This document shows positions 1 to 41,787 of a stretch of DNA of 41,787 bases, piece after piece. Source of the DNA: Kiritimatiellia bacterium (GTDB lineage Bacteria; Verrucomicrobiota; Kiritimatiellia; RFP12; UBA1067); NCBI GenBank assembly GCA_017463935.1, contig JAFUEM010000024.1, forward strand, positions 1-41,787, read 5' to 3'. A program made the position numbers and the translations under genes. Below the pieces are notes generated by a model. It was not told the origin of the DNA. It made no database searches and saw only the letters and a program-made list of their open reading frames with translations. Positions within the stretch are counted from its first letter, which is position 1; each line of letters begins with the position of its first letter.

Positions 1-795
1 ATGCGCGCGCACGCGGTGCGCGGGGTGTCCGAGATGGCGGCGCGCGGCATCATCGACCGCAGCCGTCTTGACTGGAAGACGCGCTTCCGGCTGGGTCTGC
101 GTCCGACGGCGATCGGCCGCGTGTGGCTGGCGGCGCTCGGCTACTGGCTGGTCACGGGGATTGCCTGCGGCCTCGTCAATCCGTCCCTGCGCGCCGATAC
201 GCTGACGCGCTATGCGCCGATGGCGGATGCGTTTGCGCGCGGCGACTGGTTCGAGGCGTTTCATCCGCGCTTCGGCGTGCTGTTCCAGGCCGTGTCGGGC
301 TCGCTGGCCTTTCTGTTCGGGATCGACGGCGTGCGCGCCGCGTCCGCCGCCGCATTCCTGTTCCTGGCGCTGGCGGCCGTCGCCGTGTGGTGCTGCGCTC
401 GGAGGCTGTGGGACGCGCGGACGGCCTGGTACGCGTTCGCCTTCGTCCTCCTGTCGGAAATCACGTTCCGCTATTCGTTCGACGGGCTGCGCGAGAGCAT
501 CAAGTGCCTTGGGTTTGCGCTCGTCGCGCTTGGCATTGTTGAACGACGGTCGCGCTGGTACGGGCTGGGCCTTTTTGTGCTGATCACGGGCTTTTCCTAC
601 TGCTTCGCCACCGCGAGCGTGCTGGCCTTCGCCTGGTGCGCGGCGTGCGCGGTGCGCGGCGCGTGGCGCCGGCTGCCGGGCGTGATCGGCGGCTGGCTGG
701 CCGGCACGCTCGCGGTGACGGTGATGGTTCACGCCTACACCGGGCACTGGCTGCCGACGCCGCACTTCATCAAATACCTGGGAGGGTTCCTGTGA
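1..795 (+). CDS. GT-C (ArnT/PMT_2-like) membrane glycosyltransferase, N-terminal part
   Basis: This is a polytopic membrane protein of 264 aa. A basic N-terminus is followed by a membrane segment at about residues 41-59, a non-cytoplasmic loop, and further hydrophobic segments at about 85-130, 140-160 and 185-250. The loop after the first membrane segment holds Asp66 in an ADTLTRYAPMADAFARGDW context. That resembles the acidic first loop of PMT_2/ArnT enzymes, which use polyprenyl-phosphate sugar donors. Members of that family are usually 450-550 aa with a soluble C-terminal domain, which here lies in the next gene. The ORF opens at the first base of the window, so the true start could lie upstream; ATG 34 is an alternative. 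The two genes may be one protein split by a frameshift or a natural two-gene version. Confidence 0.6.
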   Translation: MRAHAVRGVSEMAARGIIDRSRLDWKTRFRLGLRPTAIGRVWLAALGYWLVTGIACGLVNPSLRADTLTRYAPMADAFARGDWFEAFHPRFGVLFQAVSGSLAFLFGIDGVRAASAAAFLFLALAAVAVWCCARRLWDARTAWYAFAFVLLSEITFRYSFDGLRESIKCLGFALVALGIVERRSRWYGLGLFVLITGFSYCFATASVLAFAWCAACAVRGAWRRLPGVIGGWLAGTLAVTVMVHAYTGHWLPTPHFIKYLGGFL

Positions 796-1490
796 TCGTC
801 CTCGTCTGCCTGGCTGCGCTCGCGCTGGTCTTCCGTCTGGCGACGCACCGTCTCCGGCGCGAGGAGCTGGCCGTGGTCGCGGTTGCGTTCGTCGGCTTCT
901 TGATGGTCTGGGCCCAGATCTGGATCGCCGACGGCAAGCCCTTTCCCGAACGGCGCTACTGGCTGCAGGGCTTCGTCCTGCTGTTCCTGTGGGCCGCGTG
1001 GGGCGCCTGCCGCGTATCCGACGCCCTCGCGCGTCGTCTGCCGCCGGCGCGCTTCTTCGCGCCGACGCTCGTCTTCCTCCTGCTGGCGCTCGACATCGTG
1101 GCCCTGTTCAAGCCGCGGATCCCGGTCGGACGGCATTACGTGCATGCCCAGGCCGGCGCGTGGGCGGCGGCGGCGATCCGCGCGGACTGGAAGGGGCCGG
1201 CCCGGGATGAAAAGGTGGCGTTTTCGATCCGGGACTATCATCCCGCCGCGCGTCCGATCGTCGAGACGCCCGCCCATCTGCGGCGCGTCGTCTACGAGGT
1301 GGGCGGCCGCCACGCCCGGATGGAGGTGTTCGGAGCCTCGGACGCGCCGGACTACGTGCTGGACGAAAATCGCCAGTCGACCACGTTGAAGAAAGGGGGC
1401 TATGAGCTGATGGCGGAGCGCGCTTTCGGCGAGCGTCACTTTTCTCTCTACCGGAGGAAGACCCGTCACCGGAGGACGAAAAAGCCATGA
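792..1490 (+). CDS. GT-C-like protein, C-terminal part (membrane plus soluble domain)
   Basis: The protein is 232 aa. GTG at 792 is chosen because it overlaps the upstream TGA (GTGA) and follows a GGGAGGG Shine-Dalgarno sequence at about 780. Three or four membrane segments (residues 1-16, 24-44, 60-77, 92-110) precede a soluble region of about 110 aa. The soluble part ends in a pattern (YVLDEN, GGYELM, FSLYRRK) typical of the C-terminal domain of ArnT-like sugar transferases. Joined to the upstream ORF it would give about 496 aa, a normal length for that family. The role is inferred as transfer of a sugar from a lipid-linked donor to a glycan or lipid outside the cytoplasmic membrane. Confidence 0.55.
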   Translation: MIVLVCLAALALVFRLATHRLRREELAVVAVAFVGFLMVWAQIWIADGKPFPERRYWLQGFVLLFLWAAWGACRVSDALARRLPPARFFAPTLVFLLLALDIVALFKPRIPVGRHYVHAQAGAWAAAAIRADWKGPARDEKVAFSIRDYHPAARPIVETPAHLRRVVYEVGGRHARMEVFGASDAPDYVLDENRQSTTLKKGGYELMAERAFGERHFSLYRRKTRHRRTKKP

Positions 1491-2296
1491 TACCTCGGAT
1501 TCTTCATTACATCTGGCTGGGGTCGGACGATCTGCCGCCGTCGGCGCGCGCCTTTGTCGACGGGTGGGCGCGGGCGTGTCCGGGCTGGCGGATCCGCCGC
1601 TGGGGCACGGCCGATCTGGCCGGCGTGGACGTCGGTTTCGTGAAGGAGGCGCTGGCGGCCCGAAAATGGGCGTTCGCGAGCGACTGGCTGCGTCTGCACG
1701 CGCTGGCGCGGGAAGGCGGGTTCTATCTGGACACGGATGTCGAGCTGCGCGGCTCCCTCGAGCCGTTCCGCGACAACGACCTGTGCATGGGCTGGGAGGA
1801 TTCGGGCTATCCGCAGACGGCCCTCATCGGCGCGACGGCCGGCTGCTCCGTCATCCGGGAACTGCTGGAGCTTTATTCGTCGCGCCGCTTCCTCCTGCAG
1901 GACGGCGTCTACAACGAAATCACAAACAACGTGGAGTTCGCCCGGCTGTTCGCGCGTCACGGCGTGGACGTGACGAAACTGCCGCGCGAGACGGAGACGG
2001 AGATCCTGCCGCGCGTCCGCTTCTACCCCGTCTCGCTGTTCAGCCATCCTGTCGGCGATCGCCCCAACGTGGCCACGCATCATGAATCCGGCACGTGGCA
2101 GGAGCCGTACCAGCGCAAGCGCGTGCTGGACCTGCCGCGCGGGCTGCGCGTCATCCGGCTGAAGCGGCGCAAGGCCGCCACGGACGCCTCGCCGCTGAAT
2201 CTGCTGCCGTCCGAGAAACTGATCTGTTCGATCCGCCTGGGCCGCCGCGTGTGGGCGTTTGCGCGCTGCTCTGAAACCCATTCCGATTTAAGCTGA
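1487..2296 (+). CDS. GT32-like glycosyltransferase (Gly_transf_sug family)
   Basis: This 269-aa cytosolic enzyme begins MIPRILHYIWLG, the usual opening of sugar-binding DXD (OCH1/capsular) glycosyltransferases. The nucleotide-sugar/metal motif is GGFYLDTDVEL at about residues 78-88, with the preceding FASDWLRLHAL helix typical of the family. Length matches bacterial GT32-type enzymes. The start overlaps the upstream stop as ATGA, so translation is probably coupled. Donor and acceptor cannot be read from the sequence. GC and codon use match the GC-rich upstream genes, unlike the following two genes. Confidence 0.8.
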   Translation: MIPRILHYIWLGSDDLPPSARAFVDGWARACPGWRIRRWGTADLAGVDVGFVKEALAARKWAFASDWLRLHALAREGGFYLDTDVELRGSLEPFRDNDLCMGWEDSGYPQTALIGATAGCSVIRELLELYSSRRFLLQDGVYNEITNNVEFARLFARHGVDVTKLPRETETEILPRVRFYPVSLFSHPVGDRPNVATHHESGTWQEPYQRKRVLDLPRGLRVIRLKRRKAATDASPLNLLPSEKLICSIRLGRRVWAFARCSETHSDLS

Positions 2297-3247
2297 ATGC
2301 GTATGGTACCAAAAATCTCTATTATCATACCGGTTTACAATGTGGAGGCGTTCCTTCCCGAGTGCTTGGATTCGGTGCTGGCGCAAACTTTTATTGAGTG
2401 GGAGGCTATATGCGTCGATGACGGTAGCACAGATCGTTCTCGTGAGATTTTGTCCGCCTATGCTATTCGAGATGCCCGCATAACGGTAATTAGACAGACC
2501 AATGCAGGAGTTTCTGCTGCCAGGAACCATGGCATGAAACATGCGAAGGCCGATTTGCTGTGTTTCTTGGATTCGGATGATGTGATCGCGCCATTCTGTC
2601 TTGCCAGATTGTATGAAACTTTAACATCAACCTCTGCAGATATTGTTTGTGGCGGAGTCTTGTATGGCGAAGAATTGCCTGCTTGGCGAATGGTCGATAA
2701 GCCTGATCTCAAATTCTTCTCGGGTATGCATTGTGTACATAAGGCTGCTGCTTTTGATGGTAGCTATGCGGGCTTGTGGGGCAAGCTGTTTCGCCGAGAG
2801 ATTGTTGATGGACTCTGCTTCCCCGAAGAACTTGGAACATCAGAAGACAGAATATTCCTTTGCAAAGCATTCTTCCGCGCGAAAAGGGTCGTTGCTGTCG
2901 AAGAAACGGTTTACTTTTACCGTCAACGAAAGGGGTCGATAGTTCACAGCGGACTTTCAGAAACCCGTATTCGAGATTTATGTCTAGCCGAAGAGGTCTT
3001 GTTCAATTGGGCCAAAGGTGCAAAGCTCCCGAACGAGACCAGAAAATTCGTAAACAAGTCGTGCGCGAAGTTTATTTTTAAAAACGGTTTTAAGTTGCCT
3101 CGTAGGGCAGATAGAAAAAATTTATCCAGATGGTATTCCATTACACGTCCGATTTTGGCGGAGTTAAAGAAGCGCGGTGTGTTTCAGACAAAGTATTTGC
3201 CGCTCCGCAGCCAGATTAAGGCATGGATATTCTTGCATGGCGATTGA
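2297..3247 (+). CDS. GT2 family glycosyltransferase
   Basis: This 316-aa GT-A enzyme has the family core IIIPVYNVEAFLPECLDSVLAQ, then CVDDGSTDRS at about residues 38-47 and the metal-binding FLDSDD at about 90-95. The C-terminal third is alpha-helical and basic. ATG 2297 directly abuts the previous TGA; ATG 2303 is an alternative start. Base composition drops sharply here, with many AT-ending codons, compared with the genes on either side. This suggests the gene and its GT8 neighbour arrived together from a different source. It probably adds one sugar during cytoplasmic glycan assembly; specificity is unknown. Confidence 0.87.
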   Translation: MRMVPKISIIIPVYNVEAFLPECLDSVLAQTFIEWEAICVDDGSTDRSREILSAYAIRDARITVIRQTNAGVSAARNHGMKHAKADLLCFLDSDDVIAPFCLARLYETLTSTSADIVCGGVLYGEELPAWRMVDKPDLKFFSGMHCVHKAAAFDGSYAGLWGKLFRREIVDGLCFPEELGTSEDRIFLCKAFFRAKRVVAVEETVYFYRQRKGSIVHSGLSETRIRDLCLAEEVLFNWAKGAKLPNETRKFVNKSCAKFIFKNGFKLPRRADRKNLSRWYSITRPILAELKKRGVFQTKYLPLRSQIKAWIFLHGD

Positions 3248-3258
3248 TTCCCGAAATT

Positions 3259-3267
3259 TGATATAAT
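3259..3267 (+). promoter_or_regulatory. Extended -10 promoter element upstream of GT8 gene
   Basis: TGATATAAT fits the extended -10 consensus TGnTATAAT and lies in an AT-rich gap between two genes. The start codon is at 3287, so the mRNA would have a leader of about 13 nt that includes the AGGAG at 3276-3280. No clear -35 is seen, as expected for extended -10 promoters. Confidence 0.55.
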
Positions 3268-3286
3268 GACCACATAGGAGAATTAT

Positions 3287-4297
3287 ATGGATTGCAAAAG
3301 CGTTAAACCCGCATTCGAGAAGGACAATATCGCTATCGCATTTGCGGTGGACCAGAATTATTTGCCTTATCTCAAATACGTGGTTAAGTCGATTGTCGCA
3401 AACCTCAAGCGCGGCAATCTCGACATACTTGTTCTGCATGGCGGTAAGCTGGACGGCGGAGAGTTGCTGGCGTATTTCAGCAACTTCCAGAATGTGTCCG
3501 TAAGATTCGTAGATGCTAGTGCGTACTTCAATGCCGTCATCGCACCGTATTTTGTGCAACGCGAGTATTTAACTATTGCGTCCGTCTACAGACTCATGAT
3601 TCCCGATTTGCTGCCGGCCTATGACAAGATGTTGTGGCTTGATGCCGACATTGTGGTTACGGGCGATATAAGTGAACTTTACGGCGAGGATCTGGCAGAC
3701 TTCTGGCTTGGCGCGGTGAAGGGCTTCGGATTGGGCGACCATCCGCGCAAGACACATGAAATCAAACGTTACAAGACACTGCTCCAATGGGCAAAGAAGT
3801 ACAACTTCAATCCATGGCAGAAATACATCAATTCAGGCGTGCTACTGATGAACCTTGCGGCGCTGCGGGCTGCCGATGTCGAAAAACGGCTTGTCAATAT
3901 AGCCATTGATCCATTGTCGCAGTGGCCAGACCAGGACGCTTTGAATGTCGTATGCCGTGGGCATATCAAGTATTTGGATGAACGATGGAACTTCCAAGTG
4001 TTCACACATCCTGTGCGCGAACTGCCAGGCCCGGGGATCGTGCACTACATAGGCAAAATCAAGCCGTGGTGCTCGCCACGGGTGCAACATGCCGATCTGT
4101 GGTGGAACTATTTCTATTCGGACGGTCAAAACGCGGAATCGATGAAGCGCATTCTAAAGGTTGTTTCAGATTCGTACGAGGAGAGGCTTGTGGAACTCAA
4201 CGCCAAGTGCCGAAAGATAAAGCGCTCGGTCTCGTATAAGCTAGGAAGGGCTCTAACCAAGCCTTTCAGGGCCATTACCGGTGCCAAAGACCTCTAA
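3287..4297 (+). CDS. GT8 family glycosyltransferase
   Basis: This 336-aa retaining glycosyltransferase resembles LPS galactosyl/glucosyltransferases. The N-terminal strand IAIAFAVDQNYLPYL begins the GT-A fold. The DXD motif is D119-A-D121 (WLDADIVV), with YINSGVLLMNL and DQDALNVV further on and a late HYIGKIKPW metal/donor motif. The last 25 residues (SVSYKLGRALTKPFRAI) belong to a C-terminal tail seen on several glycosyltransferases in this window. A good AGGAG ribosome site sits 6 nt before ATG 3287, behind its own promoter. Like the preceding GT2 gene it is AT-richer than the rest of the locus. It is a paralogue of the N-terminal half of the GT8-GT2 fusion at 23214. Confidence 0.88.
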   Translation: MDCKSVKPAFEKDNIAIAFAVDQNYLPYLKYVVKSIVANLKRGNLDILVLHGGKLDGGELLAYFSNFQNVSVRFVDASAYFNAVIAPYFVQREYLTIASVYRLMIPDLLPAYDKMLWLDADIVVTGDISELYGEDLADFWLGAVKGFGLGDHPRKTHEIKRYKTLLQWAKKYNFNPWQKYINSGVLLMNLAALRAADVEKRLVNIAIDPLSQWPDQDALNVVCRGHIKYLDERWNFQVFTHPVRELPGPGIVHYIGKIKPWCSPRVQHADLWWNYFYSDGQNAESMKRILKVVSDSYEERLVELNAKCRKIKRSVSYKLGRALTKPFRAITGAKDL

Positions 4298-4346
4298 CGA
4301 CTATCCCGCCCTGCGTCGAACGGATGAACGGGAAGGGAGGAACGAA

Positions 4347-4556
4347 ATGAAACCTTTCATTGAATCGCAGAGCGACGAGATCGCGGCGAACTTTCTCGCG
4401 CTCAAGGCGCGCGACCGGTACGCGATCGACATGGCCGCGTCGGTCAACATCGGCGACAAGCCGCGCGACCTGGAGGCGGGCGAGCGCGCCGGTGTCGGCA
4501 CGAACATTCTCTTCACGGGCGGCGGTCCGGCCGCGGGAGAAGGGGGCCAGTCATGA
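4347..4556 (+). pseudogene. HAD-family (GmhB-like) C-terminal fragment
   Basis: This 69-aa ORF has a strong GGGAGGAACGAA ribosome site and ends in an ATGA overlap with the initiating transferase. Residues about 33-56 (NIGDKPRDLEAGERAGVGTN) match the last HAD motif of D-glycero-D-manno-heptose-1,7-bisphosphate phosphatase-type enzymes. The N-terminal DxD nucleophile and the bulk of the fold are missing, since a complete enzyme is about 180 aa. It is most likely a gene remnant retained as a coupling cistron. A small functional protein cannot be excluded, because both its start signal and stop overlap are intact. Confidence 0.5.
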
Positions 4557-5944
4557 GCGCGGCAACGAAAAAGCATTCGCTGACGCCGGGCCGGTTCCGC
4601 GTGCTGGCGCTGATGGCGGTCGATCTGCTGTGCCTGCTGGTCGTCTGGTATCTGCTCGTCAACCTCTACCGGGCGTTCGGCTTCGGGCAGTACCACACGC
4701 GCGACTACTGGCATCTCTGGCCCATCGCGTTCATGTATCTGAGCGTGAATGTCGCCACCCGGCTGTACCACGGCAACATCCTCTACCCGGCCATGCCGCT
4801 GTCGCCGGTCGAGGAGTTCCGGCGTCTCTTCGCCTCCTCGCTCTTCGCGCATCTGCTCCTGCTGGCGATGCTGGGGTTTCTGCGGACGAATCTGGAGTAT
4901 TCGCGCTTCATCATCGTGGCGGCGGGCGTGATTGTCGGCCTGCTGGCCCAGCTGTCGCGCAATCTGCTGCGGAGCGCCCTGTTCAGGCTGCGGATCTGCC
5001 AGATCCCGGTGGCGCTCGCCGGCGGCGGCAAGACGGCCCAGCGGGTCGAGGCCATCCTGCGGAACAACGCCTACGTCGGGTTCGACGTGGTGCTGCGGTT
5101 CGACGACGCGCATCTGCGCGACATCGTCGGCGAGTCGCGCCGGCATGACGTGAAGATCCTGCTGGCCTGCCAGGACGAGCGCTTCTTCCGCGCGCAGCTC
5201 CGGGAGTTCACCGAATGGTTCAGCTACATGGAATATCTGCCGCGTGCGGAAGTGTTCCCCGTCTTCGGCGCGCATGCGGTGCTGATCGACGGCATCGGCG
5301 GCCTGGAGATGATGAACCAGCGGCGCATGAAGGCGCTCCGGTGGGAGAAGAACGTCCTCGACTTTCTGCTGGCGCTGGCCGGGGTCTGCCTGACGCTGCC
5401 GTTCTTCGCGGTCATTCCGGTCCTGATCAAGCTGACGAGCCCGGGGCCGGTCCTCTATCGCGCCCGGCGGCTGGGCAAGAGCGGGCGGGAGTTTGACTGC
5501 CTGAAATTCCGCTCGATGTACGCAGACGCCGACCGGCGGCTCGAGGAGGTGCTCGCGCGCGACCCGGCGCGGGCGGCCGAGTTCGCGGCGAACTTCAAGC
5601 TGAAGGACGATCCGCGCGTGACGCGCTTCGGCCGGTTCCTGCGCAAGACGTCGCTGGACGAGCTGCCGCAGCTGTTCAACGTGATGCGCGGCGAGATGGC
5701 GTTCATCGGGCCGCGCCCCATCGTCGCGAAGGAGATTCCGTTCTACGGCAGCGACTACGAGGTTCTCCGGACGGTGCGGCCGGGCATCACGGGGCTGTGG
5801 CAGTGCTCGGGGCGCTCCGACGTCGGGTACGAGCGGCGGGTCGCGCTGGACACCTACTACATCCTGAACTGGTCGCCGTGGATGGACATCTGGATCTTCA
5901 TCAAGACGATCGGCGCGGTTCTGTCCATGCGCGGGGCGGTGTAG
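4553..5944 (+). CDS. Undecaprenyl-phosphate sugar phosphotransferase (WbaP/WcaJ-like)
   Basis: This 463-aa membrane enzyme starts polysaccharide synthesis by moving a hexose-1-phosphate from a UDP-sugar to undecaprenyl phosphate. Four N-terminal membrane segments (about 14-35, 48-66, 85-105, 108-128) are followed by a Rossmann-like cytosolic middle region. A re-entrant helix at about 264-290 precedes the catalytic domain, which carries YRARRLGKSGREF, KFRSM, DELPQLFNVMRGEMAFIGPRP and RPGITGLWQ. These are hallmark motifs of the bacterial sugar transferase family. Length and domain order match WbaP/WcaJ, so it looks complete. The exporter genes follow directly, consistent with an ABC-dependent pathway. 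Whether it uses galactose, glucose or another sugar cannot be read from the sequence. Confidence 0.92.
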   Translation: MSAATKKHSLTPGRFRVLALMAVDLLCLLVVWYLLVNLYRAFGFGQYHTRDYWHLWPIAFMYLSVNVATRLYHGNILYPAMPLSPVEEFRRLFASSLFAHLLLLAMLGFLRTNLEYSRFIIVAAGVIVGLLAQLSRNLLRSALFRLRICQIPVALAGGGKTAQRVEAILRNNAYVGFDVVLRFDDAHLRDIVGESRRHDVKILLACQDERFFRAQLREFTEWFSYMEYLPRAEVFPVFGAHAVLIDGIGGLEMMNQRRMKALRWEKNVLDFLLALAGVCLTLPFFAVIPVLIKLTSPGPVLYRARRLGKSGREFDCLKFRSMYADADRRLEEVLARDPARAAEFAANFKLKDDPRVTRFGRFLRKTSLDELPQLFNVMRGEMAFIGPRPIVAKEIPFYGSDYEVLRTVRPGITGLWQCSGRSDVGYERRVALDTYYILNWSPWMDIWIFIKTIGAVLSMRGAV

Positions 5945-5970
5945 GGAAGCAACACGGGACGGGCATTATT

Positions 5971-5979
5971 TGATATACT
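5971..5979 (+). promoter_or_regulatory. Extended -10 element, 8 nt before the wzm-like GTG start
   Basis: TGATATACT (TG at 5971, -10 hexamer 5974-5979) ends 7 nt before GTG 5987. Transcription would be expected to begin at or next to the start codon, giving a leaderless or nearly leaderless mRNA. No Shine-Dalgarno sequence is visible before the GTG. The same spacing recurs at 8661 and 21612. Confidence 0.55.
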
Positions 5980-5986
5980 ATCTCGT

Positions 5987-6754
5987 GTGATTGATCAATT
6001 GAAAAAATATCAGTTCCTGTTCGAGGAGCTCGTCAAGCGCGACTTCAAGAAGAAGTACAAGCGCACGGTGCTCGGCATGGGGTGGAGCATCCTGTCGCCG
6101 CTGCTGGTGCTGCTGGTGATGAAAATCATCTTCACCCAGTTTTTCGGCCGGACGATGACGCATTACACGACCTATCTCTTCTGCGGACTCCTGACCTTCA
6201 ACTGGTTTTCGGAGTCCACCAACCTCGGCATGCGCTGCCTGTATGCGAATGCCGCCGTCTTCACGAAGATCAACGTGCCGAAGTACCTCTTCCTGCTGGC
6301 GAGCAACGTGCAGACGCTGATCAACTTCGCGCTGACGCTTCTGGTGTTCTTCCTCTTCTGCGCGATCGACCGTATCGCCTTTACCTGGCGGTTCGTCCTG
6401 CTGATCTATCCCATCTTGACGCTGCTCGTGTTCAATATCGGCATGGGGCTCGTGCTGTCGGCGCTCTTCATGTTCTTCCGCGACGTCGACTATCTCTGGC
6501 GCGTCTTTCTCCGGCTCCTGATGTACGGCTCGGCCATCTTCTACACGATCGACCAGTTTTCCGCGCGGCTGAAGCTGGCGTTCGCCTGCAATCCCGTTTA
6601 TCGCCACATCGCCTACTTCCGCGAGGTCGTGATCGACGGTACCGTGCCGTCGCTTCCGGCGCATCTCGTGCTCGCGGGATTTGCGCTGGCGGCCTTCGCC
6701 GTTGGTGCGTTCATGTACAAGCATTACAACACGAAGTTCCTGTATTATGTCTAA
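5987..6754 (+). CDS. wzm: Polysaccharide ABC exporter permease (Wzm-like)
   Basis: This 255-aa ABC-2 type permease starts at GTG 5987. An N-terminal amphipathic segment is followed by FKKKYKRTVLGMGWSILSPL, typical of O-antigen, teichoic-acid and capsule exporters. Six hydrophobic spans lie at about residues 33-52, 63-80, 105-127, 134-160, 170-190 and 225-245. Its 3' end overlaps the ATPase gene by 8 nt, the usual Wzm-Wzt arrangement. It should form the membrane channel that moves the undecaprenyl-linked glycan across the cytoplasmic membrane. An extended -10 element lies directly upstream, and no ribosome site is visible. Confidence 0.9.
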   Translation: MIDQLKKYQFLFEELVKRDFKKKYKRTVLGMGWSILSPLLVLLVMKIIFTQFFGRTMTHYTTYLFCGLLTFNWFSESTNLGMRCLYANAAVFTKINVPKYLFLLASNVQTLINFALTLLVFFLFCAIDRIAFTWRFVLLIYPILTLLVFNIGMGLVLSALFMFFRDVDYLWRVFLRLLMYGSAIFYTIDQFSARLKLAFACNPVYRHIAYFREVVIDGTVPSLPAHLVLAGFALAAFAVGAFMYKHYNTKFLYYV

Positions 6755-7709
6755 ACCGAAGGTGATGCTCGCGTGCCAGGACGTCTCCATTCGCTACATG
6801 GTTGGGGACTTCAAGGCGATCGGCCTCAAGGAATGGGTGATGCGCCGCCTGACCGGCAACTACAAGGTCGTCGACTTCTGGGCCGACCGCCATGTCAGCT
6901 TCAAGCTCCGGCAGGGCGACATGCTCGGCATCATCGGCACGAACGGCGCAGGGAAGTCGACGCTTCTGAAGGCCATCTCCGGCATCATGGAGCCGACGAA
7001 GGGGCGCATCGTCCGGCGCGGGAATGTGTCGGCGCTGCTGGAGCTCGCCAGCGGCTTCGACGGCGACCTGACGGTGAAGGAGAACGCCTACCTGCGCGGC
7101 GCGATGCTCGGCTACACGCGCGCGTTCATGGACGAGACCTATCCTTACATCATCGATTTTTCGGAGCTGAAGGCGTTCGAAGACAGCCCGTTCAAGCAGC
7201 TGTCGTCGGGCATGAAGTCGCGCCTCGCCTTTGCCATCGCCTCGCTCGTCAAGCCCGAAATCCTGATTCTCGACGAGGTGCTGTCCGTCGGAGACGGCGC
7301 GTTCAAGGCGAAGAGCGAGGCGAAGATGCGCGAGATCATCACGGGCGGCGCGACGACCATTCTCGTCTCGCATTCCATCGCGCAGGTGCGCAAGATGTGC
7401 AACAAGATCCTCTGGCTCGACAAGGGGCGGCAGATTGCGTTCACGGACGACGTGGAAGGCGCCTGCGACTGCTATGAAGCGTTCCTGCGCGCGCCGGCCG
7501 GAACGGAGCCGAAATTCGATCCTGACAAGATCGCGGCGAAGCGCGCGGCGGCGAAGGCCGAGGCGGAACGGCAGGCCGCGGAGCGCCGCCGCCAGGAAGA
7601 AGAGCGCCGCCGCAAGGCGGCCGAAGCCGCTACGGAACTCGCGCGTCTGCGCGCCGAAGCCGCGAAACTCGAAAAGGTCCGCCGCATCCTGAAAGGAAGC
7701 GGGAAGTAA
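6747..7709 (+). CDS. wzt: Polysaccharide ABC exporter ATPase (Wzt-like)
   Basis: This 320-aa protein (start ATG 6747) has a complete ABC ATPase domain: Walker A GTNGAGKST at about residues 66-74, signature LSSGMKSRLAFA, Walker B ILILDEVLS and the switch histidine VSHS. It powers export by the adjoining permease. The last 80 or so residues are an Ala/Glu/Arg/Lys-rich helix (KRAAAKAEAERQAAERRRQ and onward) predicted to form a coiled coil. Wzt proteins that read chain-end modifications normally carry a beta-sandwich carbohydrate-binding domain here; this one does not. That fits a system without chain-end recognition, as in teichoic-acid-type (TagH) or capsule exporters, or one where recognition is done elsewhere. 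Confidence 0.92.
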   Translation: MSKPKVMLACQDVSIRYMVGDFKAIGLKEWVMRRLTGNYKVVDFWADRHVSFKLRQGDMLGIIGTNGAGKSTLLKAISGIMEPTKGRIVRRGNVSALLELASGFDGDLTVKENAYLRGAMLGYTRAFMDETYPYIIDFSELKAFEDSPFKQLSSGMKSRLAFAIASLVKPEILILDEVLSVGDGAFKAKSEAKMREIITGGATTILVSHSIAQVRKMCNKILWLDKGRQIAFTDDVEGACDCYEAFLRAPAGTEPKFDPDKIAAKRAAAKAEAERQAAERRRQEEERRRKAAEAATELARLRAEAAKLEKVRRILKGSGK

Positions 7710-7775
7710 TGAAGATTCCGAAGACAGAATCGAAGACTGTCGAGTTCAAAACCGCGTTCAGGCAGGAGGCGATTG
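7709..7775 (+). pseudogene. AlbA_2/RecG-like ATP-binding gene, N-terminal stub
   Basis: ATG 7709 shares one base with the Wzt stop (TAATG). The first 20 or so codons read MKIPKTESKTVEFKTAFRQE, the opening of AlbA_2 (divergent AAA_4) proteins, in which ESxxVEFK is the conserved first strand. The family match ends there, and the reading frame then runs without homology into the next gene. The end coordinate is approximate. A complete relative would be several hundred residues, so this is a deletion remnant. Confidence 0.45.
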
Positions 7776-7835
7776 CGTCTCAGGCGGCCTTTCTCAAATC
7801 GAAACACTCAAGACAAAAGAAAAGGAGCGGCAGCA

Positions 7836-8591
7836 ATGATAACAGTCGGAATCATCGGATGCGGATTTGTCGGCGGCGCGCTGAAGGCGTGGCTGGAGGA
7901 GAACAACAAGGACGTCAAGATCGTCGTCAGCGATCCGCCCAAGGGCATGAATGACGACATTTCGGGCGCGGATGTCTACTTCCTCCAGATCCACGTGCCG
8001 ACGGAAGATGACGGCACGCAGGACCTGACGCTCATGAAGCAGCTCATCACGGCGCTGCCCGACAAGCCCGTCTTCGTGCGCACGACGATCCTGCCGGGGA
8101 CGAGCGAGATGCTGTCGAAGGAGACGGGCCACCGCGTCTACTACATGCCGGAGTTCCTGACCGAGCGCACGTACATCGAGGACTTCAAGCGCCAGCCGAT
8201 GGTGTTCACGGGCGAGGTGGAGCTCCTCTCGAAGATCTTCAAGGGCAAGACGTTCACGACGATGAGCCCGCTCGAGGCGGAGATCACCAAGTATTCGCAC
8301 AACGTCTTCGGCGCGTACAAGGTGACGTACTTCAACGCCGTCTACGACTACTGCAAAAGGATGGGGGCGGACTGGGCGCGCGTACACGCGGGGATGCTCC
8401 TGTCGGGCTACATCAACGACACCCACACCTATGTGCCGGGTCCCGACGGCCGCTTCGGCTACGGCGGCAAGTGCTTCCCGAAGGACGTCAACGCCTTTAC
8501 GATCCTGACGCAGGGCACGCCCCTCGGCACGCTTCTGACGCCGCTTCATGCGCTGAATGTCCACTTCAGGGGGCATGAGGAGCGGATCTGA
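7836..8591 (+). CDS. Short UDP-glucose/GDP-mannose dehydrogenase family protein
   Basis: This 251-aa protein (start ATG 7836, AAAGGAG at 7821) carries the NAD-binding GCGFVGG at residues 8-14 and TILPGTSE at about 84-91. The catalytic cysteine Cys213 sits in GYGGKCFPKD, and Lys152 is in the EITKYSHN helix. These are the residues of four-electron NDP-sugar dehydrogenases, which make uronic acids from NDP-hexoses. It stops soon after the catalytic loop and lacks the C-terminal NDP-sugar-binding domain of ordinary 400-450 aa enzymes. Short forms of this family exist, so it may be complete. Alternatively its 3' end may have been cut by the rearrangement that left the glycosyltransferase tail beginning one base after its stop codon. 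Confidence 0.75.
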   Translation: MITVGIIGCGFVGGALKAWLEENNKDVKIVVSDPPKGMNDDISGADVYFLQIHVPTEDDGTQDLTLMKQLITALPDKPVFVRTTILPGTSEMLSKETGHRVYYMPEFLTERTYIEDFKRQPMVFTGEVELLSKIFKGKTFTTMSPLEAEITKYSHNVFGAYKVTYFNAVYDYCKRMGADWARVHAGMLLSGYINDTHTYVPGPDGRFGYGGKCFPKDVNAFTILTQGTPLGTLLTPLHALNVHFRGHEERI

Positions 8592-8592
8592 T

Positions 8593-8640
8593 GCCGTTGG
8601 CAAGGTGTTGCGGCTTTTCGGCGCGAAGTGCAGGTGGTGA
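8593..8640 (+). pseudogene. Remnant of a glycosyltransferase C-terminal tail
   Basis: Read in frame from 8593, these 48 bases encode AVGKVLRLFGAKCRW and stop. This is nearly identical to the end of the protein at 28381-28428 (AVGKVLRLFGSTCKW). There is no glycosyltransferase gene here to own it. Its TGA and the following bases form the likely -35 (GTGACG) of the ATPase promoter, so tail and ATPase gene probably moved as one segment. Confidence 0.6.
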
Positions 8641-8666
8641 CGGCACATTCTGAAATATGCTATAAT
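8637..8666 (+). promoter_or_regulatory. Promoter of first AAA-ATPase gene (-35 and extended -10)
   Basis: GTGACG (8637-8642) and TATAAT (8661-8666) are separated by 18 bp, with TGC before the -10 hexamer giving a full extended -10. ATG 8674 starts 8 nt after the last base of the -10, so the transcript is probably leaderless. The string TGACGGCACAT after the -35 recurs in the promoter at 28565. Confidence 0.6.
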
Positions 8667-8673
8667 ATGCGGT

Positions 8674-10263
8674 ATGGAGAAGGTGGCGACAGACATCTAT
8701 TCGTTCGCGGAGCTGCGGAACGAGGGTTTCACATACGTCGACAAGACGCATGAACTTTACGCGATGGCGTCGGGAGACGTCGGCAAGCAGTTCTTCATCG
8801 CGCGTCCGCGTCGCTTCGGCAAGTCGCTCGCCGTCTCGACGCTGAAGGCGCTGTTCGAGGGGCGTCGCGAACTTTTCAAGGGTCTCGCCATCGAGCCCCT
8901 CTGGGACTGGTCGAAAAGGTGGCCCGTGCTGCATCTCGACATGGGGTCGATGCAGGCGCGAGACGTCGACGAGTTCAGAGAGCTGCTTGTCAGACAGCTG
9001 GAGAGAAGGGCGTCCGAGTTCGGCATTGAATGTCCGAAAGCGGACATCCCGTCGGAAATGTTCACGTCACTCATCGACGCGCTTGCCGCGAAGTCGCCGG
9101 ACGGACGGATGGTGCTTCTGGTGGACGAGTACGACAAGCCGCTTCTGGGGCATCTGATGAAGCCGGACGTGACGGATTTCCGTGACGAGCTGAAGGCGTT
9201 CTACTCCGTCATCAAGACTCTCGAGGCAAGGCAGCGCTTCACGTTCATCACGGGCGTGAGCAAGTTCTCGAAGGTGTCGATATTCTCCGATCTGAACAAC
9301 CTCAACGACTGGACGATGGATGCGACCGTCGCCACGCTCTTCGGCTATACGCACGAGGATGTCCTGAAGTATTTCCAGGGGCGCATACACGCGCTCGCCG
9401 AGGCGCACGGCCTTGCCGACGAGGAGGCGTTTGCGGAGATTGTCAAGTGGTATGACGGCTACAAGTTCCACCCGGCGGCACAGCCAGTCATCAACCCCGT
9501 CTCGCTCGGGCTCTGCTTTCAGAAGAACGACTTCGCCAACTACTGGTCGCAGACCGCGCTGCCGACGTTTCTGGTCGATATCCTGCGCAAGAAGCCGCTC
9601 GATTTCTCGTCCATCGACATATCCGAGTCGGAGCTCGGGAACTACGAGCCGACCAACCCGCGCGACACCACGCTCCTCTACCAGACCGGCTACCTGACGA
9701 TTTCCGGCTTTCGGAACATCGGCGGCTCGCGCCTCTATTCGCTCGACTTCCCGAACCGCGAAGTGCGCGAGTCGTTTCTGCACGATCTCGCGCCCGTGTA
9801 TTCCGGGCTTCGCGAGGACATTGCGGGCTCCGCGCAGATTGCGGCCATTACCGCGCTTTACGACCATGACGTGCCGAAGTTCCTGAAGGCGCTCAGAACG
9901 TTCTTTTCCAACATCCCGTACAGCCTCACGGACCGCCAGAACGAGCAGATGTGGCAGACGGTCGTGTACGTGATCCTGCGGCTCATCGGCGTGAGCGCCG
10001 AGGGCGAGGTGCAGACGAACGAAGGGCGCATCGACCTTGTCGCGAAGACGCCGGGCGACATCTACATCGTCGAATTCAAGCTGGACCGCCCGGCCGCCGA
10101 GGCGATGGAGCAGATCAAGGGCAGGGACTATGCCGGAAAATATGCCCTCGACGGTCGGCGCGTCACGCTTGTCGGCATTTCGTTCTCGTCGGAGAAGCGC
10201 ACCATCGTCGAGGAACTCGTCGAGGAGTTTCCGCAGGGCGGCAAGGTCAGAGGTGGGATGTGA
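8674..10263 (+). CDS. AAA-ATPase-like / PD-(D/E)XK nuclease-fold protein (copy 1)
   Basis: This 529-aa cytosolic protein belongs to the AAA-ATPase_like (PF09820) plus PDDEXK_9 (PF08011) architecture. A P-loop ARPRRFGKSLAV is at residues 43-54 and Walker B VLLVDEYDKPL at about 148-158. The sensor region FTFITGVSKFSKVSIFSDLNN lies at about 190-210. The C-terminal nuclease fold has GRIDLVAKTPGDIYIVEFKLD at about 451-471, with the D...ExK catalytic pattern intact. The cellular role of this abundant gut-bacterial family is not established; a mobile-element or defence function is only speculation. It has its own leaderless-type promoter behind a glycosyltransferase tail remnant and is not part of glycan chemistry. 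Copy 2 is at 21625. Confidence 0.9.
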   Translation: MEKVATDIYSFAELRNEGFTYVDKTHELYAMASGDVGKQFFIARPRRFGKSLAVSTLKALFEGRRELFKGLAIEPLWDWSKRWPVLHLDMGSMQARDVDEFRELLVRQLERRASEFGIECPKADIPSEMFTSLIDALAAKSPDGRMVLLVDEYDKPLLGHLMKPDVTDFRDELKAFYSVIKTLEARQRFTFITGVSKFSKVSIFSDLNNLNDWTMDATVATLFGYTHEDVLKYFQGRIHALAEAHGLADEEAFAEIVKWYDGYKFHPAAQPVINPVSLGLCFQKNDFANYWSQTALPTFLVDILRKKPLDFSSIDISESELGNYEPTNPRDTTLLYQTGYLTISGFRNIGGSRLYSLDFPNREVRESFLHDLAPVYSGLREDIAGSAQIAAITALYDHDVPKFLKALRTFFSNIPYSLTDRQNEQMWQTVVYVILRLIGVSAEGEVQTNEGRIDLVAKTPGDIYIVEFKLDRPAAEAMEQIKGRDYAGKYALDGRRVTLVGISFSSEKRTIVEELVEEFPQGGKVRGGM

Positions 10264-10268
10264 AGCGT

Positions 10269-10373
10269 GTGTGTATTCGGTCTTCGTCCGCGTCAGCGAA
10301 CTCGGGAATCGTCGAGAGCTGCGGCGGCAAGAAAACCGGCGGATGCTGCCGGAAGGAGGGCGAGGAACGATGA
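10269..10373 (+). CDS. Possible 34-aa Cys-rich small ORF or gene remnant
   Basis: A GTG-started frame just after the ATPase stop encodes a short peptide with a CGGKKTGGCCRK motif. It ends in an ATGA overlap with the next gene's start at 10370. It may be the residual 3' end of a lost gene, kept for translational coupling, or chance. No homologous family is recognised. Confidence 0.2.
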   Translation: MCIRSSSASANSGIVESCGGKKTGGCCRKEGEER

Positions 10374-13300
10374 AGAAAGCCGTGCCAGAAGACATGAAGG
10401 ATGCTCACGGCCTCTCGATAGATGTCTCCGTAGTCGTCCCGACCCATCGCCGTCATCAGTTTCTGAAGGATGCGCTTCAAAGCGTGTTCAAGCAGAAAGG
10501 CGTCGGTTTTGAGGTGATAGTCGTAAACGGCGTCGAGGACGACACGGATACGGATGCAGTCGTATCCGAATTCGACGTTGTCAAATACATACGGTCGAAA
10601 GAATATCTGTCCTGCAGTTCGAAGCGGGCCTTGGGGCTGTCGCTTGCAAAAGGCAGATACATCCATTTCATCGATGACGACGACTACATGATCGATGACG
10701 ATTTCTACAGGAAGGCCGTCGCCTTGCTGGATTCCAACGGCGAAATATCGTCGTTCTCCGGCAACTCCAGATTCCGGTTCGAAAGCACGGAAGGCGGAGA
10801 GCCGAAGTACAGCGATGCCGCGCCGCTGCCTTCGGGGCGCATCAACGGGCTTGAATACTTCAAAGTGCCAGCTGGAATGGGGCAAGCCCGACTTGATGGC
10901 GACGGTATTCCGCAAAGCGGCTCTTGTCGCCGACGATACCCTGCGGGAAGTCAACGATTCTTCGATCTATCTTCAATCCCTGCTGCACGGCGACGCATTC
11001 ATAATCGAAGATCGCGTTTGCGTTTACCGCAAGTGGGGCGGCTCCATCAGCCATGGTGGCGAAGGGAACGACTTGCGGCTGAAGATGGATACGGCCATTC
11101 AGAAAGAGCGCTTCTACCGTATCGTCGCCGGCAAAATCGCCGATGCCGGCAAGTGGTGGCGCGGAACGTTCGCCATGAACCTCAACTATTTCAGGCGTTC
11201 GACGCCCGATGTGCTGGAAATGGTGCTGTTCGCGGCGTGGGGCGTGCTCCATTCCCATGGAGATGGAGAGCTCGCGACCGAGTGCGCTGCGGCACTTGCC
11301 GCGATGCGGCCCGGAGCATTCGCGGGCCTGCCCAGCATGTCAAGTCGCCCCAGGATGTTGCTGCATCTCAGAGCGGCGCTTCACAAAATATTCCTCGGCG
11401 CCGCTGGAAACTATGAACCATATTATTCGCAGTTGATGGCGGACTTGGATGCCGAAATACGAAGAAACGGCCAAGTTTCCGATTTGGGCTTGGCGTATTT
11501 CACCGGCTTCCGCAATTTCGGCGATTTGCTCGGGTGCAGCCTTGTTGAATATCTTTGCGGCCTGCACATGTGCAACCAACCGCTTGGCGCGGCAGACATC
11601 GTGTCGGTCGGCTCGCTGCTTCAGGGTCTGTCCTGCCGCTTTGCCCAAGCGCAGGCGACCGCCGCCCCGCTTCACGTCTGGGGAAGCGGATTCCTCCATC
11701 CCGTCGAGCTTGGCAGGCCGCCTGTCAAGGGACGCGTGGTGTTTCACGCGGTCCGCGGGCGGAATACGCTCGCGCAGCTCCGGGAAACGGGACTCGTCGA
11801 TCCGGGCGAAGCTGTCGCCCTGGGCGACCCCGGCCTTTTTTACGCAGATCTGGTGCCAGGCGTCGAAAAGACGAAGAAAGAGTTCGACGTCGCCATCGTG
11901 CCGCACCATCTGGACAGCGAAGAGTTCAAAGCCGTCGCCGACGAACTGGCTTCGCAGGGTCTATCCGTAAAGTTCGTCGATGTCCGTCACGCCAACCCTA
12001 TGCAAGTCGTGCGCGACATCGCGGCATCGCGCAAGGTGCTGTCCTCTTCACTGCATGGAATCATCGTAGCCGACTCGCTCGGCATACCAAACGGGCGCAT
12101 TGTCGTGGATGGCTTTGAAACCGACGAAGAGAGGATGCGCAACGAAAGCGACTACAAATTTTCCGATTACTATTCCGCATTCGGCTTGGAGTGCCCAGAA
12201 CACATCAGCCTTTCAGAGTTGAAGCGCTCTCCCCGCAAGACCATTGAAAGCATGGTCGATTTCGTTCCGCAGGAAAAAGTGGAGGAGTGCAAGCGCAATT
12301 TGCTGGCCGCGTTTCCGTTCCCGAGGCGCGCGTCCGCCGCCGCCTTTCAAGATGTGCCGCAGTCGCCGGGCGTATCCGTAGTCGTCCCGATATGCAACAG
12401 CGAATACTATCTCCGGGAATGCTTGGATAGCGTGCTTTCCCAGGAGGAGTTCGCTTCGTTTGAATTGATATGCGTCGATGACGGCTCGACCGATTCTTCG
12501 GCCGCAATCGTGGAAGCCTACGCCGCAAGCGACCGCCGCGTCAGATTGCTCAGGCAAAAAAACGCCGGTCCCGGCGTCGCGCGCAATGCAGGGCTCGACG
12601 CCGCGCGCGGAGAATACATCTTCTTCCTCGACGCGGACGACCGCCTCTCCTGCGGCGAGGCGCTTCGCGAGGCGTACGAACAGGCGAAGGCGGACGACCT
12701 CGACGTCCTGCTCGCCGACGCCAACGACATGTCGGAAATCGGCAACGTGACGCGCAGCAACAAATATCTCTTGCGCGACCTACTTCCGGCTGCGCGCGTA
12801 TTCCCGCCGGAATCGCTAGGTGCAAATCTTTATATTGCGGCGACAATGTCGCCTTGGGCAAAACTGTTCCGGCGGCAATTCCTTGAAAAGAACGCGCTCA
12901 GGTTTCCGGCGCTCAAGCGGTCGGAGGATTTCCCGTTTGTACAGTTGGCAATGTCGCTCGCGCGTCGTATCGGCGCGTTGATCCGTACGGCGGTCGATCA
13001 CCGAATCGGCGTGGCGACGTCGCTGGAATCTACCAAGGACGAGACCCCGCTCGCATTCGCCGAGGCCGAACGGATATTTAGGGATTCCCTGTCCGAACAC
13101 GGCCTGCTGGACAAGTTCAGGGAGTCGGACAATGTCGCGCATGCTATCTATATTGCGTACAACCTGCACAGATTACGGCGTTTTTCTGATTTCAGGGCAG
13201 TTGCACAATATTGCGCGAAGGTATTCCCAGGTCTCAAGTTGAAAGGCGATGAAGCAAGTATATCTGCTTTTTCATATACGCATAAGCGCCTTGCGAATAT

Positions 13301-13937
13301 CGCTGCGACGGCGAATGACACGGATAGTTTGGCGGATGTCTTTGCCGAGATTAGAGCCATGGCGCGTGTAGAGGCCTTTCGCAATTCAAGCGAAGCGACC
13401 CTTGCGGCGAAGGACGCGGCGCTGGAGCAGCTGCGTGGCGCGACGGTGCAGCTCAGGGACAATATCGAGAAGCTGCGAGAAGCGATTGCGGCGAAGGACG
13501 CGGCGCTGGAGCAGCTGCGTGGCGCGACGGTGCAGCTCAGGGACAATATCGAAAAGCAGCGCGAGGCGATGGCCGCGAAAGATGCGTCCTTGGAAAAACA
13601 GCGCGAAACCACGGCGCAGCTCAGGGGCAATATCGAGAAGCTGCGCGAGGCGGTCAAAGTCAAAGATGAGGCGTTGGAACAACTGCGGGGAAACGCCAAA
13701 CGGCTGCGCGAGGCGAATGCCGCGAAAAACGCGGCGCTGGTGCAGTTGCGCGGTGCGACGGTACGGCTCCGCGCAGTGATTGAACAGCAGAGAAAGTCCA
13801 TGGCCGACAAAACCAAAGCGGTGATTGACCGCGACGCTGCAATTGAAAGATTGCGTTGCGATGTCGTCGAAAGGCAGCGTGCCGTGGACAGCTGTGCGCA
13901 AACAATCAGGCATTTAAAGGAAATCGTAGATCTATGA
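10370..13937 (+). CDS. Giant GT2-pyruvyltransferase-GT2-coiled-coil protein, with a frameshift
   Basis: Two overlapping frames form one protein of about 1188 aa if one base is removed near 10868. The order is a GT2 domain (about 1-230: VSVVVPTHRRHQFL, HFIDDDDYM); a polysaccharide pyruvyl-transferase-like domain (about 373-613: GFRNFGDLLG, WGSGFLHP, SSLHGIIVADSLGIPN); a second GT2 domain (about 670-900: VSVVVPICNSEYYLRECLDS, CVDDGSTDSS, FLDADD); and a heptad-repeat coiled coil (about 1000-1188). At 10861-10880 the reading AAAGTGCCAGCTGG breaks the frame. One fewer C restores EYFK-VQLEWGKPDLMA. It starts at ATG 10370 after GGAGGGCGAGGAA and ends in an ATGA overlap with the next GT2. It would add sugars and possibly ketal-linked pyruvate to the glycan. 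The frameshift may be real or a sequencing error. Confidence 0.8.
13404..13790 (+). repeat. 84-bp (28-aa) coiled-coil repeats
   Basis: Units begin at 13404, 13488, 13572 and 13656 with an exact 84-nt period, then a 63-nt step to 13719. The first two units are almost identical in DNA (AAKDAALEQLRGATVQLRDN). 84 and 63 nt are four and three heptads, so length changes keep the coiled-coil register. Confidence 0.85.
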
Positions 13938-15349
13938 AACAGTTGAAGAAGCCATCCAGAAACGGAATGCCTGAAGGAACGCCGGATGTCACGGTCATTA
14001 CCGTTGTTTTCAACGCGTTCAAAGGCGCGGGCGAAACCGCGCTCAGGGAATGTCTGGATTCCGTCCAGAATCAGACAGATATTCGGATCGAGCATCTGAT
14101 CATCGACGGGGCGTCGAACGACGGCACGACCGAGTTCATCTCCGGATACGACAATCAAAACCATCCCATCGTGTTCATCTCTGAACCGGACAAGGGAATC
14201 TACGACGCGATGAACAAAGGCATCGCCCAGGCTTCCGGCGAATATGCGATTTTTCTCAATTCGGACGACTTTTTCCACAATCCCGCCGGGATGCGCGAAT
14301 CGGTCAAACGTCTTCGCGAGACGGGTTGTGATTTCTCGTATGCGCCTGTCGTCGTGCTGCGGGATGGGCAGGTTCGCGACGTGCTCCATTCGCACGCGGA
14401 CGGGCGGTTGATTTTCTGCTCGATGCCTTTCTCCCATCAATCAATGGTGTCGAAGACCGACGTCCTGAGAAAAATGAATAGCTACGATATTTCCTATCGC
14501 AGTTCGGCGGATTACGACTTGATTCTCCGGATGGTGCTGTCCGGATGCACGGCCTGCTACGTCGATTGCGCGTTTTCTACGTTTCGTGTCGGCGGCTTTT
14601 CGCTCCAGAACATCGATACGAGCCAGCGCGAATGTGCACTTATCTATTCGCGGTTGCTGCCGCCTGTCACCGGGTATCCGCTTTCGCCGGAAAAAGCGCA
14701 CAGGATGTTCGTCTGGAAGATCATCCCGCGCGAAACGAAGGTGGCGCTGATCGACCGCTACACCCGCTCGTTCAGAAAGTGGCAGCCGCCGCTCGGGAAA
14801 ATCACGCCGCCTGAGAACGCCGAAACGCATGTGCTCGCGACGCGCTTCACGCGTTCCGCTGCCGACGACTGGGTTGACAGGCAGATTCCCGTCTGGCAGT
14901 TTGACGAATGCAAAAAAGTGTTTGCCGGCGAGCCGGCGCAGGATATCGTCTGGGCAAGCGATTTCTGGCATTTGTATTCATCGTATCTTTATGCAAAAAA
15001 CGGCGTCCGATGCGGCAAGAATCTCGGGATTCTCTTCCGCATCCCCGAAAATCTCAGGGGCGTGCGTACGCGTTTGCGCATTGCGTTTTCGCCGTTCTTC
15101 CGTCCGGACATGCCCAGACAGAGGTTTCGCTTCGCGGTAAACGGAAAGGTTTTCGCGGAAGTATCGGTAAAACGCTCTGTGTCGGTTGTTTGTGAGCTCC
15201 CGCTCCCGCAGGATGTCGCGGAGGATGGCTTTCTCGGCATAGAGATAGATAGCGGAGACGCCACGATCGCAGCATATTTCGGAAAGTCGATGGATTTGAG
15301 ACCTCAGGGATTTTTGTTCAGTTATGCAAAAGTGGAGGTCGCAGAATGA
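13934..15349 (+). CDS. GT2 (WcaA/WcaE-like) glycosyltransferase with C-terminal accessory domain
   Basis: This 471-aa protein (ATG 13934, ATGA overlap with the preceding gene) has a GT2 domain of the colanic-acid WcaE type. Its motifs are VITVVFNAFKGAGETALREC, HLIIDGASNDGTTEF, SEPDKGIYDAMNKGI and the metal-binding FLNSDDF at about residues 116-122. After about residue 250 comes a region of roughly 200 aa, rich in predicted beta strands from about 370 on. It is not part of the GT fold and could be a carbohydrate-binding or jelly-roll module. The paralogue at 20525 lacks this extension. The 3' end overlaps the next gene as ATGA. Confidence 0.85.
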   Translation: MKQLKKPSRNGMPEGTPDVTVITVVFNAFKGAGETALRECLDSVQNQTDIRIEHLIIDGASNDGTTEFISGYDNQNHPIVFISEPDKGIYDAMNKGIAQASGEYAIFLNSDDFFHNPAGMRESVKRLRETGCDFSYAPVVVLRDGQVRDVLHSHADGRLIFCSMPFSHQSMVSKTDVLRKMNSYDISYRSSADYDLILRMVLSGCTACYVDCAFSTFRVGGFSLQNIDTSQRECALIYSRLLPPVTGYPLSPEKAHRMFVWKIIPRETKVALIDRYTRSFRKWQPPLGKITPPENAETHVLATRFTRSAADDWVDRQIPVWQFDECKKVFAGEPAQDIVWASDFWHLYSSYLYAKNGVRCGKNLGILFRIPENLRGVRTRLRIAFSPFFRPDMPRQRFRFAVNGKVFAEVSVKRSVSVVCELPLPQDVAEDGFLGIEIDSGDATIAAYFGKSMDLRPQGFLFSYAKVEVAE

Positions 15350-17307
15350 AAACCTTGCTTGACGTTTCCAATGTAATCCAGAATCGCTTGACGCTGGCGA
15401 TCGTTTCGGCTTATGCGCGCAGGGGGGGGGGGGAGCTTCCTGAGCTTTATGCAAATACGGCATCGGTCGCGCAAATCCGCAAGTTCCTCGCCGAAAAGAC
15501 CCCCTGCACGAGGTGGCGGTTCTTTGTTGCACATGTCGATCCTTATGCCGATATGGTTGCCTGGCTTGAAAAAGGTCTTGCGTTCAAGTCGGCGAAAGGC
15601 GGTCTCGCGCTTCGCGGTTCCGCCAGATTTTTAAGCTTTTGCTGCCGTGTCCTTCTTCCATTGTTCACGGTGCTCAGCAAGCGCTCGGCGAAAAAGAATT
15701 CGTTGCTTGCGAAGTATGACGAGTTTTTGACTGTTTATCGCCCCGCACCTGCCTCTATCGTCCAGAGCGGACTCAAAATCGTTTCCGTCCTGCCGAATCC
15801 GGCGGCGATGAAGTTCCCGGAGAAATTCTTCAAGGATTCCAACTACGACTGGATGCGGAACCGTTTTCGCAGGCTTACGGACAAGGATGTCGTAATTCCC
15901 GCCCCCGACGCATGCAAGGAGGACATGCTTGTCTATGGGCCCGGTCTTCGCGAAGAGAACATTTTGAATGTCGCGCGCCCCGGCTCGGACGTCGATACAT
16001 GGGCGGATGGCATCGTTGCCGGGAAGCCGACAGGAGGGCGAGGCTACTACATCAACAACTGGCACAACAACGCCCCTCGCTCCGAGCTGCCTCGACCGCT
16101 TCTCGTCGGCGATATCGCCGTCATGCGGTGCCGCTTCCGCCTGGCGAAATCCTACAACGTCCCGGTCGATGGATTTGGCACGGCGTTGAAGTTGGGCGAT
16201 CCCCGCTTTGCCGCGCAGTTGAAGTCTTTCCTCCGCGCACATCCCTACAAATATACGTCGGCGGTTTTCATGGTCGGCAACCAGCTTGCGCAAAAGCCTG
16301 CGCAGGACATGCGGATTCTCAAGGAGCTTCAGGAGCTTGCCGGATGCGAGGCCATGCTTTGCTCGCCGTTTCCTGCGCACATGCAGGAGAAGAAGTATGT
16401 CGGCGCGGTAAACGCGGAGATGGCGGCCGGCCAGCGCGACTACATGGCGATGCTGGCAACGCGGCTCGGGTGGCGTTTCGTCGACGTGTTCCAGTACGTG
16501 ATGGAAGAGGCGCATACCGACGAAAGCACGGCGTTCTGCGCCGGGCGTTCGCATGTCGGCATGTCGCATTCGCTTCGCTCTCCCGACAAGACGAGCGCGC
16601 AGCAGATCAACGACGACGCGACCGCGATCCTGGCGATGGCGCTGGGGCTGAAGGAAGACGACGGCCCCGCCCAGAAGAGCGTCTATGAAGAACTTTTCAA
16701 GGCCGGCAAGATCGCGCCCGGCGAGGCCAAGCTCGAGTTCGAGGAGTGGGAAACGTTGACCATCAACGAGAACAGGCACTGCCGCTATCTGTTTGTCGGC
16801 GGCTGCCTCTTGCGCGACTGTTGCGCGGCGAGCGCCAAGCTGAAGTCGAAGCCTACGTCCGAGGTGTATGCGTCAAGCCACTCGATAGCCGATCCGGCAT
16901 ACATCGAGGGCCTGAAGTGCATGATGGAGGGCAAGACTTACGATGTCGCCTACTTCAATTTCGGTGCGCATTTCTTCCTGCATACGCGCGAAGAGTTCAC
17001 AAAGGCGTTCGACGAGATTCTTTCGATCCTGGCGGCGCATGCGCCGAAAGTCGTGCTGCTGACGCTGCCGGAGCTTGCCTCGACGGGCGAGTCGGATCGC
17101 GAGGAGTGCGACTTCAAGAACGAGAAGATCCGTTGGGCGAACGACCAGCTGCTCACGGTTTACTCGAAGAAGTACCCGGTCGTCCCCGTCCACCAGATGG
17201 CGCTCAAGTACGCCGCGCACCGCTGCGACTACTTCCATTTCGAGCGAAGCGTGTACGACGCGCTTTTCAAGGAGATCCAGGAGCAGATCGGCGAACCCGC
17301 CGAATAA
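15346..17307 (+). CDS. Unrecognised 653-aa protein with G12 tract; possible SGNH-like C-terminal domain
   Basis: The start overlaps the upstream stop (ATGA). The first 26 codons lead into a run of twelve G at 15422-15433, encoding Arg-Gly-Gly-Gly-Glu. With 12 G the frame is open for 653 codons; 11 or 13 G would truncate it. No confident family is seen. From about residue 480 the order YLFVGGCLLRDC, YFNFGAHFFLH, a Leu/Pro strand (VVLLTLPE) and a late DYFHFE resembles SGNH/GDSL esterase blocks I, III and V. The usual GDS nucleophile position reads GGC. The middle part (about 270-430) also has alternating strand/helix character and may be a second related domain. Its place between a glycosyltransferase and a CotH protein suggests glycan modification, which is an inference only. 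Confidence 0.65.
   Translation: MKTLLDVSNVIQNRLTLAIVSAYARRGGGELPELYANTASVAQIRKFLAEKTPCTRWRFFVAHVDPYADMVAWLEKGLAFKSAKGGLALRGSARFLSFCCRVLLPLFTVLSKRSAKKNSLLAKYDEFLTVYRPAPASIVQSGLKIVSVLPNPAAMKFPEKFFKDSNYDWMRNRFRRLTDKDVVIPAPDACKEDMLVYGPGLREENILNVARPGSDVDTWADGIVAGKPTGGRGYYINNWHNNAPRSELPRPLLVGDIAVMRCRFRLAKSYNVPVDGFGTALKLGDPRFAAQLKSFLRAHPYKYTSAVFMVGNQLAQKPAQDMRILKELQELAGCEAMLCSPFPAHMQEKKYVGAVNAEMAAGQRDYMAMLATRLGWRFVDVFQYVMEEAHTDESTAFCAGRSHVGMSHSLRSPDKTSAQQINDDATAILAMALGLKEDDGPAQKSVYEELFKAGKIAPGEAKLEFEEWETLTINENRHCRYLFVGGCLLRDCCAASAKLKSKPTSEVYASSHSIADPAYIEGLKCMMEGKTYDVAYFNFGAHFFLHTREEFTKAFDEILSILAAHAPKVVLLTLPELASTGESDREECDFKNEKIRWANDQLLTVYSKKYPVVPVHQMALKYAAHRCDYFHFERSVYDALFKEIQEQIGEPAE
15422..15433 (+). 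repeat. Poly-G (G12) homopolymer inside coding sequence
   Basis: Twelve consecutive G occur 76 nt into the 15346 gene. Gain of one G brings a TGA at 15441-15443 into frame (32-aa product). Loss of one G leads to a stop at 15632-15634 (95-aa product). This has the geometry of a slipped-strand phase-variation switch. No other G tract of comparable length was noticed in the window. Confidence 0.85.
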
Positions 17308-17343
17308 GTGACGACATGACAGGAGCTGAAAGGAAGTGGCGCC

Positions 17344-20300
17344 ATGAGTAGAGCATGCACTATGGGATTTGCGATCGTGGGAGCGTTCGCATCTTTTTCC
17401 AGTACCTTCTCGTCGCAGGTGGAAAGCGAGACGGACGAAGTCTTGCCCGTTGCCGCCATCCGGTTTGCGACGACTGCGCCTGCGCTCGGACAGGCCGTCG
17501 AGACGACGCTCTCCGGCGCGCTGTCCGACCCGGGCTATCGCTGGATTTCGTGGCCGGCGTGCGGCGATGCGGCGGAGGGAGTTGAGGTCGGCACGGGCGC
17601 GTCGTACGTCCCGACCGAGGACGACCTCGAGCGTTGGCTGCAAGTCCAGGTCTGGCAGGGCGACACGCTCGTATGCAGCAATGCGCTGTATTTCAGCCGT
17701 CTGCCGGTCGTCTACCTGACGACGGACGACGGCTTCGCCGTGACCAACAAGGAATACGTCTCGGCATCGCTGAAGATTCAAGGCAATTCCGAGTTCGCCC
17801 AGCAATACGACGGTGCTACGCAGGTGAAAGGTCGCGGCAATTCGTCGTGGTCGATCTACCCGCAGAAATCGTATAAACTCAAGCTTGACAAGAAGACCGA
17901 CCTGTTCGGATTCGGGAAGAACAAGCATTGGGTGCTGGTATCGTGTTTCCACGACAGGGCGCTTCTGCGCAACAAGTTCGCGAGCGAACTTGGCAAAGCC
18001 CTCGGCATCGTCGGCATGGACATGACATGGGTCGATGTAGTTTACAACGGTGAATATCATGGCGTCTATATGCTTTGCGAACATCTTCGCGTCGGCGACA
18101 ACCGCGTCGAGATTTTCGACTGGGAGGACGAAGCGGAGTCCGTGGCAGGCAAGCTGTACAAGGCTGTCAAATCCGCTGCCGCGCTGACGGCGGAGGATAA
18201 ATCGGCGCTCGAAACGCAGATGTCCGAGGATTTGTCCTGGATGTCCGATGGATTGCTCGTATTCAAGGGACAGACCTACGACTTGTCGGACTACGGCCTG
18301 AAGAAGGATTATGATTTTTCTGGCGGGTATCTTTTCGAAGTGGATGACAGGCTTAGCGGTGTTTCGCGGTTCAGGACGCCGGAAGGCGTGAAGGTGCTTG
18401 TCGACAAGCCTGAATTCGCCAAGAGCAACGCCGAGATGTTCAGCGTGGCGACATCGCTCTGGGCGCGTTTCGAAGCGGCGTACAAGTCGGCGGACGGGCG
18501 CAGCGGCGACGGTACGCGCTATACCGAAATAGCCGACCTCGATTCCATGGCGGCATTTTGGCTTGTCAACGAACTCTTTGGGCAGAACGACACTGCCAAC
18601 AGCCGGTTCAGTTTTATCGACCAAGGCGGGAAACTGACGTTCGGGCCTGTCTGGGATTACGACTACAGTTCTGCCGCAGGATTGCTTGCATCACAAGCAG
18701 GCTTGAGTTTTACGACATTTTTCAACCGGAACGCCGACAACTGGTTCCGCGATTGGGTGCGCCACCAGGATTTCAGAAGCCGCGTCATCGAGCTGTACTG
18801 GCGGATTGCGCGCCCCCAAATGTTGGAAATCGCCGATTCGCCGGCACTTGAAGAACTGATAACCCGCCTGTCTGAAGCGGGTGCGGCCGAAGACGCCCGC
18901 TGGGGGGCGTATCCAAATCCCTACCGCGCCGAGGCGGTGATGCCGTCACATGCTGAAGACGTCGAGAACTGGCACAGTTACATCTTGAGGCACCTCGCGT
19001 GGCTGGATGTGCAGTTTTCCTCCGAGAAGTCTTTTGCGCAGTGCTTGAAAACAGTCTGTCCAGACCAGGGGTGCATAGCCTATGATTTGGCCGGCGGCGC
19101 GACCACGAGCGAACTCCGGACGCTCGTCGATCCAGATGCGTGGTTCAACATATCCCGCCCAAAGCGCCAGGGCTACGTGTTCGCCGGATGGACGGCCAGC
19201 GGCGACATCTCGGCGAAAGCCAGATGGTCGGTGCAGCGCAACACATCGCAGCCGATGACATCCGCGACTCTCTGCGGAACAAACAGCAATTACTGCGCGT
19301 TCAGGGGATTGGCCGAGCCGGGCGGCGTCGTCTGCCTGCGCGCGAACTGGGTTCGTCCAGGCGGCGGCTATGCCATCGAGTACGATCTGGCCGACGGGCG
19401 GGCCGAAGCGACGTATCCGGTTTCGGCTGCCAAGGATGAAGATCTGGAACTCCCCGCGCCAGTGCGCAATGGCTATGAGTTCGCCGGGTGGTCGTTGGAA
19501 GGAAGTCTTGCAGAAGAAGCGTCTTTTTCTGTTCCGGGCGCCGATGCGTCCGGATTGTCCGGTGCCATCGCGTATGGCGGTGGTTTCGAGCGTTGCAAAT
19601 TCCGCAACCTGGCCGTGTCTGGAGGTTTTGTGCGCCTCACGGCGCGTTGGACGATTCCCGGCGGCTATGCCGTCGAGTACGAACTCGGCGGCGGCAAGGC
19701 GGGTTCTTCGTATCCGGCTTCGATCGCGCGCAAGGGCTGGCTCTACTTGAAAACGCCGGTGAAAGAGGGCTATGTCTTCGCCGGGTGGTCGCTCGTCGGC
19801 GATCTTTCCGCCTCTGGACGCTATTCGACCCAATCGGGCGTCTCGCAGCTGCTCGATCCTGCGGCACCGTCTTATGGCGGCGGACACGACTATTGCTCGT
19901 TCTATGGCCTGCTCAAAGAGGCTGGCGTCGTTCGCTTGTGCGCGAACTGGGCCGTTCCCAAAGGGTATGCCGTCGAATACGATCTGGCAGGCGGCGTCGC
20001 AACCGGCACATACGCGGCTTTGTTCAAGGCGGCGGTCTGGACGACCGTGCCAGCGCCGCGCCGCGATGGATACTCGTTTGCGGGATGGATTGTCGAAGGG
20101 GCGGAGATCGGCTCCAATGCGCGTTACTCTGTCGTGGCCAACGAACGCCATCCTGTTCTCGCCGGGACGCCGTGCGGTGCTGGTTACTCAAGATGCTCGT
20201 TCAAGGAGTTGACGAATGCCGGCGGAGCTGTTCGCCTAACTGCGCAATGGCAGAGTGTCATTACCAAGTCTTCTCAGCTGAAAGCCATCTCCATGCAGAT

Positions 20301-20544
20301 GGCACCGGAACCGCTTGTCGTCGAAGGCATCCTGGGCGATGGGTTTGGATGGTTCAAGATGACGCTTGACTATGGATCATGGCCTGGTGTGGCTACGTTA
20401 AGCATCGTCACATGCGCAAGTCAAGACGAGTTTGACTGCTTTGTTTTCGCATGCGATGATCAAGAATGGCGGCTGGTGGACAAAAATGGCGGACTATGGA
20501 CTATCTGCCGCGAAGAGGACATGGATGTTTGCTATGGATTATGA
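17344..20544 (+). CDS. CotH-kinase family protein with Listeria-Bacteroides-type repeats
   Basis: This 1066-aa protein has a hydrophobic N-terminus (about residues 5-25, a possible signal peptide). The CotH kinase domain covers about 110-560: KGRGNSSWSIYPQKSYKLKL, LLRNKFASELGKALG, VYNGEYHGVYMLCEH, FWLVNELFGQNDT and the metal-site GPVWDYDYSS. CotH proteins are Fam20C-like protein kinases. From about 576 there are four repeats of roughly 100 aa, each with a YxxEYDLxGG strand and a GYxFAGW motif, related to Flg_new/Listeria-Bacteroides repeats found in surface proteins. A unique C-terminus of about 90 aa follows. An AAAGGAAG ribosome site precedes ATG 17344. Targets could be surface proteins, including neighbours; this is inference. 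The 3' end overlaps the next glycosyltransferase. Confidence 0.85.
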   Translation: MSRACTMGFAIVGAFASFSSTFSSQVESETDEVLPVAAIRFATTAPALGQAVETTLSGALSDPGYRWISWPACGDAAEGVEVGTGASYVPTEDDLERWLQVQVWQGDTLVCSNALYFSRLPVVYLTTDDGFAVTNKEYVSASLKIQGNSEFAQQYDGATQVKGRGNSSWSIYPQKSYKLKLDKKTDLFGFGKNKHWVLVSCFHDRALLRNKFASELGKALGIVGMDMTWVDVVYNGEYHGVYMLCEHLRVGDNRVEIFDWEDEAESVAGKLYKAVKSAAALTAEDKSALETQMSEDLSWMSDGLLVFKGQTYDLSDYGLKKDYDFSGGYLFEVDDRLSGVSRFRTPEGVKVLVDKPEFAKSNAEMFSVATSLWARFEAAYKSADGRSGDGTRYTEIADLDSMAAFWLVNELFGQNDTANSRFSFIDQGGKLTFGPVWDYDYSSAAGLLASQAGLSFTTFFNRNADNWFRDWVRHQDFRSRVIELYWRIARPQMLEIADSPALEELITRLSEAGAAEDARWGAYPNPYRAEAVMPSHAEDVENWHSYILRHLAWLDVQFSSEKSFAQCLKTVCPDQGCIAYDLAGGATTSELRTLVDPDAWFNISRPKRQGYVFAGWTASGDISAKARWSVQRNTSQPMTSATLCGTNSNYCAFRGLAEPGGVVCLRANWVRPGGGYAIEYDLADGRAEATYPVSAAKDEDLELPAPVRNGYEFAGWSLEGSLAEEASFSVPGADASGLSGAIAYGGGFERCKFRNLAVSGGFVRLTARWTIPGGYAVEYELGGGKAGSSYPASIARKGWLYLKTPVKEGYVFAGWSLVGDLSASGRYSTQSGVSQLLDPAAPSYGGGHDYCSFYGLLKEAGVVRLCANWAVPKGYAVEYDLAGGVATGTYAALFKAAVWTTVPAPRRDGYSFAGWIVEGAEIGSNARYSVVANERHPVLAGTPCGAGYSRCSFKELTNAGGAVRLTAQWQSVITKSSQLKAISMQMAPEPLVVEGILGDGFGWFKMTLDYGSWPGVATLSIVTCASQDEFDCFVFACDDQEWRLVDKNGGLWTICREEDMDVCYGL
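19060..20250 (+). repeat. Four divergent repeats of about 100 aa in the CotH protein
   Basis: Repeat starts lie near 19072, 19363, 19660 and 19965 (spacing about 290-305 nt). Each begins with a Y-A-(I/V)-E-Y-(D/E)-L-like strand and carries a G-Y-x-F-A-G-W core. A late C-(S/A/K)-F segment comes before the next unit. They are divergent in DNA, unlike the nearly uniform array at 37637. Confidence 0.75.
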
Positions 20545-21487
20545 TGTAACAGTCGTGACAGTCGTTTACGAGTTGGTGAAAGGCGGCCGCAAGGACTTCT
20601 TTTGCCAATGCGTGGCGTCTGTTGCTGCGCAGTCAGGGGTGCGCATCGAGCAGATCATTGTCGATGGTGCCTCTGCCGATGGCACGAAGGAATTGATTGC
20701 AGATTGCGTCGGCGAGCGTGACAATGTCACATGGCTGTCCGAGCCGGACAAGGGCATCTACGATGCGATGAACAAGGGGCTGAGGCTGGCCAGAGGGCGC
20801 TACATCACATTTCTCAACAGCGACGACTATTATCACGATTCAAGTGGACTGAGGCAGGTCGTGTCCCGGCTTGATTCCTCGAAGGCTGATTTTTCCTATG
20901 CGCCGGCCGTCATTCTCAAGCGGAATGGCACACGATCGACTTCCAGTCCGCATGTGAATCCGGATCTGAGAAATATTCTGAAGGGCATTCCGTTTTCCCA
21001 TCAGACCGTCTTGGTTCGAACCGACCTGATGAGGAAGATGGGCGGATTCAACTTGAACTATTATCGAAGCGCTGACTATGCCTTTGTCATGGAGCTCGTG
21101 TTCGCCGGGAAGAAGGCGGTTCGCGTCGAAAACGATTTCGTGACGTTTCGGGCCGGCGGCTTCAGTTGCAAGAATCCGTCTGAAAACCAGCGAGAGCATT
21201 TGGCGGCTTTCTCGGCTCTCGCAAAGCGCTACCTTGGACGCGAGCTGTCCGAGAAGGAATTGAAAGCGTATCTTTATGCATGCATCATGCGCTCTTTCGG
21301 CGTGGCGGCGCTCCGTGACGGTTGGGGCGGCGCGGAAAACGACGTCGCGCCGCTGCTCGCGCGCGCTTTCAAAGATGTTGCGCGTCTCGATCGGGAGGTT
21401 TGGTCGCTGAAACGGTCCTTTGCGTATTGCGTTGGCATGTTTGTCACGTGGCCGGCGCGGAAATTGTGGAATATGGTGAGATGGTGA
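20525..21487 (+). CDS. GT2 (WcaA/WcaE-like) glycosyltransferase
   Basis: The protein is 320 aa from ATG 20525, which has AGAGGA 5 nt upstream; ATG 20534 is an alternative. Motifs are VTVVTVVYELVKGG, QIIVDGASADGTKEL, SEPDKGIYDAMNKGL and the DXD-equivalent FLNSDDYY. This is the same subfamily as the enzyme at 13934 without the beta-rich extension. The end (MFVTWPARKLWNMVRW) is a shortened form of the shared glycosyltransferase tail. The stop codon lies inside an 8-bp tandem repeat. The gene overlaps the CotH gene, so the two are probably co-translated. A terminator and then the second AAA-ATPase gene follow. Confidence 0.87.
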   Translation: MFAMDYDVTVVTVVYELVKGGRKDFFCQCVASVAAQSGVRIEQIIVDGASADGTKELIADCVGERDNVTWLSEPDKGIYDAMNKGLRLARGRYITFLNSDDYYHDSSGLRQVVSRLDSSKADFSYAPAVILKRNGTRSTSSPHVNPDLRNILKGIPFSHQTVLVRTDLMRKMGGFNLNYYRSADYAFVMELVFAGKKAVRVENDFVTFRAGGFSCKNPSENQREHLAAFSALAKRYLGRELSEKELKAYLYACIMRSFGVAALRDGWGGAENDVAPLLARAFKDVARLDREVWSLKRSFAYCVGMFVTWPARKLWNMVRW

Positions 21488-21500
21488 GGTGGTGAGATGG
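21473..21500 (+). repeat. 8-bp tandem repeat over a stop codon
   Basis: ATGGTGAG, ATGGTGAG, GTGGTGAG, ATGG in series. The GT2 stop TGA (21485-21487) lies within it, so copy-number change would alter only the last residues of the enzyme. Confidence 0.7.
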
Positions 21501-21525
21501 TTTGGCGGTGAGGTATGGACGGGAG

Positions 21526-21549
21526 GGTCACGCTTGTCGTGACCTTTTT
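21526..21549 (+). terminator. Rho-independent terminator after GT2 gene
   Basis: GGTCACG (21526-21532), a 5-nt loop, and CGTGACC (21538-21544) form a perfect 7-bp stem followed directly by TTTTT. It separates the upstream glycan operon from the independently transcribed ATPase gene. Confidence 0.8.
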
Positions 21550-21608
21550 CCTGCGGTCGCGACAAACGCGCCCCTTCCGCTGTCGACCTGCCACTAACCA
21601 CTTAAAAA

Positions 21609-21617
21609 TGCTATAAT
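21609..21617 (+). promoter_or_regulatory. Extended -10 element of second AAA-ATPase gene
   Basis: TGCTATAAT ends at 21617 and ATG 21625 starts 8 nt later. This is identical in motif and spacing to copy 1 (8658-8666, ATG 8674). The -35 region (CTGCCA, about 21588) is weak. A leaderless transcript is expected. Confidence 0.6.
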
Positions 21618-21624
21618 ATACGCC

Positions 21625-23217
21625 ATGGAGAAGTTGGCGACAGACATCTATTCGTTCGAGCGGCTTCGCGAGAGCGGTTTTACGTACGTTGACAAGACGC
21701 GCGAACTCTACGCGATGGCGTCGGGTGACGTAGGCGTACAGTTTTTCATCGCGCGTCCGCGGCGCTTCGGCAAATCGCTCGCCGTATCGACGTTGAAGGC
21801 GCTTTTCGAAGGGCGGCGCGAACTTTTCAAGGGCCTGGCGATCGAGCCGCTCTGGGATTGGTCGAAGAAATGGCCTGTGCTGCATCTCGACATGGGGACG
21901 ATGCAGTATGATACCGTAGAAGAATTAGACCAGTCCTTGAGAGATTATTTTTGCCTAATGGCATCGGAGGTGGGTGTTTCGCTCGACCGGACGAAATTGA
22001 TGCCCGACATGTTTCGCGATATGATACGCGAGTTGGCGGCGAAATCCTTCGACGGTCGATGCGTAGTCCTGATCGATGAATACGACAAGCCGCTCTTGAA
22101 AGCGCTCGATACCACAGATGTCTGCAAATTCCGAGACTACCTGAAACCATTCTACGGCGTTGTGAAATACGAGGGTGAGAAACAGCGCTTCACGTTTATC
22201 ACGGGCGTGAGCAAGTTTTCGAAGGTGTCGATATTTTCGGATTTGAACAATCTGAAGGACTGGACGATGTACGCGAGCGTCGCGACGCTTTTCGGCTACA
22301 CGCACGAGGAAGTGCGCAAGTATTTCCCTGGACGCATACATACGCTCGCCGAGGCGAACTCGCTCACGGACGAAGAGGCGTTCGCCGAAATAATCAAGTG
22401 GTACGACGGCTATAAGTTCCATCCTTCTGCCAAACCTGTCATCAATCCGGTTTCGCTCGGACTTTGTTTCGAAAACAACGATTTCGCCAACTACTGGTCG
22501 AAGACGGCGGTGCCTACGTTTTTGATCGCCATCCTCGCGAAGCATCCACTCGATTTTTCGAGCGTGAACGTGAGCGACGACCGCCTGGAGGCGTACGAGC
22601 CGGAGAACCCCGACGTCACGACGCTTCTCTACCAGACAGGCTATTTGACGATCAAGGCTGCGCACCGCCTGAACGACATGACGGTTTACGACCTCGGCTT
22701 CCCGAACAGGGAAGTTGCAAACTCGTTCACTTCGAGACTTGCGCCGGCATATGTCGATATGGAGCCGCCATCCGCAGAGTCTGCGCAGATAGCGGCAGCA
22801 CGTGCGCTGTTGGCGCACGACGTCGCGAAGTTCATAAAGGCGCTCAAGACGTTTTTCGCGAATATTCCGTACGACCTGACGGACAGGCAGAACGAGCAGA
22901 CGTGGCAGGCGATCGTGTATGTGGTGCTGAAGGCCGTCGGCGTGGGCGTGCAGTCGGAAGTGAAGACGAACGACGGGCGCATCGACATGGTGGTCGATCT
23001 CCCCGGCGACATCTACATCGTCGAATTCAAGCTCGACAAGCCTGCGTCAGAGGCGATCGAGCAGATCAAGGGCAGGGACTACGCCGGGAAGTACGCGCTT
23101 TCCGGCAAGCGCGTCACGCTGATCGGCATCTCCTTCTCGTCTGAAAAGCGCACCATCGTCGAGGAACTCGTCGAGGAGTTTCCGCAGGGCGACAAGGTCA
23201 GAGGTGGTGAGGCGTGA
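21625..23217 (+). CDS. AAA-ATPase-like / PD-(D/E)XK nuclease-fold protein (copy 2)
   Basis: This 530-aa paralogue of the protein at 8674 has the same architecture: P-loop ARPRRFGKSLAV, Walker B VVLIDEYDKPL, ITGVSKFSKVSIFSDLNN, and a C-terminal nuclease fold GRIDMVVDLPGDIYIVEFKLD. The first 90 residues, the sensor region and the last 60 residues are nearly identical between copies. Residues about 92-140 and 160-185 are strongly divergent. The divergent block may determine specificity, or the conserved blocks may be homogenised by gene conversion. The promoter is leaderless-type. The stop overlaps the GTG of the following GT8-GT2 gene (GTGA), so that gene may be expressed from the ATPase promoter. 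Confidence 0.9.
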   Translation: MEKLATDIYSFERLRESGFTYVDKTRELYAMASGDVGVQFFIARPRRFGKSLAVSTLKALFEGRRELFKGLAIEPLWDWSKKWPVLHLDMGTMQYDTVEELDQSLRDYFCLMASEVGVSLDRTKLMPDMFRDMIRELAAKSFDGRCVVLIDEYDKPLLKALDTTDVCKFRDYLKPFYGVVKYEGEKQRFTFITGVSKFSKVSIFSDLNNLKDWTMYASVATLFGYTHEEVRKYFPGRIHTLAEANSLTDEEAFAEIIKWYDGYKFHPSAKPVINPVSLGLCFENNDFANYWSKTAVPTFLIAILAKHPLDFSSVNVSDDRLEAYEPENPDVTTLLYQTGYLTIKAAHRLNDMTVYDLGFPNREVANSFTSRLAPAYVDMEPPSAESAQIAAARALLAHDVAKFIKALKTFFANIPYDLTDRQNEQTWQAIVYVVLKAVGVGVQSEVKTNDGRIDMVVDLPGDIYIVEFKLDKPASEAIEQIKGRDYAGKYALSGKRVTLIGISFSSEKRTIVEELVEEFPQGDKVRGGEA

Positions 23218-25520
23218 AAGATATTGCGCGACCAGACATCAAACCGGCATTTGCCGAGCGGAACATTCCCGTTGCGCTGGCGACGGACGAGAATTATCTG
23301 CCGTATCTCAAAGTCACGATAAACTCGGCGATTGCCAGCTCTCCCGGAAGCAATCTGGACATCATCGTCCTGCACGCGGGCATCCCGGAAGATGCAATTC
23401 TGGATTTCACCGCCAGATACGCGGGAACCGGCAATGCGTCCGTGAGATTCGTAGATATTTCGGAGGAACTGGAAACGTCCGGGCTTTCGGACTACAAACA
23501 GACGGCCAGGCTGCCGCTGTCGTCGTGCTATCGCCTGCTGCTCCCCCGCATCCTTCCCGCATACGGCAAGATCGTGTATATAGACGTGGACGTCGCCGTG
23601 TGCCGCGACCTCGGCGAGCTGTATGCGACGGACGTTGGCGACAACTGGTTTGCGGCCGCGAAAGACGTAGTCTACACCACAAAGCCCGAATATGTTTCCT
23701 GGGCGGGGAAGTGGGGATTCACGGAATGGGACGGCTACGTCAACACCGGCGTCCTGGTCATGAATCTGGAGCGTTTCCGCCGCGAACCGGTCTTTGACAG
23801 ACTCAAGGAGATCGTTTTCGAAGCGGCTAAATGGAACTGCGCCCAGGACGCCCTGAACTTCGTCTGCAAAGGGGCGATCGCGCCGCTCGATCCGCGCTGG
23901 AACGTGCAGCTCGGCGACTACTGCATCTCGAAGCAAATCGCCTTGACCGGTGAAGAGATGTGGATCGCGCATTTTACAGGAGGAGAAAAGCCTTGGAAAT
24001 ATCCGGTGCATCGTTATTCACACCTCTGGTGGCGACATGTCGATTGTTCCGACGGCTTTTCTGTCGTATTGTGGCGGAGCGCGTTTGATGTTGCCGATAC
24101 AGTCGTCAGCCAGGGTGAAGGAATAGCCGTTTCTGTAATCGTTCCGGTTTACAACGCCGAAACATATCTCGTCCAAATGCTTGTCTCGCTGGCGGCGCAG
24201 ACGCTTCGCAACATTGAAGTGATTTGCGTCGACGATGGATCAACCGATGGTTCTTGCGCGATATGCGAAAGATTCGCGGCGGCGGACGCTCGGTTCAAGA
24301 TTTTGCATCAGACGAATTCCGGGGCCGCCGTTGCACGCAATAGAGGCATTGGCGAGGCTCGGGGAAGATGGCTCTTCTTTGCGGACGCCGATGACTTCTG
24401 CCGTCCAGACATGCTGGCAGACATGGTTGCCGAGGGCAAGGCCAGGAACGCCGATATTGTCGTAGCGGGGAGCTTTCGCTTTGATGCCCGCCAGATTGGC
24501 GAGTGCTGCAAGGTCTGCATTCCTGCAAAGTATGTCGAAAAAGAGCAGCCGGTGTCTTGCCATACCGATGGCGTGAATGTCTTCTCTGGCCTTGGCTTCG
24601 CTCCGTGGAACAAGCTGTACAAATCAGATTTTGTCCATGCCTGCGGCATCCGCTATCACCAGACTCCGCCCAACGACGACGTATTCTTCGTGCTGGCGAC
24701 ACTGATTCTCGCCCGGCGAATTGCCCTGATGTGCAAAGAGTATTATTATTACAGGGCGTTTCTTGAGACAAGCCAGATGGGGCAGGCTGACAAACACCCT
24801 GCGAACTTCCTGGCGTCGCTTCTCGAAGTGCGTGACATTGTCGCCACGCAAAAAGCTATTATTCAACAGGATTTCTTCGTCGTGGCCGTCAAATCCTGCT
24901 TCGATAACCTCATGATGCGAAAGACACATGAAGGAATCGTAAATACATACGCCGCAATCCGGGACGGAGGGTTGGAGGCATTAAGGCTTCCTTTCGCGGA
25001 TGAGACATGCGCGGATATCGGGATATGTCGTAAAGCATTCGCCCTCACTCTTGCGAAAGCGGATGTCCTTATTGTGCTTTCAACATACTGCCGCGAACAG
25101 CATCTTTCCGAGTTGTCCTCTCTACTCACGAGAGATGTGGCTCTCCTCAAGCTTAAGGGGTGGCTGGCGGAGAAAACGGCACAATACGAAGCGGCTGACA
25201 GCCGAATCAAGGTTCTCCGCGAGCAGTCTGCCAATGCCGGCAAACAGGCAATTGCGCGGAATGAGGCGCATAAGCGCGATGTCGAGCGCCTGAAGACGGA
25301 TGTGCTCAAGTTGAGGGGATGGCTGGCGGAGAAGACGGAACAATACAAGGCGGCTGACAGCAAAATCAAGGCTCTCAACGAGCTGCATTCCAAAATGCTT
25401 GCCCAGAAGGAAGCATATAGGCGTGACGTCGACAACCTGAAAGGCCGGATAGCCGCGCTGGACTCCGCGTTAGCGAAAAGCAACCGAATAATTGCAGAGA
25501 TTTCTAAATCAATTGGATAA
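23214..25520 (+). CDS. GT8-GT2 fusion glycosyltransferase with coiled-coil C-terminus
   Basis: This 768-aa protein starts at GTG 23214 (GTGA overlap). Residues about 15-285 form a GT8 domain (VALATDENYLPYL, YIDVDVAV as the DXD, YVNTGVLVMNL, HFTGGEKPW). Residues about 305-560 form a GT2 domain (VSVIVPVYNAETYL, CVDDGSTDGS, FFADADDF). The rest is helical, with two copies of a GWLAEKTxQYxAADS segment starting at 25146 and 25305 (159 nt, 53 aa apart). Two different transferases in one chain probably add consecutive sugars. The GT2 half closely resembles the separate GT2 protein at 29673, so one was likely copied from the other. The GT8 half is a paralogue of the gene at 3287. Confidence 0.88.
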   Translation: MKDIARPDIKPAFAERNIPVALATDENYLPYLKVTINSAIASSPGSNLDIIVLHAGIPEDAILDFTARYAGTGNASVRFVDISEELETSGLSDYKQTARLPLSSCYRLLLPRILPAYGKIVYIDVDVAVCRDLGELYATDVGDNWFAAAKDVVYTTKPEYVSWAGKWGFTEWDGYVNTGVLVMNLERFRREPVFDRLKEIVFEAAKWNCAQDALNFVCKGAIAPLDPRWNVQLGDYCISKQIALTGEEMWIAHFTGGEKPWKYPVHRYSHLWWRHVDCSDGFSVVLWRSAFDVADTVVSQGEGIAVSVIVPVYNAETYLVQMLVSLAAQTLRNIEVICVDDGSTDGSCAICERFAAADARFKILHQTNSGAAVARNRGIGEARGRWLFFADADDFCRPDMLADMVAEGKARNADIVVAGSFRFDARQIGECCKVCIPAKYVEKEQPVSCHTDGVNVFSGLGFAPWNKLYKSDFVHACGIRYHQTPPNDDVFFVLATLILARRIALMCKEYYYYRAFLETSQMGQADKHPANFLASLLEVRDIVATQKAIIQQDFFVVAVKSCFDNLMMRKTHEGIVNTYAAIRDGGLEALRLPFADETCADIGICRKAFALTLAKADVLIVLSTYCREQHLSELSSLLTRDVALLKLKGWLAEKTAQYEAADSRIKVLREQSANAGKQAIARNEAHKRDVERLKTDVLKLRGWLAEKTEQYKAADSKIKALNELHSKMLAQKEAYRRDVDNLKGRIAALDSALAKSNRIIAEISKSIG

Positions 25521-25530
25521 AAGGGCGACA

Positions 25531-25697
25531 ATGCTTTTTACATCTCTAGAGTTCCTGTTTTTGTTCCTGCCGGTATGTCTGGCGTAGCGGCCTATTACCT
25601 TATTGAACTTCCCGGCGCCAAGCTTCTTGGGGCGATTTACGGTATGCTGAATATTGATGGAAATACAAAAAAGGAAAAAAAGGAAGATGCACGGTAA
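25531..25697 (+). pseudogene. Collapsed O-acyltransferase relics (MBOAT start, acyltransferase_3-like end)
   Basis: ATG 25531, 10 nt after the GT8-GT2 stop, encodes MLFTSLEFLFLFLPVCLA and then TAG. That is the characteristic first membrane helix of AlgI/MBOAT acyltransferases. In another frame, 25575-25697 reads VAAYYLIELPGAKLLGAIYG, resembling the last helix of acyltransferase_3 (OafA-like) proteins. The bodies of both, several hundred residues, are missing. The simplest reading is one or two O-acetyltransferase genes reduced by a large internal deletion. The glycan may once have been O-acetylated by this locus. Confidence 0.5.
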
Positions 25698-28428
25698 TCC
25701 TACATCTACGGAGGATTCCTCTCCACTGGTATCAGTAGTGCTTCCGGTGTTCAATGTGGAGCACTACATCGTCGAATGCCTTGATTCGATAGCGGCGCAG
25801 GATTATCCGAATTTCGAGGTCATCGCGGTCGACGACGGCTCTAGCGACGGGTCGCTGCGGCTGCTGGAAGAGTATGCCTCTTCGCACAGCGCAATGGCAG
25901 TCCTTCACCAGGAAAACTCTGGTGCCGGCGTTGCGCGCAACAAGGGCATTGCGGCAGCGAAGGGCAAGTACGTGCTGTTTGTGGATCCCGACGACGCAAT
26001 CGAACCTTGCGCACTTCGCGAACTGGTGGAAGTGGCGGAGTCCAAGTCGGCGGAGATAGTGCTGTTCAGCGCCGCGCGCTATGATGCCGAACTGAAGACT
26101 CTGGTAACGCTGGCGCACCAGCCTAGACAAGCGATCGACCTCCCGGAGGTGTTTGCGGGCAGTGACATGGCGTCGAATATCTATACAACATTTTCTGATG
26201 GACCGGCTCCGTGGAATAAGCTATTTCTCCGGCAGTTTATAACCAACCATGGATTATCCTTCCAGTCGCTGCCACGCGTAAACGACCTAAGCTTCTCGTA
26301 TTCCGCCCTAGCCTTGGCGAAGCGTATCTGCGTTATTGACAAGGCATACTATAGATATCGGACAAACCGCAAAGGGAGTTCCCAGAATACAACCGACCGC
26401 GATCCATCCCCCGTTTGTGCCGCATACCGCCGCCTCAAGGAAACGCTTTCTGGCAAGTGCGTGTTCGCTGATTTTTCAGACAGCTTCTACAAGGCGTTCT
26501 ACAGCTCCTGCTCGTACACGTTTCGCCAAATGAAGCATCTGACAACGGCAAGGCGGCTGTTCGATTTGCTTCATTCCGAGTCGATGGCCTCCATCGCTGG
26601 TGCAAAGCTCGGCCGAGACGCATTCGCGACCGACAAGGAGTTTGCCGCATACGCGGGCTTTTGGGAAGAACGATCGCCCTATCGTCTGATGCTGACCCCA
26701 AGACAACGCAATTTCGCCGACGATATGCCGGCCTTGCCGAAGAGCGGCAATGGCAAGGTGTTGGGCATAATGTGCGGGTCCTTGCGCCCTGGTGGCATTG
26801 AGCGCGCCGTGACACATCTAGTGCCGATGTTCGTTAGAAACGGATTTGACGTCGTGATCATGACTTCGGCTCCGCCGACTGACATGGAGTATGTGCTTCC
26901 CGACGGTTGCATAAGGTTGACGATTGGCCGCGATTCCGAAGACAATTCCCGGTACGATCGCATAAGAGCTGCAATACTCAAGTACGGCATCGGTATTGTA
27001 ATTGCCCACGAATACTACATGTTGACCATCGGCAAGGACATAACCGCAATACACTCTGCCGGAGCATATGCCGTCGTGCATCACCACAGCGTTTTCTCGA
27101 ACATGTACGTGAGGGATAACCGCGAACGCTCTCTTCCGCAACTGCTCAGGGCATACAGGACGGCGGACGCAATGGTGACGCTTTCCGATATCGACGCGGA
27201 TTTTTTTGGCATGATGGGCTGCAAGACCCTCAGAATTACGGATCCCGTGCCGGACATTCCTCATCCGAAGTCAAAGGCATCTTCCGGGCACACCGTGATA
27301 TGGGCGGCGCGGTTTGTGGACGGCAAACGCCCATTGGATGCCGTCAGGATATTCGAGCTTGTGCTCCAGCAGGTTGCGGACGCAAAACTGGTGATGCTGG
27401 GCGATGGACATGCGGAGCAAAAAAAGCTTGTGGATGATTATCTTTCCACCCGCCCGGATCTCAGCAGGGCGGTTGAGAGAAAAGGCCATCAACCTGATGT
27501 TTTCGCTTTCGAGCGGGAGGCAGATGTCTTCCTTACGACAACCAAGTTTGACGGATTCTCGCTCTCGGTGGTAGAGGCCAAGGCAATGGGCCTGCCGGTC
27601 GTCACGTATTCCATGCCATATCTTGAGACGGTGAAGCCTGGGACTGGCGTACTGTCGGTTCCCCAGGGCGATGTGGCTGCGGCTGCCGACGCCATCGTGC
27701 GGATTTTCAACGACGAAGCGCTACGAGCGAGGTTGTCTGGCGAGTCGAGGGCATCATACGAGCATTTCGCGGCGTTCGACCAGTGGGCGGCGTATTCGCA
27801 GCTGTTCGGCGCACTCAGCGGAACAAGTGTGCTCCCCGAACGAGATGTCAAATGCGAATCGGCTACGATTATCGTAAATACTCTCATAGAGCATGTTGAC
27901 TTGGCCATGGGGCGCGTCCTGGAAAAATCCGCCAAGATGGCATCCCCGAATCTATGGTGCAAAAAAGACGAAAGAAATCCGAAGACAGCAGAAAAGAGAA
28001 TAAAGAGTCCTAAAGTTTCGATCATCGTGCCTGTGTACAATGCGGCACCCTATCTGTTGGAATGTCTGGATTCACTGGTCGACCAACTTGACGGCAATGT
28101 CGAGGTAATCTGCATCGATGATGGATCGACGGATGATTCCGCGCGCATCATCGCAGCGTATGCGGAGAAGCGGACGAATGTGCGGCTTCTCCAGCAGGCG
28201 AGAGCGGAAGTTTCGGCGAGAGCCGCGCAGAAGAAGATCGACGCGCTCCGCAGAGAGATATCAAGGCTGCGCAATTCCGAGTCGTATCGCGTCGGGATGG
28301 TTGTCACGTGGCCGGCGCGGAAGGCGTGGGGAGGCGTGAAATGCCTGCGCGAGAACGGCGTCAAGTACACCGTCAAGCACGCCGTTGGCAAGGTGTTGCG
28401 GCTTTTTGGCTCGACGTGCAAGTGGTGA
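25687..28428 (+). CDS. GT2-GT4-truncated GT2 fusion glycosyltransferase
   Basis: The protein is 913 aa from ATG 25687; ATG 25657 is possible but has no ribosome site. Domain 1 is GT2 (about 14-250: VSVVLPVFNVEHYIVECLDS, AVDDGSSDGS, FVDPDD). Domain 2 is GT4 (about 357-700: GSLRPGGIERAVTHL, VIWAARFVDGKRPLDAV, FDGFSLSVVEAKAMGLP as the EX7E region). Domain 3 starts a second GT2 (about 775-835: VSIIVPVYNAAPYLLECLDS, CIDDGSTDDS) but stops before its DXD motif. It runs straight into a coiled coil and the shared tail SYRVGMVVTWPARKAW. The third domain lacks its metal site and should be inactive. In-frame deletion is the likely cause. Upstream lie acyltransferase relics; downstream is a decayed ATPase. 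Confidence 0.85.
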   Translation: MHGNPTSTEDSSPLVSVVLPVFNVEHYIVECLDSIAAQDYPNFEVIAVDDGSSDGSLRLLEEYASSHSAMAVLHQENSGAGVARNKGIAAAKGKYVLFVDPDDAIEPCALRELVEVAESKSAEIVLFSAARYDAELKTLVTLAHQPRQAIDLPEVFAGSDMASNIYTTFSDGPAPWNKLFLRQFITNHGLSFQSLPRVNDLSFSYSALALAKRICVIDKAYYRYRTNRKGSSQNTTDRDPSPVCAAYRRLKETLSGKCVFADFSDSFYKAFYSSCSYTFRQMKHLTTARRLFDLLHSESMASIAGAKLGRDAFATDKEFAAYAGFWEERSPYRLMLTPRQRNFADDMPALPKSGNGKVLGIMCGSLRPGGIERAVTHLVPMFVRNGFDVVIMTSAPPTDMEYVLPDGCIRLTIGRDSEDNSRYDRIRAAILKYGIGIVIAHEYYMLTIGKDITAIHSAGAYAVVHHHSVFSNMYVRDNRERSLPQLLRAYRTADAMVTLSDIDADFFGMMGCKTLRITDPVPDIPHPKSKASSGHTVIWAARFVDGKRPLDAVRIFELVLQQVADAKLVMLGDGHAEQKKLVDDYLSTRPDLSRAVERKGHQPDVFAFEREADVFLTTTKFDGFSLSVVEAKAMGLPVVTYSMPYLETVKPGTGVLSVPQGDVAAAADAIVRIFNDEALRARLSGESRASYEHFAAFDQWAAYSQLFGALSGTSVLPERDVKCESATIIVNTLIEHVDLAMGRVLEKSAKMASPNLWCKKDERNPKTAEKRIKSPKVSIIVPVYNAAPYLLECLDSLVDQLDGNVEVICIDDGSTDDSARIIAAYAEKRTNVRLLQQARAEVSARAAQKKIDALRREISRLRNSESYRVGMVVTWPARKAWGGVKCLRENGVKYTVKHAVGKVLRLFGSTCKW
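28303..28390 (+). repeat. Direct repeat (GT tail), left copy
   Basis: This stretch encodes VTWPARKAWGGVKCLRENGV and onward within the GT2-GT4 protein. It matches 29575-29662 with a 45-nt identical core. The two copies bracket the decayed DUF4143 ATPase gene. Confidence 0.8.
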
Positions 28429-28474
28429 CGCCGAGCATAAAATGGGTGCGCCGTCTCAAATCAAGGCCGGCGAA

Positions 28475-28566
28475 CTTTAGCTTTCGGGAATGAGATGCCT
28501 TAATTTTCGGGAGTGAAATGCTTTAATCTTCGGGAGTAGAAAGATTTATTTTTAGGGAATGCCATT
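28475..28566 (+). repeat. Four 23-bp tandem repeats upstream of a DUF4143 ATPase promoter
   Basis: Units at 28475, 28498, 28521 and 28544 have an exact 23-bp period, with consensus CTTTAATTTTCGGGAGTGAA plus three bases. The fourth is the most diverged and touches the -35 hexamer. The position suggests an operator array or another protein-binding site for the adjacent ATPase gene. The stretch 28429-28474 before it holds no recognisable feature. Confidence 0.8.
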
Positions 28567-28594
28567 GACGGCACATGGCGATATATGCTATAAT
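28565..28594 (+). promoter_or_regulatory. Promoter of the DUF4143 ATPase relic
   Basis: TTGACG (28565-28570), an 18-bp spacer, and TATAAT (28589-28594) with TGC before it. This is the strongest promoter match in the window. It shares TGACGGCACAT with the promoter at 8637. ATG 28629 follows after a leader of about 28 nt with AAGGA at 28614. Confidence 0.7.
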
Positions 28595-28628
28595 TACGCA
28601 CAATTTTTTGCAAAAAGGACTTATTGAG

Positions 28629-29554
28629 ATGAGGGCGGAATACAAGAAACGTGTTGTAGCAGGATGCGGATGCGTCCGATGAGCCTGTGGGAGTCGGGAG
28701 AATCGACCGGAGAAATTTCTCTTTCAGCGCTTTTTGATGGTGCTGGCGAGGTGTCGGGACGATCGTCAATTGGCGTTGATGAAATCGCCCATCTTGTCTG
28801 CCGTGGAGGATGGCCGCAAGCGGTGCTTGCCAAGACGCCTCGGGCGGCGTATATGAAGTCTTCCAGTTATGTCGATGAAGTCGTGCACGAAGACGTTCAC
28901 AGGGTTGATGGCGTTGAGCGCAATCCCGATCGTGTGAGGAATCTGCTGAAATCGCTGGCCAGAAACATCTCGACCATGGCTACAAATGAAACCATCTTGC
29001 AAGATTTAAAAGCCAACGATTCGTCCATCAGCGAAAAGACGCTTTCTTCATACTTGAACGCACTGCGAAAGATATTTCTGGTGGAAGATGTTCCAGCTTG
29101 GTCGCCGTCACTCAAGTCCAGGTTGGCGATTCGTTCGGCGATGAAACGGCAGTTTGTCGATCCTTCGGTCGCGACGGCCGTTTTGGGCGCGACGCCCAGG
29201 CGATTGCTGAATGACTTTCGCTCTTTCGGGTCTTTCTTCGAGTCGCTCTGCGTAAGAGATGTGCGCGTATACGCCCAGACGCTTGATGGCGAGGTGCGGC
29301 ACTATCGCGATCAGACCGGGCTTGAAGCCGATATGATTGTTGCATTGAAAGATGGGCGATGGGGTGCGGTCGAGGTAAAGCTGGGCGCAGGCGACATTGA
29401 CAGCGCGGCGGTGGGACTCAAGAAACTGAGTGCAAAGGTCGATGTCGGCAGGATGGGGCATCCTTCATTTCTCATGATATTGACCGGCACGGATCTTGGC
29501 TACACGCGGGACGATGGCGTTGTTGTCTGCCCGCTGGGTTGCTTGAGGCCATGA
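28629..29554 (+). pseudogene. DUF4143-type AAA ATPase, internally deleted and frameshifted
   Basis: ATG 28629 opens MRAEYKKRVV, a typical start of AAA_14/DUF4143 ATP-binding proteins, then meets a stop at 28682. From about 28664, in another frame, the protein resumes at MRPMSLWESGESTGEISL and continues to a normal end. That part contains HLVCRGGWPQAVL, the DUF4143 nuclease-like fold (ETGLEADMIV-type strand, read here as TGLEADMIVALKDGRWGAVE) and a final LTGTDLGYTRDDG. The P-loop, Walker B and about 120 codons between are gone, so ATPase activity is lost. The promoter and 5' repeats are intact. The function of intact relatives is not established. The 3' end overlaps the small ORF at 29551. Confidence 0.75.
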
Positions 29555-29676
29555 AATATTCTGCGACATTCTCCGTCACGTGGCCGGTTCGGAAGGCGTG
29601 GGGCGGGATGAAATGCCTGCGCGAGAACGGCGTCAAGTACACCGTCAAGCACGTCGTCGGAAAGGAAGGGATATGA
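29551..29676 (+). pseudogene. Orphan glycosyltransferase tail as a 41-aa ORF
   Basis: ATG 29551 overlaps the stop of the ATPase relic (ATGA). The ORF encodes MKYSATFSVTWPVRKAWGGM, then the rest of the shared tail, ending HVVGKEGI. Its own stop overlaps ATG 29673 of the next GT2 gene. It is a near copy of residues at the end of the 25687 protein without any catalytic domain. It is probably a recombination scar, now serving as a coupling cistron. Confidence 0.65.
29575..29662 (+). repeat. Direct repeat (GT tail), right copy
   Basis: Matches 28303-28390, with a perfect 45-nt core covering the KCLRENGVKYTVKH codons. See the left copy. Confidence 0.8.
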
Positions 29677-31115
29677 TGGACAATAACTCTCAAATGGAGT
29701 CGGATCCCCGCGAGCCTCGTTCCTTTCAGGAATGGGCGAAAATTCCGTTCGCCGAAGGGGTCGCCCGATGGCGCGCGGTGTTCCGCGCCGCCGCGCCGGA
29801 GGCGATCGGGGAGGGCGTGGCGGCGTCGGTTGTCATCCCCGTCTACAACGCCGCGCCCTATCTGCCGCAGATGCTGATCTCGCTCGCGGCGCAGACGCTC
29901 GCGAACATCGAGATCATCTGCGTCGACGACGGCTCGACCGACGCATCCCTTGCCGTCTGCAGGGCCTTTGCCGCGCACGACCCGCGGATCAGAGTCCTTT
30001 CGCAGACCAACCAAGGCGCGGCCGTCGCCCGCAACAACGGTCTCCTGGCGGCGGTCGGGCGGTGGGTCTTTTTTGCGGACGCCGATGATTTCTGCCATCC
30101 TGCGATGCTGGCCGACATGGTGGCCGCAGGCGAGAAGGGGGCCGATGTCGTCGTCGCGGGACGCCACTACCTCGACTTCCAAGGACGGCGGAAAGGGCTG
30201 ACCAAGAAAATCCCCAAGGCACAGCTCGCCCTGGGCGAGACGGTGACGTGCGAGACCGAGGGGTTCGATCCGTTCGCGGGGAGCGGGGTCGTCGTGTGGA
30301 ACAAGCTTTTCCGGCGTGCATTTCTGATGGAGCGGGATCTTCGCTTCGCTCGCCTGCCGACGAGCAATGACATGAACTTTGTCGTGTCTTCCTTGCTGCG
30401 GGCGGAGCGCATTCGACTGCTGCCGAAAGCCTATTATTACTATCGCGCAGAGAATCCGACGGGAATTGTCGGCGGCATGGATCGCTATCCGACGGTCTTT
30501 CTGGAAGCGTGGCGCGAAGCCGGACGCGAGATCGCCTCTCGGTCGGTGCGTCTGCAGACGCAATTCTACACGGCGGCCGTTTCGGCGGCCTTCTGGCATC
30601 TGACGCGCGTCAAGTCCGCTGCCGGTCTGCAGGCCGTCTATCGCGCGCTCCGTGACGGCGGCCTGGCCGCGCTGAAGGGCGAGGCGGTGGACGCGGGCGC
30701 GCTCGACCTGGGGACGTTGCGTGCCGCCTACGATGCGCTCATGCGCCGCGAACCGCTGGAGGTGGTGCTGCTGGCGCTGTTTTCGGCACAGAAGCTCACG
30801 TTCGATGAAACGCGGCAGAGCGCGCGCAAGAGCAGGGCCCGGGCGGTCGCGCTGGAAGGAAAGGTGTCGGCGCTGGCCGCCGCGCGCGACGCGCTGGCGG
30901 AGAACGTGGCGGCGCTGAACACGGCGCTCGAGGCGGCGCAGAGCGCCTATCAGGCGGAGGTTGCGCGGCTGAAGGCGAAGGTCGGCAGCCTCAAGAAATC
31001 CAAGGCGGCTCTCGCGCGGCAGCTCCTGGATGTGAAGCGTTCGCTGTCCTACCGGCTGGGGCGCTGGGCCACGGCGCCGTTCCGGCGGCTGAAGAAACTC
31101 GTGCGACAGAGTTGA
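29673..31115 (+). CDS. GT2 glycosyltransferase with coiled-coil C-terminus
   Basis: This 480-aa protein starts at ATG 29673 behind GGAAAGGAAGGG. The GT2 domain spans about residues 50-300 (ASVVIPVYNAAPYLPQML, CVDDGSTDAS, FFADADDFCHP). Residues about 365-455 are an Ala/Leu/Lys-rich coiled coil. The last 25 (SLSYRLGRWATAPFRRLKK) belong to the shared tail family, in the variant also seen on the GT8 at 3287. The GT domain is very similar to the GT2 half of the fusion at 23214, including AAQTLxNIEVICVDDGSTD-like and GAAVARN segments. This indicates a recent duplication or donor sharing. The gene is GC-richer than its left neighbour. Confidence 0.88.
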   Translation: MMDNNSQMESDPREPRSFQEWAKIPFAEGVARWRAVFRAAAPEAIGEGVAASVVIPVYNAAPYLPQMLISLAAQTLANIEIICVDDGSTDASLAVCRAFAAHDPRIRVLSQTNQGAAVARNNGLLAAVGRWVFFADADDFCHPAMLADMVAAGEKGADVVVAGRHYLDFQGRRKGLTKKIPKAQLALGETVTCETEGFDPFAGSGVVVWNKLFRRAFLMERDLRFARLPTSNDMNFVVSSLLRAERIRLLPKAYYYYRAENPTGIVGGMDRYPTVFLEAWREAGREIASRSVRLQTQFYTAAVSAAFWHLTRVKSAAGLQAVYRALRDGGLAALKGEAVDAGALDLGTLRAAYDALMRREPLEVVLLALFSAQKLTFDETRQSARKSRARAVALEGKVSALAAARDALAENVAALNTALEAAQSAYQAEVARLKAKVGSLKKSKAALARQLLDVKRSLSYRLGRWATAPFRRLKKLVRQS

Positions 31116-31131
31116 TGGCGCAGCGGAAATA

Positions 31132-31140
31132 TGATAAAAT
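31132..31140 (+). promoter_or_regulatory. Extended -10-like element before the cytidylyltransferase gene
   Basis: TGATAAAAT (TG at 31132, hexamer TAAAAT 31135-31140) lies 10 nt before ATG 31150. This suggests a transcript with almost no leader. No Shine-Dalgarno sequence is visible in the intervening CCCCGCGC. Confidence 0.45.
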
Positions 31141-31149
31141 ACCCCGCGC

Positions 31150-31890
31150 ATGAGAAAAACATATGTCTACGGCGGTGTTCTTGCAGGTGGCATCGGTTCG
31201 CGGATGTCCGGCGCAGGCAAACCCAAGCAGTTTCTGGAAGTAGGCGGCGTGCCGGTGCTTGTTCGGACCGTGCGACGGTTTCTGGAGCTGGACGAGCTCG
31301 CCGGCGTGGTGCTCGCCATGCACCCGGACTGGCGCGATTATTCGCTTGACCTGCTCCGCACGAGCGGCATTGACGTCTCGCGCGTGGAGATCGTGAGCGG
31401 CGGTCCGTCGCGCTTCGAGTCGCTCGTGAATCTCGCGAACGGCTGCGCATCGGCCGCCGCGCGTCGGGGGCTGGCGGGGCGTCTGCTGATGATCAGCCAC
31501 GACTGCGCACGGCCGTTCGTGTCCGCCGACATCCTGCGGCGGAACGTTGCCGCGCTGCTGGACGGCGGCTGTGACATGGCGACGACTTCGATCCCGACCA
31601 TTGACACCGTCCTGTTGTCGAGCGACGGCCAAAAGGGGGACTGCGTTCCGGAACGCTCGACCGTTTTTCTGGATCAGGGCCCGCAGACGGTCGACGTCGA
31701 GCATTTCCTGGGTCTTGTGGACAGCCTCTCCGCGGACGAGCGCGCGCGCTACATGGAGGCGGGGCGCCTCTACATGGAAAAGGGGTTCAACGTGCGCATC
31801 GTCGCCGGAGATCGCGGAAACTTCAAGCTGACGACGCCGTTTGACCTGGTGCTGGCGGAGCGACTGCTGGCCGACGGCCTCGTCAAATAA
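31150..31890 (+). CDS. IspD/TarI-family cytidylyltransferase
   Basis: This 246-aa protein has the nucleotidyltransferase signature GGVLAGGIGSRMSGAGKPKQ at about residues 8-27. ISHDCARPF (the HDxxRPF motif) is at about 115-123 and GPQTVDVEHF at about 177-186. It ends with NFKLTTPFDLVLAE, the usual IspD end. IspD makes CDP-methylerythritol; the close relatives TarI/Bcs1 make CDP-ribitol. Because it stands at the head of a cassette with two LicD genes, a TarI-like role making a CDP-polyol or related CDP donor is more likely than isoprenoid synthesis. The exact substrate cannot be read. Confidence 0.85.
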   Translation: MRKTYVYGGVLAGGIGSRMSGAGKPKQFLEVGGVPVLVRTVRRFLELDELAGVVLAMHPDWRDYSLDLLRTSGIDVSRVEIVSGGPSRFESLVNLANGCASAAARRGLAGRLLMISHDCARPFVSADILRRNVAALLDGGCDMATTSIPTIDTVLLSSDGQKGDCVPERSTVFLDQGPQTVDVEHFLGLVDSLSADERARYMEAGRLYMEKGFNVRIVAGDRGNFKLTTPFDLVLAERLLADGLVK

Positions 31891-31909
31891 AAAAAGGGGG
31901 TGGAGCGAG

Positions 31910-32818
31910 ATGAAATATCATGTTGAAAATGAATTTGAAATCGAGTCTCAGATTGAAATCGCGGATGTCAAAAAACTCGAGATCGACATTTTAAGGACGT
32001 TTGTCGCGTTTTGCAATGAACACGGCCTGAAATATTTTCTGGCCGGCGGCACCCTGATCGGCGCGGCTCGTCACAACGGCTTTGTGCCGTGGGACGACGA
32101 CATGGATGTTTCGATGCCCCGGCCCGATTTCGAACGTTTCCGTGAATTGACAAAAAACGGCACGCTGGGCCGTTACGAGATTCGCTCCATCAGCCTGACG
32201 CCCGACGTCTATGCGCGTCCTTTTGACCGCATCGTCGATCCGCGCTACATGACGCGCGTCAAGGTCGACCAGGTCTACATCTCTCCCTGGCTGGACGTGC
32301 ATGCGCTGGACGGACTGCCGACGGACGAGAAGGAGGACCGGGCGCACTGGGCGAAGGCGCGCTGGAACAAGCGGTTCAGCCGATGGACGCGGACGCGCTT
32401 CTGCGACGAGAAGAGCAAGATCAAGGGACTGTTGAAGAGGCTGGTGTTCTGGCCGGTCTATCTGCGGGGGCCCCATCATTACGCGAACGAGTTGACGAAG
32501 CTGGCCAAGACGTACGACTTCTACGAGTCGGAGTACATCGCGGCGTTTGTCGCGGGCTACGGGCACAAGGAGCGCATGCCGCGCTACTATTTTACAGATG
32601 GCGAGGAAAAGATGTGGTTCGAGGGCATTTTGTGCTCCGTGCCGCCGCACTGGGATCTTGAGCTGGCGCACATGTACAAGAACTACAACAGTCTGCCGCC
32701 GAAGAAAAAACGTGTTGTTCACATGGTTCGGGCATGGAAGCTGAAGACGCCGCTGAACCGTTTCCTTGATCTCATCGAAGAAAAAGACGAGTCGGCCAAA
32801 AGCGGGGAGGATGCCTGA
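31910..32818 (+). CDS. LicD-family phosphotransferase (first copy)
   Basis: This 302-aa protein (ATG 31910, GGGGGTGGAG upstream) has the LicD core FCNEHGLKYFLAGGTLIGAA followed by HNGFVPWDDDMDVSMPRPDF at about residues 60-79. The Asp triplet is the catalytic/metal site. LicD proteins transfer phosphocholine, phosphoribitol or similar groups from CDP-linked donors to glycans. The C-terminal part (HYANELTKLAKTY, WFEGILCSVPPHWDLEL) is normal for the family. It lies between the cytidylyltransferase and an aldolase-fold protein and ends in TGATG overlap. The donor is presumably the product of the upstream enzyme. Confidence 0.9.
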   Translation: MKYHVENEFEIESQIEIADVKKLEIDILRTFVAFCNEHGLKYFLAGGTLIGAARHNGFVPWDDDMDVSMPRPDFERFRELTKNGTLGRYEIRSISLTPDVYARPFDRIVDPRYMTRVKVDQVYISPWLDVHALDGLPTDEKEDRAHWAKARWNKRFSRWTRTRFCDEKSKIKGLLKRLVFWPVYLRGPHHYANELTKLAKTYDFYESEYIAAFVAGYGHKERMPRYYFTDGEEKMWFEGILCSVPPHWDLELAHMYKNYNSLPPKKKRVVHMVRAWKLKTPLNRFLDLIEEKDESAKSGEDA

Positions 32819-33468
32819 TGGAACCGAATGTGGCAAGGTTGATCGACGGCTACGTGCGAGCCGTCCAGACGGGAATCGACTGCGGAAATCGCGGTGTCAT
32901 CTCGCTTCGTGCGCCCGGCGGTGCGTTCGTCAAGCGGCGCGATGCGGTGAATACGCAGATCGGCGAACGTGACATCGTGCAGGCGGCGCCGGGCGGCATC
33001 GGCGATGCCGATGCGCGCGTGCGCGCGCATCTGGCGATCTTCGACGCATTCCCGTCCGTGAACGCCGTGGTGCAGCTTGACACAAGATGGTGTTCCGTCT
33101 GGGCGACTCAGGAAGAGGAACTGCCGCCGCTCAATGCCCTGCACGCCCGGTATTTCTTCGGTCCGGTCCGTGTCACCGGCGTCATCGCCGGCGAGTCCGA
33201 CGTCAACGAGGAGATCGGCCGGCGGGTGCTGGAGCTTTTCGAGACGCGCGTGATGGCGCATACGCCCGCGGCCTTCATCCGCAATCTGGGCGCCCTGACG
33301 TGGGGGGAGACGCTGGAGTCGGCGCTGGAGCGGGCCGTCGTCCTGGAGGAGCTGGCGTGCCGCGCCTGGCAGGTGCGTCTCGCCGTCGGTCCGGAATTCT
33401 CCTATCTGCCGTATCGTGTGCGCAAGCAGCTCTTCGCGGGTTCTTTTACGGGTGAAAAACTTGGCTAG
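32818..33468 (+). CDS. Class II aldolase/AraD-fold protein lacking the metal ligands
   Basis: This 216-aa protein aligns by pattern with L-ribulose-5-phosphate 4-epimerase and fuculose aldolase: AHLAIFDAFPSVNAVV, NALHARYFFGPVRVTGV and ALTWGETLESALERAVVLEE. The zinc HTH motif is replaced by Gln86-Leu87-Asp88. The third histidine (HSHG/RNHG in relatives) is Leu157 in RNLG, and the acidic residue before the first helix (Asp76 in AraD) is Arg67 by my alignment. A metal-dependent retro-aldol reaction is therefore unlikely. It overlaps the upstream LicD stop by one base and sits in the CDP-donor cassette. Possible roles are a metal-free isomerase or dehydratase, a binding or structural subunit, or a different catalytic chemistry. 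Confidence 0.8.
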   Translation: MEPNVARLIDGYVRAVQTGIDCGNRGVISLRAPGGAFVKRRDAVNTQIGERDIVQAAPGGIGDADARVRAHLAIFDAFPSVNAVVQLDTRWCSVWATQEEELPPLNALHARYFFGPVRVTGVIAGESDVNEEIGRRVLELFETRVMAHTPAAFIRNLGALTWGETLESALERAVVLEELACRAWQVRLAVGPEFSYLPYRVRKQLFAGSFTGEKLG

Positions 33469-33491
33469 CCAATATCGAAAGGATCAACACG

Positions 33492-34532
33492 ATGAAATGT
33501 ATCGCGATTGGAGACGTGTTCATCACTCCCGACATGATGCGGGCGGGGATCGCGCGTTTTCCTGACCTGATCGACAAGAGCGACGTTTTCTTCTTCGGGC
33601 GCAACAATCGCAAGACGATGCGCAACGTCGTGAAGATCATCGAAAGCGGCGGATTCGAGGACCTCGACGTCCCGGAGGAGGCGCTCGACGCGCTGGCGGA
33701 CGCCGAACTGCTCATGGTGCATCTCTGCCCGGTGACAAAAGACGTCCTGGCGCACGCGCCGAAACTGAAGTACATCCTCTGCAATCGCGGCGGGCACGAG
33801 AACATCGACCTCAAGGCGGCGGCGGAACGCGGCATCCACGTCATGCTGAACCCGGCGCACAACGCCAACGCCGTGGCCGAATTCACGGTGGCGACGATCC
33901 TGGGCGAGCTCCGCAACATCTCGCGCTCGCATCTGGCCCTGAAGAGCGGCGAATGGCGGGAGAAATACCCGAATTCAGGCCGCATCATCGAGCTCAAGGA
34001 CCTGACCGTGGGCATCATCGGCTTCGGCAACATCGGGGAGCTGGTCTGCGAGAAGCTGTCGAGCTTCGGCTGCCGCATCCTCGTCGCCACGCGCAGCGAA
34101 CACGCGCAGACTAATCCGCGCATCAACTGGGACCGGCTGGAGTTTACCAGCTTCAACAGGGTGGTGACGGATTCGGACTTCATCTCCGTGCATGTGCGCG
34201 ACCCGAAGAAGCGCGTGCTGTTCGGCGCGCGCGAGTTCAACATGATGAAGCCGACGGCCTACTTCATCAACACGGCGCGGCCCTACGTGATGGACTATGA
34301 CGCGCTGTTCGTCGCGCTGTCGGAGAACAAGATCGCGGGTGCCGCCATCGACGTGTTCCCGAAGGAGCCGCTGGGCTTGACGTTCCCGCTGGTCTCGCTT
34401 GACAACATCACGCTGACGAACCATCGTGCAGGGGACACGGTCAACGCCTACAGCGACAGCCCCGCCATGATGTTCGAGGCGCTGCGCACGTGGCTGAACG
34501 GCGGCGCGGAGCCGAAGTTCCTCGTTCGGTGA
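33492..34532 (+). CDS. D-isomer-specific 2-hydroxyacid dehydrogenase family protein
   Basis: This 346-aa NAD(P)-dependent oxidoreductase has the Rossmann motif VGIIGFGNIGELV at about residues 172-184. The catalytic Arg is in DFISVHVRDP/NTARPYVMD, Glu in DVFPKEPLG and His in LTNHRAGDT. The order matches D-3-phosphoglycerate and related dehydrogenases. AAAGGAT about 10 nt upstream is a reasonable ribosome site. Between an aldolase-fold gene and a LicD gene, it may oxidise or reduce the carbon skeleton that is then activated with CTP. The substrate is unknown. Confidence 0.88.
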   Translation: MKCIAIGDVFITPDMMRAGIARFPDLIDKSDVFFFGRNNRKTMRNVVKIIESGGFEDLDVPEEALDALADAELLMVHLCPVTKDVLAHAPKLKYILCNRGGHENIDLKAAAERGIHVMLNPAHNANAVAEFTVATILGELRNISRSHLALKSGEWREKYPNSGRIIELKDLTVGIIGFGNIGELVCEKLSSFGCRILVATRSEHAQTNPRINWDRLEFTSFNRVVTDSDFISVHVRDPKKRVLFGAREFNMMKPTAYFINTARPYVMDYDALFVALSENKIAGAAIDVFPKEPLGLTFPLVSLDNITLTNHRAGDTVNAYSDSPAMMFEALRTWLNGGAEPKFLVR

Positions 34533-34541
34533 GGCGGGCGC

Positions 34542-35360
34542 GTGGCCGTGAGCTCCGATTTGCGGCGAATTCAGCAACAGGGGGTTGGGCTTCTGCGGCA
34601 GTTTTCGGCGTTTTGCGGGGAGCATGGCATTCGCTATTTCATCTGCGGCGGCACGTTGCTGGGCGCCGCGCGGGACGGCCGGTTCATTCCGTGGGACGAT
34701 GACGTCGATGTCGTTGTGCCGCGGGCCGATTTCCGGCGACTGGAGCTCCTTGCGACGGACCATCCGCCTGCGGGCGTCTATTGGCTCGGGCAGGCCAATC
34801 CGGCCCATGCGGAGCCGAATGTCTTCTGGGGGAAGTTCTGCAAGATTGACAGCGACATCGTCGATGCCCACGCCAATGGACGGGTTGTCCATCACTTCGG
34901 TCTTGACGTGCTGCCGCTGGACGAGCTGCCGCGCGGTCGGTTCCAGCGCGTTCGCCAGCGCTTCCTCTCTTATTACTATCAGCATCTCTCGTCGCTGCTG
35001 TTCGGCGGCGCCAGCCCGCGCCACCGCGGCGTGAAGGCGATCCTGCGGCTGGCGCTGGCGCCGTTCAGCACGAACGCCCGCACCGTGGCCGAAAGGTTTC
35101 GGGCGGTTGCGGCCATCGGCGAGGGGGCCGGATCCGGGCGGCTTGTCAGCCTGTGCGGCCGCTATGGATACGCGCACGAGCAGTTCCCGGCAGAATGGTT
35201 CGCTTCGTCGGTCTACTTGCCTTTTGAGGGGCTGAGCCTGCCGGCGGCGATAGGTTGGCGCGGCATGCTCGAGATGGCGTACGGAAAGGACTGGATGACG
35301 CCCCGGCAGGATGTCGCGGGAAGACGTCACTACAAAGTAAGGGAAAGGGAACAATCATGA
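34542..35360 (+). CDS. LicD-family phosphotransferase (second copy)
   Basis: The protein is 272 aa from GTG 34542 (GAGGCGGG upstream). The core FCGEHGIRYFICGGTLLGAA and DGRFIPWDDDVDVVVPRADF matches LicD with the same Asp-rich active site as the first copy. The C-terminus has FPAEWFASSVYLPFEGLSLP and MLEMAYGKDWMTP, the usual family end. Two LicD genes in one cassette could place the same phospho-group on two sites, or act in sequence. The gene ends in ATGA overlap with the large secreted protein, which suggests co-translation. Confidence 0.9.
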   Translation: MAVSSDLRRIQQQGVGLLRQFSAFCGEHGIRYFICGGTLLGAARDGRFIPWDDDVDVVVPRADFRRLELLATDHPPAGVYWLGQANPAHAEPNVFWGKFCKIDSDIVDAHANGRVVHHFGLDVLPLDELPRGRFQRVRQRFLSYYYQHLSSLLFGGASPRHRGVKAILRLALAPFSTNARTVAERFRAVAAIGEGAGSGRLVSLCGRYGYAHEQFPAEWFASSVYLPFEGLSLPAAIGWRGMLEMAYGKDWMTPRQDVAGRRHYKVREREQS

Positions 35361-38300
35361 AAAGACGAATCTTGAGCCGTGCGGTCGTTGCCGTCCTGGC
35401 GCTGTCCGTCTGCGGACGTCCGCTGATGGCGGAATCGTTTCAGGCGACCTACGAGGCGGCCGACTGGCTGTCGAGCGACGTTGACGCGCCGACGCAGGGC
35501 GATTCCGTCAGCCAGCAGACGGATGCGCTGCAGGCCATGATGCGGCAGGCTGGCGAGGCGGCGCGCAACGGGCGCGTGAAAGTCCACTTCGGTGCGGGTC
35601 GATACGTGATCGACGACTATCTGCCGATCTACTCGAACATGTCAATTGAGCTTGACGACGACGCGACGGTTGTCTCGGTTTCGGAAGCGGCGCCCGGCAT
35701 GTTGACGGCGCACCACTTTGATGAAGATGGCGGCCTGTGTCCGCGCGATGAATCCTGTCGTCATGCCGGCTATTCGCAAATTACGAACGTGACGATTTGC
35801 GGCGGCACGTGGGACAGGAACGCAAATCCCTTGTGCGACACGTACATCGTGCGTCTGGTGCACGGTGCCGACATCGTGATTTCGAACGTGACGTTCAAGG
35901 CCGCATCCGACCATTTCCTGAACCTGTCCGGCACGTCAAATGTCGTCGTGCGGTCCGTCCGCTTCCGGGATGCCGTTCGGTATCAAGGAGAGGATCCTGG
36001 TTTCTGGGGGAAATTCGCGTGGGGCGACGAGACGCGCTACACGACCATCGAAGCCGTTCACCTGGATTACTGCAGCCTGGAGGGAGAGCCCAACGCCCAT
36101 CCGCTTGACGAGACGGCCTGTCAGGACGTTTTGATCGACGGCTGCTCTTTTTCAGGCGTCTTTGCGGGTGTCGGCACGCATCACAATCCGCTGGGCGAAA
36201 AGGCCCGCGGCGTGACGATCGTGAATTCGCGGTTCGAAAACTGCCTTTCCTATGCGTGCTATGCGTTTGGATTCTCAAACCTTGAGATCAGAAATTGCGA
36301 TGTGCGTGGCGGCGAGGGTCTGGTTTATGCCTCGCGTTCCGATTTGTGCGCGGAGGAGAATGTTGTCGATTCGGCCTCCGCCAGCGCGGTCTATGTCTAC
36401 GACGCGAGCGACGGTCTGTTCAGGAACAATGCTTTTTCGAATTCGTGCGCGACGGTCTTCCGCGCCAATGGCGAGAGCCGCCTGGTCGCGCTGACCAATG
36501 TGATCCATGTCGCCGGTCGGCATGGCGTATCGGCGACCGGCGGGCGCGTCGTCCTTTCCGGGAACGCGATCAGCCGCACGACGGAGAACGGCGTCTATGT
36601 CGACGGCGCGACGGCCGAAGTCTGCGACAACGAGATCGCGGAGCCCGGAACGGCTGGCGTCCGCGCGGACAATGGCGCCGCGGTGGTCGCGTGCGGGAAC
36701 AGGATTTCCGATGCCGGCACCCATGGCGTTTCCATCGGCGTCAACGCGTCGTTCGCGATTTCGGACAATGCGATTCTGCGGGGCGGGGCAAACGGCGTTC
36801 GCGTCGAGCAGGGCGCGGACGGAGGGTCTGTCTCCGGGAACGAGATCGCGTCGTCGGGCGAGCGCGGCATCTACCTGCTGGACGTCAGGGACGTCCGGGT
36901 CGAAGACAACGCGATCAGGGATTCGGCCCTGCATGGTCTCTTTGTCCAGGGCGGTTCGGTCGCGGCGGTCGGCAATGCGATCGACACGACGGGGAAGGAC
37001 GCGAACGGGGTGTTTCTCAAGCAGACGACGGCGATGATCGCGACCAACACCATCGCCAACGCCGGGGCTTCGGGCATACGCGCGGACGACGGCACGACGC
37101 TGGTCGCCAGCGGCAACATCATCACGAATCCGCAGGCGCACGGCCTGTCGATCGGCGGGCTTTCGTCGTACCGTCTGGACGGCAACGCGGTCACGGATGC
37201 GCGGAAAACCGGCATCTTTGTCAGCGCCTGCCAAGGCGGCGGCTCTGTTTCTGGCAACCGGATAGCGCGTAGCGGCGAGAGCGGCATCTCGTTGGTCCAG
37301 TCGGAGGGTGCCGTCGTGTCCGGCAATCAAGTCGAGGTGACAGGCGGCTTTTCGGAGGGCATTTATGTGCGCGAGGCGGCGACGGCGACCATTCGGGACA
37401 ACACGGCCTTGATGACGGGCGGTCATGCGATTCGCGTTCAAGGTGCGGCGGGCAAGCCGATGACGGCCGTCCTTTCCGGCAACACCGCGCAGACGGCCAA
37501 CCCGAGCTATGCGGATATTCGCGTCGGCGACTACTGCCTGAATTGCGTGCTGACTGAAAATGTCACCTCTGACGGCGGCATCAAGGTCTCCAAGAACGAA
37601 ACGAGCGGCACACGCATCATCGAACCCGTGTGCGTCTATTCGGTGACATTCGACGGCAACGGGGCGACGGGCGGCAAGATGGCCGCGCTGTCGGTCAACG
37701 TCGGCGAGACGACGGCGCTGACGGCGAACGCGTTCACGCGCACGGGCTGGACGTTTCTGGGCTGGGCGACGAGGAAGGACGCGACGGCGGCGGACTACGC
37801 GGACCAGGCGAAGGTGAAGGATCTGGCGAAGACGGACGGTGCGAAGGTGACGCTGTACGCGGTGTGGAAGGTGAACGCCTACACGGTGAAGTTCGACGGG
37901 AACGGCGCGACGTCGGGCGCGATGGCGGCGCAGGCGCGGACGTACGGCGACGGCAAGGCGCTGACGGCGAATGCGTTCAAGCGCACGAACTGCCATTTCC
38001 TGGGCTGGGCGACGACGAAGGGCGGCGCCGTCAAGTACACCAACAAGCAGGCGGCCAACCTGTCGGCGAAGGCCGGCGCGACGGTGACCTTGTACGCCGT
38101 CTGGAAGATCAGCGCCTACAAGGTGGCGTTCGACGGGAACGGGGCGACGTCGGGCGCGGTGGAGGCGCAGGCGATCAACGTCGGCGCGGCGACGGCGCTG
38201 ACGGCGAATGCGTTCGCGCGCACGGGGTACACGTTCCTGGGCTGGTCGACGAAGAAGGACGCGACGGCGGCGGACTACAAGGATGCGGCGAAGGTGAAGA

Positions 38301-40129
38301 ACCTGACGAAGACGAACGGCGCGACGGTGACGCTGTATGCGGTGTGGAAGGCGAACGCGTACACGGTGAAGTTCGACGGGAACGGGGCGACGTCGGGCAA
38401 GATGGCGGCGCAGGCGCGGACGTACGGCGACGGCAAGAAGCTGCCGGCGAATGCGTTCAAGCGCACGAACTACCATTTCCTGGGCTGGGCGACGGCGAAG
38501 GGCGGCGCCGTCAAGTACGCCGACAAGAAGGCGGCCAACCTGTCGAAGAAGGACGGCGCGACGGTGATCCTGTATGCCGTGTGGGAGATCAGCACGTACA
38601 AGGTGGCGTTCGACGGCAACGGGGCGACGTCGGGCACGATGAAGGCGCAGGCGGTCAACGTGGGCGCGGCGAAGGCGCTGCGGGCGAATGCGTTCGCGCG
38701 CACGGGCTGCACGTTCCTGGGCTGGGCGGCGAAGAGGGACGCGACGAAGGCGGACTACGCGGACCAGGCAAAGGTGAAGAACCTGACGAAGACGAACGGC
38801 GCGACGGTGACGCTGTACGCGGTGTGGAAGGCGAACGCGTACACGGTGAAGTTCGACGGCAACGGGGCGACGTCGGGCACGATGAAGAACCTTGCGATGA
38901 CGTACGGCAAGGCGAAGGTGCTGACGGCGAATGCGTTCAGGCGGACGAACTGGACGTTCCTGGGCTGGTCAACGAAAAAGGGCGCGACGGCGGCGGACTA
39001 CAAGGACCGGGCGAAGGTGAAGAACCTGTCGAAGAAAGCGGGCGCGACGGTGACCTTGTACGCGGTCTGGCGGCGCGACAGCTTCACGGTGAAGTTTGAC
39101 GGCAACGGGGCGACGTCGGGCGCGGTGAAGGCGCAGAAGATGGACACGGCCGCGAAGACGGCGCTGACGGCGAACGCGTTCAAGCGCGCGGGGTACGAGT
39201 TCCTGGGCTGGTCGACGAAGAAGGACGCGACGACGGCGACCTACGCGAACAAGGCGAAGGTGAAGGACCTCGCGAAGGCGGGCAAGAGCGTGACGCTCTA
39301 CGCGGTGTGGTCGCTCCCGGCATGGGCGCACGGCACGTTCAACGGCTCGGGCGGCTACATGCCGGACAGTCAGTACGCCGACTGGTCCGGCGGCGTGGCC
39401 GTGGCGAAGATCTCGTCGCTCGGCAAGCTGTCGGGCACGCTCACGCTGGAACACGACGGCGGCACAAAGGCGGTCGCGTTCTCGGCCAAGACGTTCAGCA
39501 AGTATTACGCGAGCCGGACGATTGACCAGTTGTGCGATCTGCTCGATTACGACGAGGAGGACGAGTATGGGATCCTGGACGACATGGCGGACGGCATCGC
39601 CCCTTCGACGGTGAGCGCCTACGTCTACAAGGGCGTGTCGTTCGCGATGCCGGACGCGACGACGCGCAAGGCGAATCTCGTGCTCCTGTCGTGGCCCTCG
39701 GGAGACGGGAAGACCCTCATGGGCCGGATCTGCCTGTCGATGATGGCGGACATTGAGCTGGAGCTGCGCGAGAATCTGTTCGTGTCGAAGCGCGTGACGC
39801 TGCCGCAGTTCAGCGGCACGCCGAAGAAGGCGTTCAAGGTGGCTGCGGCGGCCGAGGACGCCGAGGAATGGGAACGGGCGCTCGCGGAACTGACGAAGGT
39901 GGAGGTGACGTTCGGCGCGAACGGCCAGCTGACGATCGTCGGTCTCAACGGATCGAAGAAGGTCTGGACGACGTCGGCGACGCTGAACCTCTGGGGACGG
40001 GAGGGGAAGTCGTTTGACGTCGGCACGGACTTCCTGACGCCGACCGGCCGGTGCCTGTGGTTCGACTGCCGGCTCACGCCCGGCAAGGACGGCAAGATCA
40101 CGGCGAGCGGCATCACGTTCGAGTGGTGA
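35357..40129 (+). CDS. Secreted right-handed beta-helix protein with seven Listeria-Bacteroides-type repeats
   Basis: This 1590-aa protein starts at ATG 35357 (GGGAAAGGGA upstream). Residues 1-25 form a signal peptide (KRRILSRAVVAVLALSVCG, cleavage after PLMA). Residues about 30-755 are a pectate-lyase-like parallel beta-helix with short rungs of the type V-x-x-N-x-I-x-x-(S/T)-G/A, typical of Beta_helix/NosD repeats. Residues 761-1318 hold seven repeats with the core FDGNGATSG, TANAF, FLGW and LYAVW (Flg_new family). The C-terminal 270 or so residues begin AHGTFNGSGGYMPDSQ, are rich in predicted strands, and are not recognised. It may bind or process extracellular or host polysaccharide or anchor to the cell surface. 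No catalytic site can be assigned with certainty. Confidence 0.88.
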   Translation: MKRRILSRAVVAVLALSVCGRPLMAESFQATYEAADWLSSDVDAPTQGDSVSQQTDALQAMMRQAGEAARNGRVKVHFGAGRYVIDDYLPIYSNMSIELDDDATVVSVSEAAPGMLTAHHFDEDGGLCPRDESCRHAGYSQITNVTICGGTWDRNANPLCDTYIVRLVHGADIVISNVTFKAASDHFLNLSGTSNVVVRSVRFRDAVRYQGEDPGFWGKFAWGDETRYTTIEAVHLDYCSLEGEPNAHPLDETACQDVLIDGCSFSGVFAGVGTHHNPLGEKARGVTIVNSRFENCLSYACYAFGFSNLEIRNCDVRGGEGLVYASRSDLCAEENVVDSASASAVYVYDASDGLFRNNAFSNSCATVFRANGESRLVALTNVIHVAGRHGVSATGGRVVLSGNAISRTTENGVYVDGATAEVCDNEIAEPGTAGVRADNGAAVVACGNRISDAGTHGVSIGVNASFAISDNAILRGGANGVRVEQGADGGSVSGNEIASSGERGIYLLDVRDVRVEDNAIRDSALHGLFVQGGSVAAVGNAIDTTGKDANGVFLKQTTAMIATNTIANAGASGIRADDGTTLVASGNIITNPQAHGLSIGGLSSYRLDGNAVTDARKTGIFVSACQGGGSVSGNRIARSGESGISLVQSEGAVVSGNQVEVTGGFSEGIYVREAATATIRDNTALMTGGHAIRVQGAAGKPMTAVLSGNTAQTANPSYADIRVGDYCLNCVLTENVTSDGGIKVSKNETSGTRIIEPVCVYSVTFDGNGATGGKMAALSVNVGETTALTANAFTRTGWTFLGWATRKDATAADYADQAKVKDLAKTDGAKVTLYAVWKVNAYTVKFDGNGATSGAMAAQARTYGDGKALTANAFKRTNCHFLGWATTKGGAVKYTNKQAANLSAKAGATVTLYAVWKISAYKVAFDGNGATSGAVEAQAINVGAATALTANAFARTGYTFLGWSTKKDATAADYKDAAKVKNLTKTNGATVTLYAVWKANAYTVKFDGNGATSGKMAAQARTYGDGKKLPANAFKRTNYHFLGWATAKGGAVKYADKKAANLSKKDGATVILYAVWEISTYKVAFDGNGATSGTMKAQAVNVGAAKALRANAFARTGCTFLGWAAKRDATKADYADQAKVKNLTKTNGATVTLYAVWKANAYTVKFDGNGATSGTMKNLAMTYGKAKVLTANAFRRTNWTFLGWSTKKGATAADYKDRAKVKNLSKKAGATVTLYAVWRRDSFTVKFDGNGATSGAVKAQKMDTAAKTALTANAFKRAGYEFLGWSTKKDATTATYANKAKVKDLAKAGKSVTLYAVWSLPAWAHGTFNGSGGYMPDSQYADWSGGVAVAKISSLGKLSGTLTLEHDGGTKAVAFSAKTFSKYYASRTIDQLCDLLDYDEEDEYGILDDMADGIAPSTVSAYVYKGVSFAMPDATTRKANLVLLSWPSGDGKTLMGRICLSMMADIELELRENLFVSKRVTLPQFSGTPKKAFKVAAAAEDAEEWERALAELTKVEVTFGANGQLTIVGLNGSKKVWTTSATLNLWGREGKSFDVGTDFLTPTGRCLWFDCRLTPGKDGKITASGITFEW
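37637..39310 (+). repeat. Seven-unit tandem repeat array in the beta-helix protein
   Basis: Units start at 37637, 37880, 38117, 38360, 38597, 38840 and 39083. Lengths alternate 243 and 237 nt for the first five units, then 243 and 228. Units 2 and 4 share a second sequence type (TYGDGK, HFLGWATxKGGAVKY), so a 480-nt double unit has been duplicated. DNA similarity is high throughout, which implies recent expansion or homogenisation. Confidence 0.92.
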
Positions 40130-40160
40130 GGGATCGAGGACACGATAAAAACTCTGGCTT

Positions 40161-41084
40161 GTGCGGCGTGCCTATTTGATAGACAAGGATTCTGTCGGCG
40201 GCGGGATGGAATACATCCGCCGCCAGATGGCGGCGCATTCCGGCGATGAATGCCGTGTGTTCTTCGCGGATCGCGGCGAATGCTCGGCCGGCATGATGAA
40301 CGAATGGGGTGCGTACATGATCCATGCCAACCACCTCAAGGCGCTCGTGCAGCTGTTCCGCAATCCGTTCGTGCGGCCCAGGGGAGAGGTCGTCTTTACC
40401 GTTCATGGCATCCATCTGCGCAAGTACGACTTCCTGCCGAAGACTGTTGCCAACCGCCTGAAGCGTGCTGCGCGCCGCGCGCTCGAGCGCCGCCTTTACC
40501 GCAAATGCGATGAACTGATCGCGCTCACGCCGACGGACGCCGCCGACATCCAGCGCCTCTACGGCCCCGGGCTCGCGGTGTCGATCGAGCCGAACACGGT
40601 CGACGCGGCAAAACTGCCGCGCCCGGCGAACCTGCGCTACGCGGCGGACGTTTTTGCTTTCGTCTGCATCGCGCGGTTCGATTTCCAGAAAGGTCAGGAT
40701 ACGCTGATCGACGCAATCGCGCGCGCACAGGGCGACCTGAGGCGCGCCGGGCGGCGCACGCTCCTGATCGGCGACGGACCGACGCTCGCGGCGACGAAGG
40801 AAGCGGCTACGAAGTCCGGCATTGCTGATCTCGTGGAATTCGCGGGCGAGATTCCTGATGCCGGAGTTTACATGACCTGTGGAAGAATTCTTGTCGCGCC
40901 CAGCCGCTGGGAAGGCATGCCTTATTTGCTTTTGGAAGCAGTCGCGAGAGGGCGGCGCGTCATCGCGTCCGACTGCCCCGGCAACCGCGACGTGCTGGCG
41001 GGCTACGCGCACGCGCGCCTCTTCCCGGTCGAGGATGCGGCGGCCCTCGCCCGGCTGATGGTGCAGGAGGAGGGAGCGCGATGA
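40161..41084 (+). CDS. GT4 family glycosyltransferase
   Basis: The protein is 307 aa from GTG 40161. The N-terminal Rossmann half (LIDKDSVGGGMEYIRRQM, VFTVHGIHLRKYDFLP) and the C-terminal half (FVCIARFDFQKGQDTLIDAI, LLIGDGP, VAPSRWEGMPYLLLEAVARG as the EX7E region) form a complete GT-B fold of the group 1 type. It probably transfers a sugar from a nucleotide donor in the cytoplasm. An AT-rich GATAAAAA at 40144 lies about 10 nt before the start and could be a weak -10. The 3' end overlaps the next gene as ATGA. Confidence 0.87.
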   Translation: MRRAYLIDKDSVGGGMEYIRRQMAAHSGDECRVFFADRGECSAGMMNEWGAYMIHANHLKALVQLFRNPFVRPRGEVVFTVHGIHLRKYDFLPKTVANRLKRAARRALERRLYRKCDELIALTPTDAADIQRLYGPGLAVSIEPNTVDAAKLPRPANLRYAADVFAFVCIARFDFQKGQDTLIDAIARAQGDLRRAGRRTLLIGDGPTLAATKEAATKSGIADLVEFAGEIPDAGVYMTCGRILVAPSRWEGMPYLLLEAVARGRRVIASDCPGNRDVLAGYAHARLFPVEDAAALARLMVQEEGAR

Positions 41085-41787
41085 AGACGGCGCTGCTCCA
41101 TTACTGGCTGACGAATGTTCGCGGCGGCGAGAAGGTGCTCGCGGCTTTGGCCGGAATGTTTCCCGACGCCGACATCTTCACCCACGCATACCGCCCGGAG
41201 CGGCTGGCGGGGCTCTTCGCCGGGCACCGCGTGACGGAAAGCTTCATCGCGCGCCTGCCGTTCGGACGGCGACATCCGCAGGCGTACCTGCCGCTCCTGC
41301 CGCGCGCGTCGCGCGCGCTCAAGCTGGACGGCTACGATCTCGTCATTTCCAGCGAGTCGGGCCCGATCAAGGGCATCCGCAAGCCGGCAGGCGCGCGGCA
41401 CATCTGCTACTGCCATACTCCCATGCGCTATCTTTGGGACATGCACGACGACTACTATCGCTCGGCAAGGCCGTGCGGCAAGCTCGCAATGAAGTTATTC
41501 ACGGCATACCTTCGCCGCGAAGACCTGAAAAGCGCCGAGTCGGTCGACGCGTTCGTCGCCAACAGCGCGTTTGTCGCGGAGCGTATCAAACGCATCTACG
41601 GACGGGACTCCGCTGTCGTGCATCCGCCGGTGGACGTGGCGTTCTTCTCGGCCGCGCCGGCGGCGGAGAAGGGCGACTACTACCTCTTTGTCGGCGCACC
41701 TGTCGCCTACAAGCGGCTGGACCTCGCGGAGGCCGCGTGCCGGCGAATGGGCCGGCGGCTCGTCGTCGCGGGCGGCGGCAACGTCAC
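41081..41787 (+). CDS. GT4 family glycosyltransferase, cut by window end
   Basis: The first 235 codons run from ATG 41081 (AGGAGGGAGCG upstream, ATGA overlap). The start MKTALLHYWLTNVRGGEKVL, the HICYCHTPMRYLWDMHDDYY motif, FVANSAFVAERIKRIYGRDS and VHPPVDVAFF are typical of WbaZ-like O-antigen mannosyltransferases. The GT-B second domain has just begun (YYLFVGAPVAYKRLD) when the sequence stops. It is likely an active polysaccharide chain glycosyltransferase; specificity is inferred only from family resemblance. Confidence 0.87.
   Translation, partial: MKTALLHYWLTNVRGGEKVLAALAGMFPDADIFTHAYRPERLAGLFAGHRVTESFIARLPFGRRHPQAYLPLLPRASRALKLDGYDLVISSESGPIKGIRKPAGARHICYCHTPMRYLWDMHDDYYRSARPCGKLAMKLFTAYLRREDLKSAESVDAFVANSAFVAERIKRIYGRDSAVVHPPVDVAFFSAAPAAEKGDYYLFVGAPVAYKRLDLAEAACRRMGRRLVVAGGGNV

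Follow-up and report, generated by a model that had tools for sequence, protein, structure and literature searches.

Poly-G and poly-C contingency loci are well described in a few bacterial groups. Campylobacter jejuni NCTC11168 has 29 of them, with tracts of 7 or more (PMC4965091). The pmp autotransporter genes of Chlamydia contain long poly-G tracts, and different sequencing efforts found these in frame or out of frame (PMC3323650). In Neisseria, the autotransporter genes nalP and mspA carry poly-C tracts of 6–15 bp, and sizeable ON and OFF fractions are seen among isolates (PMC3723659). Poly-A and poly-T tracts are biased to the 5' end of prokaryotic genes, as inactivation points (PMC2831843).

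The window analysed here is a stretch of 41,787 nucleotides from a Kiritimatiellia bacterium. It corresponds to contig C44 in a genome of 2.79 Mb and 354 contigs (G000). The initial annotation had placed a run of twelve G 76 nt inside a 653-aa frame, and direct reading of the letters bore this out. The run is exactly twelve G long with an A on either side, begins 76 nt from ATG 15346, and is the only G/C run of 7 nt or more in the 41.8-kb window (Table 1). Its length exceeds chance. A Markov model trained on a 224-kb genome sample, where a G follows a G with a probability of 0.23, predicts around 0.11 G/C runs of at least 12 per 2.79 Mb, or around 0.002 per window. Under the codon usage of the genome, the probability that Arg-Gly-Gly-Gly is written as AGG GGG GGG GGG is around 6e-4.

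Table 1. Coordinates of the tract, its gene and the features discussed with them (window positions unless another contig is named).
Feature	Position	Strand	Remarks
Stretch duplicated as contig C177	10003..15432	+	99.98% identical; ends exactly after the 11th G
Upstream GT2 glycosyltransferase	13856..15349	+	Pfam PF00535, E = 9e-22; TGA overlaps ATG 15346 (ATGA)
GGAGG, probable ribosome-binding site for the 653-aa frame	15334..15338	+	Sequence context TGGAGGTCGCAGAATG
653-aa tract-bearing gene	15346..17307	+	C-terminal SGNH/GDSL-like domain, approximately residues 467-650
Second ATG	15413..15415	+	Precedes the tract by 9 nt; shares the frame of the gene body only at 13 (or 10) G
G12 homopolymer	15422..15433	+	Codons (AG)G GGG GGG GGG G(AG); read directly from the letters
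CotH-domain secreted protein	17344..20544	+	36 nt past the stop of the 653-aa gene; own AGGAAG site
Example leader locus L029 (G000:C134)	6008-6160 and 16583-20000
Example leader loci L025, L027, L060-L222

The computed products from ATG 15346 are 653 aa at G12, 31 aa at G10, 95 aa at G11, 32 aa at G13 and 96 aa at G14. The early stops initially proposed for both one-base slips hold for this start codon (95 aa at G11 and 32 aa at G13), but the G13 state is maybe not fully off. With 13 G, the second ATG comes into frame and gives a product of 631 aa, and +1 slips may thus lower expression rather than abolish it. The tract could then exert graded control, with G12 read from ATG 15346 as the high state, G13 read from ATG 15413 as the low state and G11 as off. 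At G13, ribosomes from ATG 15346 would stop approximately 30 nt past ATG 15413, and re-initiation could follow. However, the sequence context ahead of ATG 15413 contains no clear Shine-Dalgarno. The N-terminal residues lost are mostly conserved in the orthologue described below (G015), thus suggesting that the short form may not work. We consider graded control improbable.

By sequence comparison, the 653-aa protein has a recognisable SGNH/GDSL relationship. Residues 467–587 match PDB 4h08, a putative hydrolase, with E = 6e-12. This narrows the "unrecognised function" of the initial annotation for these residues; the remainder is without assignment. Pfam Lipase_GDSL_2 scores 23 bits on the protein, which is under the cut-off of 32.9. 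The catalytic Ser of the first SGNH block is absent: LIGNSITRG of 4h08 aligns with FVGGCLLRD, in which a Cys replaces the Ser. No signal peptide was found in the protein. An AlphaFold model calculated from two sequences (the protein and its single orthologue) had a mean pLDDT of 35 and was unusable.

The tract is located in a glycosyltransferase operon, in agreement with the polysaccharide operon proposed at the outset. More glycosyltransferases follow in the operon, and together with the ATGA overlap to the GT2 gene they reasonably point to a role in glycan modification. It is from this gene neighbourhood that the 653-aa protein is presumably linked to surface glycan. An effect on the downstream CotH gene through translational coupling had also been suggested. 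This is unsupported, because CotH lies beyond a gap with its own AGGAAG site and is missing between the orthologous neighbours in G015. Transcriptional polarity on CotH is possible. Paralogous AAA-ATPase_like/PDDEXK_9 genes (8674–10263 and 21625–23217) lie on either side of the glycosyltransferase genes and CotH. Also in the window, a GT2/pyruvyl-transferase gene is split into two frames (10037–11416 and 10695–13937) by a frameshift of one base at a G4 (10877–10885). The same frameshift is present in C177, which excludes a single-contig error.

We propose that the 653-aa SGNH-domain protein is controlled by the G12 as a simple-sequence contingency switch. A one-base replication slip (to G11, perhaps less completely to G13) would end translation soon past the tract. 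With the enzyme lost, the surface glycan that the surrounding glycosyltransferases make would presumably lack one of its modifications, and reverse slips would restore the 653-aa protein. Variation of tract length in the living population, its reversibility, selection on it and the glycan as its target are all features that we infer. On balance, we lean towards the focal G12 being a slippage-prone contingency tract that likely joins the known homopolymer contingency class.

Only one orthologue of the gene (G015, 75% identical) was found among 115 family genomes. The site reads CGC AAG GGA GGC GAG in the orthologue versus CGC AGG GGG GGG GGG GAG here. The only gap in the 653-column alignment is one Gly codon missing at the tract, which means that this site has become either longer or shorter since divergence. 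The initial annotation had held that interrupted Gly codons in homologues would speak against a switch. They are interrupted in the only orthologue (GGA GGC), and thus the contiguous tract is not conserved. The main rival to the contingency reading is neutral slippage. On this view, long G runs are generated or tolerated in the lineage, the focal one appeared by chance where two Gly codons were conserved, and any change of its length is a deleterious mutation rather than a selected switch. The orthologue without a tract is in line with such an origin, as is the ancestral Gly-Gly motif that was available as a seed.

The redundant contig C177 breaks off within the tract. A break of the assembly graph at G11 is expected if G11 reads (next base A) and G12 or longer reads (next base G) coexist. 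We take the end of C177 as suggestive only of mixed tract lengths. It could also stem from PCR or sequencing slippage that produced G11 reads, and PCR is known to overstate tract variation 20–35-fold in Campylobacter (PMC4965091). Among the flanks searched, which were those of the tracts preceding C140, only the focal locus has a redundant contig ending in the tract. C177 starts within the AAA-ATPase_like/PDDEXK_9 gene at 8674–10263, in a stretch 84% identical to the paralogue at 21625–23217. A 29-aa match in C177 had hinted at a second copy of the focal 5' segment, ahead of a different gene; this was rejected, as C177 is a redundant copy of the locus.

Both the G12 and the break in C177 could also come from the sequencing of a hard homopolymer, the true run being shorter, longer or fixed in frame. 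The genome is metagenome-assembled, poly-G is error-prone, and another contig (C209) opens with 24 C, itself maybe an artefact. However, the reading frame is unbroken, with homology before and after the tract, and such runs recur at similar gene positions in many independent assemblies. An assembly artefact is improbable in our view.

Long G/C runs are not confined to this locus. Genome-wide pattern searches gave 22 distinct G/C runs of at least 9 nt; a 23rd, in C177, is the copy of the focal run. There are 20 runs of at least 10 nt against approximately 2 expected. Runs of 7 and 8 nt are rare (224-kb genome sample). The majority of the long runs are intergenic, which makes neutral slippage a real alternative. 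Against it, the runs inside genes cluster less than 80 nt from the start: six were placed inside an open frame, and five of these lie 28–76 nt past the start codon (C44, C87, C121 and, twice, C134). In the assembly, C87 (G10) and C134b (G13) have out-of-frame tracts, and the tracts in C121 and in the focal gene are in frame. The tract in C134a (G11, L029 6017–6165) reads through a 48-aa leader, the stop of which overlaps (ATGA) the start codon of the next gene, and the product of that gene carries a Tat-like signal. A tract may thus act on the next gene via a short upstream frame. The sixth, in C222, encodes Gly codons 890 nt inside the frame and is not a typical 5' switch. C140, at first taken as a phase-variable glycosyltransferase, was rejected, as its tract comes only at the 3' extremity of the frame. 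The right flank of the tract near 4725 of L024 (G000:C49) is a 70-nt repeat with copies on five or more other contigs of this genome. A plasmid collection that was searched for a relative gave none.

Across the family, many genes share a leader layout: a Shine-Dalgarno and ATG, approximately 28 nt, G9–14, and then the signal-peptide core of a large secreted protein. The pattern GGAG-ATG-(6–36 nt)-G9 has matches in 15 of the 58 genomes of the genus. When a non-G end is required, there are 34 matches in the genus versus 6 for the reversed pattern, and around 91 versus 22 in the family (summed without G145, an outlying count), although not all matches are true leaders. Post-start G tracts in the surface genes of relatives are thus far commoner than the reversed pattern, which is a further point against neutral slippage. 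Taken together, we consider neutral slippage unlikely, though less so than the other alternatives.

In 64 leaders picked by eye from the pattern list, the distance from ATG to tract peaks at 28 nt, and in most the signal-peptide core follows immediately past the tract. Most of the proteins are large, and the domains recognised in them are PATR or LamG. Some leaders in G091 and G022 are followed by another Met that has a signal peptide of its own, and there the leader may form an upstream frame distinct from the gene. Leaders that are approximately 84–98% identical, in general as far as the tract or close to it, stand ahead of proteins that differ from one another, and their tracts differ in length. 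Examples are found in C134 (G11 and G13), in G002 (G12 and G10) and, several times, in G091. In G000, G002 and G091, the homology of leaders often stops close to the tract or right at it, so that the tract looks like a joint for swapping 5' ends as well. Loci in G058 and G055 that share a leader have an interrupted tract and are in frame, which parallels the orthologue at the focal site.

Leader loci with a hydrophobic core past the tract divide evenly between 30 in frame and 29 out of frame (59 in total); these loci are non-independent, with related leaders and several per genome, and their start codons were chosen by rule, with a few wrong (for example, L063 and L146). Tracts of at least 10 are in frame in 13 of 38 cases, and tracts of 8–9 in 17 of 21. 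The difference has a Fisher p of 0.0009, or 0.05 without G117, which contributes eight of the short in-frame cases; the comparison was made after the table was seen, and assembled lengths are maybe off by one. The value of 13/38 is close to the one third that would result if length were independent of frame, and such independence is what hypermutable switches should show.

We think it likely that this family of uncultured Kiritimatiellae has a phase-variable regulon of surface proteins, dispersed over the genome. A 5' leader made of a ribosome site, an ATG, around nine codons and G9–14 would be used repeatedly, setting the run ahead of the signal-peptide core of many large secreted proteins but after the start codon, and single-base slips would toggle each protein independently. 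The focal tract would extend the same G-run strategy to a glycan operon. It is itself outside the leader module by two features: it lies 76 nt after the start codon versus 19–38 nt in the leaders, and no signal-peptide core comes right after the tract, where the protein continues ELPELYANTASVAQIRKFL.

The putative family-wide switching system looks undescribed. A literature search gave no report on phase variation in Kiritimatiellae, although few subscription papers were covered and this is weak evidence of novelty. If the reading is true, homopolymer phase variation reaches an uncultured phylum and acts there on a glycan operon and on an array of large surface proteins. The leader module also suggests a rule for annotation: many of the signal-peptide genes in these genomes that seem start-less or frameshifted may be in the OFF state and not pseudogenes.

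In comparison with the described systems, the tracts biased to 5' gene ends (PMC2831843) are short A/T runs, and long G/C runs are generally under-represented in that survey. Campylobacter jejuni is similar in having many G/C runs per genome, in reading frames, with one-base slips giving ON and OFF. There, switching rates and colony states were measured, whereas the present comparison is of assembled lengths alone, and in a different phylum. Chlamydia and Kiritimatiellae both belong to the PVC group. The Chlamydia pmp genes are the nearest parallel by broad relationship and by target, as large autotransporter-type proteins with poly-G. They are from a pathogen family in which no shared leader module is reported, and they parallel the family-wide leader loci rather than, directly, the focal SGNH gene. 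As in nalP and mspA of Neisseria, the homopolymer is within the coding sequence of large autotransporters. The Neisseria case consists of two loci with population data, whereas the tract in Kiritimatiellae follows the start codon and precedes the signal-peptide core, and the leader that holds it is shared by several genes.
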